In this document: positions 1 through 64,000 of the stretch, in pieces | How the letters are laid out: each line of letters begins with the position of its first letter | Numbering within the stretch: position 1 is the stretch's first letter | Origin: Epsilonproteobacteria bacterium tcs-49 | GTDB lineage: Bacteria > Campylobacterota > Campylobacteria > Campylobacterales > Sulfurovaceae | NCBI GenBank assembly: GCA_002049495.1 | Contig: LLYS01000010.1 | Location: forward strand, 1-64,000 | DNA: 64,000 nt | Reading direction: 5' to 3' | Notes under the pieces: generated by a model | Database searches by the model: none | What the model saw: only the letters and a program-made list of their open reading frames with translations | Told to the model about the DNA's origin: nothing | Translations under genes and position numbers: made by a program

Positions 1-348
1 GGCTTTTAACTACATTTTAAAGGCTTAAAATCAGGATAAAAAAAGGCTTTTAGGCTTTGCGTGAAAAATATTTTTTTTGACAACTCTAAAAAAATTAGTT
101 TCTATTCTCTATAAAGCCCTTAAAATAGGGCTTCTTTTAAAAAGTTCGCTAAAAAATTCTATTGACATTTCATAGCCCCCTTAACAGGAGGTGTGGCAAT
201 TTGTTTATGAGGGTTTCGATCTTTTTCATAGCCGCTCCTTTGTTTCTCTGCGGCTATTATAAACGGTGAAAGTCTTAAACAGGTACCGTTCAAATAGCTA
301 AAGAGAAAAACCGGCTGTAATATTGATGACTGTTACCATTCGTAGCGT
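1..348. other. Intergenic region with two inverted repeats
   Basis: AT-rich DNA at the window edge with no convincing gene. It contains short direct repeats of AAAGGCTT near 21-57. A terminator-like hairpin lies at 114-133 and a second perfect 8-bp inverted repeat, ATAGCCGC and GCGGCTAT, lies at 228-235 and 250-257 with a 14-base loop. Neither strand has an open frame with a ribosome binding site. It may be the tail of a gene to the left plus leader DNA. Confidence 0.5.
114..138 (+). terminator. Candidate rho-independent terminator
   Basis: AAGCCCT at 114-120 pairs with AGGGCTT at 127-133 around a six-base loop and is followed by CTTTT. It would end transcription from a plus-strand gene left of the window. 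The T tract is short, so this is a moderate call. Confidence 0.45.
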
Positions 349-762
349 TTAGTGCAATTGCAGTGCACTATGGTACAGCCACTTCTCTCCCTCTTTTAAA
401 AACAGCGAATCCTCACAAAAGGAAAGATCCCGTTCTCCGGCGGAAAGTTTGGCACGGAAAGTCACGCTTGAGCGCTCCGTTCCCTCGGTAAAATCAAGAA
501 TCTCCAACCCCTCGAAGGTGACGCTGCGGCAAAATTGGAGGATCGATTCCTTCCACTGCTGTGTTTGCTCACTGTACTCGGGATGCTGCGGATGGGTGGT
601 ATGGATAATATACTTTGCCTTGTGCAGGGCAAAAGCGCTGTAGCGCGAACGCATAAGCAGCAATGCGCTTTTGGGCCGGGCTCCGTCATGGTAAATCTTA
701 CAGCACTTTTTGTATTTTTTCCCGCTGCTGCAGGGGCACGGGGCGTTTGCTGAGTATTTCAC
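349..762 (-). CDS. YchJ-like SEC-C motif protein
   Basis: Small protein of the YchJ/UPF0225 type. The N-terminus carries the zinc-binding SEC-C motif CPCSSGKKYKKCC, followed by the family signature LMRSRYSAF and an NTF2-like fold region with HTTHPQH. The biochemical role of the family is not established. I chose the GTG at 762 (137 aa) because AAAGGAGGA lies four bases upstream and E. coli YchJ also begins just before its Cys motif; an in-frame GTG at 840 would add 26 residues without homology. It stands alone, downstream of tRNA-Asn on the same strand. Confidence 0.8.
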   Translation of the reverse strand: MKYSANAPCPCSSGKKYKKCCKIYHDGARPKSALLLMRSRYSAFALHKAKYIIHTTHPQHPEYSEQTQQWKESILQFCRSVTFEGLEILDFTEGTERSSVTFRAKLSAGERDLSFCEDSLFLKEGEKWLYHSALQLH

Positions 763-945
763 GGTTCCTCCTTTGTATGCGACAAACCGACCATCATCCG
801 CAGCCATTTTACGATAGCTCGGAAATAACGTTGCCGTCACCTACTTTAATAGTACTCCCTTTGCTCTTGCAAAGATGTAAATAAAACCGTGTAGCTTTTT
901 AGTTTAAGATTTTCAATTTTGATGTTTGTGGGGAAAATTTTGAAG

Positions 946-1020
946 TGGCTCCGGCACCTGGATTCGAACCAGGGACCAAATGATTAACAGTCATCTACTC
1001 TACCGCTGAGCTATGCCGGA
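946..1020 (-). tRNA. tRNA-Asn (GTT)
   Basis: A full cloverleaf can be drawn on the minus strand. The acceptor stem TCCGGCA pairs with TGCCGGA, the anticodon loop reads CTGTTAA with anticodon GTT, the T loop is TTCGAAT, the discriminator is G, and CCA is encoded at 948-946. It reads AAC and AAU codons. A consensus sigma70 promoter lies about 30 bases upstream. Confidence 0.97.
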
Positions 1021-1046
1021 TTGGGTATCTTTTGAAAGATGGCGAA

Positions 1047-1075
1047 ATTATATAGAAAAAAAAATTCTATGTCAA
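1047..1075 (-). promoter_or_regulatory. Consensus sigma70 promoter of tRNA-Asn
   Basis: On the minus strand TTGACA (1075-1070) and TATAAT (1052-1047) are separated by exactly 17 bases, a perfect housekeeping promoter. Transcription should start near 1040, some 20 bases before the tRNA. This is the only promoter in the window where I see a full -35 box. Confidence 0.85.
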
Positions 1076-1085
1076 GAGTTTTACC

Positions 1086-1487
1086 CTATCTTTGCATATT
1101 TTTAGCAAATAGATAGCGTTCCAGGATGATTTTTGCCGCCAGAGAATCCACCTTGCCGTCTTTTTTATGGCGGAAGATCCCTTTGCTCATCTCCTTGGCT
1201 TCGGCGCTGCTGCCGTACTCGTCAAAGTACTCGATTGCACCGTCAAAATCCAGCAGTCCCGTAAAGTGCCGGATGCGCCGCTCCATCTCCTCGGCACTGC
1301 TGCCGTCTTTGGGCAACCCCACGATCAGGGTCTCGATCTCCCACTCTTTTAAAAAGCTGTCCACGTCCCGGGAAGCCTGCTTTCGGTTTTTGCGCAGAAC
1401 CGCCTCCTGGGGCAGTACCGTTTGCCCGTCTAAGCAGATCGCCGTGCCTATACGTTTGAGCCCTACGTCTATCGCCGCCAGTTTCAC
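1086..1487 (-). CDS. ruvX: RuvX/YqgF Holliday junction resolvase-like nuclease
   Basis: RNase H-fold protein of the RuvX (YqgF) family, 133 aa, close to the usual length. The first strand carries the catalytic Asp in LAAIDVGLKRIG (residues 3-14), a middle segment reads LIVGLPKDGS, and a third acidic site lies in VDSLAAKIILERY near the C-terminus. The family processes Holliday junctions or pre-16S rRNA; which role applies cannot be read here. Its start overlaps the dprA stop by four bases, so the two are translationally coupled, an order also known in Campylobacter jejuni. Confidence 0.92.
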   Translation of the reverse strand: MKLAAIDVGLKRIGTAICLDGQTVLPQEAVLRKNRKQASRDVDSFLKEWEIETLIVGLPKDGSSAEEMERRIRHFTGLLDFDGAIEYFDEYGSSAEAKEMSKGIFRHKKDGKVDSLAAKIILERYLFAKNMQR

Positions 1488-2248
1488 AGCGTCTGTACCT
1501 TTGCGTTTTCTATATGCACTTTTCCCTCCAGTTCATATTCGTAAATCTTTTCTCCAAAACGCTGCAGTACCTCCTCCAAAGGCTTGGCACTTTTGCAAAA
1601 CTCCAGCACTTCGTCGGCGTTTTTTGCTACTTTGCCGAAACGGTCGCAAAAGCCGTGAAGGTCATAGATCACCTCCGCTTTGCCCTCTGCGGCCAAAGCG
1701 TTGCTGCCGCCGCTTTCGCCCAGACGGTGGGGCAGGACGTACAGCTTCTTGCCTTGTCGCAAGGCGTGTTCGGCGCTGCGCATGGAACCGCTGTTCTCAT
1801 CCGCCTGGGCGATAATCACCGCTTCGCCAAGCGCCGTGATGATTTCGTTGCGCACGGGAAAACTCCAGCGGGTGGCTTTGAACCCCGGTTCAAACCGGCT
1901 GAGCGTCAACCCCTCCTTTTCGATGCTTTCGATAAGCGAAGCGTTGATCTTTGGGTAGCGCAGATCCAGTCCGTTTGCCATCACGGCGATGGTGTTTTCC
2001 GCCCCCGCTCCGCGGTGGGCGTGCGCATCGATCCCCATCGCCGCCCCGCTGACGATACACACGCCCCGCTTTGCCAATTCGTTTGCGATTTGAAAGGCAC
2101 ACCGCTTGGCGTACTGGCTGCACTTTCTGCTGCCGATGATCGCTACCTTGGGACGTTTGAGCAGCTCAAGACGCCCCTTGTAAAACAGCCGATCGGGGTA
2201 TTTTTCCATCACCTCAAGTTCGGCGATTTTGCTTTCGACGCAGCGCAT
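1484..2248 (-). CDS. dprA: DNA processing protein DprA (Smf)
   Basis: DprA protects incoming single-stranded DNA during natural transformation and loads RecA on it. The Rossmann-type core is complete, with IIGSRKCSQYAKR near residue 38, VSGAAMGIDAHAH near 66 and AQADENSGSM before residue 160. At 254 aa it is shorter than E. coli DprA and lacks the N-terminal SAM and C-terminal winged-helix extensions, which is normal for this class of bacteria. It is followed by ruvX with a four-base overlap and abuts the transporter gene upstream. With the cts-like cluster at 33-41 kb it suggests competence. Confidence 0.93.
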   Translation of the reverse strand: MRCVESKIAELEVMEKYPDRLFYKGRLELLKRPKVAIIGSRKCSQYAKRCAFQIANELAKRGVCIVSGAAMGIDAHAHRGAGAENTIAVMANGLDLRYPKINASLIESIEKEGLTLSRFEPGFKATRWSFPVRNEIITALGEAVIIAQADENSGSMRSAEHALRQGKKLYVLPHRLGESGGSNALAAEGKAEVIYDLHGFCDRFGKVAKNADEVLEFCKSAKPLEEVLQRFGEKIYEYELEGKVHIENAKVQTL

Positions 2249-3580
2249 TTACAAAAAGAGCGACCAGATAAAATACGCTACCAGCGAGACGACGAAAACG
2301 CCGATAAAGTTGATCTTGACCCCCACTCTTGCCATATCGCCGATACTGATCGCTCCGCTGCTCATGGCGATGGCGTTTGGCGGCGTGGCGATGGGCAGCA
2401 TAAAGGCGTAGCTTGCCGCCACCGTAGCGGTAAGCATAATCAAAAGCCCGTTTTCGGGGTCGTTGGCGGCAAAGGAGTAAAAGATCGGCAGCGCGATGGA
2501 GATAAGCGCCGTATTGCTGGTCACTTCGGTAGTAAAGCTGACAAACAAAGCGATAAAAAAGAGCATCACCAAAAAGGGCATGCTTTGCAAAAAGTGCAGA
2601 TTTTCCGCGATGGAAGCCGCCAGCCCCGTTTGCGAAAACCCCATGGCGATACTAAAGCCCGCCCCGAATAAAAAGATAATCTGATAGGGGATCTTTCTGG
2701 TGTCTTCCCACTGTAAAAAGCCGTATCTGGGCATAAAGGTAAAAAGCCCAAACGCCAGTAAAAGCGCTTTTTCATTCAGTCCTATCCCCTCATAATAGGG
2801 ACGGATCGGCGTATTGAGGATAAACAGTCCCACCAAAACCAGCAGCAGATAACTCAGCCGCTTTTGCTCTTTGTTCATAGGCTGGGCTTTACTCTCAAAC
2901 CCGATCGCCTGATCCTTGACCCCCAGGGAAAGCAGATAGGGGACGGTCGCAAGCATCACCGCTACCACGGGGCTCATCAGCGCCACCCACGCCCCAAACG
3001 TCGGCGCGCTCATTGCCCGATCCTCCAGGAAACCAAGCAGGATCAGATTGGGCGGCGTCCCGATGGGGGTGATGATCCCGCCGATACTCGCCCCGTACGC
3101 GATGGCGAGCAAGAAGCGCTTTTTCAACTCCACGTTTTCGGTCAGGTAAAGCCCGATCGTGATCAGCATCAGCGTCGTGGTGGTATTGGAAAGTACGGCG
3201 CTAAGCAGCGCGGAGATGGTCGCGAGGGCGTAGATGACGCCCAGCGGCGTAGAGGGAAAAGTCGCTAAAAGTTTATGGCTTATGATCTTGTGCAGTTGTG
3301 TCTTTTCCATGGCGATCGCGAGTAAAAAACCGCCCAGAAAAAGAAAAATGATAGAGTTGGAGTAGTTGGAAGTCACGTCGTTGACCTCAAGGACGCCAAA
3401 AAGGGGAAAAAGAACGATGGGCAGCAAAGACACCGCACCCAGCGGCAGCGCCTGATTGGTCCAAAGGGTGACCAAAAACGCGACGACGCCCATAAGCAGC
3501 GATTGCTGCAGATTGAAAAAAAGCAGTCCCAAAGCCGTCACCGCCGCCGCGATGAGAATTCCGATCCCTATTTTGACCAT
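2249..3580 (-). CDS. DASS-family (SLC13) sodium-coupled anion/dicarboxylate symporter
   Basis: Inner-membrane transporter of the divalent anion:sodium symporter family, 443 aa with about 11-12 hydrophobic segments. The two sodium-site signatures are visible: LSNTTTTLMLITIG near residues 135-150 and TSNTALISIALPI near 355, followed by LPIATPPNAIAMSSG. The substrate could be sulfate or a C4-dicarboxylate; the sequence alone does not decide. The start has GGAGGTAGGG directly upstream and a TATAAT at 3608-3613. It sits between the deacetylase and dprA, a place where Campylobacter has no transporter, so it looks like a lineage-specific insertion. Confidence 0.85.
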   Translation of the reverse strand: MVKIGIGILIAAAVTALGLLFFNLQQSLLMGVVAFLVTLWTNQALPLGAVSLLPIVLFPLFGVLEVNDVTSNYSNSIIFLFLGGFLLAIAMEKTQLHKIISHKLLATFPSTPLGVIYALATISALLSAVLSNTTTTLMLITIGLYLTENVELKKRFLLAIAYGASIGGIITPIGTPPNLILLGFLEDRAMSAPTFGAWVALMSPVVAVMLATVPYLLSLGVKDQAIGFESKAQPMNKEQKRLSYLLLVLVGLFILNTPIRPYYEGIGLNEKALLLAFGLFTFMPRYGFLQWEDTRKIPYQIIFLFGAGFSIAMGFSQTGLAASIAENLHFLQSMPFLVMLFFIALFVSFTTEVTSNTALISIALPIFYSFAANDPENGLLIMLTATVAASYAFMLPIATPPNAIAMSSGAISIGDMARVGVKINFIGVFVVSLVAYFIWSLFL

Positions 3581-3607
3581 CCCTACCTCCGATAGTTGTC
3601 TTTTCTA

Positions 3608-3613
3608 ATTATA
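3608..3613 (-). promoter_or_regulatory. -10 element of the DASS transporter gene
   Basis: TATAAT on the minus strand, about 28 bases upstream of the ATG at 3580, in AT-rich DNA. There is no recognisable -35. It would drive the transporter, dprA and ruvX as one unit. Confidence 0.55.
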
Positions 3614-3683
3614 ATCAGTGTTGGTAAGTTGTGCCTTAGTTTGCGGGATTTTTTCCGTCAAATCGCCCCTGGGGTACCGATCG

Positions 3684-4700
3684 CTACATCAGGCTTTGTA
3701 CGAATTCGTCGATATAAACGACCTTGACCCCCTCAAAAAGCCCCTTCGCTTTGGCCAGCGTGTCAAGCGTCACCGAGTGGGGATGCCCGATCGCCATGGC
3801 GCTGCCGTGTTCTTTGGCGATTTCGATCGTTTTTTTGATCTGTCCGAGGATATAGGCCTCCTCACGTTTATTGTCCAAAAACACGTCCCGTCTGAGGTAG
3901 GTTTCGCCGTGATTTTTCGCCAATCGGGGCACGACGGTTTTGGGCGTCGTCCGGCTGTCGATAAAGGTAAAGTTATACTTTTTCATCACCCGATACAGCC
4001 GCTTCATCGCCGCAAAATCCTCGGTAAAAGCGCTGCCGGTATGGTTGTTGATATATTTTGCCTCGGGGAACCAGCGGCGAAGGTTTCGGATACGCTGCTC
4101 CATGGCAAAATCCCCGTTACCGACGGTCAGCGTATCCTTGAGCGCGTATTTTGGATAACTCTTTGACTGCATGGGCAGATGGATCATATAGTGTTTGCTA
4201 TAGCGCGCAAGCTTGGGCGTGGTAGTAAAATCCTTCGCCGGGGGGAAGATCGAAGGCGTTACCGCGATGGGCAGGTTTTCGATCTTTTGCAGCTGGTGCT
4301 TATACGCCACGTCATCGATCACGATCGCTACAAGCGGCATGGGCGCTTCGATCTTTTTTACCGGCGGCGGAGGCGGTTTCTCCTCATGCGCACCATAATC
4401 TCCGCTTTCGGTCAAAAAGTTTACAACCACATTTTTCTTTTCGATCACCACCTGTTTGGCGCTGTCGAGATCTTTGAGCCTGGCTTGCAACTCTCGGATC
4501 TGCTGCTGCGCGCTTTTGAGTTGGCTTTGCGCCTGCTGCTGCGGCTCCTCGGTGGTCGTTCCCAGCTCATACCCCAGCCATCCGCTGATAAAACCCACCA
4601 TAGTGGTGATGGTCAAGATCACAACAGCAAAGAGCAGTTTGCGCTGCAATTTAGTGTTGGATCTTTTGTTTTTTTTGTGTTTATTGTGCTTTTTTGTCAT
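3684..4700 (-). CDS. YibQ-like divergent polysaccharide deacetylase, membrane anchored
   Basis: 338 aa. A very basic Lys/Asn-rich N-terminus (1-21) is followed by one membrane helix (about 23-48), a Gln-rich coiled stretch (55-85), a proline-rich linker and a periplasmic domain from about residue 120. That domain has the divergent polysaccharide deacetylase pattern: VAIVIDDVAY, MIHLPMQ, NNHTGSAF and IGHPHS. The family is thought to act on envelope polysaccharide, but no reaction is proven. It follows ilvC by 36 bases, as in Campylobacter jejuni. The short spacer holds overlapping hairpins that include the only good ribosome binding sequence. Confidence 0.82.
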   Translation of the reverse strand: MTKKHNKHKKNKRSNTKLQRKLLFAVVILTITTMVGFISGWLGYELGTTTEEPQQQAQSQLKSAQQQIRELQARLKDLDSAKQVVIEKKNVVVNFLTESGDYGAHEEKPPPPPVKKIEAPMPLVAIVIDDVAYKHQLQKIENLPIAVTPSIFPPAKDFTTTPKLARYSKHYMIHLPMQSKSYPKYALKDTLTVGNGDFAMEQRIRNLRRWFPEAKYINNHTGSAFTEDFAAMKRLYRVMKKYNFTFIDSRTTPKTVVPRLAKNHGETYLRRDVFLDNKREEAYILGQIKKTIEIAKEHGSAMAIGHPHSVTLDTLAKAKGLFEGVKVVYIDEFVQSLM

Positions 4701-4704
4701 GGAA

Positions 4705-4731
4705 GAGGAACCAATCCTCCGCTTGCGCGGA
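4705..4731 (-). other. Two overlapping hairpins between ilvC and the deacetylase
   Basis: GAGGA (4705-4709) can pair with TCCTC (4715-4719), and TCCGC (4718-4722) can pair with GCGGA (4727-4731) around a GCAA tetraloop on the RNA strand. They share 4718-4719, so they compete. The only SD-like GGAGGA of the deacetylase lies in this region, 14 bases before the ATG. Confidence 0.4.
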
Positions 4732-4736
4732 AGGGA

Positions 4737-5789
<1,053 letters not shown>

Positions 5790-5804
5790 TTATATCAAAA
5801 TATG

Positions 5805-5813
5805 TGTTATAAT
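5805..5813 (+). promoter_or_regulatory. Extended -10 promoter of rnr
   Basis: TGT followed by TATAAT at 5808-5813, about 35 bases before the TTG start. An AT-rich run precedes it and no -35 box is visible. Confidence 0.65.
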
Positions 5814-5848
5814 AGTTTTAATTTGGAACATCTGTATAAAGGACGCTT

Positions 5849-7723
5849 TTGACACCCCTAGCCATTCAACTCGAAGACGGTGCGCTGCTGCGCGACATCG
5901 AAAAGGAGGATCTTCCCGCCCTGGATCGCCTGCGCGAACTGGGCGCGATCGAAGAAAAAGAGGGCAGCGTCAAATTGCGCTCCACCCACCGCATCGGCAA
6001 AGTATTTCTGCTCAAAGACGGCGATGCCTACCTCATCAGCGAAAGCAAAGCCCACGCTGATTTGCATATCGACAAGCACAATCTCCACGGCGCCCAGACC
6101 GGCGATATCGTCCTGGCCAGAAAACTCCTCGCCAAGCGGGGAAAAGCTTCGGCGAAGGTGCTTTTTATTATCAAGCAGGAATCGCTCTATACCATCGCGT
6201 ATAAAAAACAGGGACGGCTGCTCAATATCAAAAACGAGTTTCCCGTGGATTTTCAAGCGGATTTGAAAGAGGGGGAAGTGATCAGCATCGACGGCGAGGG
6301 CCATTACGAAAAGCTGGGCCATATCGACGACTCTGCGGTGGATGAGCAGATTTCACTGGCGCTTTTTGGCCGCAAGGAGAGCTTCAGCTCCGAAGCACAG
6401 GAACAAGCCAAAGCCTACGGCAAAAGCGTAGATGGCGATATGCACCCGGGCCGCGTGGATCTGCGCCATCTGGATTTTTGCACCATCGACCCCGTTACCG
6501 CCAAGGATTTCGACGACGCCATCTACTACGACCAGGCGCAAAATATCCTCTACGTCGCCATCGCGGACGTAAGCTACTACGTCAACTACTACGACGCCAT
6601 CGACCAGGAAGCCAGAACACGGGGCTTTTCCATCTATCTGCCGCACAAATCGATCCCGATGCTGCCGCGGGTGCTCAGCGAAAACCTCTGCTCGCTCAAC
6701 CCCCATGAAGATCGCTTAGCTTTTGTGTGCAAACTCACCCTCGATACGGATTACCGCCCTATCAAAGAGGAGTTTTTCGAAGCGCTGATCCACTCCAAAC
6801 GGCGCTACAACTATGACGAGGTGGACGAGTTGCTGCAAAGCGGCAAATTTGAAAGGGAGTTTGGGTTTATAAAAAAACTCTATAATGTTTCGCAGATTTT
6901 ACGCAAAAGGCGGCTTAAAAAGGGGTTTGACTTTGCCTCGGAGGAGTTGAAACTGCGCCTTGACGAGCAGTTCAACCTCGAAGATATCAGCATCGAAACC
7001 TCCACCCCGTCGCACAGCCTCATCGAAGAGTGTATGCTTCTGGCCAATATCGCCTCTTCAAAAGTCAACAAGGAATCGATCTACCGCGTCCACGACAAAC
7101 CCAGCCTCAAAAAGCTCGAAACCCTGCTGGGCGAACTGGCGACGGTGGGGATCTTTGTCGAAGAGTACGAGGACGCGCCGGAACTGATTACCAAAATCCA
7201 GACCAAAGCAAGGGAGATGGGCATCGCAAAAGAGGTGGACGAGATGCTGATCAAATCGCTCAAACAAGCCACCTACAGCAGCGACAACATCGGCCACTTC
7301 GGACTGGGGTTTGAAAGCTATTCGCACTTTACCTCCCCCATTCGCCGCTACTCCGATCTCATCCTGCACCGCCTCATCAAAGCCAAACTCCAGGATGACA
7401 AAAAGGAGTTGGGGTATCTGCTGCGCAACATCAAACCCCTCTGTGCCAGAGTCAGCAACTTAGAGCGCGAAGCGGATCGGGTTCAGCGCGATTATGAGAA
7501 GCGGAAATTCGCCCGTTGGGCGCAAGCGCACCTGGGCGAAAGTTTTGAGGCGACGGTTACGCAGCTGGAAGAAAGCAGCGCCACAGCTACGCTGGAGACC
7601 AACCACGTCGACGTCACCATCCGCAACCTGGATTTTTCACTCTTTGACAAGATCAGCGTCACCCTTACCGAAGCCAACGTCGCCACCTGCGATATCCTCG
7701 GAGAACTCAGCGGTGAAGCATGA
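5849..7723 (+). CDS. rnr: Ribonuclease R (RNB-family 3'-5' exoribonuclease)
   Basis: Processive 3'-5' exoribonuclease that degrades structured RNA. The 624 aa protein has an N-terminal cold-shock/OB region (about 50-190), then the RNB catalytic domain from about residue 205 with the signature TIDPVTAKDFDDAIYY carrying the metal-binding aspartates, and GFESYSHFTSPIRRYSDL near 490. The C-terminal S1-like region is short, as in other Campylobacterota and unlike the 813 aa E. coli enzyme. The start is a TTG with AAAGGA eight bases upstream. The next gene begins inside its last codons. Confidence 0.93.
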   Translation: MTPLAIQLEDGALLRDIEKEDLPALDRLRELGAIEEKEGSVKLRSTHRIGKVFLLKDGDAYLISESKAHADLHIDKHNLHGAQTGDIVLARKLLAKRGKASAKVLFIIKQESLYTIAYKKQGRLLNIKNEFPVDFQADLKEGEVISIDGEGHYEKLGHIDDSAVDEQISLALFGRKESFSSEAQEQAKAYGKSVDGDMHPGRVDLRHLDFCTIDPVTAKDFDDAIYYDQAQNILYVAIADVSYYVNYYDAIDQEARTRGFSIYLPHKSIPMLPRVLSENLCSLNPHEDRLAFVCKLTLDTDYRPIKEEFFEALIHSKRRYNYDEVDELLQSGKFEREFGFIKKLYNVSQILRKRRLKKGFDFASEELKLRLDEQFNLEDISIETSTPSHSLIEECMLLANIASSKVNKESIYRVHDKPSLKKLETLLGELATVGIFVEEYEDAPELITKIQTKAREMGIAKEVDEMLIKSLKQATYSSDNIGHFGLGFESYSHFTSPIRRYSDLILHRLIKAKLQDDKKELGYLLRNIKPLCARVSNLEREADRVQRDYEKRKFARWAQAHLGESFEATVTQLEESSATATLETNHVDVTIRNLDFSLFDKISVTLTEANVATCDILGELSGEA

Positions 7724-8288
7724 GCTGCTCCAAACGCCCCACGGCGCCATCCCCTGCCGCATCGTTAAAAAACCGGGCAATAAAAACACCTATCTGCGGG
7801 TAAAGGAGGATTACGTTCTGCTTACCGTAGGGCGCTACGGCACGATCAGGCAGGCCAAAGCGCTGGTGCGGCAAAACGCCGCGCAGATTGCGGCGCACCT
7901 CTTACGCGAAAAGCGGTTTTACTATCTGGGCGAACCCCTGGAAAACCCCCGGGAAGATATGGACGGGTTTTACAAAGCCCGGGCAAAAGCCTACCTGCCG
8001 CCGCTGGTGGAAAAGCTCGGCGAACAAACCGGTTTACGGCCTTCAAAACTGGGCATCAGAAAAGCAAAAACCAGATGGGGCAGCTGCAGCGCAAAAAACA
8101 GTATCTCCTTGAGTTACTATCTGATGAAACTGCCGCCGCACCTGATCGAATACGTCATCATCCATGAACTGGCCCACATCAAACATAAAAACCATTCACA
8201 AAGATTTTGGGGGGAAGTGGCGCGTCACCTGCCACCGTACAGGGCGCTTGTGAAGGAGTTGCGCGCTTTTGAGCTTAAATGTCGCTAA
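7713..8288 (+). CDS. YgjP-type zinc metallopeptidase (DUF45)
   Basis: 191 aa. The C-terminal half has the metallopeptidase motif HELAHIKHKNHS (HExxH plus a third His) and the family hallmark KTRWGSCS upstream of it; the N-terminal half is a beta-rich domain. Substrate unknown. I chose the GTG at 7713, which overlaps the rnr stop, because homology begins there and GGAG lies about nine bases upstream; the open frame extends further left only inside rnr. The 3' end overlaps the convergent gene by 14 bases. Confidence 0.85.
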   Translation: MKHELLQTPHGAIPCRIVKKPGNKNTYLRVKEDYVLLTVGRYGTIRQAKALVRQNAAQIAAHLLREKRFYYLGEPLENPREDMDGFYKARAKAYLPPLVEKLGEQTGLRPSKLGIRKAKTRWGSCSAKNSISLSYYLMKLPPHLIEYVIIHELAHIKHKNHSQRFWGEVARHLPPYRALVKELRAFELKCR

Positions 8289-8736
8289 AATCCACGTCAA
8301 ATATCTCTACGCCCTCTTCGATACGGTTTTGCGCCACATATTTTTGATCACTGCTTTCCATACTTTCGTTCAAAGCGCACAAGCGCCGTAGCAAATTAGC
8401 GGGATCGCGGTCTTTGGGTTTGACTTCGGTACAGACGATACGCACCTTTTCGTCACGCTTACAGAGTTTGCCGTAAAGGTTTTTGATCGCATAGTGCGCT
8501 TCTTCGATATCGGTATATTCATAAAAGATCAAAGCGTGTTTGGAGTCAAGGGGGATGAGGATATCGGTATTGCGTATCCAGTTATCTATCTGCCGGCGCT
8601 CATACTCCACCTCCCCGGCGATAAGGGCGACGCTGATAAAAATATCATATTTCACGTGCCGGTTGAAACTCTCCACCAACCGCTCCTCCACCGTTTCCAG
8701 CCAGCGCATGGATCGGTTGAAACACTCCTGTGACAT
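8275..8736 (-). CDS. Conserved-looking protein of unknown function
   Basis: 153 aa, soluble, acidic, no signal peptide or membrane segment. I do not recognise the family. Helical N-terminus, then a central alternation of strands and helices around NTDILIPLDSKHALIFYEY, loosely like a degenerate nucleotide-cyclase fold, without catalytic motifs. I prefer the ATG at 8736 to the GTG at 8766, because the extra ten residues look like leader DNA containing a TACAAT box. The tail overlaps the convergent YgjP gene by 14 bases. Confidence 0.6.
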   Translation of the reverse strand: MSQECFNRSMRWLETVEERLVESFNRHVKYDIFISVALIAGEVEYERRQIDNWIRNTDILIPLDSKHALIFYEYTDIEEAHYAIKNLYGKLCKRDEKVRIVCTEVKPKDRDPANLLRRLCALNESMESSDQKYVAQNRIEEGVEIFDVDFSDI

Positions 8737-8774
8737 ACCTACAGCCTTTTTACATATATTGTACACAAAAAGCT

Positions 8775-9419
8775 TTAAAGTAGTCCCAAAAGCTCCTTTG
8801 GGTGATGGATTATGTGCTTGGCGCCGCCGCTTCTCAAAGTCGCTTCGTCGCGAAACCCCCAGCTGACACCCACGGCATCGATCCCTGCGGCTGCTGCCGT
8901 TTGCATATCGGTTTGGGTATCACCCACGAAAAGCGCTTCTGCGGGCCCGACGCCCAGCCGTGAGAGCAGCCAGCGCGTACTTTCGCCGTTTGGCTTTTTG
9001 GCAAAGCCCTCCATATGGCCGCACACCCGGTCAAACCGTCCGCCCCCCACGAAATCTTCCACGCATTTTTTTGTCAACCCGTCGGGCTTATTTGAAAGGA
9101 TCGCTTTTTGTATAGAGAGTTTATGCAAGTCTTGCAGCAGCTGCTCTATGCCTTCGTACAGTTTGGAGTAGCGCTGCGGTCGGGTATGGTACAGATACAG
9201 ATACTGCCTAGCCAGTTTTTCCAATAATGCATCCTCATTTACATCAGTGGCTTTTTGAAAAAGCTCCTTTGTACCGTACCCGGCTATAGACTTGAACTGT
9301 TCTAATCCCAGCGGAGCAAACCCGTTTTGCTCCAGCACTTCGTTTGCAAAGCAGCTCAAATCCTCCAGCGAATCCAGCAGTGTTCCGTCCAGATCGAAGA
9401 TAACGGCTTTAACCTTCAT
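8775..9419 (-). CDS. HAD-superfamily hydrolase, phosphoglycolate phosphatase-like
   Basis: 214 aa from the ATG at 9419, which has GGGGGAGT six bases upstream. HAD motifs in order: FDLDGTLLDS at the N-terminus (nucleophile Asp), SNKPDG (motif II), a conserved Lys in AKKPNGES, and VGDTQTDM (motif IV Asp pair). The helical cap between motifs I and II fits the Gph/PpaX subclass, so phosphoglycolate or a similar small phosphate is the likely substrate. It overlaps the znuB end by 11 bases, so it is transcribed with the zinc importer. Confidence 0.85.
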   Translation of the reverse strand: MKVKAVIFDLDGTLLDSLEDLSCFANEVLEQNGFAPLGLEQFKSIAGYGTKELFQKATDVNEDALLEKLARQYLYLYHTRPQRYSKLYEGIEQLLQDLHKLSIQKAILSNKPDGLTKKCVEDFVGGGRFDRVCGHMEGFAKKPNGESTRWLLSRLGVGPAEALFVGDTQTDMQTAAAAGIDAVGVSWGFRDEATLRSGGAKHIIHHPKELLGLL

Positions 9420-10227
9420 TTTTACTCCCCCGCACACGTTCATAGATTAAAAAAAGGAAAAAACTCACCGACGCTACGGCGATCACCGCCGCTCCGCTGC
9501 TGATATCGAAACTGTATGCCGCGTAGAGTCCGCTGTACATAAAGATAAGCGACAACAGGAAGGACAGCCCCATCATCGATGCCAGGGAGTTGGCGTAGCG
9601 CTCGGCCATAAAGGGCGGGATGGTCAGCAGCGAAATGATCAAAATCAACCCCACCGCCTGGATACTGATGATCACGCCAAGGGCGATGAGAATGATCATG
9701 ACGACATAAAAAAGTTTGGCGTTGACCCCCTGAAGCGACGCGAATTCACTATCGAAGCTAACCGCTAAAAACTCTTTGTAAAACAGCAGCGCCGCGGCGA
9801 CGATGAGCAGATCAAGCCCCGCCATGACCCAGATATCAAAGTTGCCGATGGTGAGGATACTGCCAAAAAGATAACTCATCAACTCCACATTGTATCCGGG
9901 CGTCAAATCCAGCAAGATGATCCCAAAGGCCATCCCAAAGGCCCACATCGCCCCGATCAACGTATCGATACGCTCCTTTGAGCGGTAGGAAAGCAAGCCG
10001 ATCAAGACGGCAAAAAGCACCGCGCTGACCAGTGCGCCAAGCATCGGCGCAAAACCCAGAAAGACCGCCGCACCCAAGCCGCTGTAACTGCCGTGGGCGA
10101 TCCCGCCGGCGACGAAAACCATGCGGTTGACCACCACCAGCGTACCGATGATGCTTGTGGCAATGCTTACCAGCAATGCGGCGATAAAAGCGTTTTGCAT
10201 AAACTCAAACTGTAAAATCTCAAACAT
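9409..10227 (-). CDS. znuB: Zinc ABC transporter permease ZnuB
   Basis: 272 aa integral membrane permease of the ABC-3 family with about eight hydrophobic segments. The family pattern is visible in SIIGTLVVVNRMVFVAGG near residue 25 and in AVGLILIISLLTIPPFMAERYA near 200. It forms the channel for ZnuC and the binding protein ZnuA encoded just upstream. It overlaps znuC by eight bases. The family also includes manganese permeases; the His-rich ZnuA and adjacent Fur-type regulator favour zinc. Confidence 0.9.
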   Translation of the reverse strand: MFEILQFEFMQNAFIAALLVSIATSIIGTLVVVNRMVFVAGGIAHGSYSGLGAAVFLGFAPMLGALVSAVLFAVLIGLLSYRSKERIDTLIGAMWAFGMAFGIILLDLTPGYNVELMSYLFGSILTIGNFDIWVMAGLDLLIVAAALLFYKEFLAVSFDSEFASLQGVNAKLFYVVMIILIALGVIISIQAVGLILIISLLTIPPFMAERYANSLASMMGLSFLLSLIFMYSGLYAAYSFDISSGAAVIAVASVSFFLFLIYERVRGSKNEG

Positions 10228-10930
10228 GATCGCACCCCGCGTGGATCAGCTCGACCGGACATACGTGCTCCCCGTGGAAATCCTCTCTCTTTTTCCCCAA
10301 AGGCCCGTGCAGATGCAGCTTTTGGTTGATATGCGCAATCTTGGTGGCGTAGCCAAGCAGTACGGTGGTGTCGTGGCTGACGATGATCACGCCCACGCTT
10401 TTATTGAGCTTTTTGAGCAGCTCATAAATCTGTATCTGCGATTCACTGTCCAAGCTCGCGGTGGGCTCGTCCAGCAGCAAAATATCCGCGTCGCTGCACA
10501 GGGCACGGGCGATAAAAACCCGCTGCCGCTGCCCGCCGGAGAGTTTGGCCAAACTTCTGTTTTCAAAATCCTCAAGTCCCACCGCGTTTAAAGCTTTTCT
10601 GGCTTTTGCGAAATCCTCTTTCCTGAAAAAGCCGAAGCGCTTTTGGGAGAGGCGCCCCATCAGCACCGTATCGATCACGCGGATGGGAAAGTCCCTGTTG
10701 ATATTGGTATTTTGCGGTACATAGGCAAGGCTGGTCCCCTTTGCCACGCGCACCGAACCCCGATCGGGTTTTAGCAGCCCCAGGATCAGCTTCAATAGCG
10801 TACTCTTGCCGCCGCCGTTGGGACCGATCAGGGCCAAAAAATCTTTTTTGTCGTACTCCAGGTTCACATCTTCCAAAACCGGCTGCTTCTCATAGGCGAA
10901 GCCGAGGTTTGCAATGCGGATATGGTTCAA
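10220..10930 (-). CDS. znuC: Zinc ABC transporter ATP-binding protein ZnuC
   Basis: 236 aa ATPase that powers uptake through ZnuB. Walker A GPNGGGKST (about 36-44), Q-loop in YVPQNTNINRDFP, signature LSGGQRQR near 135, Walker B ILLLDEPTASLD and the switch His in IVSHD. His and Cys residues in the last 30 positions could bind metal. Start and stop overlap znuA and znuB by a few bases, so the three are one operon. Confidence 0.93.
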   Translation of the reverse strand: MNHIRIANLGFAYEKQPVLEDVNLEYDKKDFLALIGPNGGGKSTLLKLILGLLKPDRGSVRVAKGTSLAYVPQNTNINRDFPIRVIDTVLMGRLSQKRFGFFRKEDFAKARKALNAVGLEDFENRSLAKLSGGQRQRVFIARALCSDADILLLDEPTASLDSESQIQIYELLKKLNKSVGVIIVSHDTTVLLGYATKIAHINQKLHLHGPLGKKREDFHGEHVCPVELIHAGCDHV

Positions 10931-11841
10931 TCCAGTACCTTTGCCAACGCTTTACTCATCTGCAGCAGATTTTTATCCCACTGCGGGGCCACGGGGGAAA
11001 CGCTGATCGTCTCTCCGCCGATGCTTTTAGCGATCATCTCCGCGCTTTTTTGCGAAAACTCCGGAGCGACGAAAACCGCTTTGATCCCGTGCTCTTTGGC
11101 AAAGCGGATCAACTCCATCAAATCTTTCTGTTTGGGATTTTTCCCCTCGATCTCGATGGGGACTTGCGTCAACCCGTACGCTTTGGCGTAGTACCCCCAG
11201 GAGGGGTGAAAAACGATAAACTCATCACTGCTTCTGTTTTGCAGCAGGCTTTTGATCTGCCGATCAAGCGTATCGAGCTCATCTAAAAAGGTGCGCAGGT
11301 TTGCCTCATAGTAATCCTTGGAAGCGGGATCGGCTTGAATCAGCGCCTCGGAAATGTTTCGCGCGATCACTTTGACGTTGCCCGGGTCCAGCCACACATG
11401 GGGGTCTAAGCCCGCATGGTCCTCATCATGGTGCCCGTTTGCTTCATCTTCATGGTGGTCATGTTCCTCATGTTCACGGTGCGCCCCGTGCCCGTGATCC
11501 TGCTCTGCGTGCATATGCTTTTGCATGGGCAACTTCTCTATCCCCCGGACAGCGTCGACAAAAACCGTATCCAAAGCCGCTTGTTGAAAGCGCTCCAACC
11601 AGCGCTTTTCAAAGGGGACGCCGATGGAGAAGTACAGCTGCGTTTTGCTCAGTTCCATCATCTGCTTAGGCGTAGGTTCGTAGGTGGCCGGGGAGTTGCC
11701 CGGCTGGACCATCACCTGTACCGAGACTTTGTCGCCGGCGACTTTTTGGACAAAAAACTTTTGGGGTAAAATACTTACGGAAACGGCCATCTGCGCAAAC
11801 CCCAGTGACATAGCTGCAAAAAGCAAAAGCAGTACTCTCAT
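10927..11841 (-). CDS. znuA: Zinc-binding periplasmic protein ZnuA
   Basis: 304 aa solute-binding protein (SBP family 9). A cleavable signal peptide covers about residues 1-16. The charged His-rich loop, over a dozen histidines between about 108 and 148, is typical of zinc- rather than manganese-binding members. Metal-ligand regions are NSPATYEP, LDPHVWLDP, FHPSWGYYAKAYG and the Glu in VAPEFS. First gene of znuACB plus the phosphatase. AAGGAG lies just upstream, and a dyad candidate operator is shared with the divergent Fur-type gene. Confidence 0.93.
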   Translation of the reverse strand: MRVLLLLFAAMSLGFAQMAVSVSILPQKFFVQKVAGDKVSVQVMVQPGNSPATYEPTPKQMMELSKTQLYFSIGVPFEKRWLERFQQAALDTVFVDAVRGIEKLPMQKHMHAEQDHGHGAHREHEEHDHHEDEANGHHDEDHAGLDPHVWLDPGNVKVIARNISEALIQADPASKDYYEANLRTFLDELDTLDRQIKSLLQNRSSDEFIVFHPSWGYYAKAYGLTQVPIEIEGKNPKQKDLMELIRFAKEHGIKAVFVAPEFSQKSAEMIAKSIGGETISVSPVAPQWDKNLLQMSKALAKVLD

Positions 11842-11870
11842 CTAAAACTCCTTATTAATTTAAAACATGA

Positions 11871-11895
11871 TACAATTTTATCGCAACCAAGTTGC
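11871..11895. promoter_or_regulatory. Divergent znuA/fur-type promoter region with a dyad operator candidate
   Basis: TACAAT (11871-11876) is a plausible plus-strand -10 and TAAAAT (11880-11875 on the minus strand) a plausible one for znuA. Immediately next to them is the perfect dyad GCAAC-CAA-GTTGC at 11883-11895. It would lie at the start of the regulator transcript and just upstream of the znuA -10. It is shorter than a classical Fur or Zur box, so operator function is inferred from position. Confidence 0.45.
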
Positions 11896-11909
11896 AAAAA
11901 GGCTTAGAG

Positions 11910-12269
11910 ATGACAGATTACTTAAAAAATATATTGCATAAAAACAACCTGCGCGTCACCAGACAGCGTCTGGAGATTATTGGCGCGCTGCATAAAAAAA
12001 GTACCCCCGCCAGCTATGCCCAGCTCAAAGGGGGCTTGAAGATGGATAAGGCTACCTTTTACAGAAACGTTGAAAAGCTTGAAAGCGCGGGGGTTTTAAC
12101 GCAGATAGAGTTAAGCGACGGCTGGTATTTTGAACTGACGACCCATCAGCACGCCCACTTTCTGTGCAAAAGCTGCGACGATATCAGCTGCCTGCCCCAT
12201 ATGCCCGCACTGGAGGGATTTGAGGTGGAAACGGCGCTGTTTAAAGGGGTTTGTCCCCGCTGCCGCTAA
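11910..12269 (+). CDS. Fur-family metal regulator, probably Zur
   Basis: 119 aa. The winged-helix DNA-binding domain contains LRVTRQRLEIIGAL and the recognition helix region DKATFYRNVEKLE. The C-terminal part has the regulatory metal site in TTHQHAHFLCKSC, and two Cys pairs (CKSC and CPRC) for structural zinc. Divergence from znuA makes zinc-responsive repression of the importer the most likely role. The ATG at 11910 follows AAAAGG; an in-frame TTG at 11892 lies inside the dyad and is less likely. The stop overlaps the convergent gene by four bases. Confidence 0.85.
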   Translation: MTDYLKNILHKNNLRVTRQRLEIIGALHKKSTPASYAQLKGGLKMDKATFYRNVEKLESAGVLTQIELSDGWYFELTTHQHAHFLCKSCDDISCLPHMPALEGFEVETALFKGVCPRCR

Positions 12270-14107
12270 CCGTTTTGTTCCAGCAGTTTGTCAAAGTCGG
12301 CTTTGGCTACGGCTTTACTGTAAAAAAACCCCTGTCCGTACTCGCACTCCATGGAGTTTAAAATCTCGGTGTGCTCCTCCTTCTCGATCCCCTCGGCGAC
12401 GATCTTGTAATCCAGCGATTTGCCCATGCCGATGATCGCTTTGCTGATCATCACGTCCCCTTTGTCTTTGTGCAGATCCATCACAAACTCCCGGTCTATT
12501 TTCAGCACGTCCACGGGCAGCTTTTTGAGATAGGAAAGCGACGAATAGCCCGTGCCGAAATCATCGATTGAGAGCGTTACCCCCAAAGCTTTGAGATCTT
12601 TGAGGATACGGATACTGTTTTGGACGTTGTTCATGGAGATGGTTTCGGTGATCTCCAGCTCTAAACATTTGGGGTCGATTTCATACTTTTCGATGATGTT
12701 TTTCACATCCTCCACCAGCGAACCGTGCTGGAACTGCCGACCCGAGAGGTTGACCGCCACGGCAAGGTTGTGCTTCTCCCACGCTTTGATCTCCTTGGCC
12801 GCAAGTTCAAGCACCTTTTGTCCGATGGGGATAATCATCCCCGTATTTTCGGCAAGGGAGATAAACCTGTCGGGGTACAAAACACCCAACTGCGGGTGTT
12901 CCCAGCGGACCAATCCCTCGGCGCCGATAATCTTGCCCGTTTTGAGATTGACCTTTGGCTGGTAGTAAAGTTGGATCTCATCGTCGGTTTTCAGTGCACG
13001 GCGCAGGTCCTGTTCCAAAGAGAGTTGATCGGAAAGATCGCGGGTCATATTCATCTCATATACTTGATAATTATTGCGCCCCATCTCTTTGGCCCGATAC
13101 ATCGCGGCGTCGGCATATTTGATCACCTCATCTTTGCAACTGCTGTGGTTGGGATAAACCGCGATCCCGATACTCATCGTCGCAAAAAGCGTATGATCGG
13201 CGACGTTAAAGGGTTGTTTCATCACCGTATTGATCTTTTTCGCCACCGTCTCGGCGGCTTCGACCCCCTCAAGATGGGGCAGAACGATTACAAACTCATC
13301 CCCGCCCAGTCGGGAGATGGTATCGCTTTCACGGACGACGCTTTTCAAAACGTTTGCGATCTTTTTGATCAGCTTATCCCCGATATCGTGCCCCAACGAA
13401 TCGTTGATAAATTTGAAGCGGTCCACATCCAGAAACAGTACGCCCACCAGATGTTCGTAGCGCTTGGCCAAAGCGATCGCCTCTTCGAGCCGGTCATGCA
13501 AAAGCCGCCTGTTGGCCAACCCCGTCAAAGAATCGTGAAACGCCAGATATTCGATGGTTTTTTTCGCTTCCATCTGGGAACTGATATCCATCACCGTACC
13601 GATCACTTTAACGCTGCCGCCACTCTTTTTGCGCACTTTGACCCGGGTTTCCACATCGACCATGCTGCGCTTTTGGGAGTAGAGTTTATGGCGCAGGGTA
13701 AACCTCGAGCCCTTTTCCACGGCATCAGAGAGCTCCTGCAATACCATCTTTTTGTCGCGAAAGGCGATAAACTCCAAAAAGTCCTTCCACTCCAGTCCCT
13801 CTTTGGATTTGATACCCAAAATGCGGTACATCTGGGCACTGACGGTGAGTTGGCCGGTGTTCATATCGTATTCGAAACTGCCCACTTTGGCCATCTTTTG
13901 CGATTCTAAAAGGTTGGACTGGGTTTTGGTGAAGTTTTCATTGAGGCGCTTGGTAGTGGCTTGCTGTTTTTTATAACTTTCCAGCAGCTTGTTGATCGTA
14001 TCGACAACTTGAACATATTCGCTATCTTCGTCGTGGTAGCGAAGTTTTTTGGGGTGGGCGAGATTTACCTCCTCAACCTGTTTTGCAAGCAGTTTTAATA
14101 GATCCAT
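12266..14107 (-). CDS. PAS-GGDEF-EAL cyclic-di-GMP signalling protein
   Basis: 613 aa, no clear membrane segment. N-terminal helical region (1-70), PAS domain (about 75-190) with a PAC tail ending VIGTVMDISSQ, GGDEF domain with LGGDEFVIV, and an EAL domain from about 355. The synthase active site is intact. The phosphodiesterase signature reads EGLVRW, with downstream NLSGRQF, ELEITE, IDDFGTGYSSL and AEGIE also present, so both activities are possible. Start set at the ATG 14107 after AGGGGTG; a GTG two codons earlier is an alternative. An extended -10 promoter and a strong 5' hairpin precede it. Confidence 0.92.
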   Translation of the reverse strand: MDLLKLLAKQVEEVNLAHPKKLRYHDEDSEYVQVVDTINKLLESYKKQQATTKRLNENFTKTQSNLLESQKMAKVGSFEYDMNTGQLTVSAQMYRILGIKSKEGLEWKDFLEFIAFRDKKMVLQELSDAVEKGSRFTLRHKLYSQKRSMVDVETRVKVRKKSGGSVKVIGTVMDISSQMEAKKTIEYLAFHDSLTGLANRRLLHDRLEEAIALAKRYEHLVGVLFLDVDRFKFINDSLGHDIGDKLIKKIANVLKSVVRESDTISRLGGDEFVIVLPHLEGVEAAETVAKKINTVMKQPFNVADHTLFATMSIGIAVYPNHSSCKDEVIKYADAAMYRAKEMGRNNYQVYEMNMTRDLSDQLSLEQDLRRALKTDDEIQLYYQPKVNLKTGKIIGAEGLVRWEHPQLGVLYPDRFISLAENTGMIIPIGQKVLELAAKEIKAWEKHNLAVAVNLSGRQFQHGSLVEDVKNIIEKYEIDPKCLELEITETISMNNVQNSIRILKDLKALGVTLSIDDFGTGYSSLSYLKKLPVDVLKIDREFVMDLHKDKGDVMISKAIIGMGKSLDYKIVAEGIEKEEHTEILNSMECEYGQGFFYSKAVAKADFDKLLEQNG

Positions 14108-14132
14108 CCTCACCCCTGTCGATATATTCGCG

Positions 14133-14161
14133 GCATCCCGCCGCGGGATGCACGCATTATA
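14133..14161 (-). promoter_or_regulatory. Extended -10 promoter and 5' leader hairpin of the GGDEF-EAL gene
   Basis: Minus strand: TGA then TATAAT at 14161-14156. Just downstream, where the transcript should begin, GCATCCC and GGGATGC (14133-14139 and 14145-14151) form a 7-bp hairpin with a five-base loop. There is no T tract, so it is a leader structure rather than a terminator. Confidence 0.55.
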
Positions 14162-14179
14162 TCATATTATTATGTCTGC

Positions 14180-14947
14180 TTATGCGAACATCCCTTCGAT
14201 GGGGCTGCTTGCGGTGGCGTAAGGTTTCTTGGGGATTCTGCCCGCTTCAAAGCTCATACGTCCGGCGATGACGGCGTGTTTCATCGCTTCGGCCATCTTG
14301 ATCGGATCCTTCGCTCCGGCGATGGCGGTATTGGTCAAAACCGCGTCGGCTCCAAGCTCCATAGCGATCGCCGCGTCGCTGGCGCAGCCCACGCCCGCAT
14401 CGACGACGACGGGGACGTCCACCGCGTCACGGATAAAGTCTACGTTGTATCTGTTCTGGATACCCAGACCGCTGCCGATGGGTGCGGCCAAAGGCATCAC
14501 CGCGTCCGCTCCGGCCTCTGCGAGGCGCTTGGCGATGATGGGGTCGTCGTTGGTATACGCCATGATGGTAAAGCCGTCTTTTTTGAGTACTTCACACGCT
14601 TTGATCGTATCGATTACATCCGGGTAAAGCGTCTTTTGCGTATCGCCGATCACTTCTAGTTTGATCAGATCGATCCCCGTAGCTTCACGCACGAGGCGAA
14701 AAAGCGTGATCGCTTCCTCGGCGGTGGTGCACCCCGCGCTGTTTGGCAGCATCTGAACGTTGCTGTCTTTAAAATAATCCATCAGGTTTTCCTCGTTGGG
14801 GTCGGTGATGTTGACGCGTTTGACCGCTACGGTGATCATCTCCGCGCCGCTGGCGATGGTCGCGTCGTACGTGGTTTGAAAGTCGGGGTACTTCCCGCTG
14901 CCGACGATGAGGCGGCTGTTAAAATTGTATTTTCCTATTGTTAACAT
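14180..14947 (-). CDS. thiG: Thiazole synthase ThiG
   Basis: 255 aa TIM-barrel enzyme that builds the thiazole phosphate of thiamine from deoxyxylulose phosphate, a glycine-derived imine and ThiS thiocarboxylate. Visible features: [15 protein letters not shown] at the start, Schiff-base Lys in TVAVKRVN near 43, [10 protein letters not shown] near 155 and [31 protein letters not shown] at the phosphate end. AGGAGAAG precedes the ATG. No other thi gene is adjacent and no TPP riboswitch is apparent upstream. Confidence 0.96.
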
Positions 14948-15078
14948 TGCTTCTCCTAATAAATCGTATAATTAAAACTTTATCGTATAGATTTATAGCA
15001 CAATACCCCTTTTGCAAAGCTTATTATAAGTACGCACTGGCTAAAATATTGTCAGTCGGTTCATTAAGGAGATTTGGA

Positions 15079-17046
15079 ATGAATTTTATCCCCGGTTACA
15101 ACTTTTTAAAAAACCTCAAGCTCGGCACCATGTTCGCTATCGTCATCAGCGGCGCCATGATCATCATCACCACCGCCCTTTACTGGCTCACCTACGAGAA
15201 AACCAAAACGGCGCTGGAACACAACCTCAAATCCAAGGCCAGCTCCATTTTGGATTTTGCCGACGTACTGCTTGAAAGCCGGAATGAAAAATTTTTCAGC
15301 AACCAAAGCCACGAAGTTCCCCAGGTGATCCAGGGGGAGGTTTTTGAAAAATTTACCAAGATTTCGGACGGAAAGGTACTGTTTAACCAATCCTCCAAAC
15401 ACCCTATGAACCCCAAACACAAAGCCAAGCCCTTTGAAGAGGATATCATCGAGTTTTTCAAGCAGAACAAAAACACCAAACAGGAAAGCCGCTTCATCAA
15501 TGCCGGAGGCAACGAGTACTTCGTGCTCTCACGCCCCATGATCGCCGAGGAGCGCTGTAAAATGTGCCACCCCACGTGGACCCCCGGGGACGTCATCGCC
15601 GCCGAGCACGTCAAGATCAATACCCAGCAGTTCAACGCCGACCTGGAAGAAAACCTCTATCTGCTCATCGGACAGTGGCTGCTCAACATCGCCCTGATCA
15701 TCGCAATCGTCCAGGTGCTGTTTAAACTTTTGATTTCGGACCGGGTCAACAAACTGCTGAAGATGATGTTTCAGCTTGAAAACGGCAACTTTATCCTCGA
15801 TAAGTACCTGGAGGGAGAAAACCCCAAGCTGGAATCTTCCAAAAATGAACTTGACCGCCTCTTTTTGCATTTGGCAAGGGTAGCCAACAATCTCAAGCCC
15901 GTCATCAACAAGGTGGTCAAACAATCCAAAGACGTGGCTTTTCGAAGCTCGGTTGCTTTCGTCAGCGCCAAGGAGACCAAAGATATCGTCGAAGATCAGG
16001 CCCAGTCGATCAACAACGCCAACGCCACCATAGACAGGATCATGGAGCTCAACAACGACCTCACCGGACGGATGCAGGATCTGCAGACCAAATCCAACCA
16101 CTCCATGAGCAAAGTCAACGAAGGCCAGCATACCCTCGAGGAAAACCGGGAATCGGCCAACCAGGCAAACGTGGCGATGGATGAGACGGTAACGACGATA
16201 CGGACCTTTGAAGAGTTTTCCGAAGAGATCGAAAAGACCGTCGAAACGATCACCGACATCGCCGACGAGACCAACCTTATCGCCCTCAATGCCGCCATCG
16301 AAGCGGCCCGCGCAGGAGAGCACGGCAGAAGTTTCGCCGTGGTTGCGGACAAGATCCGGGTACTGGCGGACGTATCGCTGAAAAACGCCGACGATATCAA
16401 AACGGTGGTCAACTCCATGAAAAGCAATATCGACAACATGATCGGCAACGCCAACAAAACCAAAGAGGTGATCGGCATCCTGGAAGAGAGCAGCCACAAG
16501 CTCAGCGGCAACTTCAGCGATATCAACACCGCGCTGGATGAAACCACGCAAAGCCTCTCCGAGTTTGAAAGCGAGTTTAAAGGTGAAACCAAGCAGCTTG
16601 AGGGGATTATCAGCAGCTTGAACGAAGTCACCGACAAGAGTGAAAACGTCGCCAGCACCACCAAGCAGATGCAATCGATCATGGGCGAAATCACCGACGA
16701 CAGCGCCGAATTGAAACTGCTCAGCGACGGCTTTGAAGTGGTACTGCAAAACAATCGACAGACCCAAAGGGCGGTCATCTCGCCCCCGCAACCCGCCACC
16801 ATCAGCTTTGACAGCGGGCCGACTTTTGAGGGAGCGTACGTCTTTGACGCTTCCAACGACGGCATCTCCTTTTTCATTAAGGACTCGCACAAAGCGGGAC
16901 ACAATAAATCGATGATGGATGAAACGGCGACGCTCCAGATCAAAGGAGGAACCGTCAACGGCAGTTCCAGGTTGCGCGTTCGCATCGTATACTGCAATAT
17001 GCAAAAATTGAAAAACACCGCCTTTTGCGGTTGTAAACTGCTATAA
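15079..17046 (+). CDS. Chemoreceptor with Tll0287-like heme-type sensor and C-terminal PilZ domain
   Basis: 655 aa from the ATG at 15079 (GGAGATTT upstream). Two membrane helices (about 15-38 and 193-215) bracket a periplasmic DUF3365/Tll0287-like sensor with a c-type heme motif CKMCH near 160-164. The cytoplasmic hairpin tip reads [21 protein letters not shown] (truncating at the core) followed by a divergent SFAVVADKIRVLAD. The tail from about 560 carries RQTQR and, thirty residues on, DASNDG, matching the RxxxR and D/NxSxxG cyclic-di-GMP motifs of PilZ domains. Likely role: coupling redox or gas sensing and cyclic-di-GMP to CheA. No HAMP signature is obvious. Confidence 0.85.
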   Translation: MNFIPGYNFLKNLKLGTMFAIVISGAMIIITTALYWLTYEKTKTALEHNLKSKASSILDFADVLLESRNEKFFSNQSHEVPQVIQGEVFEKFTKISDGKVLFNQSSKHPMNPKHKAKPFEEDIIEFFKQNKNTKQESRFINAGGNEYFVLSRPMIAEERCKMCHPTWTPGDVIAAEHVKINTQQFNADLEENLYLLIGQWLLNIALIIAIVQVLFKLLISDRVNKLLKMMFQLENGNFILDKYLEGENPKLESSKNELDRLFLHLARVANNLKPVINKVVKQSKDVAFRSSVAFVSAKETKDIVEDQAQSINNANATIDRIMELNNDLTGRMQDLQTKSNHSMSKVNEGQHTLEENRESANQANVAMDETVTTIRTFEEFSEEIEKTVETITDIADETNLIALNAAIEAARAGEHGRSFAVVADKIRVLADVSLKNADDIKTVVNSMKSNIDNMIGNANKTKEVIGILEESSHKLSGNFSDINTALDETTQSLSEFESEFKGETKQLEGIISSLNEVTDKSENVASTTKQMQSIMGEITDDSAELKLLSDGFEVVLQNNRQTQRAVISPPQPATISFDSGPTFEGAYVFDASNDGISFFIKDSHKAGHNKSMMDETATLQIKGGTVNGSSRLRVRIVYCNMQKLKNTAFCGCKLL

Positions 17047-17075
17047 TGTCACATGAGACCACAAGGAGTGAAGGT

Positions 17076-17552
17076 ATGAAAAAGACCATTTTGACAGCTG
17101 TCCTCGCCGCTTTTATCCTGGGCGGATGTGACGGAAAAGAGCAAACGGCGCAGACGAAAACGGCGCAGGAAAACAAAGGGGAAGAGGCAACAAAGCAAAG
17201 CACACCGCAGCAAAAGCAGCAAAAACCCGAAGCCACAACCCAAACGCCGGAGCAACCGCCCGCTCCGAAAACACAGCCGGCCCAAACGGCAGCTGCCGAA
17301 AAAACCGGGAAAGACCTCTATATGGCCTGCATCCCCTGCCACGGCGTCAATGCGGAAAAACACGCCTTTAACGCTTCAGACATCATCGCCAACTGGGATG
17401 CCAAACGGATAGAGGAGGCGCTGATGGGATACAAAAAAGGGATCTACGGCGGTGCCATGAAAAGTACCATGACCGGACAGGTCGCCAACCTTTCAAAGGA
17501 AGATATGAAAAAACTGGCGGAGTATATCAGCGGGCTGAACCCTAAGGGGTAA
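17076..17552 (+). CDS. Lipoprotein c-type cytochrome, monoheme
   Basis: 158 aa. A short signal peptide ends in the lipobox LGGC. Then comes a low-complexity Gln/Thr/Pro/Lys-rich linker of about 60 residues and a class I cytochrome c domain with CIPCH near residue 83 and a distal Met-rich stretch [10 protein letters not shown]. The domain ends LAEYISGL, as in small periplasmic cytochromes. It is likely tethered to a membrane as an electron shuttle. Start chosen at 17076 after AAGGAG. It follows the heme-sensor chemoreceptor by 29 bases and converges with mnmG, overlapping it by 11 bases. Confidence 0.85.
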
Positions 17553-19404
17553 CGCCCCGCATCTTCAAATAGATATGCAAAATCTCCAGCGCCGCGGGCG
17601 TCACGCCGCTGATCCGGCTTGCCGCTTGCAGCGTGGGGGGATTGTAGGTTTCGAGCTTTTCGATGATCTCCGTTGAAAGTCCTGAGACCGTTTTGAAATC
17701 AAAGTCTTCGGGGATCTTGACCTCCATCATCGCTTTGAGCTTCTCCACCCCCGCTTTTTGCTTCTGGATATAGCGGTAGTATTTCGCTTCAATAAGAATC
17801 TGCTCAATGATAAAATCATCATATTTTTCCAATTCCGGCTTGAGCTTGAGCAGTTTTGCTTTGTCGTAATTGCCCCGCCCGATCACGTCGATGGTGTAAA
17901 CCTTGTCGGTGATCTTGTCTTCGCCGATGGAAGCCAGCAGGGCGAGGTTCTCTTTGGTGGGCGTGATAAAGGTGGATTTAAAATCCTCGATCACTTCGTT
18001 TATCTGCGCTCTAGCGTCATCGATCCGTTCCATGGTTTGACTATCGATAAGCCCCAGGTTATGCCCGTAGCGTGAGAGACGGAACACGGCGTTGTCTTCA
18101 CGCAGCAGCAGCCGGAACTCCGCGCGGCTGGTAAACATGCGGTAGGGTTCCTTGGTGCCCTTGGTGACCAGATCGTCGATCAAGACGCCGATATAGGCTT
18201 CATCGCGGCGCAAAACAAAGGGTTCTTTGCCCTCCAGCGCCAAGGCGGCGTTGATCCCGGCCATGAGCCCCTGCGCCGCCGCTTCCTCATAGCCGGTGGT
18301 CCCGTTGATCTGCCCGGCGAGGTAGAGATTTTTGATCTTTTTCGTCTCCAGGGTATGACGCAGCTCGGTGGGCTGGACGTAGTCGTACTCGATGGCGTAG
18401 CCGTAACGCACGATCTTGGCTTGTTCCATCCCTTTGATACTTTGGATCATCTCCCGCTGCACCTCCGGAGGCAGAGAGGTGGAAAGCCCGTTGATGTAGT
18501 ATTCGTTCTTTTCCAGGGTTTGGGGTTCGACAAAAAGCTGGTGGCGCGGCCGCTCACGGAAACGGTTGATCTTGTCTTCGATGCTGGGGCAGTAGCGCGG
18601 CCCCTGCGAATCGATCTGCCCGGTAAACAAGGGAGCCCGGTAAAAGTTGCTCTCAATAATTTTATGGGTTTTTTCATTGGTATAGGTGACGTGGCAGGGG
18701 ATATTCACCGGATCGAAATTCTCCGTACGGAAGCTAAAGGCCACGGGCTTTTCATCGCCGGGGTGTTCCTCCATCACGTCAAAATCGATACTGCTGCCGT
18801 CCACCCTGGCACAGGTGCCCGTTTTCAAACGCCCCACTTCCAGACCCAGCATCCGCAGGTTTTCACTCAGGCCGATAGAGGCGAACTCCCCTGCACGCCC
18901 CGCTTTTTGCTTGTGTTCGCCGATATGGATCGTACCGTCGAGGAACGTTCCTGTGGTGATGATCACCTTGTGGGCTTCATACTCGTTGGCCATCGCCGTT
19001 TTGACGCCTACGACACTCTCACCTTCGATCAGAAGCTCCTCGACCATCTCTTGACACAGATCCAGATTCGGCGTGTGTAAAATCGTATCACGCATGGCGA
19101 TGCGGTAGCGGTCCATATCGATCTGCGCGCGGCTGCCGCGTACCGCAGGGCCCTTGGAAGCGTTGAGGATGCGAAACTGCAATCCCGCCCGATCCGTCAC
19201 CAAACCCATCTCGCCGCCCAGGGCGTCGAGCTCTTTGACCAGATGTCCCTTGGCAAGCCCGCCGATAGCGGGGTTACAGCTCGATGCGGCCACCTGTTCG
19301 GCCAGGATGGTCAACAGCATCGTTTTGTGTCCCATTCGAGCGCAGGCGAGTGCGGCTTCCGAGCCCGCGTGGCCGCCGCCTACGACTATTACGTCATATT
19401 TCAA
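17542..19404 (-). CDS. mnmG: tRNA uridine-5-carboxymethylaminomethyl modification enzyme MnmG
   Basis: 620 aa FAD protein that, with MnmE, modifies the wobble uridine of several tRNAs. The dinucleotide-binding motif [14 protein letters not shown] opens the protein; [20 protein letters not shown] and the catalytic-loop region [10 protein letters not shown] follow; the helical C-terminus ends near 620, the normal length. The start codon is TTG with AAGGATAG upstream, and an extended -10 lies 50 bases further. mnmE is not in the window. Confidence 0.96.
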
Positions 19405-19453
19405 TAACTATCCTTCTCACTACTTCCGTTTTCACGCATGTTTTCTTTTCGTA

Positions 19454-19459
19454 ATTATA
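19454..19459 (-). promoter_or_regulatory. Extended -10 promoter of mnmG
   Basis: TGG followed by TATAAT on the minus strand, about 50 bases upstream of the TTG start. No -35 box seen. Confidence 0.6.
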
Positions 19460-19583
19460 CCAAAGTGCGCCACATTTCATATCTTAGGCTAATTTAAGAG
19501 AAGATTATGTATTATAGAGTCAGTCTGTCCCGGCGTCTATCGGGGCAAAATCAATTACAAAAACGGAAATAGAAAGGTATTTT

Positions 19584-20930
19584 TTGAGTAAACAGATCGT
19601 TTGTAAATTCGGTGGAAGTTCGGTGGAGAACGCGGCGCAGATCAAAAAGGTCGCTAACATCATTCAAGATAATAACAAGAGAAAATATATTGTCGTTTCA
19701 GCCCCCGGGCGCGACGAAAAGCATGGGATCAAGATCACCGATCACCTGCTCAATATCTCCAACTCCCGACATTTAGCCGACGAGGACCTCACCTCGGAAC
19801 AAAGCAAAGAGATCGTTTTAGATAAATTTGAAGGCTTACTGAAAGATTTGGTCATTGAGGACAAAACCCTCCTTGAGGATTTGAAAAAGGATTTGGATAC
19901 AAAACTTACGGGGGAAAAGCGTGAAGCGTTCCTCGCGTCCAGAGGGGAGAAATATAACGCGCGTATCATCGCGGATTATCTCAACAAACTGGGTTTAAAA
20001 ACCAAACTCATTCTCCCCGAAGAGGTCGGTTTTACCGTCAGCAGCGACTTCCTCAGCGCCAAAGTACTGGCCGAGAGTTATAAAAACCTGGCAAAACTGA
20101 AAAATGAAAGCGACATCTGCCTCGTTCCCGGTTTTTACGGGGTGACGAAAAAGGGTGAGATCGCCGTACTTTCCAGAGGCGGTTCCGATCTCACCGGCGG
20201 AGAGATCGCCTATGCGATCAATGCGTCGCTGTATGAAAACTGGAGTGACATCGACGGAGTTTACGAAGCGGATCCGCGCATCGTGGACAATGCCGACGTG
20301 GTGCAGCGCCTGACCTTTAAAGAGATCCGGCTGCTCTCTTCCAAAGGGTTTAACGTCTTTCACTTCGATGCGATGATCAACTGTAAAAAAGCCAATATCC
20401 CGATCAATATCCGCAACACCAACAAACCCTCGGCAAACGGGACGATGATCCTGACCGACCGCGTACCCATGGAAAATATCGTCGGCATCGCCAAACTGGA
20501 CGATATGGCATATATCTACCTGGAGAAAGACGGTATCAGTGACGAAGTGGGCTTTACGGAAAACCTGCTTAACATCTTCAACCGCTACAAGATCAACACC
20601 TACTACTACCCCACGGACAAGGACGATATAGCGGTATTGATCAGCCAGGAGGACCTTGAGGGTAATATCAACAACCTCAAACAAGATATCGAAAAAGAGC
20701 TCAATCCCGACGTGATCGACGTGGTGTATAACCTCTCCATCCTCAGTGCGGTCGGCATCGGACTTAAAGATGACACCACTATCATCGCCGATGCGATCAT
20801 CGCACTCAAAGAGCAAAATATCGAAATCGAGATGATGGATCAAAGTCCGGCGAAAATCTCCTTTCATATCGCCGTCAACAGCCAACACGCCGATACGGCG
20901 CTGAAGATCCTCCATGAAAAGCTGATCTGA
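19584..20930 (+). CDS. Aspartate kinase
   Basis: 448 aa. Phosphorylates aspartate to open the pathway to lysine, threonine, methionine and diaminopimelate. N-terminal amino-acid kinase domain with VCKFGGSSVENA, VVSAPG, FLASRGEKYNARI and LSRGGSDLTGG; C-terminal regulatory part with two ACT-like repeats (about 310-448). Its length and the VVSAPGRDEKHGIKITD segment resemble the longer YclM/ectoine-type monofunctional kinases, not the roughly 400 aa LysC type. TTG start with AAAGG upstream. The stop overlaps the ribE start as TGATG. Confidence 0.9.
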   Translation: MSKQIVCKFGGSSVENAAQIKKVANIIQDNNKRKYIVVSAPGRDEKHGIKITDHLLNISNSRHLADEDLTSEQSKEIVLDKFEGLLKDLVIEDKTLLEDLKKDLDTKLTGEKREAFLASRGEKYNARIIADYLNKLGLKTKLILPEEVGFTVSSDFLSAKVLAESYKNLAKLKNESDICLVPGFYGVTKKGEIAVLSRGGSDLTGGEIAYAINASLYENWSDIDGVYEADPRIVDNADVVQRLTFKEIRLLSSKGFNVFHFDAMINCKKANIPINIRNTNKPSANGTMILTDRVPMENIVGIAKLDDMAYIYLEKDGISDEVGFTENLLNIFNRYKINTYYYPTDKDDIAVLISQEDLEGNINNLKQDIEKELNPDVIDVVYNLSILSAVGIGLKDDTTIIADAIIALKEQNIEIEMMDQSPAKISFHIAVNSQHADTALKILHEKLI

Positions 20931-21547
20931 TGTTTACGGGTCTCATTCGCGAAATAGCGGATGTTCACAGCTACCACAACAATATCCTCCGCTTAAAAGC
21001 GAAGCATAAACCCCGTCTCGGCGATTCCGTCGCCGTCAACGGGGTGTGCCTGACCGTGATCGAAACCTTTGATGACGGTTTCAGCGTCGAACTTGCCGAC
21101 GAAACACGCAAAATCATCCAGATCGACAACCTCAAGGGAAAGCTGCATATCGAACCGGCCATGGCGATGGGAGACCGCTTTGACGGGCACATCGTCCAGG
21201 GACACGTGGATACCGTAGGCGAAGTGATAAAGATCGAAAAAAAGGAAAACGGGGTGGATTACCACATCAAGATCGACCCGGAATACCTTTCGCAGATCGT
21301 ACCCAAAGGTTCAGTCACCGTCGACGGCGTCAGCTTGACGGTCAACAGCGTCGACCGGGAAAGTTTCCGTTTGACCATCATCCCCCACACCATCGCCGAA
21401 ACGCTTATCAGCGAGTATAAACCCGGCAGCAAAGTCAATATCGAAACGGATATGTTCGCCAAATATATCGAGCATATTCTCCGGCACAAGCAAGCGGTCA
21501 AAAAGCCCACGTGGGACGATATCGATCGAAAAAATTATCTCTATTAA
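20930..21547 (+). CDS. ribE: Riboflavin synthase alpha chain
   Basis: 205 aa. Converts two 6,7-dimethyl-8-ribityllumazine molecules into riboflavin. It has two similar lumazine-binding halves: MFTGLIREIADV and DSVAVNGVCLTV in the first, DGHIVQGHVDTVGEV and GSVTVDGVSLTVN in the second. Translationally coupled to the aspartate kinase by a one-base overlap. A hairpin follows between it and the convergent rplS. Confidence 0.95.
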   Translation: MFTGLIREIADVHSYHNNILRLKAKHKPRLGDSVAVNGVCLTVIETFDDGFSVELADETRKIIQIDNLKGKLHIEPAMAMGDRFDGHIVQGHVDTVGEVIKIEKKENGVDYHIKIDPEYLSQIVPKGSVTVDGVSLTVNSVDRESFRLTIIPHTIAETLISEYKPGSKVNIETDMFAKYIEHILRHKQAVKKPTWDDIDRKNYLY

Positions 21548-21581
21548 GTGTTAAATTTACTGAATGAAGGTTGAAGAAATC

Positions 21582-21604
21582 GTGAAGCCCTCTCAAGGCT
21601 TCAC
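21582..21604. terminator. Hairpin between convergent ribE and rplS
   Basis: GTGAAGCC (21582-21589) and GGCTTCAC (21597-21604) form a perfect 8-bp stem with a seven-base loop in the 71-base gap between two converging genes. On the minus strand it is followed by GATTTCTTC, on the plus strand by a purine-rich stretch, so it suits rplS better. Confidence 0.6.
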
Positions 21605-21618
21605 GGAGAAAGGGGAGC

Positions 21619-21975
21619 TTACTTTCGAAGCTCTTTAATTCTGGCAGCTTTTCCTTTTCTGCCTCTTAGGTAGTGAAGTTTTGCTCTTCTTACCTTACCT
21701 TTTCGAACTACCGTGATAGATTCGATACTCTCTGAGTAAAGGGGGAACGTTCTCTCAACGCCAACACCGCCCGCGGCGATCTTTCTAACGTTGAAGCTTC
21801 TGCCCGTACCCGTACCTCTGATGGCGATACATACACCTTCGTAGTCCTGTACTCTTGTTTTGTCACCCTCTTTAATACGCACGGCTACTCTAACGGTATC
21901 ACCGGCTCTGAAAGAAGGAACCTCTTTGTCAGCGATCTGCGCTTTTTCAAAGTTTTCTACATATCTGTTTCGCAT
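21619..21975 (-). CDS. rplS: 50S ribosomal protein L19
   Basis: 118 aa, the usual length. Conserved segments include [32 protein letters not shown] and [19 protein letters not shown]. Last gene of the rpsP-khpA-rimM-trmD-rplS group, an order kept in Campylobacter. Confidence 0.98.
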
Positions 21976-22017
21976 CTTTGTTCCTTTTTTGTGTGTTCTG
22001 CTTTACCTATTGGAATG

Positions 22018-22704
22018 CTATCTTTTGCCCTGCGCCCTGTACTTTCTATACAGATCCGGTCTAAAAAACTTCGTTTTAGCCATTGCCATAGCATTTTTCA
22101 ATTCCGCAATTTTACTATGATTTCCCTTTAATAATTCTGAAGGAGCGCTTAAATTTCTAAAATCTTTAGGTTTGGCGAAGCTGGGAGCTTCCAGCAGCGC
22201 ATCGTTGAAGCTCTCTTCGCTCAGGGATTCCATATTGCCCAGTACCCCGTCGACGTTGCGGCTGATCGCATCGGCCATCACCGTCGAAGCCAACTCCCCG
22301 CCGGTGAGGATAAAATCTCCGATACTGAAAAGCTCGTCGGCGTATTTCTCCACCACGCGCTCATCGATCCCCTCGTAGCGGCCGCACACAAAAAGCACCT
22401 CTTTTTTCCTGCTCAGACGTACCGCATCGTTTTGACGAAAGGGCTTGCCCGCGGGAGCGGGAAAGACAATATGCTTATCCTTGTGCTTTTCAAGCAGATC
22501 CATCAGCGGCTGGGGCATCATCACCAAGCCGGCGCCGCCGCCCACTTGATACTCATCCACCTTATTGTGCTTGTTTGTCGTATACTCGCGCGGGTTTTCA
22601 AACTCCGTTTGGATCAAGCCTTTGTTCTTTGCGATACCCAAAATGGAGTGCTCGAAATAATCCGAGATCAACTCGGGGAAAAGCGTGACAAAGGTAAAAC
22701 GCAT
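22018..22704 (-). CDS. trmD: tRNA (guanine-37-N1)-methyltransferase TrmD
   Basis: 228 aa SPOUT methyltransferase that makes m1G37 and prevents frameshifting. Motifs: FVTLFPELISDYFEHSILG at the start, VGGGAGLVMMPQPL, the knot with VCGRYEGIDERV, and GDFILTGGELASTVMADAI. The C-terminal helical domain has the GNHSKIAE segment. It lies four bases downstream of rimM. Confidence 0.97.
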   Translation of the reverse strand: MRFTFVTLFPELISDYFEHSILGIAKNKGLIQTEFENPREYTTNKHNKVDEYQVGGGAGLVMMPQPLMDLLEKHKDKHIVFPAPAGKPFRQNDAVRLSRKKEVLFVCGRYEGIDERVVEKYADELFSIGDFILTGGELASTVMADAISRNVDGVLGNMESLSEESFNDALLEAPSFAKPKDFRNLSAPSELLKGNHSKIAELKNAMAMAKTKFFRPDLYRKYRAQGKR

Positions 22705-22707
22705 CGC

Positions 22708-23217
22708 CTAGCTGGCCTCGAGGATATCCATGCACTCTTGCGTATGGATATACCGCTCATCCTTTTTGAGCACGTAGCGCTCGATGTTTGGGATGAGAAA
22801 GGTTTTTGCGATGGAGGCGTACTCGGGCGCGGTTTGGATCAGAAAATACTCCGTATCGCCGATACGGTCTATCTTTTTGACGCTGCCTAAAACCTTGCCC
22901 TCCTCTAAAATCTCCTTGCCGAGCAGATCAAACCAAAACATCTCCCCCTCTTCGAGCTTGCACATTTGCCGTGTTTTTGCCTCATCGGAGTAAAGGTGCT
23001 TGTTCGTCAAGCTTTTGGCCGCGTCTATATCTTCATAGCCGACAAAGGTTACGGTGGATTTTTGCGGGTTGTAGTGCTTGATAGTCAGTTCGCATCCGTC
23101 GCTTTCAAAGCTGTTGCCGGAAGCGAACTGCTCGGGGAAGTCGGTTTCGAGATAGATCTTCATCTCCCCTTTCAGACCGACCGTTTTGCCCAGTTTGGCG
23201 ATGGGAAATCTACTCAT
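22708..23217 (-). CDS. rimM: Ribosome maturation factor RimM
   Basis: 169 aa from the ATG at 23217. Two-domain 30S maturation factor: N-terminal beta barrel with IAKLGKTVGLKGEMKIYLETDFPEQ (split across the first 25 residues) and C-terminal PRC barrel with FWFDLLGKEILEE and LIPNIERYVL. I rejected an upstream in-frame start because those residues come from khpA DNA. It overlaps the khpA stop by eight bases. Confidence 0.93.
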   Translation of the reverse strand: MSRFPIAKLGKTVGLKGEMKIYLETDFPEQFASGNSFESDGCELTIKHYNPQKSTVTFVGYEDIDAAKSLTNKHLYSDEAKTRQMCKLEEGEMFWFDLLGKEILEEGKVLGSVKKIDRIGDTEYFLIQTAPEYASIAKTFLIPNIERYVLKKDERYIHTQECMDILEAS

Positions 23218-23452
23218 GGGCCTGGATATTGATCTTGTAACTTTTCGAGTTTTTCGCTTTGCAGCCGGTGACAATGGTTTTGATCGCGTTGATCATCTTG
23301 CCGTCTTTACCGATGAGCAAGCCCACGTCGTTTTTATGCGCGGTGATGATGATCTCATCGAGGTCGTCGCTGATCTCCGTTTGCAGCACGGCGACGTTTT
23401 CGGGGTGGTTGACGATCAACTTTGCGTACTCCAGTATAAAGTTTTTTACCAT
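23210..23452 (-). CDS. khpA: KH-domain RNA-binding protein KhpA
   Basis: 80 aa from the ATG at 23452, with AAGGAG eight bases upstream. Single KH domain with the GxxG loop in LLIGKDGKMINAIKTIV. This small protein is regularly found between rpsP and rimM; it binds RNA and in other bacteria pairs with KhpB. No khpB is in the window. Confidence 0.9.
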   Translation of the reverse strand: MVKNFILEYAKLIVNHPENVAVLQTEISDDLDEIIITAHKNDVGLLIGKDGKMINAIKTIVTGCKAKNSKSYKINIQAHE

Positions 23453-23526
23453 TGTTTTCTCCTTTTTGCCGGACACGGTTCGGCAAAAATTCCTTTCGCT
23501 AAAGCTTCGGCCGCTTCAAGTTACGC

Positions 23527-23757
23527 TTATTTTTTACCTGCAAGTCTTTTTACGGTATCACTCATCTGCGCACCGACACTGATCCAGTAGTTAAGTCTCT
23601 CTTCATCGATGTTTACCGCTTTTTGGTCTTTTGCGGGGTTGTACGTACCGATAGATTCGATCCACGCACCGTCACGTCTTTTTCTGCTGTCCGTTACGAT
23701 TACTCTGTAAAAGGGCTTTTTCTTTCTACCCATTCTTGTCAATCTGATTGTTGTCAT
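23527..23757 (-). CDS. rpsP: 30S ribosomal protein S16
   Basis: 76 aa. Begins with the family signature [23 protein letters not shown] (shown only in part by position 3-25) and contains IGTYNP. AGGAAAAGGAAG precedes the ATG. First gene of the S16 group; ffh lies about 100 bases upstream on the same strand. Confidence 0.97.
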
Positions 23758-23814
23758 ATTCTTCCTTTTCCTGTTTTCTATGTTGTATAGTGTGCTTTCG
23801 CGGGCACTTTATGC

Positions 23815-23832
23815 TAAGCAGCGTACTGCTTA
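23815..23832 (-). other. Hairpin in the ffh-rpsP spacer
   Basis: TAAGCAG (23815-23821) and CTGCTTA (23826-23832) form a 7-bp stem with a four-base loop. No T tract follows, so it is unlikely to terminate transcription. It may be part of the rpsP leader. Confidence 0.4.
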
Positions 23833-23854
23833 CTATAAAGTCCCCAAGCGAGCT

Positions 23855-25213
23855 TTATCTGGGGATGTTGCCTCCGGGCATCCCGCCGGGTCCGCCCATC
23901 TGGCTCATCATGTTTTGCAAATCCTTCATCCCCCCTTTTCCGGAGAACTTCTTTGCCAGTTTGGAAGCGTTTTTAAACTGTTTCAAGATGCGATTTACCT
24001 GCATCTGGCTTAGTCCCGCCCCCTGCGCGATACGCCGTTTTCTGCTGTTATTGAGCAGTTCGGGATTTTCGCGCTCCTTCTTCGTCATCGATCCGATCAT
24101 CGCTTTGATATGCACGATCTCTTTGGAGTTTTCCAAATCGATATCTTTGAGCTGGTTGGCCATGTTGCCCATCCCGGGGATCATCCCCATGATCGATTTC
24201 ATGCTACCGAGCTTTTTCATATTTTCCATCTGTTCCAAAAAGTCGTTGAAGTTAAACTTCCCTTTCTGGATCTTTTTGTTCAGCTTTTTCGCTTCCTTGT
24301 CGCTGATGACCGCGGCGGTCTTTTCCGCCAACGATTCGATATCGCCCGCACCCATAAGCCGCTTGACGATACGGTCGGGAATAAAGGTATCAAGATCGGG
24401 CATCTTTTCGCCGCTACCGATAAAGCGCAGGGGCACCCCCACCTGATCGGCGATACCGAGTGCGACGCCGCCCTTGCTGTCACCGTCGTATTTGCTCAGG
24501 ATCACGCCGGTGGTTCCGATCTCTTTGTTAAAAGTATCGGCGGTTCGGATCGCATCCTTGCCGGTCATAGCGTCGGCGACGTAGAATACTTCGTCGGGAT
24601 CAAGGGCTTTTTTGACCTCTTTAAGCTCGGCCATAAGCTCCTCATCGATCGCCAGACGCCCCGCCGTATCCACAAGCAGCACGTCGTAAAGCTTCTCTTC
24701 GGCCTGTTTGAGCGCCTGCTTGGCGATCTGATCGGGTTTGCCGTTTTCGTCGGCGACGATATCCACCTCGATATCGCTTGTAATCTGCTTGAGCTGCTCC
24801 ACGGCCGCCAGACGCTGGAGGTCACACGCCGCGACAAGCACCTTTTTGCCCCGCTGCTTGAGGTAGTAGGCAAGTTTACCCGTGGAAGTGGTTTTACCGC
24901 TACCTTGCAGCCCCGCCATCAAAACTACCGTCGGCGGTTTGGAAGCAAATACAAACCCCTGATTTCCCGGTGCGGTGAGGATCTTTGTCAACTCATCCTG
25001 CAGCGCTTTGAGAAAATTCTCCTTCCCGATACCGGCTTTTTTTGTTTCCAACTCAACCGCTTTGATCAGCTCTTTGACCACTTTGTGGTGCACGTCTGAT
25101 TTTAAAAGTGACTTCTTCAACTCTCCCGTTGCCCGTTTCAAGGCTTTTTCATCATCTTTGAAACGGATCTTGTTGATTGAGTTTTTAAAAGAATCGGTTA
25201 AGCTGTCAAACAC
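23855..25213 (-). CDS. ffh: Signal recognition particle GTPase Ffh
   Basis: 452 aa. N and G domains: ALSD-type helical bundle, P-loop GLQGSGKTTSTGKLA near 107-121, DTAGRLAIDEEL, and SKYDGDSKGGVALG. The C-terminal M domain (about 325-452) is methionine rich and ends in a Gly/Met/Pro tail; it binds SRP RNA and signal peptides. Targets inner-membrane proteins cotranslationally. The SRP RNA gene is not in the window. Confidence 0.98.
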   Translation of the reverse strand: MFDSLTDSFKNSINKIRFKDDEKALKRATGELKKSLLKSDVHHKVVKELIKAVELETKKAGIGKENFLKALQDELTKILTAPGNQGFVFASKPPTVVLMAGLQGSGKTTSTGKLAYYLKQRGKKVLVAACDLQRLAAVEQLKQITSDIEVDIVADENGKPDQIAKQALKQAEEKLYDVLLVDTAGRLAIDEELMAELKEVKKALDPDEVFYVADAMTGKDAIRTADTFNKEIGTTGVILSKYDGDSKGGVALGIADQVGVPLRFIGSGEKMPDLDTFIPDRIVKRLMGAGDIESLAEKTAAVISDKEAKKLNKKIQKGKFNFNDFLEQMENMKKLGSMKSIMGMIPGMGNMANQLKDIDLENSKEIVHIKAMIGSMTKKERENPELLNNSRKRRIAQGAGLSQMQVNRILKQFKNASKLAKKFSGKGGMKDLQNMMSQMGGPGGMPGGNIPR

Positions 25214-25311
25214 TAAGATCTCCTGTCGGTCGTAAAAATTTGCTGCTGTATTTGCTTTAAATAATTTGGAATTTTACCAAAAAAGATTGTATCCAAACTT
25301 AAAACATTTTA

Positions 25312-26031
25312 CTAGTTAAAGCCCTTGAAATCCTTGGGTTCCCTGGCGCTGAGTTCATACTCGAAAATCTTGAGATATTTCGCGTGCAAAAGTACCCGAT
25401 TTGCCTTGTATCTGGCGCCGTATTGACTATCTCCGATGATGGGGTGGCCGATATGGGCAAGGTGGACCCGGATCTGGTGGGTTCTTCCCGTGGTGATTTC
25501 GATTTCGACCTTGCTTTTCTTGCCGTGGATCTCCAAAGGCCGCACGATCGATTTCGCCGGTTTGCCGTCTTTGGCGCAGCGGCTTATCGCCATCCCCTTT
25601 TTTACGGTTTTGATGGGGCAATCCACCACCGTTTCTTCGCTGACGATCCCCTCGACCCACGCGACGTACAGCTTTGTGACCCGCTGCTTTTTAAACGCTT
25701 CGACGCACCGCTTTCGAAAATCCTCATCCTTGCTAAAAAGCAGCACCCCCGTGGTCTCTTTATCCAACCGGTGGATCAGTTCGGCGTTGTCGAAACGGAT
25801 ATCGCCGCTTGTCAAAAACGCCGGCTTATCCACGGCGATAATTTTTTCATCCTCAAAGATCACTTTGGGCTTTTCCACCTTTTTGACGCTAAATCGCGTC
25901 GTTTCGGGGACTTCGGCGCGGGCGATCACGACCTTTTTCCCCTCGATGCTAACCAGCCCGTCGTCGATAAGCTTTTTTGCCTTGTTGTTGGAGAGTCCCT
26001 CCTGCCGTGCTAGCAATTTATACGCTTGCAT
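25312..26031 (-). CDS. RluA-family RNA pseudouridine synthase
   Basis: 239 aa. An N-terminal S4 RNA-binding domain (about 1-55, with LSNNKAKKLIDDGLVSIEGKK) is followed by the catalytic domain with HRLDKETTGVLLFSKD, where the Asp is the catalytic residue, and GRTHQIRVHLAHIGHPIIGD. It isomerises uridines in rRNA or tRNA; the exact site cannot be told. It overlaps the waaA stop region by 14 bases. Confidence 0.9.
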   Translation of the reverse strand: MQAYKLLARQEGLSNNKAKKLIDDGLVSIEGKKVVIARAEVPETTRFSVKKVEKPKVIFEDEKIIAVDKPAFLTSGDIRFDNAELIHRLDKETTGVLLFSKDEDFRKRCVEAFKKQRVTKLYVAWVEGIVSEETVVDCPIKTVKKGMAISRCAKDGKPAKSIVRPLEIHGKKSKVEIEITTGRTHQIRVHLAHIGHPIIGDSQYGARYKANRVLLHAKYLKIFEYELSAREPKDFKGFN

Positions 26032-27187
26032 TTTCTTTCCTTGTGAGTGCTTTTATATCCTCTACGACGCTTTGCAGATCGAAGCTGCCCTCTATTGCCG
26101 TAGGGTTTAGGGCGTCAAGCTTTTTCAAACTCTCTTCCAGATCGTTCGTCACGTGGATACCGTCCACGCATTTATACGTCTCTTTTTGGTTGAAGTAGTG
26201 CTCCCCGCTGATGATTTTGTTGTGAAAAAACGCCGGTTCGATGGGGTTGTGCCCGCCGATGGGCGCAAATGCCCCGCACAGGATCGTCACGTCCGTTATC
26301 TCATAGATATGGATCAACTCCCCCATCGCGTCAACCAGTACGATCTCGCTGTCAAAATCCTTTCTCTCGGAAAAGCGGTGGTAACTGCGTTTGCCGCGAT
26401 ACCTTTGGATCAACGCATCCACCGCGTCGAAACGCTCGGGATGGCGCGGGACGATGATAAGCTTCGTATCACGCAAAGCCGCGGCGTCAAAGGCTTGTAA
26501 AACCTTTTCCTCCTCCCCCTCATGGGAACTCGCCACGGTGATGACGCGCTGTTTCGGCTTGGCGTAGCGGCCGCTGCGGCTTGGCAGATTGGCCAGTTTG
26601 ATATTGCCGCCGACAACGACGTTTTGCGCACCCAAAGCTTCAAATCGAAGCTTATCCTTTTGGCTTTGGGCGTAGATGCGGTCGACGTTGGCAAACAGAC
26701 GTTTGTAAAACCACCTGGCTTTGTAGTATTTTTCATAACTGTTGTCGCTGATACGCGCGCTTAAAAGCAGCGTCGGCGTACCTTTACGCTTTGCCAAAGC
26801 AAACAGCAGGTACCACAGTTCCGCTTCGAGTACCACCAGTACCTTCTGCCTGCGCATCCAGAAAAACAGCAGCGGTTCAAAGGGCAAGTAGCGCGCGTTG
26901 GCGCTGAGCTTTTTCGCTTCGGCCAAGCCCGTCTGCGTCGTGGTCGTCACCGCAAAATCGTCAAACTCTTTTTGCAAAGGTTTCAGCGACGCCACTTCGC
27001 CGAAACTGCAGCCGTGAAACCAGTGGCCGTGCTTTGGCAAAGGCGGGTTGTGTCGGAGAAAAAAACGTGCCGGGATGGAAGTTCTGTACTTGGGTTTTCT
27101 TGCCAGCAGTGCCGCAAAGGGCAGTGCCAGCACGTAGATAACGGAGATTAAAAGCGTGTAAGTAACAAAAAAGAGTTTACTCTTCAC
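26018..27187 (-). CDS. waaA: 3-deoxy-D-manno-octulosonic acid transferase
   Basis: About 389 aa GT-B glycosyltransferase that adds Kdo to lipid A precursor. N-terminal membrane anchor (about 5-28), HGCSFGEVASLKPL with the catalytic Glu near 60, VASSHEGEEE, and IGGHNPIEPAFF near the C-terminal donor site. It overlaps the zinc-ribbon gene. I place the start at the GTG 27187; TTG 27199 and GTG 27190 are in-frame alternatives giving up to four more residues. Confidence 0.9.
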   Translation of the reverse strand: MKSKLFFVTYTLLISVIYVLALPFAALLARKPKYRTSIPARFFLRHNPPLPKHGHWFHGCSFGEVASLKPLQKEFDDFAVTTTTQTGLAEAKKLSANARYLPFEPLLFFWMRRQKVLVVLEAELWYLLFALAKRKGTPTLLLSARISDNSYEKYYKARWFYKRLFANVDRIYAQSQKDKLRFEALGAQNVVVGGNIKLANLPSRSGRYAKPKQRVITVASSHEGEEEKVLQAFDAAALRDTKLIIVPRHPERFDAVDALIQRYRGKRSYHRFSERKDFDSEIVLVDAMGELIHIYEITDVTILCGAFAPIGGHNPIEPAFFHNKIISGEHYFNQKETYKCVDGIHVTNDLEESLKKLDALNPTAIEGSFDLQSVVEDIKALTRKENASV

Positions 27188-27893
27188 CACTGCTCTCAAG
27201 GTAGAGTATCCGTCCGCAGTGGGGGCAGGTCACGATCTCTTCGGATTTGATGATCTCGGAGTAGGTTCTGTCGTTGATCTTCATATAGCAGCCGTAGCAC
27301 GCCTGCTTCTTCACCGGAGATACGGCGCTGACGCCCGCCCATCGGTATACTTTTTCGTAAAAAGCGATCACCTTTTGCTCCATCTTGGCGATGAGTTCCT
27401 GCTTCTGCTTGTAAATTTCGCCTCTTTTGGTATCGATCTCTACCAGCGTCTGGTTGACGCTGTCTTTGACCTCTTCAAGGTCCTTTTTCAAATCCTCGAG
27501 TTTTTGCTCGTTTTCCGTTTTGAGCTGCTCTTTGGTTTCGATCACTTTGTTCAAGCGCTCAATCTCTTCGTTGGCAAAGGTGATCTTTTCCTTGGCGATC
27601 TCCTCCTCCAAAGAAGCGGCTTTGATTTCGCGCTCGTTTTTAGCCTCGTTGGCTTTTTTGCGGCTGTTTTCCAACTGATCGTTGAGTTCGCCGATCTGCT
27701 CGTCAAACTGCTCAACCTTCGCTTTTGCTTCGCTGATATCGGTTTCGATCCCCTCGATCTGAACCTCGATCTCTTTTTCTTCCTCTTCGATGTAGGTCAA
27801 CTTCTCTTTGGCTTTTTGGATCTGGGGTTCAAAACTCTGGATCTCTTTATCCTTGTCGGATAGTTCGATGATTTGCTCTAAGTGTTTATTCAA
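27177..27893 (-). CDS. Coiled-coil protein with C4 zinc ribbon (CT398/DUF164 type)
   Basis: 238 aa. Residues about 8-175 are a long antiparallel coiled coil very rich in Glu and Lys. The C-terminus has a four-Cys zinc ribbon, CYGCYMK and CPHCGRIL. The family is widespread and has been linked to flagellar or secretion functions in a few bacteria, without a settled role. It lies between the Nif3-like protein and waaA, the same position as in Campylobacter. Confidence 0.88.
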   Translation of the reverse strand: MNKHLEQIIELSDKDKEIQSFEPQIQKAKEKLTYIEEEEKEIEVQIEGIETDISEAKAKVEQFDEQIGELNDQLENSRKKANEAKNEREIKAASLEEEIAKEKITFANEEIERLNKVIETKEQLKTENEQKLEDLKKDLEEVKDSVNQTLVEIDTKRGEIYKQKQELIAKMEQKVIAFYEKVYRWAGVSAVSPVKKQACYGCYMKINDRTYSEIIKSEEIVTCPHCGRILYLESSGEE

Positions 27894-27953
27894 CTTTTAT
27901 CTCCTGTATATTCTTCTGTAATTCAAAGCTTTGTGAAACTCTATTACTGTGCG

Positions 27954-28682
27954 CTAGAGTGCTACTGTTTTAAACGGATTTTTAGAATTTGAAATTATAA
28001 CCGAAATATCCAAATTTTTCAAATCAGAGCTTAAAGCGTCGGCAAAAAACTTTTCGCTCTCGTAGTGACCGATATCGACAAGCATCAAATCCTGCTGCTG
28101 CGCCTTCATCGCTTCGTGGTATTTGATATCGCCGGTTAAGAAGCAATCCGTTTCGCACATATCCATCATGGAACTGCCGCTCCCGGTGGTCAGCGCAACG
28201 CCGCTGAGTTCGGGTTTTTCATTGACCACTTTGAAATTATCCAGCCCCAGTTTCCGCCCCAGCAGCGCATACAGCTCCTTTGTCGCGAAGCGCCGGGTAT
28301 CTTGCAGCATAAACTCCGCTTCTTTATCTATGCGCAGTCCCAGCACCCGTTCAAAAACGTAGCGGTTGAGGTGGGTTTTGTCGATGTTGGTGTGCATAGC
28401 GATGACGCTTTGGTTTTTCTGGATCAAACGCCGCATGATATTGGCGGGGTAGTAGTCAAAATCCATCTGCTTCAGCGGAGAAAAGATCAGTGGATGGTGC
28501 ACGAGAAAAAGCGTATCCTCTTCATGCTCTTCAGCCAGTTCCAGCGTCACGTCCAGTGCCAAAACGATGCGTTTTATTTCCTGATCTTTGGCCCCGACGA
28601 GGATACCGCTGTTGTCCCACTTCTCCTGCAGCTCAAAGGGCGAAATTTCGTCTAAATACTCGTAGATCGCGCCTAGTTGCAC
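27954..28682 (-). CDS. Nif3-like dinuclear metal-centre protein
   Basis: 242 aa member of the NIF3/YbgI family, toroid-forming proteins that bind two metal ions. Metal-ligand segments: FLVHHPLIF near 63, AMHTNIDK near 98 and [11 protein letters not shown] near 207. The cellular function is not established, though GTP cyclohydrolase-type roles have been proposed. It overlaps glyQ by ten bases. Confidence 0.9.
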
Positions 28683-29548
28683 GCTTTGACCCTTTCAAGT
28701 CGTTGGCTTTCCTGCTCTTTGTACATCATCGCACACCCTTTGGCAAGGTCGCGGATTTTGAGGATGTAATCCTGCCGCTGGGTCACCGAGATCGCTTTTC
28801 GCGCGTCGAGGGTATTAAACAGGTGTGAAGCAATCATGCACTGATCGTACGCCGGCAGAGGCAGCCCCGCCTCCAAACAGCGGTTGCACTCCTTTTGCGC
28901 ATCTTCAAAGTGGGTAAAAAGCATCTTGGTATCGGCGATTTCAAAGTTGTACTTACTGAATTGGTATTCGCTCTCCTTGTGCACGTCCGCATAGGTGGTA
29001 CCTTCGCTCCAGACGATGTCAAAGACCGACTCAACCCCCTGCAGATACATCGCCAGCCGCTCCGTACCGTACGTGATCTCTACGGCGACGGGATCGCAGC
29101 TGACACCACCCACTTGCTGAAAATAGGTAAATTGCGTCACCTCCATGCCGTTTAGCCACACTTCCCAGCCAAGGCCCCACGCCCCGAGAGTCGGGCTTTC
29201 CCAATTGTCTTCGACAAAGCGGATATCGTGCTCTTTGAGATCAAGCCCCAGGTACTCCAGACTTTTGAGATAAAGCTCCTGGATATTGTCGGGGCTGGGT
29301 TTGATAAGCGTTTGGAACTGATAGTAACTTCCAAGGCGGTTGGGGTTCTCCCCGTAGCGTCCGTCGGTAGGGCGGCGGCTGGGAGCCACGTACGCCGTGG
29401 ACCACGGCGTGGAATCAAGGCTGCGCAAAAGCGTGGCCGGGTGGAAAGTCCCCGCCCCCGCAGGGATATCGTAGGGCTGGACGATATTGCACCCCTCGTT
29501 TGCCCAAAACTCTTGCAGTTTCAGCAGCATCTGGCTAAATGTCATCAT
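28673..29548 (-). CDS. glyQ: Glycyl-tRNA synthetase alpha subunit
   Basis: 291 aa class II catalytic subunit of the tetrameric bacterial glycyl-tRNA synthetase. Conserved stretches: [21 protein letters not shown] near the start, [21 protein letters not shown], and [28 protein letters not shown] in the middle (positions about 115-142). The beta subunit glyS is not in the window, so the pair is split. It heads the block running down to rplS; an extended -10 lies 27 bases upstream. Confidence 0.97.
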
Positions 29549-29574
29549 AAATACACTACCTTGTTTTTTACGTG

Positions 29575-29580
29575 ATTATA
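29575..29580 (-). promoter_or_regulatory. Extended -10 promoter of glyQ
   Basis: TATAAT preceded by TGG on the minus strand, 27 bases upstream of the glyQ start. It would drive the long translation-related block. Confidence 0.6.
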
Positions 29581-29650
29581 CCATAGGGGCGGTTAGGGGG
29601 AGGTAAGCTCGTAAAAGTTGAAATTAAATTTTAATAATCGAAAGTCACAG

Positions 29651-29735
29651 TTAATAGACATCTTTACGATGTTTTACTTTAATCACATCCACAACGATCT
29701 TTTCTTCCATCTTGCGGTAATCGAACGGATAACAT
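29651..29735 (-). pseudogene. Collapsed RelBE-type toxin-antitoxin operon (antitoxin start joined to toxin end)
   Basis: On the minus strand an ATG at 29735, with AAAGGATGAGC upstream, begins MLSVRLP, a typical RHH/RelB-class antitoxin N-terminus. Within CGATTACCG the reading changes: in the +1 frame the sequence continues as DYRKMEEK and ends VIKVKHRKDVY followed by TAA at 29651, the classic RelE/ParE toxin C-terminus. Everything between (most of the antitoxin and the first three quarters of the toxin) is missing. The nine shared bases could be the microhomology of a deletion. No functional product is expected. Confidence 0.6.
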
Positions 29736-29744
29736 GCTCATCCT

Positions 29745-29772
29745 TTGTATTATATGTCATACAAGTATTATA
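29745..29772 (-). promoter_or_regulatory. Leftover toxin-antitoxin promoter and operator
   Basis: Extended -10 TGC-TATAAT lies at 29772-29767 (minus strand). Downstream, TTGTAT (29745-29750) and ATACAA (29759-29764) form a 6-bp inverted repeat spaced by eight bases, as expected for an antitoxin operator next to its own promoter. A second TATAAT lies inside at 29754-29749. Confidence 0.45.
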
Positions 29773-29783
29773 GCACACCGCCC

Positions 29784-30836
29784 CTACTTTTGCAACAATT
29801 CCCGGGGCACGAACATATACACCTCCACCGGTGCTTTCATCCTTCCCGCAAGCCGTTCCGCCGCTTTGCCGTGACCGAAAAAATAATCCACCCGGATCTC
29901 CCCTTTGATCGCGCCGCCTACATCCTGGGCGACCACGTAGCGGTTGACGACTTTTTCTTCGGTTTTTAGATAGAGGGGAAAGCCCAACGGAACGTAGTTT
30001 CTATCCACCGCCACGCTTCGCATGGGGGTCAGCTCCACGCCCAGCGCCCCCGTAGCGCCCTGCTCGCGCTCACGGAAAAAAACATAACTGCTGTTATAAC
30101 CTAAAATCTCATCCATCTTTTCGGGATTGCTTTGCAGATACTTTTTGATACTTTGCAGCGATACCTGCTGCAGATACCCCTTTTCATACATATAGCGCCC
30201 GATGGAGCGGTAGCGGTGCCCGTTTTGATCGGCATACCCGATATTGAGGATTTCGCCGCTGTCAAGCTGCACCTTGCCCGAGCCCTGCACCTGCAAAAAA
30301 AACGCATCGATCTTGCTATCGACGTAGCAGATCGGCGTCGCCTTTGCCAACCCCGCTTCGATATCGTTGCGGTCATAGTAGGGCACGATCTTGTCTCCTT
30401 GTATCTTGCCGCGCAGGCGGTACCCCTCGAGTTCGGGGTAGATTTCGTGCAGCTCGACGGTGTACATATCCTCGGGTTTTTCATACAGGGGGTAAAAGTA
30501 GCGCTTGGTTTTTTCCCTGCTGCCGTGCAGCAGCGGTTCGTAATACCCCGTCATCAACCCCTGTTCCTGCTCGCCCATGACCTTTACGGGGAGAAAATGC
30601 TTTTGAAACTGTTCAAAGGTGGTGATGTTGCTATCGCACTGCCCCTTTAGCAGCGGCTGGTGCTCGCAGCTTTTATAAAAGGTTTGCAAAAACTCCCGAT
30701 CAAAATCCTTTTTCTCAAAGCGGTCCCAACCGCGCTCTTGCAAAGCGGCTTCGCTAAAGTCGGGGTCATACTGTTTCGCGCCGCAGCCGGCAAGCAGCAG
30801 TGCCAAAGCGGCAAGTAAAAAATAGTGCACCTTCAC
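29784..30836 (-). CDS. mltA: Membrane-bound lytic murein transglycosylase A (MltA)
   Basis: 350 aa lipoprotein (lipobox LLAGC near residue 18). MltA barrel with LMTGYYEPLL near 94 and the inserted domain, then the 3D domain with VVAQDVGGAIKGEIRVDYFFGHG, where the catalytic aspartates sit. It cleaves peptidoglycan strands to form 1,6-anhydro ends. It starts two bases after the chemoreceptor gene, so the two are cotranscribed. Followed by the toxin-antitoxin scar. Confidence 0.92.
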   Translation of the reverse strand: MKVHYFLLAALALLLAGCGAKQYDPDFSEAALQERGWDRFEKKDFDREFLQTFYKSCEHQPLLKGQCDSNITTFEQFQKHFLPVKVMGEQEQGLMTGYYEPLLHGSREKTKRYFYPLYEKPEDMYTVELHEIYPELEGYRLRGKIQGDKIVPYYDRNDIEAGLAKATPICYVDSKIDAFFLQVQGSGKVQLDSGEILNIGYADQNGHRYRSIGRYMYEKGYLQQVSLQSIKKYLQSNPEKMDEILGYNSSYVFFREREQGATGALGVELTPMRSVAVDRNYVPLGFPLYLKTEEKVVNRYVVAQDVGGAIKGEIRVDYFFGHGKAAERLAGRMKAPVEVYMFVPRELLQK

Positions 30837-30838
30837 TC

Positions 30839-32779
30839 CTACGAGTGGAAATCGTCCAACTTGGCGTTGAGTTCGCTGACGACGCGGGCGAGGTTTTTGA
30901 TCGATTCGCCCATTTCGTCCACGTTTTTCGCGTTGGAGGTTTCCAGTTTTCCGATATCTTCAATTTTACCCAAAATATGCTCAACCTCTTTTGAGATCGC
31001 TTTGGTATTTGCCACGCTTTTCTCCACCTCGCCGGTAGCATCATCCATATTTTCAAAGGAAGCTTCCATCATCGACTCCGCCTCTTTGGAGCTTTCTTGC
31101 AGCTGCTGCGTAGAGCGGGCGTTGCCGTTCATCTGCGTACTTGCCTGCATGATCGACTGGACGATGACGCTGATCGTGGCATCGATCTCGGCCAGGGATT
31201 TTTGCGTTTTATCCGCCAGCTTTCGCACCTCATCGGCCACCACGGCGAAGCCCCTGCCGTGTTCCCCTGCACGGGCCGCTTCGATGGCGGCGTTGAGTGA
31301 GAGCAGATTGGTCTGATCGGCGATATCCTGGATAATACCCAATACGTCTTTGACCTTGGAAGCTTCCTCGCTGAGGTGATTGAGCCGGTCAGCCACCTCC
31401 ATCTCGCTGGCAGCGTTTTGCTCCACTTCCGCCGTCAAGGCAAAAAGGATATCTTTGGTGGAGTTGAGGTTTTTCTGGGTTTCATGGATCTTCTCCATCG
31501 TCGTTTCCACGACGCCGCTGGAGTTCTCAAGGATATGGCGTACCTGCGTACCACTTTGGATCAATGCCTGAACGTTGTCGCTGCTTTGGTTGACCCGCTT
31601 CTGTATGGTATCGGCGTGCTTTTGTACCGCATCGGCACTTTCAAAGCTGATATGGGAAGATGCTTTGGCGCTGTTGACCGTATCTTGCACCTTGTCGATA
31701 AATCGGTTGACCCAGCTGCTGGCTTCACCGATCTCATCTTTGGAGTGTACGGGCAACCGCTTGGTCAAATCCCCGTCCGATTTTGCCAACTCCTGAAACA
31801 CTTTCAAAGGTTTTTTCACCACGGTATTGATGATATAGATCAGCAGTATCAAGACGATAATATCGACGATGGTCACCGTAATAAGCTGAGAGATGGAGAT
31901 ATCGACAAAATCGTTGACGCTGCTTTCCGCCTGAGAAAGCTTTTTACCCACGAGGATATAGCCCAAAACCTCCCCGTTTAAACCCTTAAGTGCCCGCGCG
32001 GTGACCAGATAACCCTTTGTCAAAGCGTACTCGCCCACCTTTGCAGGATTGAGTGTGCGCATCTGGTCGACAAAGGTCTTATTGATAAACTTTTCCCTTT
32101 GCGATACCGTAAACCCGCCCCATCCGGGGTTTTCACCCAATTGATTTTTTTGGGGAAGCAGCGCGCTTTTGACCAGAACCAAAGCTTCCACCTCCAGGTC
32201 GGTTTTGAGATTTTTTACGACGCTTTCATAGCCTTGGATGATCTCCATCGAGCCCATATAGTCGCCGAAGATATCGCTGATGGGCGAAAGTGAGCGGATC
32301 GTCAAGCCCGTTTTATCCACTTCGATAACATTAAACGGTTTTTGCTCCTTTTGCATCTTTGCGATGCTGGAGCGCTTTAACTGCTCGCCGTGGTTGTATT
32401 TATCCCACACTTTCAAAAAGCTTTTGCCCTTGTCGTCGTGTACGTGGATGCGAAAACTCTCCAGATCGGTATTTTTCAAAATCTCTTTGGTCACGCTTTG
32501 CAGGGTTTTATGCGCTTTGGTGCGGTTTGTCATCATCAATGCTTCTTGCAAGGTACGGTTTTGACTCATCAAGATAGCGTTGGTCAAACCCGTGGAGTTT
32601 TTGGATTGTAAACTTTTCTCCAGGTAGCCGGTCACGGGGACCAGCTCCTTCTTGTACACGTTTTCGCGCACTTCGGTCATCCCGTTGTAGGTAACGAAGA
32701 TGATAATAATAAGCCCGAGAAAAAAGATGGACATGAGGGGGATATGGATCTTTGTCGCCAAGCTTTTGGGTTGGTACAT
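30839..32779 (-). CDS. Methyl-accepting chemotaxis protein with dCache_3-like sensor
   Basis: 646 aa. First membrane helix about 12-32, periplasmic sensor of roughly 260 residues with [18 protein letters not shown] and the [10 protein letters not shown] type ending, which resembles the dCache_3 class; second helix about 297-320; HAMP to about 375. The signalling tip has [19 protein letters not shown] and [16 protein letters not shown]. No CheR/CheB pentapeptide is present at the C-terminus. Ligand unknown. It is two bases upstream of mltA. Confidence 0.92.
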
Positions 32780-32866
32780 GTGCTGCCTTTAGGGAAAACT
32801 AGACGGTAATTTTATAGCAGCGAAGTTACAGGAAAATTACTTTAATCCCGGGATTAATTGCAGCTT

Positions 32867-33103
32867 TTAAGCAAGCCCCAGCTGCTTTTGGATTTTGTCC
32901 TTGTCAAAGCCGCAGATCCATCTGCTGCCGATCAAAACGACGGGTACGCCGCGGCAGCCGTGCTTTTCGCAATCTTTTGCGGCGGCTTTGTCTTTGCTGA
33001 TATCGATGGTTTTAAATTTGATCCTCTTTTCTTTAAAGTAGTTCTTTGCCACGGTGCACCACTTGCACCCCGGTCCGGTAAAAAGTACGACCTTTTTTGC
33101 CAT
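32867..33103 (-). CDS. Glutaredoxin-like thiol-disulfide protein
   Basis: 78 aa. Thioredoxin fold with active-site CKWC near residue 13-16, cis-Pro segment GVPVVLIG and a C-terminal helix ending KIQKQLGLA. It lacks a signal peptide, so it is cytoplasmic. Two extra cysteines flank the cis-Pro loop (CEKHGC). Single gene between the chemoreceptor and the secretion cluster. Confidence 0.88.
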   Translation of the reverse strand: MAKKVVLFTGPGCKWCTVAKNYFKEKRIKFKTIDISKDKAAAKDCEKHGCRGVPVVLIGSRWICGFDKDKIQKQLGLA

Positions 33104-33129
33104 AATTTCTCCTTTTTATCGATCTGTAG

Positions 33130-33783
33130 CTACAGCTGCGTCCAGTTGCCGTCGCTTTGGCTGTAGATTTTCATCTTTGAAACGGTGGTATCAAACCACA
33201 GCGTCCCGTTTGCGGGGGTGGCGGGTTCGGTATCTGAGACGATGGCGCTGTTGTAGTTGCGCGTTTCACCGCTGATCTCCGAACCGCCGTAGAGTTTGAA
33301 GTGGTTGACCTCCCCTACCCCGATTTCGATCATGATATCATCCTGGCGCGCCTGCGTATCCGTCGCGCCCGTTTGCAAGATTCCGTCTTCACCTCTGCTG
33401 ATAAGCCGCCCCATAACGTTTGCGGTGGGACTGATACTGACGTTGCCGTCGGCGTAGCTGGCGTTGACGTCGTTGTCTAAACCCAGATCGCGGGTTGTAT
33501 AATAGATGGTTCTTCCCCACGCATCGCTTGTCACTCCCACAAAGGGCGGCAAGGTGGAATCATTATTCTCCTTTGGCAACTCAAAAAAAGAATCGCTGTC
33601 CACGTCCGCGGCATTTTGGATCAGACGGCTGCGGATAATATCGAGCATTATTTTACTATTTTGCAGCTTTAAAAGATTGGATTCCACATGGGCATAATAG
33701 CTCATCGCCGTAAATGCGGCGGCTACAACGCCCACGATAATCACCGCGATCATCGCTTCGGCGAGAATATAGCCCCGCCGCAT
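33130..33783 (-). CDS. Prepilin-like protein (pseudopilin)
   Basis: 217 aa. The N-terminus MRRG-YILAEAMIAVIIVG has the prepilin peptidase site (Gly followed by aromatic and Glu at +5), then a hydrophobic helix. The C-terminal part is a large soluble domain ending WFDTTVSKMKIYSQSDGNW. Start at the ATG 33783, overlapping the gspF-type stop as TGATG. Last gene of the secretion cluster; it may be the Campylobacter CtsT or CtsG counterpart, but this is not certain. Confidence 0.8.
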   Translation of the reverse strand: MRRGYILAEAMIAVIIVGVVAAAFTAMSYYAHVESNLLKLQNSKIMLDIIRSRLIQNAADVDSDSFFELPKENNDSTLPPFVGVTSDAWGRTIYYTTRDLGLDNDVNASYADGNVSISPTANVMGRLISRGEDGILQTGATDTQARQDDIMIEIGVGEVNHFKLYGGSEISGETRNYNSAIVSDTEPATPANGTLWFDTTVSKMKIYSQSDGNWTQL

Positions 33784-34832
33784 CAAAAGATCGCTCCGCT
33801 TCCGGCTAGATCCACCAACCCCTTTTGCAGCAGGATCTGCGTCAATACCACCACGTAAAACTCCACAAATACCGCAAACGCCATCAAAAAGATCGCATAC
33901 ATCGTGACCATCCGAAAAAAGCGTTTACTCTCATTGAGCGCTTCGAAGCGCGCCTTATCCGCGATCTGCAAAAAGGACTGCCCCAGCTGCACGTTTGACC
34001 CCACGCCGCGCAACAGGTTTTGCTCCACGGCGTCAAAGAGTTTATCGGGCAGTTGCAACTGCCCCTGGGTACGCATCTGCTCCAGCATCCGTTCAAAACT
34101 TTTGGAAAAAAGCTTCGTGCTGCTGTTATGCACCGCCGCGCCCAGCGCCTGCTTGAGCCCGATCCCGCTTTGCAGCATCTGTCCGAGCATACTGAAAGTC
34201 ACAAACTTTTCAAACTGCATGACGATATGACGGGCAAAGGGCAGACGCAGGGCAACCGCCTTGGCAAAAGCTTGCCAAAAGCGCGAATTGCTAAACAGCG
34301 CGATCAAAAAGATAAAAAAATATCCCGCTACGAGAATCAATCCTACCAGCAGCAGATTGCTGAAAAGCTGCGCTAAAAGCAGGTGGGAACCGACGATATC
34401 CATAATCTCCGCACTGTAGGCTTTGGAGCGCTCGATCTGGTAGGGAACGGCAAAGAACTTCACCACAAATACGACCAGCGTCGCCAGGACAAAGTAGATA
34501 GTCGGTACGGTGACTTTGTCGCTGGATTCTTGCCGAAACTCCTGCTTCACGTCCAGGTAGTGGATCACTTTGCGCAAAGCCTCTTTGAAGTTCAACCCCT
34601 TCTCCGCCATGGAGACAAAATGCACCACGTCCATCGGGCACACGCAGTGGTGCTGCAGCGCCGTGGAAAAACTCTCCCCGTTTTGCAGGGTATCTTCTAT
34701 GCGCTCATAGGCTTTGCGCTCCGCTTTTTTCCGCGCGCTTTGGGCAAGTAAGCGGATCCCGTTTGGCAGGTTTTTGCCGTTTTCGAGGGTAAACAGGATC
34801 GTTTTGAGCATGGGATAGGCGTCAACTTTCAT
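33783..34832 (-). CDS. Type II secretion/type IV pilus inner-membrane protein (GspF/CtsF-like)
   Basis: 349 aa polytopic platform protein. Two repeats of the T2SSF domain are recognisable: NGESFSTALQHH with FVSMAEKGLNFKEAL in the first and MLGQMLQSGIGLKQAL in the second. Membrane helices lie near 115-135, 155-180 and 320-345. It transmits ATPase motion to the pseudopilus. It overlaps the ATPase gene by 11 bases. CtsF in Campylobacter is needed for DNA uptake; the ortholog relation is inferred from gene order. Confidence 0.88.
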   Translation of the reverse strand: MKVDAYPMLKTILFTLENGKNLPNGIRLLAQSARKKAERKAYERIEDTLQNGESFSTALQHHCVCPMDVVHFVSMAEKGLNFKEALRKVIHYLDVKQEFRQESSDKVTVPTIYFVLATLVVFVVKFFAVPYQIERSKAYSAEIMDIVGSHLLLAQLFSNLLLVGLILVAGYFFIFLIALFSNSRFWQAFAKAVALRLPFARHIVMQFEKFVTFSMLGQMLQSGIGLKQALGAAVHNSSTKLFSKSFERMLEQMRTQGQLQLPDKLFDAVEQNLLRGVGSNVQLGQSFLQIADKARFEALNESKRFFRMVTMYAIFLMAFAVFVEFYVVVLTQILLQKGLVDLAGSGAIF

Positions 34833-36381
34833 CGATATACCCCAGTGCCAGCAGTTCGCTTACCAGCGTTTCATAATCGCTTAAACCGTGTTCAAAAAGA
34901 TACTGCGCCGATTGGAAATAGCTGAAGGTGATAAAATCATCCCACGCTTTGAGCACCGTGGAGTTTTTCAACGCCAGGTAGAAGCGGTAGCGGACATTGA
35001 TATCGGGCGGGATAAATACCATATCCGTCAGCAGCGTCCGACCGCTGTAGCCGGTAAAGTTGCATTTGATACACCCTTTTTTCTCGTAACCTTTGCTTTG
35101 GGTTTTAAAATATTCGCTGCCGCTGCCGCTTTTGGCGGGGACTTTACAGCTGCACAGCTTGGGGATAAGCCGCTGGGCGATGACGCCGCTGAGCGAATAA
35201 GCCAGGATAAACAGATCCCCCTCCTCGTCTCGGATCCGCTCCATCGCCATATACGCCGTAGAGGTGTGCAGCGTGGAAAACACCATATGGCCGCTATGGG
35301 CGGCTTTGAGCGCTATCTGGATACTCTCCTTGTCGCGCATCTCCCCGATAACCACGACATCGGGGTCTTGACGCATTACCGATTTCATGGCCGTGGGAAA
35401 ATCAAACCCGATACTTTCGTTCACCTGGTACTGGGTAACAAAATCGATCTTGTACTCGATGGGATCTTCGATGGTGTAGATGATCTCATGGAGCCGCTGG
35501 CGCTGGGTGAGGATGGAGTTTAGCGTCGTGGTTTTCCCGCTTCCCGTGGGGCCTACGACGAGGAAAAAACCGTTTTTGCGGTTGATAAAGTTGCAGATAT
35601 GGCTCGTCATGGGGTGGCGATCGGGGAAGATTTTGTCCAGGGATTTGATACTGTTGGCTTTGTTCAGTATACGGATGACGATATTTTCCCCGAAGTTCGC
35701 CGGGGCGATCTCGATACGAAAATCGATGGGTTGCCCGTCAAAGTGCAGCTCAAAACTACCGCTTTGGGGAACCTGCACATTCACCAGATCCAGGTTGGAT
35801 TTCTCTTTGATAATAAAAGAAAACCGCTTTGCCAAATCGTGGCTGAGCAGGTATTTTGACTCCACCCGACCCTCGACCCGCAGACGCAGCCAGCAAAACT
35901 CTTCATAGGGGTTGATATGGATATCGCTGACTTGTCGCTTGATCGCGTAGTGCAGCAGCATTTCGAAGATCTCCAAAACTTCTACGTCCTGGACATCCCG
36001 GGCATTGAACTGCTTGATCCGCTTTTCGATAAGATCGGGGTCGATTGCTAAAAGTTTTTGGAACTTTTGATCAAATTCACGGACGGGGATCGTTTTTTGC
36101 TCAACCCTTTTGCCCGCTTTTTTCTCCAGCAGCTTCAAGCGCTTGGCGCCGATAAGCTTTTTTACCTCCACCTGAAGCGTTTTTTCATCTTCGCCGACGA
36201 TAATAATTTCATACTCTTTGATCATATCGAGATTGTGCAAAGGTTTTTCTTTGCGGTGAAGAAAGTTGTGCTCCAGCGCGATCTGCAGCAGATTTTTCGA
36301 TACCCCGATCTGGTTGTAGTAATATTGCTCTTTTTTGCAGATCTCTAGCTGCTTGGCGGTTAAAAGTTTTTTGGCGTTCAT
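34822..36381 (-). CDS. Type II secretion/type IV pilus assembly ATPase (GspE/CtsE-like)
   Basis: 519 aa hexameric ATPase. N-terminal domain about 1-125, then the ATPase domain with Walker A VGPTGSGKTTTLNS near 277, Asp box TIEDPIEY, Walker B VVVIGEMRDKES and His box HSGHMVFSTLHT. The zinc-binding tetracysteine region has CSCKVP and CIKCNFTG. It powers pseudopilus assembly. The ATG at 36381 has no Shine-Dalgarno sequence and a -10 box sits seven bases upstream, so the message looks leaderless. Confidence 0.92.
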   Translation of the reverse strand: MNAKKLLTAKQLEICKKEQYYYNQIGVSKNLLQIALEHNFLHRKEKPLHNLDMIKEYEIIIVGEDEKTLQVEVKKLIGAKRLKLLEKKAGKRVEQKTIPVREFDQKFQKLLAIDPDLIEKRIKQFNARDVQDVEVLEIFEMLLHYAIKRQVSDIHINPYEEFCWLRLRVEGRVESKYLLSHDLAKRFSFIIKEKSNLDLVNVQVPQSGSFELHFDGQPIDFRIEIAPANFGENIVIRILNKANSIKSLDKIFPDRHPMTSHICNFINRKNGFFLVVGPTGSGKTTTLNSILTQRQRLHEIIYTIEDPIEYKIDFVTQYQVNESIGFDFPTAMKSVMRQDPDVVVIGEMRDKESIQIALKAAHSGHMVFSTLHTSTAYMAMERIRDEEGDLFILAYSLSGVIAQRLIPKLCSCKVPAKSGSGSEYFKTQSKGYEKKGCIKCNFTGYSGRTLLTDMVFIPPDINVRYRFYLALKNSTVLKAWDDFITFSYFQSAQYLFEHGLSDYETLVSELLALGYIDES

Positions 36382-36388
36382 GGCAAAA

Positions 36389-36397
36389 ATTATACCA
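36389..36397 (-). promoter_or_regulatory. Extended -10 promoter giving a leaderless gspE-type mRNA
   Basis: Minus strand TGG-TATAAT, with TATAAT at 36394-36389. Only seven bases separate it from the ATG at 36381, so transcription should begin at or within a base or two of the start codon. Confidence 0.6.
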
Positions 36398-36425
36398 TAA
36401 TGTCACGGGCGCGGCGGTTGTCGCC

Positions 36426-36914
36426 TCAGAGGCTCAGGTAAAAATCCAGCTCCAATTTTCCCCCGTTTTCGCTGAGGATATATTGGTTTTGCGAATAGCT
36501 GCCGTTAAGATCGCGCAGCACCTCCTCCTGCATCGATCCAAGTGCGGCGGCGGTGGAGAAATAAAACGCACTGCCGCTTTGCGTAGCGCTGTAGGTATCA
36601 AACCCGTTTTGCGCGGGCGGGATAAATACGCCTTCGCCTCCGTCAAGGGGATAGGGGGTGGTGGTGTTGCACTCCAGCTGCGCCACGGCCGTATCGCCCG
36701 CAAGCGAACCGTCCGTTTGCAGCGGATACTGACTGCTGAGGGTTTTACACTGCAAAATCGCTTCAGAGATGGTTTGAATATGGGTTTGGAGGGTGGATTT
36801 TATGTTTTGTTTGTTTATAGTCGTAAAATCGGTGTAGTTTAGCAGCAGCCACGCCATAACCCCGCTGAAGGCTATGGCAAGGAGCAGTTCAAGCAGTGAA
36901 AAAGCGTGTTTCAA
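36426..36914 (-). CDS. Prepilin-like protein (pseudopilin)
   Basis: 162 aa. N-terminus MKHA-FSLLELLLAIAFSG is a type III signal with Glu at +5 after processing, followed by a hydrophobic helix to about residue 28. The soluble domain has a pair of Cys (CKT and ECN) that could form a disulfide. The protein resembles minor pseudopilins of type II systems. It starts four bases after the next pseudopilin gene ends, so both are in one operon. Confidence 0.8.
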   Translation of the reverse strand: MKHAFSLLELLLAIAFSGVMAWLLLNYTDFTTINKQNIKSTLQTHIQTISEAILQCKTLSSQYPLQTDGSLAGDTAVAQLECNTTTPYPLDGGEGVFIPPAQNGFDTYSATQSGSAFYFSTAAALGSMQEEVLRDLNGSYSQNQYILSENGGKLELDFYLSL

Positions 36915-36917
36915 CGC

Positions 36918-37520
36918 TTAGTTTGCTTCTTTCAAGATAACGATCTCCAAACTTCCCGCCCCGGCAGGACCGCTTGGCAGACCCGCAACCGCACTGTAGC
37001 AATACGCATTACCAAGAGCGTTGTATGCATCTTCGGAAGTTTGAAATGTTGCCCCGTCGCCGACGTTGACGCTGAGGTTGGAATCGATCAGGTTGTTAAA
37101 CAAAGCGCAGTATTCTTCATTATCCGCCGTCGCTACGTCATCGATAGCGTAGACAAATGCCACGTCGTTACCCGTTCCCTGGGTATAGTTCGTACCGATA
37201 TCCAGCGTCCATCCCGTCGTACCGATCTCTGAAATGGGGCTTGGAATTTCGGTGACGATCATTACGTTTGAAGCGTTCAAATCCGTAATCGCCGTGGGAG
37301 CGGTACCCACCTGTACCTGATACACGTCATAAGCGTTTGAAAGCTGTCTAGCCTGATCCATCAAAGAAGCGACACGGGCTTTTTTCGCCGAAAGGTCCGT
37401 GTTCATAAAGTTTTTGTAGTATTTAAAACCGATAACGCTGATAACCCCGAACAAGATGATCGCAATCATCATCTCAACCAGTGATATACCGTTACGCATT
37501 TGCGAGTACTCTTTTGTCAT
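36918..37520 (-). CDS. Prepilin-like protein, probable major pseudopilin
   Basis: 200 aa. After a ten-residue basic leader, NG-ISLVEMMIAIILFGV is a prepilin signal with Glu at +5. The C-terminal domain has two Cys (EYCALF and AYCYSA). Its larger size and first place in the pair suggest a major or GspG-like subunit, which is inference. AAAGGATGTAGG precedes the ATG, and a 69-base gap separates it from the upstream group. Confidence 0.8.
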   Translation of the reverse strand: MTKEYSQMRNGISLVEMMIAIILFGVISVIGFKYYKNFMNTDLSAKKARVASLMDQARQLSNAYDVYQVQVGTAPTAITDLNASNVMIVTEIPSPISEIGTTGWTLDIGTNYTQGTGNDVAFVYAIDDVATADNEEYCALFNNLIDSNLSVNVGDGATFQTSEDAYNALGNAYCYSAVAGLPSGPAGAGSLEIVILKEAN

Positions 37521-37589
37521 CCTACATCCTTTTAGAATATGTTTTTACGCACAATCCCTGTGCAATTGGTTAAGGTAATATCGGCAGGG

Positions 37590-38030
37590 TTATCCAAATT
37601 TTAATATATAGGGGGCGATTTTGATAAAAAAACCGTATTTGTGTTCGTTGCAGTTGGCCCCGATGCACATACTCTCCAATTTTGCGTTATCGTTTTTGAC
37701 GATATTGAGCAGGCGCTTGAGCATCATGTAGGAATACGAGCTTTCTATGGCGCCGTTGATGAGGATAAAACGATCTTTGATTTCGACGCGGCCGGGAAGT
37801 TCCAGCTTTTGCAAAATCTCCTCATACTCCGCACGCTTTTGCTCCAGGTACTTGGTGTCTGCCTTGACGACGATGGGTTCTTGCACCTTCTGTTTCAACT
37901 GCTTCAGCGACGTTATCTTCTCTTCGGTCACTTTATTTTCATAGATGAGATCAAGCAGGTAAAAGTAACCGCCCACCCCTCCAAGACATAGCAAAAGTAT
38001 AAAGAGGATGAGCAGGTTATATTTTTTCAT
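37590..38030 (-). CDS. Inner-membrane protein of the secretion cluster (PilO-like or CtsX-like candidate)
   Basis: 146 aa. One membrane helix near residues 4-28, a short coiled segment (35-75), and a small periplasmic domain with a Cys pair in MCIGANCNEH. This architecture is that of PilO/GspM-type alignment proteins, but I see no family motif. It overlaps the upstream gene by 14 bases, so it is part of the same assembly unit. Confidence 0.6.
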   Translation of the reverse strand: MKKYNLLILFILLLCLGGVGGYFYLLDLIYENKVTEEKITSLKQLKQKVQEPIVVKADTKYLEQKRAEYEEILQKLELPGRVEIKDRFILINGAIESSYSYMMLKRLLNIVKNDNAKLESMCIGANCNEHKYGFFIKIAPYILKFG

Positions 38031-38814
38031 AGCAGTATTGTATCAGATCCTTTTCTTGCCCCTTGGTTTCGATCAGGTTTGTCTTTTGCGGCAGGTATTC
38101 CAAAAATTCAACTCTATCGGCAGGCTTGATTTGTACACAAAATCTGTTGTCATTATACACTATTTGCTTTAAAGTTGATTTGGTACGCTTCGTGAGCTTC
38201 TCCACGTCGTTGAGCCACTTGACGCTGTCGATGCGCTCAATCATTTTTACCGAGCGGCTAAACTCCTTTTTGACCATCGCTTCATACTGGCGCTGCAGGC
38301 TAAGCTGCTGCTTGGATTTGATATTTGATTGCTTGAGGTACTCATACCCGCCGTACAAAACGCCTGAAACCAGTACCAGAGAAAACAGCAGCGTTACGCT
38401 GCCTAAAAAGATCTCCATCTTTTGGCGCTGCAGGTTGATGCTTTGGAGTTTCTGCCCCCCGCTATTATCCACGAACTTTGTCGCAAATCCCCGCTCCAGA
38501 GCGAAGTTTTCGGGTTTATCCAGGATGTAGTCGATGATGCGCCCCTCTTCGCACACCACACCCACGTGTTTGTAATCAAGCTCAAAGATCACGACGATGC
38601 GCCCGGCGGTAGCGGCGACGGTTTGCAGTACGTTTTGGTACATGATCTTTTCTTTGGGCAAAAAGGCGATGAAGTTGATCACGTCCTTATTGCCGTGCAA
38701 AGAGATCTTCATCGCCGCCGAATCCAGTTCGGCACGCACCAGGCGATATACCTTTTCCCGGATCGCCTTTTTACTTCCCTCGGCTTGGATGCAGCCTGCA
38801 CTAAAGATCGCCAT
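38017..38814 (-). CDS. Bitopic membrane protein of the secretion cluster (PilN/GspL-like candidate)
   Basis: 265 aa. A cytoplasmic N-terminal domain of about 130 residues with alternating strands and helices is followed by one membrane helix (about 133-155) and a periplasmic part with a coiled segment. The layout fits a GspL or PilM-PilN-type adaptor that docks the ATPase, but the Walker-like motifs of PilM are absent. It sits between the secretin and the PilO-like gene. I do not recognise the family with certainty. Confidence 0.6.
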   Translation of the reverse strand: MAIFSAGCIQAEGSKKAIREKVYRLVRAELDSAAMKISLHGNKDVINFIAFLPKEKIMYQNVLQTVAATAGRIVVIFELDYKHVGVVCEEGRIIDYILDKPENFALERGFATKFVDNSGGQKLQSINLQRQKMEIFLGSVTLLFSLVLVSGVLYGGYEYLKQSNIKSKQQLSLQRQYEAMVKKEFSRSVKMIERIDSVKWLNDVEKLTKRTKSTLKQIVYNDNRFCVQIKPADRVEFLEYLPQKTNLIETKGQEKDLIQYCYEKI

Positions 38815-38820
38815 GGTACC

Positions 38821-40257
38821 CTACTGCATCACGTATTTGATGATGCGCGGCGTGACGATGATCACCATTTCGCTTTTGGTGCTGCTTCTATAATCGCTGC
38901 CCGCGACATTGTTCAAAACCGTTCCCGAAGTTCCGGGAACACCCTTATGCCCCGCGTCGTGCTTTTGGCGGTACAACCCCGAAATCACGATAGGTACCCC
39001 CGGTTCCACCCGCACGGTATTTTGGATCTTTTTCGTACTGATTTTTGGCTGCTTATACTCCTGATTATCCAGATTAAAGCTGGTATAGCCCACGATATCG
39101 TTAATCTCCATCTCGATACTCGTAACCACCGTTTCATCCATAATGTTGGAATTGAGCGTGATCTCCAAACCGCTAAGCGCGGTGTCGCTGACGGTGGAGG
39201 TTTGCGCCCCGCCGTTGTTGACCAGCGTTGTTTGAAAGGATTTGATATACGCTTCCTCGGTTCCGTCTTTGAGCGTCACGTCCGTTCCCGCCAGTCCCAG
39301 CAGCGTCGGGCGCTGTACGCTTTCAACCTTGCCGAAGTGCTCCAAAATATTCAAAATGGCCGATGCCGATTCGTAATCATTGTCGTTTTTGACGACCCCT
39401 ATCTGATAGGGCACGCCCGAAGCCAGGCTTTCGGTGGCGCTTTTAAGCACCAATCCCGTAGATTTGGCCGCGGAGGGGATCATCTCCCAATCGATGCCCA
39501 GGTTGTACTCGTCGCTAAGCTGTACGTTGTAAATCTCCATGGAGTATTCGATGACGTAGAGGTTGTTTCGCAGCAGCAATAGATACTCCATAATCTCTTT
39601 ATACTCCTTCGTCCGCGCCGAAAAGGAGATCGAAGAGGTCACGGCGTCATATACGACCTTGTTCGCGCCGAAGGTCTTCAGCGATTCCACCAGCGACTCC
39701 CCCAGCTTGTCCACCGCGGGGATCTTGAGCGTGACGTTTTTGACAAACCCCAGATAGTACGTCCCCTGTTCGTAACTTACGCTTAACCGGTTTCCCACCG
39801 CCTTTTCCAGCAGCGTTCCCACCCCGATATTGCTCGCGGAGAGATACACGTCCGCCTGCGTCAGCAGCTTTGCCCCGCTGTCCTCCCTGTCGTTATTGTT
39901 ATCGGCGATCCCGTCGTTGTCGTCATCATCGTTATCGAAGTTTTCACTTTGCGACTCCAGCTGAAAAACGATACTCTCGCCCGTCGCTTCGCTGAGCAGC
40001 GAGATCACGTCGGTCAGCGGCGCCCCCATAATCTTGGCGCGCTTGATCGTCACGTTATCGGGAACCTCCATGGCATCCACCGCAAAATTCTGCGCCTGTA
40101 CCGGGACCGTACGGACGGCGGGTTCGGGTTTGCGTTTATACTTCTGCAGTTTTGCCGGAGGTGTTATGGGATCGATAGTCTCTTTTTTCGCGGCTTGCGA
40201 ACACCCCGTGAAAAGGAGGGCGGCAAAGGGCAGCAGGCATAGTAAAGCTCTTCTCAC
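38821..40257 (-). CDS. Lipoprotein secretin (GspD/PilQ/CtsD-like)
   Basis: 478 aa outer-membrane pore subunit. Lipobox ending FTGC19, an N0/secretin-short domain (about 70-200) and the secretin beta-barrel domain from about 250 with PTLLGLAGTDVTL, VRVEPGVPIVISGLYRQ and VIIVTPRII at the end. Between residues 107 and 127 is an Asp/Asn-rich insert with DNDGIADNNNDRE, like a thrombospondin-type calcium loop. It is coupled by a four-base overlap to the small upstream gene. Confidence 0.9.
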   Translation of the reverse strand: MRRALLCLLPFAALLFTGCSQAAKKETIDPITPPAKLQKYKRKPEPAVRTVPVQAQNFAVDAMEVPDNVTIKRAKIMGAPLTDVISLLSEATGESIVFQLESQSENFDNDDDDNDGIADNNNDREDSGAKLLTQADVYLSASNIGVGTLLEKAVGNRLSVSYEQGTYYLGFVKNVTLKIPAVDKLGESLVESLKTFGANKVVYDAVTSSISFSARTKEYKEIMEYLLLLRNNLYVIEYSMEIYNVQLSDEYNLGIDWEMIPSAAKSTGLVLKSATESLASGVPYQIGVVKNDNDYESASAILNILEHFGKVESVQRPTLLGLAGTDVTLKDGTEEAYIKSFQTTLVNNGGAQTSTVSDTALSGLEITLNSNIMDETVVTSIEMEINDIVGYTSFNLDNQEYKQPKISTKKIQNTVRVEPGVPIVISGLYRQKHDAGHKGVPGTSGTVLNNVAGSDYRSSTKSEMVIIVTPRIIKYVMQ

Positions 40258-40628
40258 CGAGCGCTCCTTTTGCTAAAGTGGATCGTTTGGTAATTTTTAC
40301 GGTCACTGCGAAGAACGAAATAGTTGCTTGTGATCTTGACGATATCGATTTTACTGTTTTGCAAATAAAGCGAATCGCCCTTGCGCACGGCAAAGCTTTT
40401 ATCCCCCGTTTCCAGCAGGGCGAATTTGCCCCTGTTGGTCTCTAAAAAACCGAAATAGACGATATCGAAGACCTTTTTCTTTTCCGGTTTTTTGTAAATT
40501 ATCTTCGGCTGGGGCTTGGGGCGGGGTTTTTCAACCTTCTTCTCTGCTTTGGGCGCTTCGTTGAAAAAGGGGTTGTATGCGGCAAACAGGGGGTTTGACA
40601 GTAACAAAAACACGACGATTGCGGGCAT
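40254..40628 (-). CDS. Small periplasmic protein of the secretion cluster (CtsR/PilP-like candidate)
   Basis: 124 aa. Signal peptide to about residue 17 (LFAAYNPFF follows), a Lys/Pro-rich linker (25-55) and a compact beta-rich domain with GDKSFAVRKGDSLYLQNSKI, which resembles the homology region of GspC/PilP. Such proteins link the inner-membrane platform to the secretin, whose gene overlaps by four bases. AAAGGATGAGG precedes the ATG. First gene of the cluster. Confidence 0.7.
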   Translation of the reverse strand: MPAIVVFLLLSNPLFAAYNPFFNEAPKAEKKVEKPRPKPQPKIIYKKPEKKKVFDIVYFGFLETNRGKFALLETGDKSFAVRKGDSLYLQNSKIDIVKITSNYFVLRSDRKNYQTIHFSKRSAR

Positions 40629-40712
40629 ACCTCATCCTTTATCATTTCTTCACAGAGTTTTATCTGCGATATATAAAGCAATTAGTATGCCAAAATAGGG
40701 GGTTAGCAGCTT

Positions 40713-41981
40713 TTAAGAGGTTTTTTCCAGCAGTTCCAGAATCATCTGTTTGTCATTCATGGGGATCTTTTCGCCCTTGACCTCCTGATAAGTCTCGTCG
40801 CCTTTACCCAAAACCAGCAGCACTTCGCCGCTTTCAAGCTCCTTTATCGCCCGGGCGATCGCTTCCTTTCGGTCGGGATTGACGCGAACTTTCTCCCTGT
40901 TGTATACCCCCTGCAAAATCTGTTCGATAATCGCTTGGGGATCCTCGCTTCGCGGGTTGTCGCTGGTGAGGTAAATCTTTTTAGCCGCCGCCGCGGCCTT
41001 GCCCATGAGCGGGCGCTTACCGCTGTCGCGGTCTCCGCCCGCACCAAAGACGACGGCAACGTCTTTGGAGGGAAAACTCTCCACCACCTTTTTTATCCCA
41101 TCATGGGTATGGGCAAAATCTACGATCACCAAAGGCTCTTCGCTGACCACCTCCATGCGTCCGCTGACGCCGCCGAAATACTCCAACTCTTCGCATATCC
41201 GCTCCAGCGGCGCACCGGTAAGCATCTTTACCGAGGCGGCGATCGCCAAAAGGTTATAGAGGTTAAAAGCCCCCTGCATGGGCGAGCGCAGTACCTGCGT
41301 CTGCTCAAAATGATTCAGCACCGCTTCGATTCCGTCGGTCAGTTTGTACGCCAGGACCTTAAAGGTAGCCGGGTTTTCAATCCCGTAGCTTTGGGCATTT
41401 TTCAAATTCACGTCAAATCGCTCGTCGCGGTTGATCAGCTTTGGCACCCTGTCGGCAAAGAAGCTTTGCTTCACGCGGCGGTACTCGGCCAAAGAACCGT
41501 GAAAGTCCAGATGATCTCCGGTGACGTTGGTGTGGACTTTCAGCGCAAAGGGCAGGTTTTCGATGCGGTTTTGCGCGATGGCGTGGGAGCTTACCTCCAT
41601 GATGAAATATCCACAGCCTTGCCGCTTCGCTTCATACATATGCGCGATGGTTTGCAAAATAGGCGGGGTGGTCAGTGATTTTTCCTCGACCCGGTTTTCA
41701 TTGATAAAAAAGCCGCGGGTCCCCTGCAGCGCCACCTTTTCACCCAGATCCAAAAGTACCGAGTAGATGCCAGCGGTTACGGTGGTTTTTCCGTTGGTTC
41801 CCGTCACACCCACGACGCGCATGGAGCCAAGATCCAGCAGTTTTAAAAGTTCTCTTGTGGAAACGCTGGGGGCTTTGCCGTCAAAGTATTTGATATTTTG
41901 CGCGGTTTTAACGAAGGTGATCCTCTCTCCGACGGCCTTGGTGTCGTCGGTGAAGGTACCGTTTTCAGTGTGCAGTATCAA
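40713..41981 (-). CDS. murE: UDP-N-acetylmuramoyl-tripeptide synthetase MurE
   Basis: 422 aa Mur ligase that adds the third amino acid of the peptidoglycan stem. ATP-binding motif VTGTNGKTTVTAG near 57, MEVSSHAIAQNRIENL, and LTSDNPRSEDP near 318; the DNPR motif indicates meso-diaminopimelate as substrate. Shorter than E. coli MurE through a reduced N-terminal domain, as in other Campylobacterota. It overlaps the TPR protein gene by four bases; together with NifU this order occurs in Campylobacter. Confidence 0.95.
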   Translation of the reverse strand: MILHTENGTFTDDTKAVGERITFVKTAQNIKYFDGKAPSVSTRELLKLLDLGSMRVVGVTGTNGKTTVTAGIYSVLLDLGEKVALQGTRGFFINENRVEEKSLTTPPILQTIAHMYEAKRQGCGYFIMEVSSHAIAQNRIENLPFALKVHTNVTGDHLDFHGSLAEYRRVKQSFFADRVPKLINRDERFDVNLKNAQSYGIENPATFKVLAYKLTDGIEAVLNHFEQTQVLRSPMQGAFNLYNLLAIAASVKMLTGAPLERICEELEYFGGVSGRMEVVSEEPLVIVDFAHTHDGIKKVVESFPSKDVAVVFGAGGDRDSGKRPLMGKAAAAAKKIYLTSDNPRSEDPQAIIEQILQGVYNREKVRVNPDRKEAIARAIKELESGEVLLVLGKGDETYQEVKGEKIPMNDKQMILELLEKTS

Positions 41982-42547
41982 AGATCGATTCTCTCATACA
42001 GCGCTAAAAGCTCCTGATCTTTTTCGAAGGGTTTGGGCGCATTGTCCAGATAGCTCAGCGCCATCTTGGTAAAACCGTTTTCAATCAGCGTCTGCACAAA
42101 ATCGATAAACTCCTCTTTACTGGTGATAATCACCCGCGTTGAAAACATGATATTTTCAAACGCTTGTTTAAAGCTGCCGACCTCTTGAACGATATCTTTA
42201 AAATCGGCGTATTTGATCCCGTTTTCCGCTTCGATCTGATCCTGCAAAGGATCGGCAAGCAGCTGCTGCAGTTTCGCACGATTGCCCTCGATCGATTCGA
42301 CCAGATCCATGATCACGCTGTCGGCGTCCTCGTCTTTTTCTTTGATAATTTGATAATACTCATACAGCGATTGCGCTTCTTCACTGTTTTCCGCGCCGAT
42401 ATCACTGAGATAAACCCCGACCTTCGCTTCGGTCAGTTCGGGGTAATCGGTCAAAAGTAATCCGTAAATTTTCAGTGCTTCGTCATAATTTTGGTTATAA
42501 AATTCAGCTTCCGCTTTGTCTAATAATGATTGAATATGTACTCTCAT
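41978..42547 (-). CDS. TPR-like protein of unknown function
   Basis: 189 aa, all helical and acidic. The first 40 residues form a tetratricopeptide-like pair (AEAEFYNQNYDEALKIYGLL). The remainder is helical with no known motif. No signal peptide, so likely cytoplasmic. Coupled to murE by a four-base overlap and lies ten bases after the NifU-domain gene. It occupies the position of an uncharacterised gene between nifU and murE in Campylobacter jejuni. Confidence 0.7.
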   Translation of the reverse strand: MRVHIQSLLDKAEAEFYNQNYDEALKIYGLLLTDYPELTEAKVGVYLSDIGAENSEEAQSLYEYYQIIKEKDEDADSVIMDLVESIEGNRAKLQQLLADPLQDQIEAENGIKYADFKDIVQEVGSFKQAFENIMFSTRVIITSKEEFIDFVQTLIENGFTKMALSYLDNAPKPFEKDQELLALYERIDL

Positions 42548-42556
42548 GGTTAATCC

Positions 42557-42820
42557 TTATCGATTGTCCTCTCCTACGGGTACGTTTACCACTTCCAGTT
42601 CGGGATGTATATCGATACGCAGTTGCCTCTCCACGCCGTATTTGAGCGTCGTTCCGCTGCTTGCGCATCCGACACAAGCCCCCAGAAGTTGTACATATAC
42701 CTTTCCCTCTTTTATATCTATTAATTTTATATCTCCGCCGTCAAGCGCGATGGACGGGCGGATCTTTTCGATGGTTTTTTGAACCGGTTCTTGCAGCTCT
42801 TCATCACTAAAAGGTATCAT
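42557..42820 (-). CDS. NifU C-terminal-domain iron-sulfur scaffold protein
   Basis: 87 aa. The Fe-S binding motif CVGCASSG (CxxC) near residue 49 and the DGGDIKLIDI segment define the NfuA/NifU C-domain. It carries and delivers Fe-S clusters. It is a stand-alone domain, without the N-terminal IscU-like part. Confidence 0.9.
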   Translation of the reverse strand: MIPFSDEELQEPVQKTIEKIRPSIALDGGDIKLIDIKEGKVYVQLLGACVGCASSGTTLKYGVERQLRIDIHPELEVVNVPVGEDNR

Positions 42821-42834
42821 ACGTTCCTCTGCTT

Positions 42835-43446
42835 TTAATGTTTTTGGTCAACCTGACTTTGGAAGATATTCCCCTCGTCAAACCTGATATAATTCTTTCC
42901 GCCCAATCGTCCCAGGGCTTTGATGGAGGACTCTTTCACACCGTTTTGGTCCTGTTCCCCATCTAATATATGATAGCATAAAATCTCCGCAAAAGCAACA
43001 CTCATGGGCTTGTTACCCACTTCGACGATCCGGTCGAGTTTGCATTCGTACGCGATCTTTGCACCCTTGATTATATCTATATCGACCATTTTCGCTTTTT
43101 GTGTTTCCAGCCCCGCCTTTTCGATTTCACACTCGCCGTACGCAAAGGGGTGGGCACTGAGCGTCATGGCATCGGCGAGGCTTTCGTCGATGATATGGAT
43201 CACGCACTCTTTGCTTTCTTTGAGATTGCGGATCGTATCTTTGTCACCGCCGTCTCGCTTGGGACCGGCGGAAAAGCTGACCATGGGCGGATCGCTGGTA
43301 ACGGCGTTAAAGAAGCTAAAGGGAGCGAGGTTGCAACTCCCGTCGCCGCCTTTGGTGGAGATCCACGCAATGGGACGCGGTATCACCGTGGATGCGAGCA
43401 TATGGTAGTGCTCCTTTGGGCTTAAATCACTGCTTGGTATGATCAT
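42835..43446 (-). CDS. Flavin reductase-like domain protein
   Basis: 203 aa FMN-binding split barrel of the flavin reductase-like family. Typical pattern: STVIPRPIAWISTKGGDG near 20, NLAPFSFFNAVTSDPPMVSFS near 40 and KDTIRNLKESKECVIHI. The C-terminal part ends GRLGGKNYIRF, as in family members that reduce or bind flavin. Substrate not assignable. It overlaps the thiamine-binding-type gene by four bases. Confidence 0.85.
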   Translation of the reverse strand: MIIPSSDLSPKEHYHMLASTVIPRPIAWISTKGGDGSCNLAPFSFFNAVTSDPPMVSFSAGPKRDGGDKDTIRNLKESKECVIHIIDESLADAMTLSAHPFAYGECEIEKAGLETQKAKMVDIDIIKGAKIAYECKLDRIVEVGNKPMSVAFAEILCYHILDGEQDQNGVKESSIKALGRLGGKNYIRFDEGNIFQSQVDQKH

Positions 43447-43760
43447 TTCTTTACCTCCCTATTCAATTTGTTTTCCACCGAAGCGATCTTGCCGCCCATG
43501 CGGTTATCGCTGTTTTTACGGTAATCGATCTTGATGCAGGAGTAGATGCGGTTGCTGTGTTCCCCCAGCACTTCCGACGCCTGCGCCACAAGCTCCAGGG
43601 CTTCTTGCATGGAGCCGGTTTCGATAATCGTGGACATGGGCGTCAATTTGTATTTAACCCCGCTTTTGTCGATAAAGTCGATCACTTTGCTTACATACTC
43701 GCTTTTACTCTCCCCCACGTCGGTGGGAAACATGGAAAACTCCAGTAAAACGCTATCCAT
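43443..43760 (-). CDS. MTH1187/YkoF-type thiamine-binding family protein
   Basis: 105 aa from the ATG at 43760, which has AGGAGTGTGG upstream. Ferredoxin-like fold of the DUF77 family, with VLLEFSMFPTDVGESKSEYV at the start and YKLTPMSTIIETGSM near 40. Members bind thiamine or its precursors in the cytoplasm. Coupled to the flavin reductase gene. thiG is elsewhere in the window, so a shared regulon is possible but not shown. Confidence 0.85.
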   Translation of the reverse strand: MDSVLLEFSMFPTDVGESKSEYVSKVIDFIDKSGVKYKLTPMSTIIETGSMQEALELVAQASEVLGEHSNRIYSCIKIDYRKNSDNRMGGKIASVENKLNREVKK

Positions 43761-43769
43761 CCACACTCC

Positions 43770-45134
43770 TTAATCATCGCTTACGACGGTGTTGCGTCCC
43801 GCTTCCTTGGCGCGGTAGAGGGCCCGGTCAACCCGCTCGAAAAAGCTGTTTTGATCTTCGCCTTTGCGCAGCGTTCCCACACCGAAGCTGCTGGTGATGC
43901 GATCTCCGGTGCTAAACTCCGTCTCCTCCATCAATTGGCGCAGCCGCTCGGACAACTCTCTGGCCTGATCTATCCCCATGGAGGGCAGCAAAATCACGAA
44001 CTCCTCTCCTCCCCAGCGTGCGAGGGTGTCGACGTTGCGGATATTGTTGCTTAAAAGCTCCACGATCTCTTTGAGCACTTCGTCGCCTTTATTGTGGCCG
44101 TAGCTGTCGTTGATATCTTTAAAATAATCGATATCAAGAACGATCATACTCAAATCCTTTCCGCTGATGACCGCCTTGTCCGTTTCAAACTCAAAGAACT
44201 TTTCGAACTTCATGCAGTTAAATGCTCCGGTCAACCCGTCCAGCGAAGCTTCCTCCTCCAGCGTAGCGGTCATGTTGTAGAGTTCGTCTACCTTGTTTTT
44301 CATCGCCATGTTCAGCGTTCGCAGCTGCTCTTTTGTCTCTTCAAATTCGGTCACGTCGTGGCGGATGGCGATATATTCGACGATATCGCCGTCGATATCC
44401 AAGATGGGGATCACCACCGTGTCCACGACGTATTTGCGGCCGTCCTTTTTCATATTGGTCACCATTCCGTACCAGGGACGCTTGCTTTTGATCGTATCCC
44501 ACAGGTCCTTAAAAGCGCTGCTTGGCATGGAGGGGTGGCGGATGATGTTGTGGGGTTTGCCCAGCAGTTCGTGGCGGGCGTAACCGCTGATTTCGCAAAA
44601 CTTGTCGTTGACGTAGGTGATGACGCCTTTGGTGTTGGTTTTTGAAACGATATTGCTCAGATCCACCGCTTTTTTATACTCGTTGAGCAAATTGGCGCTT
44701 TCGTCGTGAAAATTCACCTCTTCAAGGATGTGTTCATAGGCGATGGAGAGGTCGTTGGCGATGGCTAGCGATACCTTTTCCAAATCACGCTGCAGACCGA
44801 AGGAGAGGTACTCCTTATGGTAAAACTCTTCGGCGACTACGTTTTTTAAGCCCATCATCAGGCTAAAAAGCTCCGCGATGGTGATATGGTGGTTTTTCAA
44901 CAGGGTCAAAAACTTGATCTTGACCGGACACTCCGCGATGGTCAAGTCCCACTGCATCACGCTGATATAGCAATCGAAAAAATCGAAAAATACGTTTTTC
45001 TCCTCCTGTTGAATCTGCAGCGCGTGCTTTAAAAAGATCTCCTGCACCGCATCGGAACCCAACCACTTTTCAATGATATCGTTTCTGTTTACCCGCAAAA
45101 AATAGGAAAACTCTTTTAAATCTATGATCTTCAC
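43770..45134 (-). CDS. PAS-GGDEF diguanylate cyclase
   Basis: 454 aa, no membrane helix. An N-terminal helical domain of about 150 residues resembles a globin-coupled or protoglobin-like helical bundle only loosely. It is followed by an Aer-type PAS domain (about 160-270) with YVNDKFCEISGYARHELLG and NIIRHPSMP, a short coiled coil, and a GGDEF domain with WGGEEFVILLP and an intact active site. The inhibitory RxxD site is not evident. It would make cyclic-di-GMP in response to a cytoplasmic signal, perhaps redox through FAD. Confidence 0.9.
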   Translation of the reverse strand: MKIIDLKEFSYFLRVNRNDIIEKWLGSDAVQEIFLKHALQIQQEEKNVFFDFFDCYISVMQWDLTIAECPVKIKFLTLLKNHHITIAELFSLMMGLKNVVAEEFYHKEYLSFGLQRDLEKVSLAIANDLSIAYEHILEEVNFHDESANLLNEYKKAVDLSNIVSKTNTKGVITYVNDKFCEISGYARHELLGKPHNIIRHPSMPSSAFKDLWDTIKSKRPWYGMVTNMKKDGRKYVVDTVVIPILDIDGDIVEYIAIRHDVTEFEETKEQLRTLNMAMKNKVDELYNMTATLEEEASLDGLTGAFNCMKFEKFFEFETDKAVISGKDLSMIVLDIDYFKDINDSYGHNKGDEVLKEIVELLSNNIRNVDTLARWGGEEFVILLPSMGIDQARELSERLRQLMEETEFSTGDRITSSFGVGTLRKGEDQNSFFERVDRALYRAKEAGRNTVVSDD

Positions 45135-45291
45135 CTCTACACCCCCTGAGTGTTAATGCATCTGATTGTATTTTATGTAATATCTATTTCAAAATCGATA
45201 AAAACTTAATTTTCTAGTATATCTAAAGTTAGTAAAAAGTTATTTTAGTATCATAAAACTCTTAAATAGCAGATTATTAAAGGAGTGGGTA

Positions 45292-45849
45292 ATGAAAAAG
45301 ATTGTCTCAACTGCCCTGCTGGCAACGTCGATTCTCTTTGCAGCGGACGCCGCGGTGGTACAAAAAGCGAAACAGAGTATGATGGAGCTTGGGAAAACCC
45401 TTAAAGGCGAACTCAAGCAAAAATTCAAAGAGGACCCCAGCGGTTTAAAAGCGGTGGAGTACTGTGCCAATCAGGCGCAGAAATTGACAAAGGAGGTCAA
45501 TGCCCGTCTTGATTCGGACGTGAAGGTGCGCAGAACGGCACTGAAATACCGAAGCGAGCACAATGAACCCTCCATTCAGGATATAAACGTGATGGATGAT
45601 TTCCAGCACCGCATCGAAAATCTGAACCAAAGCCCTAAAAAGATGATGAAGGTAGTTGAAACAAAAGAGAAATACTTCGTTTACAAAGCTCTGGGTGTCG
45701 GCAAGCCCTGCTTGAAATGCCACGGGGACGTTAACAAGATCGATAGCAGGATTTTAAACGTTCTCAATGAAAACTACCCCTATGACCGAGCCAGAAACTT
45801 CAAACTCGGCGAGTTCCGCGGTGCTATCGTAGCGGAGATCGAAAAGTAG
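45292..45849 (+). CDS. Periplasmic Tll0287-like (DUF3365) c-type heme protein
   Basis: 185 aa. A cleavable signal peptide ends near residue 20 (AADA). The mature domain matches the DUF3365 fold also found as the sensor of the chemoreceptor at 15-17 kb. Heme-binding CLKCH lies near residue 142. It was probably exported to bind a c-type heme with an open site for a redox or gas ligand. AAAGGAGTGGGT precedes the ATG. It is divergent from the PAS-GGDEF gene; the 157-base gap holds AT-rich promoter DNA. Confidence 0.85.
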   Translation: MKKIVSTALLATSILFAADAAVVQKAKQSMMELGKTLKGELKQKFKEDPSGLKAVEYCANQAQKLTKEVNARLDSDVKVRRTALKYRSEHNEPSIQDINVMDDFQHRIENLNQSPKKMMKVVETKEKYFVYKALGVGKPCLKCHGDVNKIDSRILNVLNENYPYDRARNFKLGEFRGAIVAEIEK

Positions 45850-45850
45850 G

Positions 45851-46141
45851 TTACTTTTTGGGCTCTTCACCCTCCGTGGAGAGCCACTGGCTTTGTGAAT
45901 GGTTCATGAAGCTGTATTGGCGTTTAAACTCATACTCGTCAAAAATAAATCGAAAACTTTCCATATACTCTTTAACGATGGTATAGGCTTTGTTGATCCG
46001 GGCAAACTCTTCGGGATCGCCGCCGCGGTCGGGATGGTGACGCAGGGAGAGTTCGCGGTATTCGCGCTTGAGGTCATCCATACTGCTTTTTGAAAGCAGA
46101 TTCAGCGTCTTTACCGCCCATTGGAGTTCTTCGTAGGTCAC
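45851..46141 (-). CDS. Small DnaJ-domain protein
   Basis: 96 aa. J domain with LKREYRELSLRHHPDRGG containing the HPD motif that stimulates DnaK ATPase. No Gly/Phe or zinc region, so it is a specialised J protein. The C-terminal tail is short and polar. It ends two bases from the convergent DUF3365 gene and follows typA. Confidence 0.85.
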   Translation of the reverse strand: MTYEELQWAVKTLNLLSKSSMDDLKREYRELSLRHHPDRGGDPEEFARINKAYTIVKEYMESFRFIFDEYEFKRQYSFMNHSQSQWLSTEGEEPKK

Positions 46142-46174
46142 GCAACAACCTTTGCGCCCGAGGGCGCTTTCGGG

Positions 46175-47983
46175 TTACTTTTTCGACTGCTTCGCCGCGC
46201 GCTTACGATCGTGGGGGTTGAGCAGCTTCTTACGCACACGGATATTTTTGGGCGTTACCTCCACCAACTCGTCATCTTCGATCCACTCCAGTGCGCGCTC
46301 CAGGTTCATATCCCTTGGCGGAACCAGTTTGATCGCGTCGTCGTTGCCCGCCGAACGCATATTGGTCAACTGCTTGCCCTTAAGCGGATTGACTTCCAGA
46401 TCGCCCGCTTTGGCGTTTTCGCCGATAATCATCCCCTCATACACTTTGGTTTGGGGCTCGATAAAGAGTACGCCGCGGTCTTGCAGGTTAAACAGCGAAT
46501 ACGCGATCGCGTCGCCGTTTTCTTTGGAGATCAAAGCTCCCCGGCTTCGGCTTTCCACTTCGCCGATAAAGGCGCGGTATTCCAAAAAGGAGTGGTTCAT
46601 CACCCCTTCACCTTTGGTATCGGTCAAAAATTCGCTTCTTAGCCCGATCAATCCCCGTGCGGGAATTTCAAACTCGATACGGTTGGTGCCATCGGGCATG
46701 GTGGTCATCCCCTGCATGGTCGCTTTCCGCTTCCCGAGCTTTTCGATCACCGTACCGCCGTGCTCTTCGGGCACGTCGATCACGAGGTGTTCATAGGGCT
46801 CCATCTTCACGCCGTTTTCCTCTTTGATCACCACTTCGGGTCTGGAGATATTAAATTCAAACCCTTCCCGGCGCATATTTTCCGCCAAGATCGCGATCTG
46901 CAACTCCCCCCGGCCGGAGACTTTGTATGTCCCCTCCTCCAGGATCTCCAGCTTCATAGCGATGTTGGTCTCCATCTCCTTTTCCAAGCGGTCGCGCAGC
47001 TTGTTTGACGTGACGTGATCGCCCTCCTGCCCCGCCAGCGGCGAATCGTTCGCGGAAAAGACGACCGAGAGCGTGGGTTCTTCGATATGCAAAGGATCAA
47101 GGGGCATGGGGTTGTCTTTATCCACCAAAGAATCCCCCACGTCGATATCGTCAAAGCCTGCGATCGCACAGATATCGCCGCAGCTTGCCTCATCGATCTC
47201 GATACGTTCAAGCCCTAAAAAGCCGATCAGTTTCCGCACGCGGCCTTTGACCTTTTCGCCGTCGGCCTTGGCCAGCAGGACCTCCTGCCCCTTTTTCAGC
47301 GTTCCGTTAAAGATCCGCGCTACCCCGATACGTCCGACGTAGTTATCGTAATCAAGGGTAAATACTTGCGATTGGGTATGCTCCTCTTCGCTGCCGCTGG
47401 GGCTTGGCACGTTTTCCAAAATCACTTCAAACAGCGGCGTCATGTTTTCGGGCTCATCTTCCAACCCGTGCTTGGCGAACCCGTTTTTCGCAGAAGCGTA
47501 GATGACGGGAAAATCCAGCTGCTCGTCATCGGCATCCAGCGCCACGAGCAGATCGAACACTTCATCCACCACGCGCTCGGCGTCGGCTGCGGGTTTGTCG
47601 ATCTTGTTGACTACGACGATGGGGCGAAGTCCCAATGAAAGCGCTTTTTTCAAAACGAACTTGGTCTGGGGCATGACCCCCTCTTGCGCGTCAACGAGCA
47701 GTAAAACGCCATCGACCATCTTCAGCACCCGCTCCACTTCGCCGCCGAAATCCGCGTGTCCCGGGGTATCGATGATGTTGATCTTGTAATCGTTGTACTT
47801 GATCGCCGTATTTTTTGAAAGGATGGTGATCCCGCGCTCCTTTTCGATGTCGTCGCTGTCCATCATCCGGTCGGCCAGCTCGGCTCTTTCGTCAAAGGTA
47901 CCCGATTGCTTCAACAATTCATCCACAAGGGTGGTTTTTCCATGGTCAACGTGGGCGATGACCGCAATATTCTTTTTTTTCAA
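46175..47983 (-). CDS. typA: Ribosome-associated GTPase TypA/BipA
   Basis: 602 aa translational GTPase that aids 50S assembly and stress growth. G1 [10 protein letters not shown]2 KERGITI, G3 [13 protein letters not shown]4 NKIDKP; domain III/V motifs [20 protein letters not shown] and the BipA-specific C-terminal domain with [14 protein letters not shown]. Normal length. The start is TTG with AGGATACAG upstream. Confidence 0.96.
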
Positions 47984-48029
47984 AATCTGTATCCTGTTTT
48001 CTTAGAGTTATTGGGGGTATTATACCAAA

Positions 48030-48992
48030 TCATTCTTTGCTCCACAATCTCTTATTGAGTTCAAACTGCTCTACGACCCCTATACACAGCTGTAGCACCT
48101 CCACAAACTCCCTGATAAAACCAAACTCTTTGAGGGAGTGAAAAAGCCCCGGTTCGAAACTGTCTTTGCCGTATGAGATCGCGATATATACCTGCCCGTC
48201 GTTAAAGCTCAGATAGATCGGTACCCCCGCTTGCCTGCGAAGGTGCAGGATCTGCTCCATAAACGTATGGGTCAAAATGTAGCGGGCGTGGATCTGGTCG
48301 TCACCGTAGACGACAAAATGCTTTTCAAACTCGGGGTGGTCCAGTCGGATCAGGTCGCCGTACGCTTTGTTGATACTTTGAAAAAATCCGCCCAGCGTCC
48401 CGAACAGCCGTTCGGCGCTGTCTGGCAGTACGAACAGTTCCCCTTTGGTGTGTTTCTTAAACCCGGCCGTGAAAAAGATGCCGCGAAAGACGGTATGCCA
48501 GACGGTTTTGTTTTTCTGTCTGGTTTTATACTGCACATACAGATCGGAAAACTCCAACTGCGTTTTGCCAAGCTTGCCGAAGATATGGTCATTGCCCCGG
48601 TAACGGTCGATGTTTTGCTTGAAGATTTGACTTTTTTCAAAGCGCCGGCGCGAAACTGACCCTTCGGGCATATAGTGCAACCCGGGATCGATAAAGGTGA
48701 TCAGCCGCTCAAAGATGCGGGTTTTAAACTGCTTTTGAAATCTTTTTTGCAGATATCTGTAACCAAAGCCAAGCACGCCGGCTACCGCTGCGACGGCAAA
48801 AACGATCCCTTCCAGATTGGTGCCGTCGGCGCGCTTAAGCAGCGAAATCAGTGCCATCGCCGCAAGCACCGCAAAAAGGCTTCCGTAGGTTAAAAAGCGG
48901 TTTTTAAGTTCCAGACGTTTCTGCTCCAGCTCCTCTATGGCGGGGAAGAGTTCCCTGTAGTAATACTCGTAAACGTCGCTTTTTGGAGGCAT
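48030..48992 (-). CDS. DUF3137 membrane protein
   Basis: 320 aa. Two membrane helices (about 33-52 and 62-80) near the N-terminus and a large soluble C-terminal domain, probably cytoplasmic. DUF3137 features include FSDLYVQYKTRQKNK and FEKHFVVYGDDQIHARYILTHTFMEQIL (residues about 215-245). Function unknown; the family typically neighbours lemA. It starts four bases after lemA ends and is translationally coupled. Confidence 0.85.
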   Translation of the reverse strand: MPPKSDVYEYYYRELFPAIEELEQKRLELKNRFLTYGSLFAVLAAMALISLLKRADGTNLEGIVFAVAAVAGVLGFGYRYLQKRFQKQFKTRIFERLITFIDPGLHYMPEGSVSRRRFEKSQIFKQNIDRYRGNDHIFGKLGKTQLEFSDLYVQYKTRQKNKTVWHTVFRGIFFTAGFKKHTKGELFVLPDSAERLFGTLGGFFQSINKAYGDLIRLDHPEFEKHFVVYGDDQIHARYILTHTFMEQILHLRRQAGVPIYLSFNDGQVYIAISYGKDSFEPGLFHSLKEFGFIREFVEVLQLCIGVVEQFELNKRLWSKE

Positions 48993-48995
48993 GCT

Positions 48996-49550
48996 TTAGC
49001 GGTTAAACAGGCCGTTGACATCCGGGGCTTTGCGCTCGACATCTTCGGCTTCATATACCCCTTTACGCTTGTAGCCCATCATATTTGCCAAAATATTGGT
49101 GGGAAACATTTCAATGGCGTTGTTGTAATCGGTCACGGCTTGGTTAAACGCCCGTCTTGCGGCGGAGATTTGGGATTCGAGTTCATGCAGGGTTTTTTGC
49201 ATATGGATAAAGTTTTCGTTCGCTTTGAGTTCGGGGTAGGCTTCGACGTTGACCATCAAGCCTCCAAGGGCGGTGGAAAGTTTGGCGTTTAACTCCATCG
49301 TTTTATCCTGGGAGTCGCTTCGCATCGCCTGGGCACGCATCCCCGTAACCTCCTCGAGCGTTTGGCGCTCATGGTCGGCGTACCGCTTTACCGTCGCTAC
49401 GAGATTGGGGATCAGATCGTAGCGCTTTTTCAGCAGCGCATCGATGCCCGCGTAGATATTATCGACCTGGTTTTTTCTATTGATCAGAAAGTTATACAGC
49501 AACCCGGCGATAACGCCGAGGATTGCCGCTGCGATGATCCATGGAGACAT
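48996..49550 (-). CDS. LemA family protein
   Basis: 184 aa. One N-terminal membrane helix (about 3-22) followed by a long four-helix domain. Family signature NQVDNIYAGIDALLKKRYDLIPNLV (in part) and MLNAKLS-type central region, ending with FPTNILANMMGYKRK. LemA proteins are membrane anchored with an outward-facing helical domain and unknown function. Paired with DUF3137. Confidence 0.9.
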   Translation of the reverse strand: MSPWIIAAAILGVIAGLLYNFLINRKNQVDNIYAGIDALLKKRYDLIPNLVATVKRYADHERQTLEEVTGMRAQAMRSDSQDKTMELNAKLSTALGGLMVNVEAYPELKANENFIHMQKTLHELESQISAARRAFNQAVTDYNNAIEMFPTNILANMMGYKRKGVYEAEDVERKAPDVNGLFNR

Positions 49551-49591
49551 TGGCGATCCTTGAAAAGATGATCACCTATTGTAGCATAAAC

Positions 49592-50695
49592 TTATTGCAG
49601 GTAGTACTCCTCCACAAGCTCGGTGTAATCGTCAAACCAGAGCGCTTCGGGGTTTCTTTTATATACCATCACCTTGCCGCGATCCTTCGCCTCCGCGGCT
49701 CTGTGGTAGCGAAACAGTATATTCTCCTCGGTCATGCCCAGCACTTCGATCTTGCCCGTTTTATGGCTCATCACAAAGCGCGCTCTGCCCGCAAGACCGC
49801 TGGTTTGCACCCTGGCCTTTTCAAAGAGCGTACTGATCTCTTCGATGGGCATGGTATAGGGTTCGTTGCCCAGCGTCGGGCGTACGCCAAAGATATAGTA
49901 CGGCGGTACGCCGATTTCGGAGAGTTTTTCAAACATGGTTTTAAGCGCCTCCACGTCATCGTTGATCCCGCGCAGCATCGGCGTCTGGTTGGTACAGATA
50001 GCCCCGGCTTCGATCAACCGGTGGATCCCCTTGATCGCCTCTTCGGTCAACTCGTTGGGGTGGGTAAAGTGGTTCATAAAGTAGATTTTTTTCTCGGGCG
50101 TGGAAAACTCTTTGATCATCTCCATCAAAGAATCGTCGTTGATAAATCGATAGGGATTAAACGCCGTCATCTTGGTACCGAAACGGATGATTTTAACGTG
50201 GTCGATTGCGCGCAGCTGCTCGATCAGGGGGCGGATCTTTTTTGTCGACGCCACCAATGCGTCGCCGCCGGTGATGAGTACGTTGGTGATCTCTTTATGG
50301 GCTTTGATATATTCGATCGCTTCGCTCAGGTCCCGCACCGTGTCGTCGTTGTCGTTCATAAACAGACGCTTTCTAAAACAGTAGCGGCAGTATGCCCCGC
50401 ACACGTCGTTAAAAAGGATCAAGGCGGTATCGCTGTATTTGTGCTCCAGCCCCTTTGCTTTGGTATAGGTATGCTCCCCCGAGGCGTCCAGCTCGCCCCA
50501 TTCGCTAAGCTCATCCTCACGGGGAATCACAAGCTTTCGCAGGGGATCATCGGGGTTGTCCCAATCGATCAAATTGTTATAGTAGTCGTTGGAGCGGAAA
50601 ACAAACTTCCGTTCGACGGGTTGGAGCGCTTCTATCTCCTCTGGGGACAGCTGCTCGATCTTTTTTACTTTGGTCATATATCTTACATTGGCCAT
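49592..50695 (-). CDS. KamA-family radical SAM protein (lysine 2,3-aminomutase-like)
   Basis: 367 aa. The 4Fe-4S motif is CGAYCRYC (Cys 99, 103, 106), followed by LITGGDALV and RFGTKMTAFNPYRF. Members move an amino group between carbons 2 and 3 of lysine or related amino acids using PLP. The usual glycine-rich PLP-lysine loop is reduced to SHKTGKIEVLG, so the substrate may differ from lysine. AAGGAGAGAT precedes the ATG. No clear pathway partner is adjacent. Confidence 0.8.
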   Translation of the reverse strand: MANVRYMTKVKKIEQLSPEEIEALQPVERKFVFRSNDYYNNLIDWDNPDDPLRKLVIPREDELSEWGELDASGEHTYTKAKGLEHKYSDTALILFNDVCGAYCRYCFRKRLFMNDNDDTVRDLSEAIEYIKAHKEITNVLITGGDALVASTKKIRPLIEQLRAIDHVKIIRFGTKMTAFNPYRFINDDSLMEMIKEFSTPEKKIYFMNHFTHPNELTEEAIKGIHRLIEAGAICTNQTPMLRGINDDVEALKTMFEKLSEIGVPPYYIFGVRPTLGNEPYTMPIEEISTLFEKARVQTSGLAGRARFVMSHKTGKIEVLGMTEENILFRYHRAAEAKDRGKVMVYKRNPEALWFDDYTELVEEYYLQ

Positions 50696-50851
50696 ATCTC
50701 TCCTTGGTGGTGTTCTCTTACCGATTTTTATATAAATTCCGTGGTTATAACAAATTTCGCCTTAAGGTGCTCAGCGCATCGGTCGCTACTGTGGGCAAAT
50801 AAGCTTGCTATAATTTTGATGCCCTGTTTTCGGGCCTTCGCTACCTTGGCG

Positions 50852-52585
50852 CTACTCTATACCAAAGCCCATCGCTTTCTCGTTTTCAAACTCGCTTCCA
50901 AGCTCTTTTTTGATCTCGGCTTTAAAATCGTTCATCTTAAAGACCGACTCTTCGCGAACGGCGACGCTATAGGCGGTATTTTTCAAAATCAGATTGATTT
51001 GACCGCCGGTGAGTGCGTATTTTGCCAACTCTTCGATACAAAACCCCTCCTCGTAATCGGCGTTTTCGGGCAGCATCAACTGCCACAGCCGGATACGCTG
51101 TTCATACCCGGGTTTTTTAAACTCCAGTTTGTAGTTAAAGCGGCGGGAAAAGGCTTTGTCCAGGTTTTGCAGCAGGTTTGTCGTCGCGATCAGGATCCCT
51201 TCGAACTTTTCGATCTGTTCTAAAAAGATGTTTTGCATCTGGTTATACATTTTATCCGTAGAGTGCCCTACGCCGCCCCGCGAACTCAGAAACTGATCCG
51301 CTTCGTTTAAAAGCAGTACCGGTTCGCTTTTGGACTTTTTGCACAGATCGTTGTAGGTATCGAAGATGGAGCGCACGTTCTTTTCGCTTTCGCCTACGTA
51401 CTGGCTGAGGATTTTGGAACAATCAAAGCTCAGTACCGCGCGTCTGAGCGATTTGGCCAGCGAATACGCGGTCAAAGTCTTGCCCGTACCGGGGCTGCCG
51501 TAAAAGATGATGCGCGCATCCACGTTTTTGCGCTCCTTGACCCCCCACTCCTTAAGCTTTTTATGCACCTCTTTATCCATCTGTTTTAAAATGGTATCGA
51601 GCGTTTTTCGGGTATCTTGGTGCAGCACCACGTCGTCGATGGTGGTTTTTGGCTCGATATATTCAAACATATCCTGCTCTTTGACCAGGGCGTTGAGCTT
51701 GAGTTTGCCCACCTTCTTTTTCTTTTGGGGGTGCATGATATCTTGCAGCACCTCCTCGTCGATAAAGAAGCTGCGGCTGATCCCGCCGAAGGGGTTGAGG
51801 ATTTCATCGTAATTGATCAGATTCTGCGCGATCAGTTTGGAGCCGTCCTCAAGCAGCGCGCGGTTTTTGATCCGCTCATACTCATCATGGCTGACGATCT
51901 CGATGAGTGAATTCATCTCCCGCAGATTGCCCTCGTTGCCCGCGTACTCTTCACGAAGCAGGGCCAAAAAGATGATCTGCTCCTTTTCGTCAAGCTGGTT
52001 TTTTTTGAAAAACTCTTCGACGATAATCTTTTCGCTGCTTTGTTCCAGCCGCTGACAAATACGCTTTTTTAAAAGGGTCAGCTTGTTTTTGAGGCGGTTG
52101 ATATTGGGGGCGTCCTCGTTGTAATTGGAGCGCAGGTTGGTCAACTGTACCAAAAGCTCCACTCTGAAAAACTGATCCTGCAGATACTCCAGGTGGTCGG
52201 TATAGGGTTTCACGTCAGGCAGCGCCATCTCCAAGCTGCCGTCTTCAAGCAGCTTTAAAAAGGTGGTGCTTAAGCCCACGTTGGTATTGAGCAGCTCCAG
52301 CTTGGAGACTTCATCCACCTTCGCCTGCACGAAATTGACCTGTACCAGCCATCCCAGATCGATGAGGCTTTTGATCAGATCGATCTTTTGCAGGTATTCG
52401 TAGTCGGCTTTATACAGTGCCTGCAAAATATCCAGTACCACCGAATCTTCGCTGCCGTCGATATAGCGCAGGGTCAAAAACTGCAGTACCTGAGCCTGTT
52501 CGACGCTGCAACCCAGATCTTTAAAAATTTTCGTTTTCTCTACGTCGTCGCTTTTTACAAATTCGATTAAATATTCCAATGTCAC
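50852..52585 (-). CDS. AAA+ ATPase with long N-terminal helical domain
   Basis: 577 aa. Residues 1-340 are helical with no recognised motif. The AAA+ module has Walker A GSPGTGKT (363-370), Walker B LLLNEAD, where the usual Asp is Asn427 next to Glu428, sensor 1 in IATTNLL and Arg-finger-type SRRFNYK. A single AAA domain of the ClpX/p97-like type, perhaps a remodelling enzyme. Variants with NEAD are known in this group. It ends two bases from nfo upstream and is likely cotranscribed with it. Confidence 0.8.
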   Translation of the reverse strand: MTLEYLIEFVKSDDVEKTKIFKDLGCSVEQAQVLQFLTLRYIDGSEDSVVLDILQALYKADYEYLQKIDLIKSLIDLGWLVQVNFVQAKVDEVSKLELLNTNVGLSTTFLKLLEDGSLEMALPDVKPYTDHLEYLQDQFFRVELLVQLTNLRSNYNEDAPNINRLKNKLTLLKKRICQRLEQSSEKIIVEEFFKKNQLDEKEQIIFLALLREEYAGNEGNLREMNSLIEIVSHDEYERIKNRALLEDGSKLIAQNLINYDEILNPFGGISRSFFIDEEVLQDIMHPQKKKKVGKLKLNALVKEQDMFEYIEPKTTIDDVVLHQDTRKTLDTILKQMDKEVHKKLKEWGVKERKNVDARIIFYGSPGTGKTLTAYSLAKSLRRAVLSFDCSKILSQYVGESEKNVRSIFDTYNDLCKKSKSEPVLLLNEADQFLSSRGGVGHSTDKMYNQMQNIFLEQIEKFEGILIATTNLLQNLDKAFSRRFNYKLEFKKPGYEQRIRLWQLMLPENADYEEGFCIEELAKYALTGGQINLILKNTAYSVAVREESVFKMNDFKAEIKKELGSEFENEKAMGFGIE

Positions 52586-52587
52586 TC

Positions 52588-53433
52588 CTACTGCTCTACC
52601 AGATCATACAGCGCTTTGATCTCTTGATCCCAGATCGTGTCGTCGATGGTTTCAAGCACCATGGGGATATCATCCATGCGCGGATCGTTCATGATAAATC
52701 CAAACGCATCCCAGCCGATCTCGCCCTGACCCAGACTGTGGTGGCGATCCTTTTTGCTGCCAAGGGGCGGTTTGGAATCGTTCAGGTGCATCCCCATCAA
52801 ATATTTTGCCCCGACGATGCGGTCAAACTCATCCATCGTTTTCTCATAGGCCTCTTTGGTGCGCAGATCATACCCTGCGACGAAGGTGTGGCAGGTATCC
52901 AGGCATACGCCCATGCGCGACTTGTCCTCGACCCTATCGATGATATACGCCAGATGCTCGAATTTATAGCCCAGATTGCTGCCCTGTCCCGCGGTATTTT
53001 CGATGACAAGACTCACCCCTTCGGTTTGATCCAGGACTTTGTTGCAGTTTTCGGCGATGATATCCATGCACTGCTCTTCGCTGATCTGCTTGAGGTGGCT
53101 GCCGGGGTGAAAGTTGATCCGATCCAATCCAAGCTGCTCACAGCGCTGCACCTCGTCCAAAAAGGCGTTGAGGGATTTTTCCCGCTTGTCGGCTTCGGGG
53201 TGGCCCAGATTGATCAGATAACTGTCGTGGGGCAAAACGTGCTTGGGGGCGATGCCGCTTTCTTCGAGGGCTTTTTTAAACTTGTCGATGGTTTTGGCGT
53301 CATAGGGTTTTGCATCCCAGCGCCGCTGGTTTTTGGTAAATAGCGCAAAAGCTTTTGCGCCGATAGCCTGTGCGTTTTTCGGGGCGTTGAAAACGCCGCC
53401 GCTGCTGCTGACGTGTGCTCCTACAAATTTCAT
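52588..53433 (-). CDS. nfo: Deoxyribonuclease IV (AP endonuclease, Nfo)
   Basis: 281 aa TIM-barrel enzyme that cuts 5' to abasic sites. Trinuclear zinc ligands are in [68 protein letters not shown] (His-rich, residues about 205-230) and VLETID. Base-excision repair. It follows the lipoprotein gene by 12 bases and precedes the AAA+ gene. Confidence 0.96.
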
Positions 53434-53445
53434 TCACTCTATCCT

Positions 53446-53925
53446 TTACTCAATATTTCGTATCTTGATCAAAATGTTGTTTTTTCTATCGTGGAATCGT
53501 ACCATATCTTTCGTAACACTATAGAGTATATCAAAGTCCGCATCGCTGATCTCTTGGACAAACCCCTCGCCGGTACCGCTTTTTCCCCGGCTTTGCATCA
53601 GTTCCCGTCCCAAAAAGATTTGACGGATCGTCTCCTTTGGATAGCCGGGATGCAGGTATTTCCGGTTGAAAACACCGTAATCGTAGCAAAAACCTTCCAT
53701 ACACGCTTTCTTCCCCAGTTTTAAAGTCAATACCGGAGTGGCGAGTTTATATATTTGCGCTTTGACTTCCCTTTCGTCACTGTAGATAAAACCCATATCC
53801 GCATACTTGATTGCCGGGGTCTTCATCACGATATAGGCGCTGCGCTTATGCGCATACTGCTTCATGCCGCAGCCGCCGAAGAAAAAAACGATACTCAGCA
53901 GCAAAATAAAAAAGGGTAAACGCAC
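53446..53925 (-). CDS. Lipoprotein of unknown function
   Basis: 159 aa from the GTG at 53925, which has AAAGGAGAGGTT just upstream. Signal peptide with lipobox FFGGC near residue 20. The mature part has a Cys pair (KKACMEGFCYDYG) and no family motif that I recognise. A longer in-frame start at 53961 would add 12 residues before the signal and is less likely. First gene of the nfo-AAA run. Confidence 0.7.
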   Translation of the reverse strand: MRLPFFILLLSIVFFFGGCGMKQYAHKRSAYIVMKTPAIKYADMGFIYSDEREVKAQIYKLATPVLTLKLGKKACMEGFCYDYGVFNRKYLHPGYPKETIRQIFLGRELMQSRGKSGTGEGFVQEISDADFDILYSVTKDMVRFHDRKNNILIKIRNIE

Positions 53926-53990
53926 AACCTCTCCTTTGATTGATTTCCCCCAATCATACACAATTTAATGTTTATTTAAGTTTAAATGAG

Positions 53991-53996
53991 TATAAT
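53991..53996 (+). promoter_or_regulatory. -10 element of the tRNA-Glu pair
   Basis: TATAAT twenty bases upstream of the first tRNA-Glu in a very AT-rich stretch. It would drive both tRNA genes. Confidence 0.6.
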
Positions 53997-54015
53997 TTCG
54001 TCACATTTTATGAAT

Positions 54016-54090
54016 GGCCCCTTCGTCTAGCGGTTAGGACCCATGGTTTTCATCCATGTAACAGGAGTTCGATTCTCCTAGGGGTCACCA
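54016..54090 (+). tRNA. tRNA-Glu (TTC), copy 1
   Basis: Acceptor GGCCCCT pairs with AGGGGTC (one G-U pair), anticodon loop TTTTCAT with anticodon TTC, T loop TTCGATT, discriminator A, CCA encoded. It reads GAA and GAG. Identical in all 75 bases to the next copy. Confidence 0.97.
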
Positions 54091-54114
54091 TCATAAAAGT
54101 ATATTCACCTGAGT

Positions 54115-54189
54115 GGCCCCTTCGTCTAGCGGTTAGGACCCATGGTTTTCATCCATGTAACAGGAGTTCGATTCTCCTAGGGGTCACCA
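54115..54189 (+). tRNA. tRNA-Glu (TTC), copy 2
   Basis: Exact 75-base copy of the tRNA-Glu at 54016, 99 bases downstream, with a 24-base unrelated spacer. Tandem duplication within one transcription unit. The plus strand after it runs into the convergent rnhB with no obvious terminator. Confidence 0.97.
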
Positions 54190-54225
54190 CTTACTTTCTC
54201 CTCTTAATAAATGAACTCAACCAGT

Positions 54226-54774
54226 TTAGAATAAACTTTTTTGGCGGAGAGACTTGATCACGACGCTTTTGCGATGAACGTCGCTGTAGCCGTGGGCTTC
54301 GATCTCCGCGATATGCTTTTTCGTAATATAACCCTTGTGCCCTTTAAAATCATACTGCGGATACCGCTTTGCGATACTCTCCATATAGCGATCTCTGGTC
54401 ACCTTCGCCAGGACACTCGCCGCACTGATATTTTGTTCTTTCAAATCGCCCTTGATCATCGTTTCCAATCCGCACACGCCGAAGCTGCTGTTGCCGTCAA
54501 AGATATAGCGCTTGGCATCAAGCTTCTCCATGATTTGACAAAGGGAGCTTACGATCGCCTTGGACAATCCTATTGCATCTATTGTATCGTTGTGGGTCGT
54601 GACAATTTCATAATCGCAGTTGTCTATGATAGTATCGAAAAGCTGTTCACGCTTTTTCGGGGTAAGTTTTTTTGAATCGGTAAGTCCCTCTACGGGGGTG
54701 TGTAAAATCGCGCCTGCTACCACCAAAGGGCCCGCGACGGGCCCCCTGCCGGCTTCATCAATACCGCAGATCAC
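54226..54774 (-). CDS. rnhB: Ribonuclease HII
   Basis: 182 aa. Removes ribonucleotides from DNA-RNA hybrids. Catalytic motif CGIDEAGRGPVAGPLV at the start (Asp, Glu), further Asp in IFDGNSSFG and ASVLAKVTRDRYM with the last acidic site. Normal length. It follows glnA by six bases on the minus strand and converges with the tRNA-Glu pair. Confidence 0.95.
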   Translation of the reverse strand: MICGIDEAGRGPVAGPLVVAGAILHTPVEGLTDSKKLTPKKREQLFDTIIDNCDYEIVTTHNDTIDAIGLSKAIVSSLCQIMEKLDAKRYIFDGNSSFGVCGLETMIKGDLKEQNISAASVLAKVTRDRYMESIAKRYPQYDFKGHKGYITKKHIAEIEAHGYSDVHRKSVVIKSLRQKSLF

Positions 54775-54780
54775 GGATGA

Positions 54781-56208
54781 TTAGCAAGAGTATGTGGAGA
54801 TATACTCAAATGCGGTAGGTCTCGCCTCATCCGGCCAAACCTGTGTTTCAAATTTGTAATCTTTATATGTATTCAAGAACTCTTCGCTCATAACGGGCTT
54901 GAGGAATTCGTTATCTCTGATAAGCGCTTCCAAAGAACCTCTAAGCGTGTGGGGCAGCTGTGGGATACCCTTCTCACGGATCTCGTCAAGCGTCAATTCA
55001 AACAGGTCCTCATCCATCGGTCCCGTGGGTTCCGCTTTTGTTTTGATCCCGTCAAGTCCCGCAAGCAGCATCGCTGAAAATGCAAGGTAGGGGCACGCCG
55101 TAGAATCGGGGAACCTCATCTCCACTCTTGTGGCAGCTTCACCGGCACCGTAAGGGATACGGCAGCTTGCGGATCTGTTCTGGCTGGAGTAGGTCAAGAT
55201 TGAAGGCGCTTCGAAACCGGGAATCAATCTTTTATAAGAGTTGGTAGAGGGGTTCGTAAATGCCGCAACCGCTCTTGCGTGCTTAAAGATACCGCCGATA
55301 TAGTGTCTTGCCATATCGCTGAGGTTTGCGTATTCACCCTCATTGTAAAAAAGGTTCTTTCCGTCTTTCCAGATGGATTGGTGAACATGCATCCCGTTCC
55401 CGTTGTCTCCGTAGAGGGGTTTTGGCATAAAGGTCGCCGTTTTTCCGTTAAGGTGCGCAACCATTTTCACCACGTACTTGTACTTTTGCACGTTGTCCGC
55501 CGCTTCAAGAAGTGTACCGAATTTCACACCGATCTCACCTTGACCCTGAGCAACTTCGTGGTGCCCAAGCATCACTTCCAGACCGACCTCTTCAAGAACC
55601 TGCATCATCTCCGCTCTGAGATCGACCATAGAATCCGTTGGCTGTACGGGAAAGTAACCGCCTTTGGTACCGGGTCTGTGCCCCATGTTGCCGAATTCGT
55701 ACTCGCTGTCGCTGCTCCAACCGCCCTCTTCGGTTTCAACTCTGAAGTAGGCACTGTTAATGTCGTCTCTGAATTTTACGTCATCAAAGATGAAAAACTC
55801 ATTTTCGGGACCGAAGTATGCAACGTCGCCCACACCGATCTCATCAAGGTGTTTAAGCGCTTTTTTCGCGATACTTCTGGGGCACTTTTCATAAAGCTCG
55901 TTTTTGTAAATGTCATACACGTCACAGAATACGATGATCGTAGAATCTGCCGTAAAGGGATCCAAAAACGCCGTAGGTACGTCGGGTTTTAAAATCATAT
56001 CCGATTTGTTAATCGGCTGCCACGCATCGACACTGGAACCGTCAAAAGGCATACCGTTTTCCAACAATTCCGCATTTACCGCACTCATTCTGTAGGTAAT
56101 GTGGTGCCACGCACCTTTGATATCGGTAAATCTGAAATCTACAAACTCCACTTCGTTTTCTTCACAAAATTTGAAGAATTCATCAACGCTGTTAACAAAC
56201 TTTCCCAT
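54781..56208 (-). CDS. glnA: Glutamine synthetase, type I
   Basis: 475 aa from the ATG at 56208 with GAGGAGAAAAA upstream; an earlier in-frame start at 56241 is unlikely. Assimilates ammonia onto glutamate. Motifs: [42 protein letters not shown] and the RSASCRIP-type ATP region. The adenylylation Tyr loop is not clear near the C-terminus. Confidence 0.96.
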
Positions 56209-56281
56209 TTTTTCTCCTCTTTGTTTTCTTTCTATGGACAATTTTATCGAAATAAGCTTGCACTTTAAAGCAGGCAGCTGT

Positions 56282-57061
56282 TTAAAAAGTAACCAATTGC
56301 CGGTCCCGCCGTTTAAACACGGCGCAACTGTTATACCCTACATCCCGCGCGGCCTTGACCGTTTCCTCATACCCGAACCCTACCTGCTCCACACTGTGGG
56401 CGTCACTGCCGAAGGTGATAGGGATATCAAGCTCCGCCGCCATCTCCAAAAGGGGGCGTGAAGGGTAGATTTCGCCAACTGGTTTGCGCAGACCGGCAGA
56501 GTTGAGTTCAAGCACCATGCCCGCTTTTTTGATCGCTTCCATCGCCCCTTTTGCGACGGTTTTGATATCTTCGGTGGGGTGGTAATCAAACACTTTGATC
56601 AGATCCAGGTGCCCCACTACGTCAAACAGACCGCTTTTTGCCATCTGTGTGATCGCTTCAAAATACTCCCTATATATAATGTTTATATCCCTATCTTTAT
56701 ACCCGCCGATAAACTCGGGATTGTCAAACCCCCAGCCGCCTAAAAAGTGCACCGAGCCGATGAAAAAATCCACCTCCTCGTTAAGCACCCGCTCATCCAT
56801 ATACCCGGGGAGGTAATCCACTTCATACCCGAAAAGCACATCTATGCTCTGCGCATAACATTTTCGCAGCTGCAAAACCGTCTGTTTATACAGCTGCATC
56901 TGCTCAAAACCGATACGGTAGTGCTCGTCGAACGCCATGGGGGCATGCTCGGTAAAAGCGAAGATATCGATCCCCAGCTCTACGGCGCGTTTGACATACT
57001 CTTGCGGGGATCCCGTGGCGTGGTTGCACCAGGGGGTATGGTTGTGCAGATCTACTCTCAC
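56282..57061 (-). CDS. PHP-domain phosphatase, histidinol-phosphatase (HisK/HisJ) type
   Basis: 259 aa from the GTG at 57061 with AAGGA ten bases upstream. Metal-dependent PHP barrel: [13 protein letters not shown] at the start, [35 protein letters not shown] and [12 protein letters not shown]. The order of ligands fits the HisK-type histidinol-phosphatase, so histidine synthesis is the likely role, though other PHP phosphatases cannot be excluded. It is the gene upstream of glnA on the same strand. Confidence 0.82.
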
Positions 57062-57143
57062 TGACTGATCCTTGAACGTTATAGAATTATGATATAGTAG
57101 CAAATAAAAGATTTATTTAAATTTACTCATAGCTAAAATATTC

Positions 57144-57149
57144 TATAAT
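57144..57149 (+). promoter_or_regulatory. -10 element of the cheZ operon
   Basis: TATAAT 26 bases upstream of the cheZ ATG, in AT-rich DNA. A strong ribosome binding site CAAGGAGAGCGGT follows. Confidence 0.55.
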
Positions 57150-57175
57150 TGAGGTAGTAATGCAAGGAGAGCGGT

Positions 57176-57883
57176 ATGACACAGGAAGAACTGGACGCAT
57201 TGATGAGCGGAGGGGTGGAAAACCTCGACGACGATGACGCCCAAGAGGATTCACAGGAGCCCGAAAAGGAGGAGGAGCAAGCCTCGTCCGAGACCAACAC
57301 CCATGAAAGCGACGAAGATTATCGGGTTGATGCCAACCGGGCATGGCCACCTCCGCCGCCGACGGACGATCACAAGGTCGTACACCAGCTCGACGACGTG
57401 ACGAAAGATTCGGAGCTTAAAGCCGGAGAACTGTTTGACAAGCTTGAATCGGTAAGCTCTATCTTGATGGATATGGAAAGCGATCTGGGCGAGATCGGTG
57501 AAAATATCGATAAAGATATGGAACTGTTTGAAAAGCTCACCACCTCCTTCCCCCATATCGAAAAGTTTCAAGAGGCCCTGGAACGCTCTAAAAGCAGCAA
57601 AGAAAAACTTGAAAGCTGCATCGAAAACAGCCAAACCGGCGGCGATGAAGTGATGATGGCGATGGACGGGATGCAGTACCAGGATATCCACCGCCAAAAG
57701 ATCGAACGGGTCATCAACGTCATGCGCGCCCTTTCAAAATATATGCACTCTCTGTTTGAGGGGCAGATCGAAGATGACAAGCGCGTCGGTTCCGCGACCC
57801 ACCTGGACGGGGACACCACGACGGAAAACCTTGTCAACAACGACGATATCGAAGAGTTGATCGCGAACCTGGGAAAAAGTTAA
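57176..57883 (+). CDS. cheZ: CheZ-like CheY-P phosphatase
   Basis: 235 aa. The N-terminus MTQEELDALM resembles the CheY-binding peptide of FliM. An acidic linker (18-70) leads to the four-helix CheZ core, whose active-site stretch is MDGMQYQDIHRQKIERV (Asp/Gln pair). The C-terminus, NNDDIEELIANLGKS, resembles the CheY-binding tail of CheZ. It dephosphorylates CheY-P to end the flagellar switching signal. Followed after six bases by the U32 gene, an order shared with Campylobacter. Confidence 0.85.
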   Translation: MTQEELDALMSGGVENLDDDDAQEDSQEPEKEEEQASSETNTHESDEDYRVDANRAWPPPPPTDDHKVVHQLDDVTKDSELKAGELFDKLESVSSILMDMESDLGEIGENIDKDMELFEKLTTSFPHIEKFQEALERSKSSKEKLESCIENSQTGGDEVMMAMDGMQYQDIHRQKIERVINVMRALSKYMHSLFEGQIEDDKRVGSATHLDGDTTTENLVNNDDIEELIANLGKS

Positions 57884-57889
57884 CGCTGC

Positions 57890-59158
57890 ATGGTAGAACT
57901 ACTCAGCCCTGCGGGGAATCTCGAAAAACTCAAAATCGCTTTCAACTACGGCGCCGACGCCGTCTACGGCGGAGTTAGCCACTTCAGCCTGCGCGTGCGC
58001 AGCGGCAAAGAGTTCGACGACGAAAGCTTCAAAGCCGGGATCGATTATGCGCACAGCCTGGGGAAAAAGGTTTACGTTACCATCAACGGTTTTCCCTTCA
58101 ACTCCCAGATAAAACTCTATGAAAAACATATGGAAAAGATGGCGGCGATGGGCCCCGACGCGTTTATCATCTCCAGTCCCGGATTGATCCGTATGGCCAA
58201 GCGCATCGCCCCGGATATGCCCATCCACCTCTCCACGCAGGCTAATGTGATGAACTACCTGGACGCTTCGGTGTTTTACGACATGGGGGTCGAACGCATC
58301 ATCGCCGCACGCGAAATCAGCCTCAAAGATTGTGAAGAGATCAAGAAAAAGCTCCCCGATCTGGAGTTGGAAGCTTTTGTGCACGGATCCATGTGCTTTG
58401 CCTACAGCGGCCGCTGCCTGATCAGCGCCATGCAGATGGGACGGGTACCCAACCGCGGCAGCTGCGCCAACGACTGCCGCTTTGAATACACCATGTACGC
58501 GGCAAACGAAGAACACGGTACGCTGTTTAAGATCGAGGAGCAACCCGAGGAGGGAACCTATATCTACAACGCCAAGGATATGAACCTCAGCGCCCACGTC
58601 GATGAGATCCTGCGAAGCGGCGTGATCGATTCGCTCAAGATCGAGGGGCGGACGAAAAGCCCCTACTACGCGGCGATCACCGCAAAAGCGTACCGCGACG
58701 CCATCGACGACTTTTACGCGGGCAGATATGATGCGAAAAAGTACCAGGCGGAACTCAACACCACGAAAAACCGCGGCTTTACCGACGCGTACCTGATCCA
58801 GCGTCCCTACCAAAAGCACAACACCCAAAACCTGCAAACGGCGATCAGCGACGGCAGCCATCAGGTGGTGGGGCTTGTGGATGAAAGCGGCACGAGCTTT
58901 TTGTGCAAACACAAGATCTGCATCGGCGACAGCGTGGAAGTGGTCGTCCCCAAAGGGGTGGAGTTACAACCCATGGAAAACGAGTTTGCCAAGGTATATG
59001 AGGATCGGGGTAAATTTTATATCTCCATGAAAAAGATTGTAGGGCAAAGCGGAAAGGAATTTGAATGTATCCACAGCGGAAACACCGACGCGGTGCAGCT
59101 GGGTTTTGCCCTGCCCTCTTTTACCATATTCAGAACGCAGGTTCAATTCCAACAATAA
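57890..59158 (+). CDS. Peptidase U32-family protein (TrhP/RlhA type)
   Basis: 422 aa. Family pattern: LLSPAGNLEKLKIAFNYGADAVYGG at the start, VTINGFPFNSQ, HLSTQANVMN, and the Fe-S-type cysteine cluster in FVHGSMCFAYSGRCLIS and NRGSCANDCRF. Members hydroxylate cytidine or uridine in tRNA or rRNA using prephenate; older annotation calls them collagenase-like peptidases. The length and C-terminal extension fit TrhP. Between cheZ and purE. Confidence 0.85.
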   Translation: MVELLSPAGNLEKLKIAFNYGADAVYGGVSHFSLRVRSGKEFDDESFKAGIDYAHSLGKKVYVTINGFPFNSQIKLYEKHMEKMAAMGPDAFIISSPGLIRMAKRIAPDMPIHLSTQANVMNYLDASVFYDMGVERIIAAREISLKDCEEIKKKLPDLELEAFVHGSMCFAYSGRCLISAMQMGRVPNRGSCANDCRFEYTMYAANEEHGTLFKIEEQPEEGTYIYNAKDMNLSAHVDEILRSGVIDSLKIEGRTKSPYYAAITAKAYRDAIDDFYAGRYDAKKYQAELNTTKNRGFTDAYLIQRPYQKHNTQNLQTAISDGSHQVVGLVDESGTSFLCKHKICIGDSVEVVVPKGVELQPMENEFAKVYEDRGKFYISMKKIVGQSGKEFECIHSGNTDAVQLGFALPSFTIFRTQVQFQQ

Positions 59159-59180
59159 CACAAACACAGGAGATTTCAAA

Positions 59181-59681
59181 ATGAAATTTGTTTCGATTAT
59201 TATCGGCAGCAAAAGCGACTACTCTATCATGGAGGAGTGTGCCAATACGCTCAAAAAATTCGGCGTTCCCTACGAGTTTATCATCAGTTCCGCACACAGA
59301 AGCCCCCAGCGGACCAAAGATTATATCAAAGGCGCCGAGGAAAAAGGGGCACAGGTTTTCATCGCCGCTGCGGGGATGGCGGCACACTTGGCCGGAGCCA
59401 TCGCGGCGACGACCACAAAACCCGTCATCGGCGTTCCCATGAATGCGGGTGATCTCAAAGGCGAGGATGCTTTGCTCTCTACGGTCATGATGCCTCCGGG
59501 GATGCCCGTAGCGACCGTTGCCATCGGTAAAGCCGGGGCGGTCAACAGTGCCTACCTTGCGATGCAGATCATCGCGCTCAACGACGAGGAGCTGAAGGTC
59601 AAACTCCACGAAGACAGAGTGGCAAAGGCCCGAAAAGTCGAACTTGACTCCAGCGATATCGAAGTGATTCTGGAAAAATAA
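59181..59681 (+). CDS. purE: N5-carboxyaminoimidazole ribonucleotide mutase
   Basis: 166 aa. Moves the carboxyl group of N5-CAIR in purine synthesis. Motifs: [11 protein letters not shown] near 9, SAHRSPQRT near 39, [12 protein letters not shown] and [22 protein letters not shown] lies ten bases upstream of the ATG at 59181; an earlier in-frame start lies inside the U32 gene. Last gene before a strong terminator. Confidence 0.96.
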
Positions 59682-59690
59682 CACCTCCCG

Positions 59691-59723
59691 GGCAAAAGCG
59701 TTCGCGCTTTTGCCTTTTCTTTT
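59691..59723 (+). terminator. Strong rho-independent terminator after purE
   Basis: GGCAAAAGCG (59691-59700) and CGCTTTTGCC (59705-59714) form a perfect 10-bp stem with a TTCG loop, followed by TTTTCTTTT. It closes the cheZ-U32-purE operon, and the sigma54 promoter begins at its last T. Confidence 0.95.
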
Positions 59724-59738
59724 GGCACACTGTTTGCT
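59723..59738 (+). promoter_or_regulatory. Sigma54 (RpoN) promoter
   Basis: TGGCAC (59723-59728), five bases, TTGCT (59734-59738): a perfect -24/-12 sequence, 39 bases before the ATG at 59777. In Campylobacterota sigma54 mainly drives middle flagellar genes. Confidence 0.85.
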
Positions 59739-59776
59739 TTAATACCTGCAATCACATGGTAAATAAAGGATATCAT

Positions 59777-60157
59777 ATGCAAACACAGGCCGAAATCTAC
59801 GAAAAAAACGGACATTTACAACTCAACGCTTCCGCGATCGACTCTTCCGAACTGGACGTAAAAGAGACCAACGGGATCGAATTTGTGGAAAAAACGATCG
59901 GTACCATTTTGAGCATGCATGAAAAGGTGCTTGTGGCCAAAGATGAAACGGTCACGTCGCTTAAGAGCGAAAACCAGTTTCTCAAAGAAGCCCTGGTCTC
60001 CATGCAAGAGATCTACGACGAAGACAGAAAAACGATTCAGGTGCTCAACGAGCAGCTTCGCGTAGCGCAGGAGGACTTGGAACACGCAAAGAAGAAATAC
60101 CGCCTTATGTGGAACAAGGTTTTGGAAAACGCCTCTTCAGAGAAGCATGCAAGCTAA
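59777..60157 (+). CDS. Sigma54-driven coiled-coil protein of unknown function
   Basis: 126 aa from the ATG at 59777 (AAAGGATATC upstream); an ATG 21 bases earlier is less likely. About residues 45-115 form a long coiled coil rich in Glu, Lys and Leu; the first 40 residues are polar with no motif. No signal peptide or membrane helix, so cytoplasmic. The sigma54 promoter and surrounding genes suggest a flagellar or motility role. Position after purE may correspond to an uncharacterised Campylobacter gene. The stop overlaps the DUF89 start by 11 bases. Confidence 0.75.
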   Translation: MQTQAEIYEKNGHLQLNASAIDSSELDVKETNGIEFVEKTIGTILSMHEKVLVAKDETVTSLKSENQFLKEALVSMQEIYDEDRKTIQVLNEQLRVAQEDLEHAKKKYRLMWNKVLENASSEKHAS

Positions 60158-61004
60158 AAACGAGTGCGTCAGCTGCATCTTCAACCAAGCCTTCCGCGTC
60201 TGCGAAAACGTAGGGGCGGATGAACGGCAGACAAAGGCCGTACTTGATCGCATAGGTGCGATGATCAAGGGTTTTGACCTCAGCAAAACACCCCCCGCCA
60301 TCGCCGTGGACGTCTACGGCGAAATCGCACATATGCTAGGCAGTGATGATCTGTACAAAAAGCAGAAAAACGAAGCCACGATACAAGCTTCGGTGGCGCT
60401 CAATACCCTCAGACAGATGCGACCTGATTATTCAAACACCCTTTTGTTTGCCATCAAAGCCGCCGTCATCGGCAATGTGATCGACCTTGCCGCCCAGATG
60501 GAATTTGACCTGCATGAAGAGATCCAAAACGTTTTTGACACCCCCTTTGCCTATGACAGCTCCTTTATGTTTGCCAGGGAGTTTGAGCAGGCCGATTCGA
60601 TCCTTATTATCGGCGACAACGCGGGGGAACATATCTTTGACGGCTATATGATCGAACTGTTCAAAGAGCTCGATCCGCACAAATCCTACACCTTTGCCCC
60701 CAGATCAAAACCCATCATCAACGACCTCAGTTACGACGAAGCGCTCAGCAGTCCCGTCGCCGACGTTGCCCGGATCGTCGACAGCGGCGTGGATACGCCC
60801 GGCTTGGAGATCGAACGCGCCGACGATGATTTTTTGCAGCTGCTCAGCCGGGCAGACCTGGTCATCGCCAAGGGGATGGGCAACTATGAATCCCTCGCCG
60901 CTCGCGCGGGCCGCCCGGTATACCACTTGCTCAAGGTCAAGTGCAACGTCGTCGCACAAGATATAAGGGCGCACATCGGCGATATCATCTTTCAAAAGAT
61001 ATAA
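60147..61004 (+). CDS. DUF89/ARMT1-like protein
   Basis: 285 aa. DUF89 fold, metal-dependent phosphatases or methyltransferase-like proteins. Hallmarks: ECVSCIFNQAFRV at the N-terminus (Cys pair), LIIGDNAGEHIFDG near 152 with acidic metal ligands, and IAKGMGNYESLA near 245. Cotranscribed from the sigma54 promoter through the 11-base overlap. Plausible substrates are sugar phosphates or damaged metabolites, from family knowledge. Confidence 0.85.
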   Translation: MQAKNECVSCIFNQAFRVCENVGADERQTKAVLDRIGAMIKGFDLSKTPPAIAVDVYGEIAHMLGSDDLYKKQKNEATIQASVALNTLRQMRPDYSNTLLFAIKAAVIGNVIDLAAQMEFDLHEEIQNVFDTPFAYDSSFMFAREFEQADSILIIGDNAGEHIFDGYMIELFKELDPHKSYTFAPRSKPIINDLSYDEALSSPVADVARIVDSGVDTPGLEIERADDDFLQLLSRADLVIAKGMGNYESLAARAGRPVYHLLKVKCNVVAQDIRAHIGDIIFQKI

Positions 61005-61046
61005 GCCATCTTTTAATAATCCACACTTATATATAATTTGCAATTT

Positions 61047-61054
61047 GCTATAAT
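61047..61054 (+). promoter_or_regulatory. Extended -10 promoter of the MqnP-like gene
   Basis: TGC followed by TATAAT at 61049-61054, about 33 bases before the TTG start. AT-rich upstream, no -35. Confidence 0.6.
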
Positions 61055-61086
61055 ATAGACAATTTCACGCTCTATAGGAACTGCAT

Positions 61087-61947
61087 TTGAAGATTGGTAA
61101 ACTACTCAACGACTTTAGCGAACTGGTGGCGTTTAAACACTCGGTGTTTTCACTGCCCTTTATCTTTATCGCCATGATCGTCGCCGCCAACGGCTGGTTT
61201 GGCTGGAAGCTACTGCTTTTGGGGGTGCTTGCCACGCTGACGGCGCGCAACTTCGCCATGGGTTTTAACCGCTACCTCGACCGCGATATCGACAAAGCCA
61301 ATCCGCGCACGGCCAACCGCCCCTCCGTCGACGGCAGGGTCGGGACAAAGGCGATGCTGGCTTTTAACACGCTCAACGCTTTGGGATTTATCGCCGTCGC
61401 TTACTTTGTCAACGACCTGGCGTTTTGGCTGGCCGTACCGATTTTACTCGTTATCGGCAGCTATAGCTACTTCAAACGCTTCAGCGCCGCCGCGCACCTG
61501 ATCCTGGGACTCTCGCTGGCCCTTGCCCCCATCGCCGGGGTGGTGGCGGTCAGCGAAGATATCTATCTTTGGACCGTCATCCTCTCGATGGGCGTCATGT
61601 TCTGGGTTGCGGGGTTTGATCTGCTTTACAGCCTGCAGGATATGGAGTTTGATATCAAAAACAACCTCCACTCCATCCCCTCCAGATTCGGGGCAAAAAA
61701 CACCATGGCTTTTGCCGCGCTGTTTCACACCGTAACGGTGGGATCCTGGGCGCTCTTTGTCCACCTGGCGCAGCTGGGAGTCTTCGCGTGGCTGGCCGTG
61801 ATCGTAGCGGCCGTGATGCTGGGGTATGAACACTATCTGGTACGCAAAGACTTTACCAAGATCGACCGGGCGTTTTTTACGGTCAACGGTTATCTGGGGA
61901 TCATCTTTTTAACCTTTATCATCATCGACAGGATCGCCTATGCCTAG
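61087..61947 (+). CDS. UbiA-family prenyltransferase, MqnP type (menaquinone)
   Basis: 286 aa with about eight membrane helices. Prenyl-diphosphate site NFAMGFNRYLDRDIDKANPRT near 60 (NxxxDxxxD) and the second DxxxD site in FDLLYSLQDMEFD near 184. In bacteria with the futalosine pathway this subfamily attaches the isoprenoid chain for menaquinone. TTG start with AGGA upstream. The next gene starts eight bases before its stop. Confidence 0.85.
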   Translation: MKIGKLLNDFSELVAFKHSVFSLPFIFIAMIVAANGWFGWKLLLLGVLATLTARNFAMGFNRYLDRDIDKANPRTANRPSVDGRVGTKAMLAFNTLNALGFIAVAYFVNDLAFWLAVPILLVIGSYSYFKRFSAAAHLILGLSLALAPIAGVVAVSEDIYLWTVILSMGVMFWVAGFDLLYSLQDMEFDIKNNLHSIPSRFGAKNTMAFAALFHTVTVGSWALFVHLAQLGVFAWLAVIVAAVMLGYEHYLVRKDFTKIDRAFFTVNGYLGIIFLTFIIIDRIAYA

Positions 61948-62455
61948 ACTCGTCAAAGCCCCTATCGCCATCGAATACGACCTGCTGGAAAACAATAGGG
62001 AAGCGTATGAAAGGGAGTACCACTCCCTGACCGAAACGGACAACGACCCGGTGGGGCAGTGGATCAAACTGGCAAAGGCCAAGGGCGAAACCGCGGAAGC
62101 CGACGACGTGGTTTTGAAACTGCTGGTGGAGCTGCACCGCAAAGTGGACGCGCTGACGGCGATGATCAAAGAGGAGGAGAGTAAAAAGCTTGCTCTCCCC
62201 CACCACGCCAAGATCGACTCCATCGGATTTGAACACTTCAGTTTTGAGCGCCCTTTACTCAATACGGGGATGCTTTACTACGGGCGTATCGAAATGCCGA
62301 TCTTTCCCCAAAAAGATGTGCCGGTCATCTTTGAAGCCGAAAGTGAGACTCTGGCAAAGATCGCTAAAATCCACGCCACGGACGAAAAGGAGTGGGCGGC
62401 ATATTTCACGGCAAGGGAGCGGGTAATGATACGGGAACAAAAGGCGCAACAATGA
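61940..62455 (+). CDS. Hypothetical protein, possible PilZ-like barrel
   Basis: 171 aa, no signal or membrane helix. First 85 residues helical with a helix-rich DDVVLKLLVELHRKVDALTAMI segment; the rest is beta rich, with DSIGFEHFSFERP and YYGRIEMPIFPQKDVPVIFEA. The barrel part resembles a PilZ fold without an RxxxR motif, so I leave it unnamed. Overlaps the prenyltransferase by eight bases and the next gene by four, so the three are coupled. Confidence 0.6.
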   Translation: MPRLVKAPIAIEYDLLENNREAYEREYHSLTETDNDPVGQWIKLAKAKGETAEADDVVLKLLVELHRKVDALTAMIKEEESKKLALPHHAKIDSIGFEHFSFERPLLNTGMLYYGRIEMPIFPQKDVPVIFEAESETLAKIAKIHATDEKEWAAYFTARERVMIREQKAQQ

Positions 62456-62982
62456 TGGAGATGATCGATACCGAGCTGCTTTATCTGGGCGGTTTCGGAG
62501 CGGTTTTGGCACTGATTATCATGTATATGATGATGAAAGATTCCGAACACAGCAAAAAGGTGGGCTACCTGGAACACAGCATCGACAGGCTGCACAATCA
62601 GCTGTATAAAAGCGAAGAGCAGCTCAAAACCCTGCGCAACAAGCTGGAACTGCATGAGCAAAACGAACAGCGCCCCTTGGGGAAGAAGGAGATCGAAGCG
62701 ATGGTCAAGCAGGAGGTCAAAACGGTCCTTGAACCCATCAGCAACGCCCTGAGCAATACCGAACTCTCCATGAAAGAGTTTCAAAGCAATATCCAAAACC
62801 GCTTCGACCACGTGGAAAACCACGTCAAACAAAGCGTCATGATGCCCGAAATCAGCAGCAACGACGAGGAAAAGATCGTCTCCATGTATAGAAACGGCTT
62901 CAGCATCGACGATATCGCAAAACACTTCCGCATCGGTGCGGGGGAAGTGGAACTGATCGTCAAATTTTCGGATTTGACCTAA
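62452..62982 (+). CDS. DUF6115/SwrB-like membrane protein
   Basis: 176 aa from the ATG in the stop overlap at 62452. A single N-terminal membrane helix (about 8-25) is followed by a charged coiled coil (40-140) and a C-terminal helix-turn-helix-like domain with EEKIVSMYRNGFSIDDIAKHF. This layout is that of the DUF6115 family, to which the Bacillus swarming factor SwrB belongs. A flagellar or motility role is possible, not shown. Followed after one base by the UDG-like gene. Confidence 0.65.
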   Translation: MMEMIDTELLYLGGFGAVLALIIMYMMMKDSEHSKKVGYLEHSIDRLHNQLYKSEEQLKTLRNKLELHEQNEQRPLGKKEIEAMVKQEVKTVLEPISNALSNTELSMKEFQSNIQNRFDHVENHVKQSVMMPEISSNDEEKIVSMYRNGFSIDDIAKHFRIGAGEVELIVKFSDLT

Positions 62983-62983
62983 G

Positions 62984-63673
62984 ATGCACCCAAGCTGGAA
63001 ACCGATCGTCGAGAGGGCGTACGGCGCGCTTGATCCGCAGTACCGTGATTTTTTGGAAAGTTCCACGGAGTATTTCCCCGAAAAGGCGCTGATGTTCAAC
63101 GCTTTTTCCCTGCCCCTGGAAAAGACGAAATATATCCTGTTCGGTCAAGACCCCTACCCCAGACGCGAAAGCGCCATCGGCTACGCCTTTATCGACGGCA
63201 AGGTGGATAAGCTTTTTAGCCGGAAGGGACTTGCAAAAGAGGTTAATCGCGCCACGAGTCTGCGCAATTTTATGAAGATGTGTTTGCTGCTTGAGGGCAA
63301 GCTTGCAAAGGATCTGGGCCAATCGGCCATCGCCCGGGCGGATAAAAGCAACCTCATCGAAACGGTAGGGGAGTTAAAGGATAACTTTCTGCGCGAAGGG
63401 GTACTGCTTTTGAATATGGGGCTAGTTTTTACGGAAAAAAGCAAAAGCCGCTACCACGTCAAGATGTGGCGCCCCTTTATGCAATCGCTGTTGACGCAGC
63501 TGCAAAATCGAGAGATCGAGCTGATCCTCTTTGGCAATATCTCCAAAGAGATCGAGCGCTTCGACAACGCTTTGACGCTGCACAGGATGGAACATCCCTA
63601 CAATATCTCCTTTATCCATAACAAAACCGCCCATAAACTTTTCAAACCTATGGCGCTTTTAAAAAAATTTTGA
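62984..63673 (+). CDS. Uracil-DNA glycosylase-like protein with altered motifs
   Basis: 229 aa with the fold of family 1 uracil-DNA glycosylase. Motif A is GQDPYP (residues 54-59) and keeps catalytic Asp56, but the usual His after Tyr is Pro. Motif B reads HPYNIS, where family 1 has HPSPLS. LLNMGLVFTEKSKS matches the conserved central strand (LLLN). It may excise another lesion or have modified specificity. It is the last gene before tRNA-Arg, whose promoter uses its stop codon. Confidence 0.78.
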   Translation: MHPSWKPIVERAYGALDPQYRDFLESSTEYFPEKALMFNAFSLPLEKTKYILFGQDPYPRRESAIGYAFIDGKVDKLFSRKGLAKEVNRATSLRNFMKMCLLLEGKLAKDLGQSAIARADKSNLIETVGELKDNFLREGVLLLNMGLVFTEKSKSRYHVKMWRPFMQSLLTQLQNREIELILFGNISKEIERFDNALTLHRMEHPYNISFIHNKTAHKLFKPMALLKKF

Positions 63674-63679
63674 TATAAT
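63671..63679 (+). promoter_or_regulatory. Extended -10 promoter of tRNA-Arg
   Basis: TGA-TATAAT: the TATAAT lies at 63674-63679 and the TGA of the extended -10 is the stop codon of the UDG-like gene. The tRNA begins 20 bases downstream. Confidence 0.65.
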
Positions 63680-63699
63680 TGCGCTTCACAAACACAAAT

Positions 63700-63776
63700 G
63701 TGCCATTAGCTCAGCTGGATAGAGCGTCAGGTTGCGGTCCTGGAGGTCAGAGGTTCGAATCCTCTATGGCACACCA
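63700..63776 (+). tRNA. tRNA-Arg (GCG)
   Basis: Cloverleaf: acceptor GTGCCAT with ATGGCAC, D stem GCTC/GAGC, anticodon stem TCAGG/CCTGG, loop TTGCGGT with anticodon GCG, T stem AGAGG/CCTCT, discriminator A and CCA encoded. GCG reads CGC and, by G-U wobble, CGU. Most bacteria use an ACG anticodon edited to inosine here. Confidence 0.95.
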
Positions 63777-63815
63777 TCTACCACGTAAAACATCATAATT
63801 TACTCAATTTTATTT

Positions 63816-63831
63816 TGGCACGTTTTTTGCT
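63816..63831 (+). promoter_or_regulatory. Sigma54 (RpoN) promoter
   Basis: TGGCAC (63816-63821), five bases, TTGCT (63827-63831): a perfect -24/-12 sequence, 38 bases before the ATG at 63869. Confidence 0.85.
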
Positions 63832-63868
63832 GTAGCACTTGTAATCAAATAAAGATTACAGGTGGACT

Positions 63869-64000
63869 ATGGAGATCGGAAGCAGTTACAACCCCTATCT
63901 TTTTTCTTTAAACAATCTCTCCCCCCTGCAAAAGTACGGCGGCAGCGTCGATGCGGCAAAGGGTGGGGAGCAGCGCTTCGGTATCTTGTTCCAGCAGCGC
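63869..64000 (+). CDS. Sigma54-driven gene, 5' end only (cut by the window edge)
   Basis: 44 codons are visible, beginning MEIGSSYNPYLFSLNNLS and rich in Ser, Asn, Gly and Gln. GGTGG lies four bases before the ATG. No signal peptide is evident. The opening resembles hydrophilic starts of flagellar hook-cap or hook-length proteins, which fits the sigma54 promoter, but the family cannot be named from this piece. Confidence 0.6.
   Translation, partial: MEIGSSYNPYLFSLNNLSPLQKYGGSVDAAKGGEQRFGILFQQR

Follow-up and report, generated by a model that had tools for sequence, protein, structure and literature searches.

A chemoreceptor of Epsilonproteobacteria bacterium tcs-49, encoded within the 64,000-nucleotide stretch of DNA that was analysed (hereafter the window), combines a heme-type Cache sensor, an MCP hairpin and a C-terminal PilZ domain in one protein, and as judged from aligned sequences this architecture is a conserved Campylobacterota family that spans several genera. 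We consider it rather likely that the receptor has two inputs, a NO or redox signal at the heme-Cache sensor and c-di-GMP read by the PilZ domain, which together set the output of one MCP. The limits assigned to the gene in the initial annotation are exact and the open reading frame is real: an aaggag ribosome-binding site lies immediately 5' of the ATG, and the last base of the stop codon is the last base of the frame (Table 1). The MCP hairpin described there was recovered with Pfam (PF00015, E 1.3e-30, 106.9 bits against a cut-off of 34.6), and the PilZ domain lies C-terminal to it in what is a membrane MCP, with the transmembrane (TM) helices judged from the sequence. The HAMP-like segment after TM2 is degenerate; even the HAMP match in a relative (L002) is weak and under the cut-off (E 0.03).

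Table 1. Features of the receptor gene and its immediate neighbours, in window coordinates.
Feature	Position	Strand	Basis or remark
Chemoreceptor gene, 655 aa	15079..17046	+	TM, heme-Cache (Tll0287-like), TM, degenerate HAMP-like, MCP hairpin, PilZ
Periplasmic sensor region, predicted Tll0287-like/sCache_heme fold, residues 45-218 including part of TM2	15211..15732	+	PF11845, AF2
CKMCH, putative heme c attachment motif, residues 160-164	15556..15570	+	CxxCHP conservation among relatives
HAMP-like linker after TM2, limits approximate	15733..15900	+	family-conserved N-E-[LI]-D
MCP signalling domain, residues 354-516	16138..16626	+	PF00015; solved MCPs matched
Signalling tip, 42 residues, family-specific substitutions	16252..16377	+	compared with 44 family members and 18 same-genome receptors
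C-terminal PilZ domain with short lead-in from last MCP helix, 114 residues	16702..17043	+	40-sequence alignment, Pfam, AF2, Foldseek
RxxxR c-di-GMP motif, RQTQR	16756..16770	+	conserved 40/40
[D/N]xSxxG c-di-GMP motif, DASNDG	16846..16863	+	conserved 37/40
Single-CxxCH lipoprotein-like cytochrome c	17076..17552	+	PF00034, E 6.4e-9; 29 bp past receptor
thiG, divergent upstream neighbour	14180..14947	-	also adjoins PilZ-less L031 and L094

The Pfam PilZ model (PF07238) gave no match on the receptor protein itself, and we therefore built the family to test the domain. A single-protein search of the genome contigs returned no relatives; an alignment search then succeeded, and after removal of near-duplicates the family comprised 45 full or nearly full sequences, 40 of them with the C-terminal domain. 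Within these 40 the first c-di-GMP motif is without exception, while the three exceptions to the second are DKCDKG in L101, DRNAKG in L093 and DANDRG in L050. The two motif arginines, the aspartate and the glycine are 100% conserved and the serine 93%, so that the five positions average 98.5% against a domain mean of 44%, whereas the intervening x positions are free to vary (20-38%). When 200,000 sets of five columns were drawn at random, not one matched the conservation of the motif, a result that measures constraint rather than probability since the rows are related. Pfam PilZ does match 21 of the 40 members at E <= 0.1, the best at 1.9e-6. Searched against the PDB, a sequence profile of the domain gave no relatives among solved structures. 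The structure prediction that had been proposed as a check yielded a PilZ beta-barrel: the AF2 model has a pLDDT of 82.7, with values that exceed 90 over most of the barrel and are poor in the first 17 residues, and its best 22 PDB matches by Foldseek are all PilZ structures, headed by BcsA with c-di-GMP (4p00, E 9.2e-5, TMq 0.66) and including VCA0042, MotI, Alg44 and MrkH. Family conservation and predicted fold together establish that the C-terminal domain is a PilZ domain with both of the motifs first read from it, and with motifs and fold intact it is likely to bind c-di-GMP.

Some PilZ domains are known to function without c-di-GMP, and the domain here could instead serve a structural or docking role, in partner binding or receptor localisation. 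The weak Pfam scores and the three members that lack the serine of the second motif would fit such a role. The residues expected to contact c-di-GMP are, however, among the most conserved of the domain, and degenerate PilZ domains lose RxxxR, so we regard a purely structural PilZ domain as very unlikely and prefer one that reads c-di-GMP.

At the other end of the protein, the CxxCH-bearing Tll0287-like sensor proposed at the outset is borne out by the Pfam match at residues 46-166 (E 1.1e-12, 49.1 bits against a cut-off of 24.1) and by the presence of CxxCHP in all 45 family sequences. Here too a profile search of the PDB gave no relative of the sensor, but comparison of folds did: the best match of the AF2 model (pLDDT 91.6) is Tll0287 itself (5b82, E 1.7e-4, TM 0.48-0.52), and GSU0935 (3b42) ranks third. 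Given CxxCHP and the fold, the sensor very probably carries a covalent heme c. In a 2026 preprint, Deshpande et al. classed this domain as sCache_heme, and two purified examples gave c-type heme spectra (PMC12889525). One of their examples, with two TM helices and a HAMP domain and no axial Cys, bound NO tightly, released it slowly and formed no stable O2 complex, while a stand-alone example with a Cys ligand appears to be redox-related (PMC12889525). Each of the 45 family sensors has just two Cys, both within CxxCH; the axial Cys, which marks the stand-alone redox subclass rather than the whole sCache_heme family, is absent, and by this criterion of PMC12889525 the sequence of the receptor sensor is of the signalling type. 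The window itself encodes both forms, the receptor form without the extra Cys and a stand-alone, secreted Tll0287-like heme protein of 185 aa (45292-45849, + strand) with CLKCH and a further Cys (AVEYCANQA) that is a candidate axial ligand.

Because the receptor lacks the axial Cys and the signalling-type domain bound NO without a stable O2 complex (PMC12889525), the input of "redox or gas" given in the initial annotation can be narrowed towards NO. Redox is kept as the main rival, since the work on GSU0582 and GSU0935 favours a redox-linked ligand switch, with a change of spin state, even as CO and NO binding were also reported (PMC8396549). According to such a scheme the sensor would read redox potential and not NO; oxidation or reduction of the heme would swap the sixth ligand and drive the output, and the PilZ domain would still set the gain. 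The rank of GSU0935 among the solved matches of the sensor model agrees with this, as does the genome, which has a heme-copper oxidase (COX1) and in which a search for the cd1 type of nitrite reductase (NirS) alone found none, which leaves no obvious endogenous source of NO. On the other hand, the family sensor offers no invariant Met or Cys as a distal ligand, and in the single study that compared such domains biochemically the signalling type acted as a NO sensor (PMC12889525). We thus hold redox sensing to be possible but the less probable choice, and continue with NO as the preferred signal.

The signalling tip had been called divergent, and it does differ from those of all 18 other readable receptors of the same genome: the receptor has ETNLI...DKIRVLADVS where the others have QTNLL (once QTGLL) followed by an E[VI]R[KQ]LA-type segment. 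The comparison covers these 18 among the 24 MCPsignal matches of the genome, 23 of them above the cut-off, with five further MCP matches outside it. The charge-swapped tip, ETNLI(A/S)...(D/E)K(I/V)R, is found in 38 of the 44 family members with a readable tip, and the Q-to-E, E-to-K and K-to-E changes (V in place of the last E in the tcs-49 receptor) occur together, in PilZ-less members too; the other six (L050, L068, L073, L082, L093 and L101) have the ordinary QTNLLALN...DEVR(K/Q)LAEKS. Such a tip might mean that the receptor feeds a distinct chemosensory array, one that has a CheA and CheW to itself, with an output perhaps other than flagellar taxis, and in addition to the tip itself the four CheR and four CheB matches in the genome make more than one chemosensory system likely. 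However, the changes (Q to E, and DEVRK to DKIRV) fall in the flanks while the 14-residue core segment that contacts CheA and CheW is unchanged, and the genes seen around the receptor are not che genes, so that we think a separate array unlikely, more so than redox sensing. We also considered whether the receptor lacks methylation sites, and set this aside: the receptor has no E. coli-type consensus, but neither do other MCPs in the order, which makes its absence uninformative. Elsewhere in the same genome, at G000:C1:253000-262100 (L032 and beyond), a second receptor with a CxxCH sensor lies near genes for an EAL-type protein, a response regulator, a histidine kinase-like ORF, cheB and cheR, which is possibly a dedicated chemosensory cluster.

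From the domains, motif conservation, predicted folds, distribution and tip observed, we infer how the preferred two-input receptor might work; heme attachment, the ligand, c-di-GMP binding, the sign of the output and the partner kinase are all presumed in it. The periplasmic Cache domain with its covalent heme c would detect NO or the redox state of the heme, and the change would pass through TM2 and the degenerate HAMP to the hairpin with its CheA/CheW-binding tip. The PilZ domain is joined to the last MCP helix by a short, near-invariant linker, LKxLxDGFEVVxNNRxxxR, which places RxxxR a few residues past that helix. PilZ domains already characterised hold c-di-GMP with an RxxxR that sits in the lead-in segment, and binding should therefore fix the lead-in against the barrel at the membrane-proximal end of the hairpin, a suggestion that comes from the geometry of the linker. 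The c-di-GMP-bound PilZ domain could then tighten or loosen this end of the hairpin, and c-di-GMP would adjust the gain of the heme response, or its baseline, as reported for Tlp1. In this way a gas or redox signal from outside and the swim-or-settle signal of the cell itself could be balanced in one receptor.

The genome (2.22 Mb) has 62 GGDEF matches. Pfam PilZ finds nothing in it at E <= 0.001, and with the family PilZ profile the receptor is the only match at E <= 10; since Pfam misses even the PilZ domain of the receptor, this should be read as the only PilZ domain detected, and the genome probably encodes other types of c-di-GMP effector. We suggest, tentatively and with less conviction than the two-input receptor itself, that NO or redox and c-di-GMP converge on a maintained MCP family that docks its own CheA and CheW via the charge-swapped tip and forms the chief, or even the sole, PilZ link between behaviour and this network of about 60 GGDEF domains. 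A PAS-GGDEF-EAL protein, a possible local c-di-GMP enzyme, is encoded two genes from the receptor (12266-14113, - strand).

The family is not confined to the close kin of tcs-49. Full-length relatives at 41-43% identity occur in three genomes from other families of the order, and at 38-44% across other Campylobacterota; a named carrier is Sulfurimonas indica NW8N (ortholog L089). At E <= 0.01 a profile of the C-termini of the relatives in those three genomes had matches in 28 of the 399 genomes of the order, spread over 12 of 87 genera. Three of the 28 matches are weak (E > 0.001), among them a cellulose-synthase-type protein (L060) and one that resembles a Mur ligase (L059), and setting the three aside reduces the count to 25 genomes from 10 genera, with heme-less members in one genus (g48). 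When one genome per species was searched with the alignment (84,980 species), 42 loci were obtained, 41 from Campylobacterota or unnamed bacteria and one, a Lysinibacillus locus (L103), that was rejected as a chance MCP match.

Two kinds of variant occur within the family. Five relatives without PilZ (L031 of G057, L090-L092 and L094) form one clade and retain both heme sensor and divergent tip, so the PilZ domain is not essential to every such receptor; G057 and assembly JADGDK each hold one copy with PilZ and one without. In the tree the PilZ-less clade nests inside the family, and the grouping of all PilZ-less rows with the outgroup was not rejected (p-AU 0.385); the tree therefore fits either loss of PilZ in this clade or its gain elsewhere. 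Conversely, members from genus g48 of family f6 (L055-L058) keep MCP and PilZ with a short sensor from which CxxCH and a portion of the Cache domain are missing. By their sequences they apparently lost the heme and left the PilZ receptor intact, for which one change on the tree suffices. Apart from these heme-less members, the remaining PilZ proteins of the order that we inspected are not MCPs.

PilZ-ended receptors and heme-Cache receptors are each known already. Tlp1, with which the receptor had aptly been compared, and Aer of Azospirillum brasilense are likewise membrane chemoreceptors with PilZ after the MCP domain; according to work cited in PMC6406031 and PMC6454048, the sensitivity of Tlp1 is set by c-di-GMP binding to its PilZ domain, and PilZ is required for Aer function in aerotaxis (PMC6406031). 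Unlike the present receptor, neither has been described with a c-type heme Cache domain, as the periplasmic domain of Tlp1 has no known ligand and Aer carries a PAS domain that probably holds FAD. Cbp1 of Azorhizobium caulinodans, also an MCP with a C-terminal PilZ domain carrying RxxxR and D/NxSxxG, differs in being soluble, without TM segment or heme sensor; it binds c-di-GMP through RxxxR with a Kd of about 15 uM, and Tlp1 with about 7 uM (PMC6454048). GSU0582 and GSU0935 of Geobacter sulfurreducens and other sCache_heme (DUF3365/Tll0287) receptors share the periplasmic Cache domain with CxxCH fused to an MCP, but PilZ is not mentioned in PMC12889525 or PMC8396549. DcrA of Desulfovibrio vulgaris, a c-type heme chemoreceptor for oxygen or redox according to a title cited in PMC13401364, is alike by description. 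We found no report of the heme-Cache and PilZ combination, or of PilZ receptors in Campylobacterota, in the titles and abstracts of the incomplete literature searched. The combination had been thought uncommon, which holds as far as published reports go, but it is no one-off, since it recurs as a conserved Campylobacterota family.

Most of what is known of how a single receptor weighs the c-di-GMP level against an outside signal comes from Azospirillum. The present family offers a spectroscopically visible input, the heme, and a second input that looks competent to bind, the PilZ domain, in one protein, with the PilZ-less and heme-less relatives as natural controls, and the two inputs could be tested separately in the named carrier strain.

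We sought a conserved operon around the relatives and did not find one. The locus is partly conserved, since thiG or purN-nnr recurs beside some members, purN-nnr adjoining several relatives both with and without PilZ. The cytochrome c gene downstream, possibly co-transcribed with the receptor, was not found beside the relatives and lies outside the conserved unit. Finally, we observed another family in Campylobacterota, distinct from the receptors, whose proteins have about 630-650 aa and a PilZ-like C-terminal domain (L104-L110, from G111, G039, G102, G145, G074, G037 and G121), in which LLNIYKGL[PC][IV][ST]T is conserved and the middle part may be a degenerate GGDEF domain.

Follow-up and report, generated by a model that had tools for sequence, protein, structure and literature searches.

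Between the housekeeping genes mltA and glyQ, on the minus strand of the window (the whole stretch of 64,000 nucleotides that was analysed), we found the remnant of a RelB/RelE-type toxin-antitoxin operon, in which the head of the operon runs directly into the end of the toxin gene. With a probability that we put at roughly 0.93, a complete operon of this type formerly stood between mltA and glyQ and was collapsed by one deletion of about 367 bases, likely at a short repeat, which left a remnant that is probably functionless.

The operon remnant between mltA and glyQ

A preliminary description of this DNA, made from the sequence alone, had listed a promoter, a dyad, a ribosome binding site, an antitoxin start (MLSVRLP) and a toxin tail, and all of these are present on the minus strand (Table 1). 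The promoter at 29795-29767 is the sole match in the region 29500-29900, and a TTGCA or TTGAC hexamer is, by eye, similarly placed in several full-length operons; because the same search on shuffled sequences gives 0.9 matches on average, the promoter alone is no proof. The operator-like dyad TTGTATGACATATAATACAA, one arm of which differs by one base from the commonest form in the relatives, aligns with the heads of 16 full operons. The 18-codon frame that opens at the antitoxin start stays, by eye, in frame with the antitoxin for only about eight codons, and all that remains of the antitoxin is its first ~14 codons, recognised by the DNA profile. Likewise, only the last ~14-20 codons of the toxin are left together with their stop; this tail reads DYRKMEEKIVVDVIKVKHRKDVY followed by TAA at 29653-29651, and an ATG-started open frame of 19 codons ends in it. 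Intact antitoxin and toxin genes are absent, about 367 bases being missing from the remnant, which can make neither antitoxin nor toxin. Ribosome-dependent mRNA cleavage and its neutralisation would not be expected of it.

Table 1. Coordinates of the remnant, its parts and its neighbouring genes in the window
Feature	Position	Strand	Basis
Sigma-70-like promoter TTGCAA-17 nt-TATAAT, -35 within the last mltA codons	29767..29795	-	10/12 consensus positions
Operator-like imperfect dyad TTGTATGACATATAATACAA	29745..29764	-	sequence; aligned with relatives
Shine-Dalgarno-like AAAGGA	29741..29746	-	sequence; aligned with relatives
Antitoxin start ATG (MLSVRLP...)	29735-29733	-	sequence
Antitoxin-operon head, operator to about antitoxin codon 14, 2-base gap relative to the profile	29695..29770	-	nhmmer, model 25-103
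Open frame from the antitoxin start, 18 codons + stop	29679..29735	-	by eye
CGATTACCG, nine bases, read here as antitoxin codons RLP only	29715..29723	-	junction scores, 17-operon comparison
Junction zone, 27 bases	29690..29716	-	all junctions within 6.5 bits of the best; nhmmer overlap 29709-29695
RelE-type toxin gene 3' end with stop (TAA 29653-29651)	29645..29709	-	nhmmer, model 453-520
mltA (lytic transglycosylase), upstream neighbour	29784..30836	-	PF03562 E 1.5e-56, PF06725
glyQ, downstream neighbour	28673..29548	-	PF02091 E 1.1e-142

To identify the remnant, 17 full-length operons of the RelB/RelE type, L015 (see below) included, were taken from other genomes and turned into a DNA profile. 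Run against the 64-kb window with nhmmer, this profile gave two significant stretches only, which lie next to each other, collinear, on the minus strand: a head match at 29770-29695 (37.6 bits, E 1e-11, model 25-103) and a tail match at 29709-29645 (24.7 bits, E 7.9e-8, model 453-520). The third-best match in the window scored 3.9 bits, the best match in dinucleotide-shuffled versions of the window 7.4 bits (60 shuffles, 55 of which gave any listed match) and the best in the reversed window 3.7 bits. Separate sequence models of the head (R1, from 16 operons) and of the tail (R2, from 17 operons) reached 51.7 bits with a whole-genome E-value of 1.5e-13 and 40.8 bits at 29652-29712 with a whole-genome E-value of 4.3e-10, respectively, the next tail match having an E-value of 0.02. 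The similarity of head and tail to these operons is not due to chance, and the central claim of the preliminary description, a collapsed RelB/RelE-type operon with its head and toxin tail preserved, is thereby supported. The toxin tail had also been proposed for comparison with the RelE/ParE families; here the bare 23-residue peptide, which is too short for the Pfam library, matched no family. A PF05016 toxin had no match in the genome of the window, and the same search finds PF05016 in nine of 14 control genomes; when the toxin of L010 was searched at 1e-10, 62 of 298 genomes matched, the window's own not being among them. As the genome shows neither a PF05016 toxin nor a close relative of the toxin, the scar is an orphan.

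A genus search of the genome collection returned one genome, the window's own. An MltA search of 149 relatives gave a match in 21, own genome included; the other 20 all belong to other families of the order, with mltA at most 51% identical to that of the window, and the same-family genomes among the 149 yielded no match to it at 1e-20. None of these 20 other mltA loci has glyQ nearby (roughly 1.5 kb of flank examined), an MltA pattern in the genome contig collection gave 24 pattern matches and no relatives, and across the 149 relatives and this collection the mltA-glyQ neighbourhood was not found outside the own genome. The assembly consists of 17 contigs, and the genome is therefore a draft; the remnant occurs in a single copy, well inside contig C2.

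Intact and decayed operons in relatives

When 151 bases were searched as DNA against 199 genomes, 13 genomes, among them that of the window, had a match at E 0.01. Of the remaining 12 matches, the top four (L008-L011) and L015 are operons of the RelB/RelE kind, with two genes, a similar operator, an antitoxin start M/V-[LI]-SVRL and a toxin ending in VIK/VIR-x-x-HRK; the toxin of L015 is interrupted by a stop. At E 0.01 the operon profile does not detect the seven other DNA matches (L012-L014 and L016-L019), including the tail-like match L017 (G157), and they were set aside. Two toxins of the relatives match TIGR02385 (RelE/StbE) and PF05016 (ParE_toxin) above cut-off, and two antitoxins match NF048017 (RelB-like) above cut-off and are also named RHH_1. 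The full operons occupy differing chromosomal places, none of them at mltA-glyQ where the neighbours were read: L008 lies downstream of what we take to be a rho-like gene, L009 presumably downstream of a malic-enzyme-like gene. Seven contigs in the genome collection contain the pattern TTGTATGACATATNATACAA, and the six of these that are titled Sulfurovum all carry full operons; the antitoxin and toxin of L073 are identical to those of the same-family genome G101. The window would therefore come from the family that includes Sulfurovum. Two further carriers of the operator pattern, L072 (a Flavobacteriaceae MAG) and L198 (a viral contig), were discarded, the operon being absent there. A 26-base scar pattern had no match in viral contigs, and the L010 toxin had none in plasmids at 1e-15.

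Head searches of the family and of the order were performed with strict filters, by which weak matches are lost. A head match at E 0.001 was obtained in 39 of the 175 family genomes; 13 family matches reach at least 50 bits, and 12 of them continue into a full operon (among these, L087 is the same operon as L015, whose toxin contains a TAA), the exception being the window. In the order, 26 of 398 genomes have a head match at 1e-6, and of the 17 matches of at least 40 bits only the window and L124 fail to continue into a toxin, as the other 15 do (L120 up to the contig end). Among 198 collected loci, 31 distinct heads score at least 100 bits, 28 of which reach a toxin and three of which (L130, L124 and L139) do not; since these loci were chosen by search, this count is no frequency. 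The most informative case, L130 (G333, another family of the order; 1573-1278, minus strand), retains a whole antitoxin gene followed by an in-frame toxin stub of 18 codons, MFADK+TEVIRVRHRKEVY, the tail part of which scores 14.8 bits (E 1.3e-5), and after the stub comes what is presumably a dnaX-like start. In L130, judged by its sequence, an operon of this family has collapsed independently. L124 and L139, both of G125, have antitoxin genes of the family without a recognisable toxin downstream, the loss being less certain for L124 because a contig end lies 297 bases away, and L169, which scores below 100 bits, is an operon with a damaged toxin. At L154 (G010; 1591-1495, minus strand), the C-terminal third of a related toxin, its start missing, is joined to unrelated sequence. 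The tail-like match L190 (G096) was rejected as probably fortuitous, since no frame resembling a toxin leads up to it.

The family search also gave 33 head matches that score below 50 bits, and frames were read at 15 of them. All 15 are ribbon-helix-helix-like antitoxins of other pairs: nine have an apparent PIN toxin, two have a damaged one (L093 and L115) and four have a toxin that we take to be MazF-like; the PIN name was checked against Pfam at two loci only, being confirmed for L104 and giving no family for the stub of L115. The operator and start region of these PIN-type and MazF-like pairs (L092-L104 and others) resembles the RelBE head, which suggests that similar ribbon-helix-helix control regions serve different toxins. 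L115 lies in the own genome of the window (C3:51400-53900, locus ~1207-1500) and is a second decayed toxin-antitoxin pair, with an 86-codon ribbon-helix-helix-like antitoxin below the Pfam cut-offs and a PIN-like toxin that retains only LIDSGPLIALFDK, followed by unrelated sequence. At L093 (G016, minus strand), an in-frame collapse has reduced a PIN-type toxin to NIALIDSDFDIYR..., in which start and end meet at the IDS codons. The IDSG-like start codons and IDSD-like end codons share 9-11 bases in eight of 13 distinct intact PIN toxins (L098 and L102 among the eight being close kin) and 4-7 bases in the other five, as raw, post hoc counts. From L093 and these counts it follows that PIN-type toxins carry built-in repeats and that, in at least one case, these seem to be where the toxin collapsed; L093 thus appears, from its sequence, to be the kind of microhomology loss that the preliminary description had imagined, in another kind of operon.

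Position of the junction and probable course of the deletion

To place the junction, the remnant was aligned to the operon profile in two parts with one jump. The best junction, after 29695, scores 106.8 bits, and those from 29716 to 29690 all lie within 6.5 bits of it. The head similarity extends to 29695 with a 2-base gap, and the tail match begins at 29709 or 29712, depending on the search; alternatively, the head may run to ~29711 and be followed by the toxin tail with a 3-base gap (104.4 bits). These two junctions are close, and the stretch between them resembles both the antitoxin and the toxin parent. Fixing the precise breakpoint and any microhomology would take the ancestral sequence; the zone spans 27 bases.

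According to the preliminary description, the deletion went through the nine bases CGATTACCG (29723-29715), common to the antitoxin codons VRLP and the toxin codons DYR, a course of events that we consider quite improbable. CGATTACCG can indeed be read in two frames, as RLP in that of the antitoxin and as DYR in that of the tail; moreover, DYR is conserved in the profiled toxins, and in one of the 17 operons, L037, the VRLP and GDYR codons share eight bases, although in another register. A breakpoint at these nine bases is, however, not supported. From DYR to the toxin end the window has 23 residues, against 27 (from DYR, NYR or DYK) in all 17 profiled toxins, which puts DYR four residues too near the end; CGATTACCG occurs in none of the 17 operons, and the other 16 share only 2-5 bases between the VRLP and GDYR codons. 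A toxin starting at CGATTACCG (junction after 29724) requires gaps of nine and three bases in the tail, ignores the antitoxin similarity that extends past these bases and scores 89.1 bits, 17.7 below the best, whereas a junction directly after CGATTACCG (29715), with the nine bases serving the antitoxin only, scores 101.4 bits. For these reasons DYR is read as a probable chance reading of the antitoxin codons RLP.

The stretch missing from the window corresponds to 367 bases in 15 of the 17 operons, 382 in L008 and 373 in L031. A single deletion of this size in an ancestral RelB/RelE-type operon at mltA-glyQ would have brought antitoxin codons ~7-16 up against toxin codons ~63-72 and taken most of the toxin with the remaining antitoxin; the profile shows both ends, and one event would account for what lies between. 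If antitoxin and toxin were removed together, there would have been no phase with a free, unopposed toxin. A small indel, either a 2-base one in the head or a 3-base one in the tail, would have come after or with the deletion. Because antitoxin and toxin parent are both recognisable in the joined zone, a likely mechanism is recombination or slippage between two copies of a short direct repeat, one in antitoxin codons ~7-10 and the other in the codons for EEEI of the toxin. In seven of the 17 operons these codons contain the longest head-tail repeat, which measures nine bases (AGAAGAGAT) in L022 and L026. Across the 17 operons the two places share 4-9 bases, only four in five of them, and the longest repeat exceeds 95% of codon shuffles in L022 and L026 only. 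With two of 17 operons beating the shuffles and five sharing four bases, guidance of the deletion by a repeat is plausible rather than demonstrated.

The parallel collapse in L130 supports the single deletion, as does the fact that each of the 12 other strong family heads carries a full operon and the window alone does not; against it, the operon is intact at mltA-glyQ in no genome examined. Stepwise decay, in which the toxin and later the middle of the antitoxin were eroded by several small deletions and by drift, the two ends surviving by chance, seems unlikely to us. Partial stages of such a course exist in the order (L130, L124, L139 and L015), but in the window the two ends are still well matched and directly adjoin, nothing being left over save the 2- or 3-base gap. 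That same gap would not be expected if an assembly or binning error had simply lost the middle of an intact operon; this possibility is suggested by the draft state of the single assembled genome, and the position of the stretch, in single copy well inside its contig, makes it highly improbable.

A single deletion most likely left a remnant without function, consisting of open frames of 18 and 19 codons and a promoter that may still fire. Very little favours the view that the cell retained it for use, whether of the promoter and operator or of the short toxin-tail frame: the promoter, dyad, ribosome site and ATG-started 19-codon frame do persist, and L130, from another family, has an in-frame frame of 18 codons with a similar toxin tail. 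Against such a use stand the lack of a PF05016 toxin or relative of the toxin in the genome, the mismatch in one arm of the dyad, and the sampling of one genome of the genus only, without a second species showing conservation. In a more specific and even less probable version, the frames of 18-19 codons with a RelE C-terminus in the window and in L130 might encode peptides that bind incoming RelBE antitoxins or toxins and act as anti-addiction decoys. If true, collapse onto the toxin tail would not be neutral wreckage in these two lineages.

Relation to known systems and significance

Compared with type II operons of the RelBE family (NF048017 with TIGR02385/PF05016; L010/L073, L022/L078 and L024), the window shares the operator, the ribosome site, the antitoxin start and the toxin end, in the same order and on the same strand, and differs from the full operons of Sulfurovum and other genomes of the order in missing the ~367 central bases. 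L130 belongs to the same operon family and is likewise collapsed onto the toxin tail; unlike the window, it has a whole antitoxin and an in-frame toxin stub of 18 codons, and it occupies a different site.

Decay of chromosomal toxin-antitoxin loci is in print for E. coli and other chromosomal loci (PMC7167474, PMC7280312 and PMC2890582), including loss by decay of the E. coli chromosomal ccdO157 (Mine et al. 2009, as cited in these three papers), which is of a different family from the window operon and resembles it in the decay of a chromosomal toxin-antitoxin locus. For the toxTA operon of Haemophilus influenzae, PMC6957337 describes natural deletion alleles that inactivate or remove the chromosomal operon, among them a complete deletion with intact flanking genes and two common partial deletions that keep the full-length antitoxin gene. 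Unlike the partial deletions described there, one junction in the window removes most of both genes and keeps both ends. The toxTA alleles and the decay of E. coli and other loci establish loss by deletion. A literature search found no paper on the present mltA-glyQ locus. The scar is a new instance of an established decay route, well resolved and with its breakpoint corrected.

Family searches miss such remnants, as the toxin tail alone matches no Pfam family. The remnant described here is a near base-level fossil of the loss of a chromosomal addiction operon, in which antitoxin and toxin were cut by an apparent single deletion that left the control region and the toxin tail behind. Together with L130, L124, L139, L015 and the PIN-type L093, it forms a small series for asking whether short repeats steer the loss of such operons.
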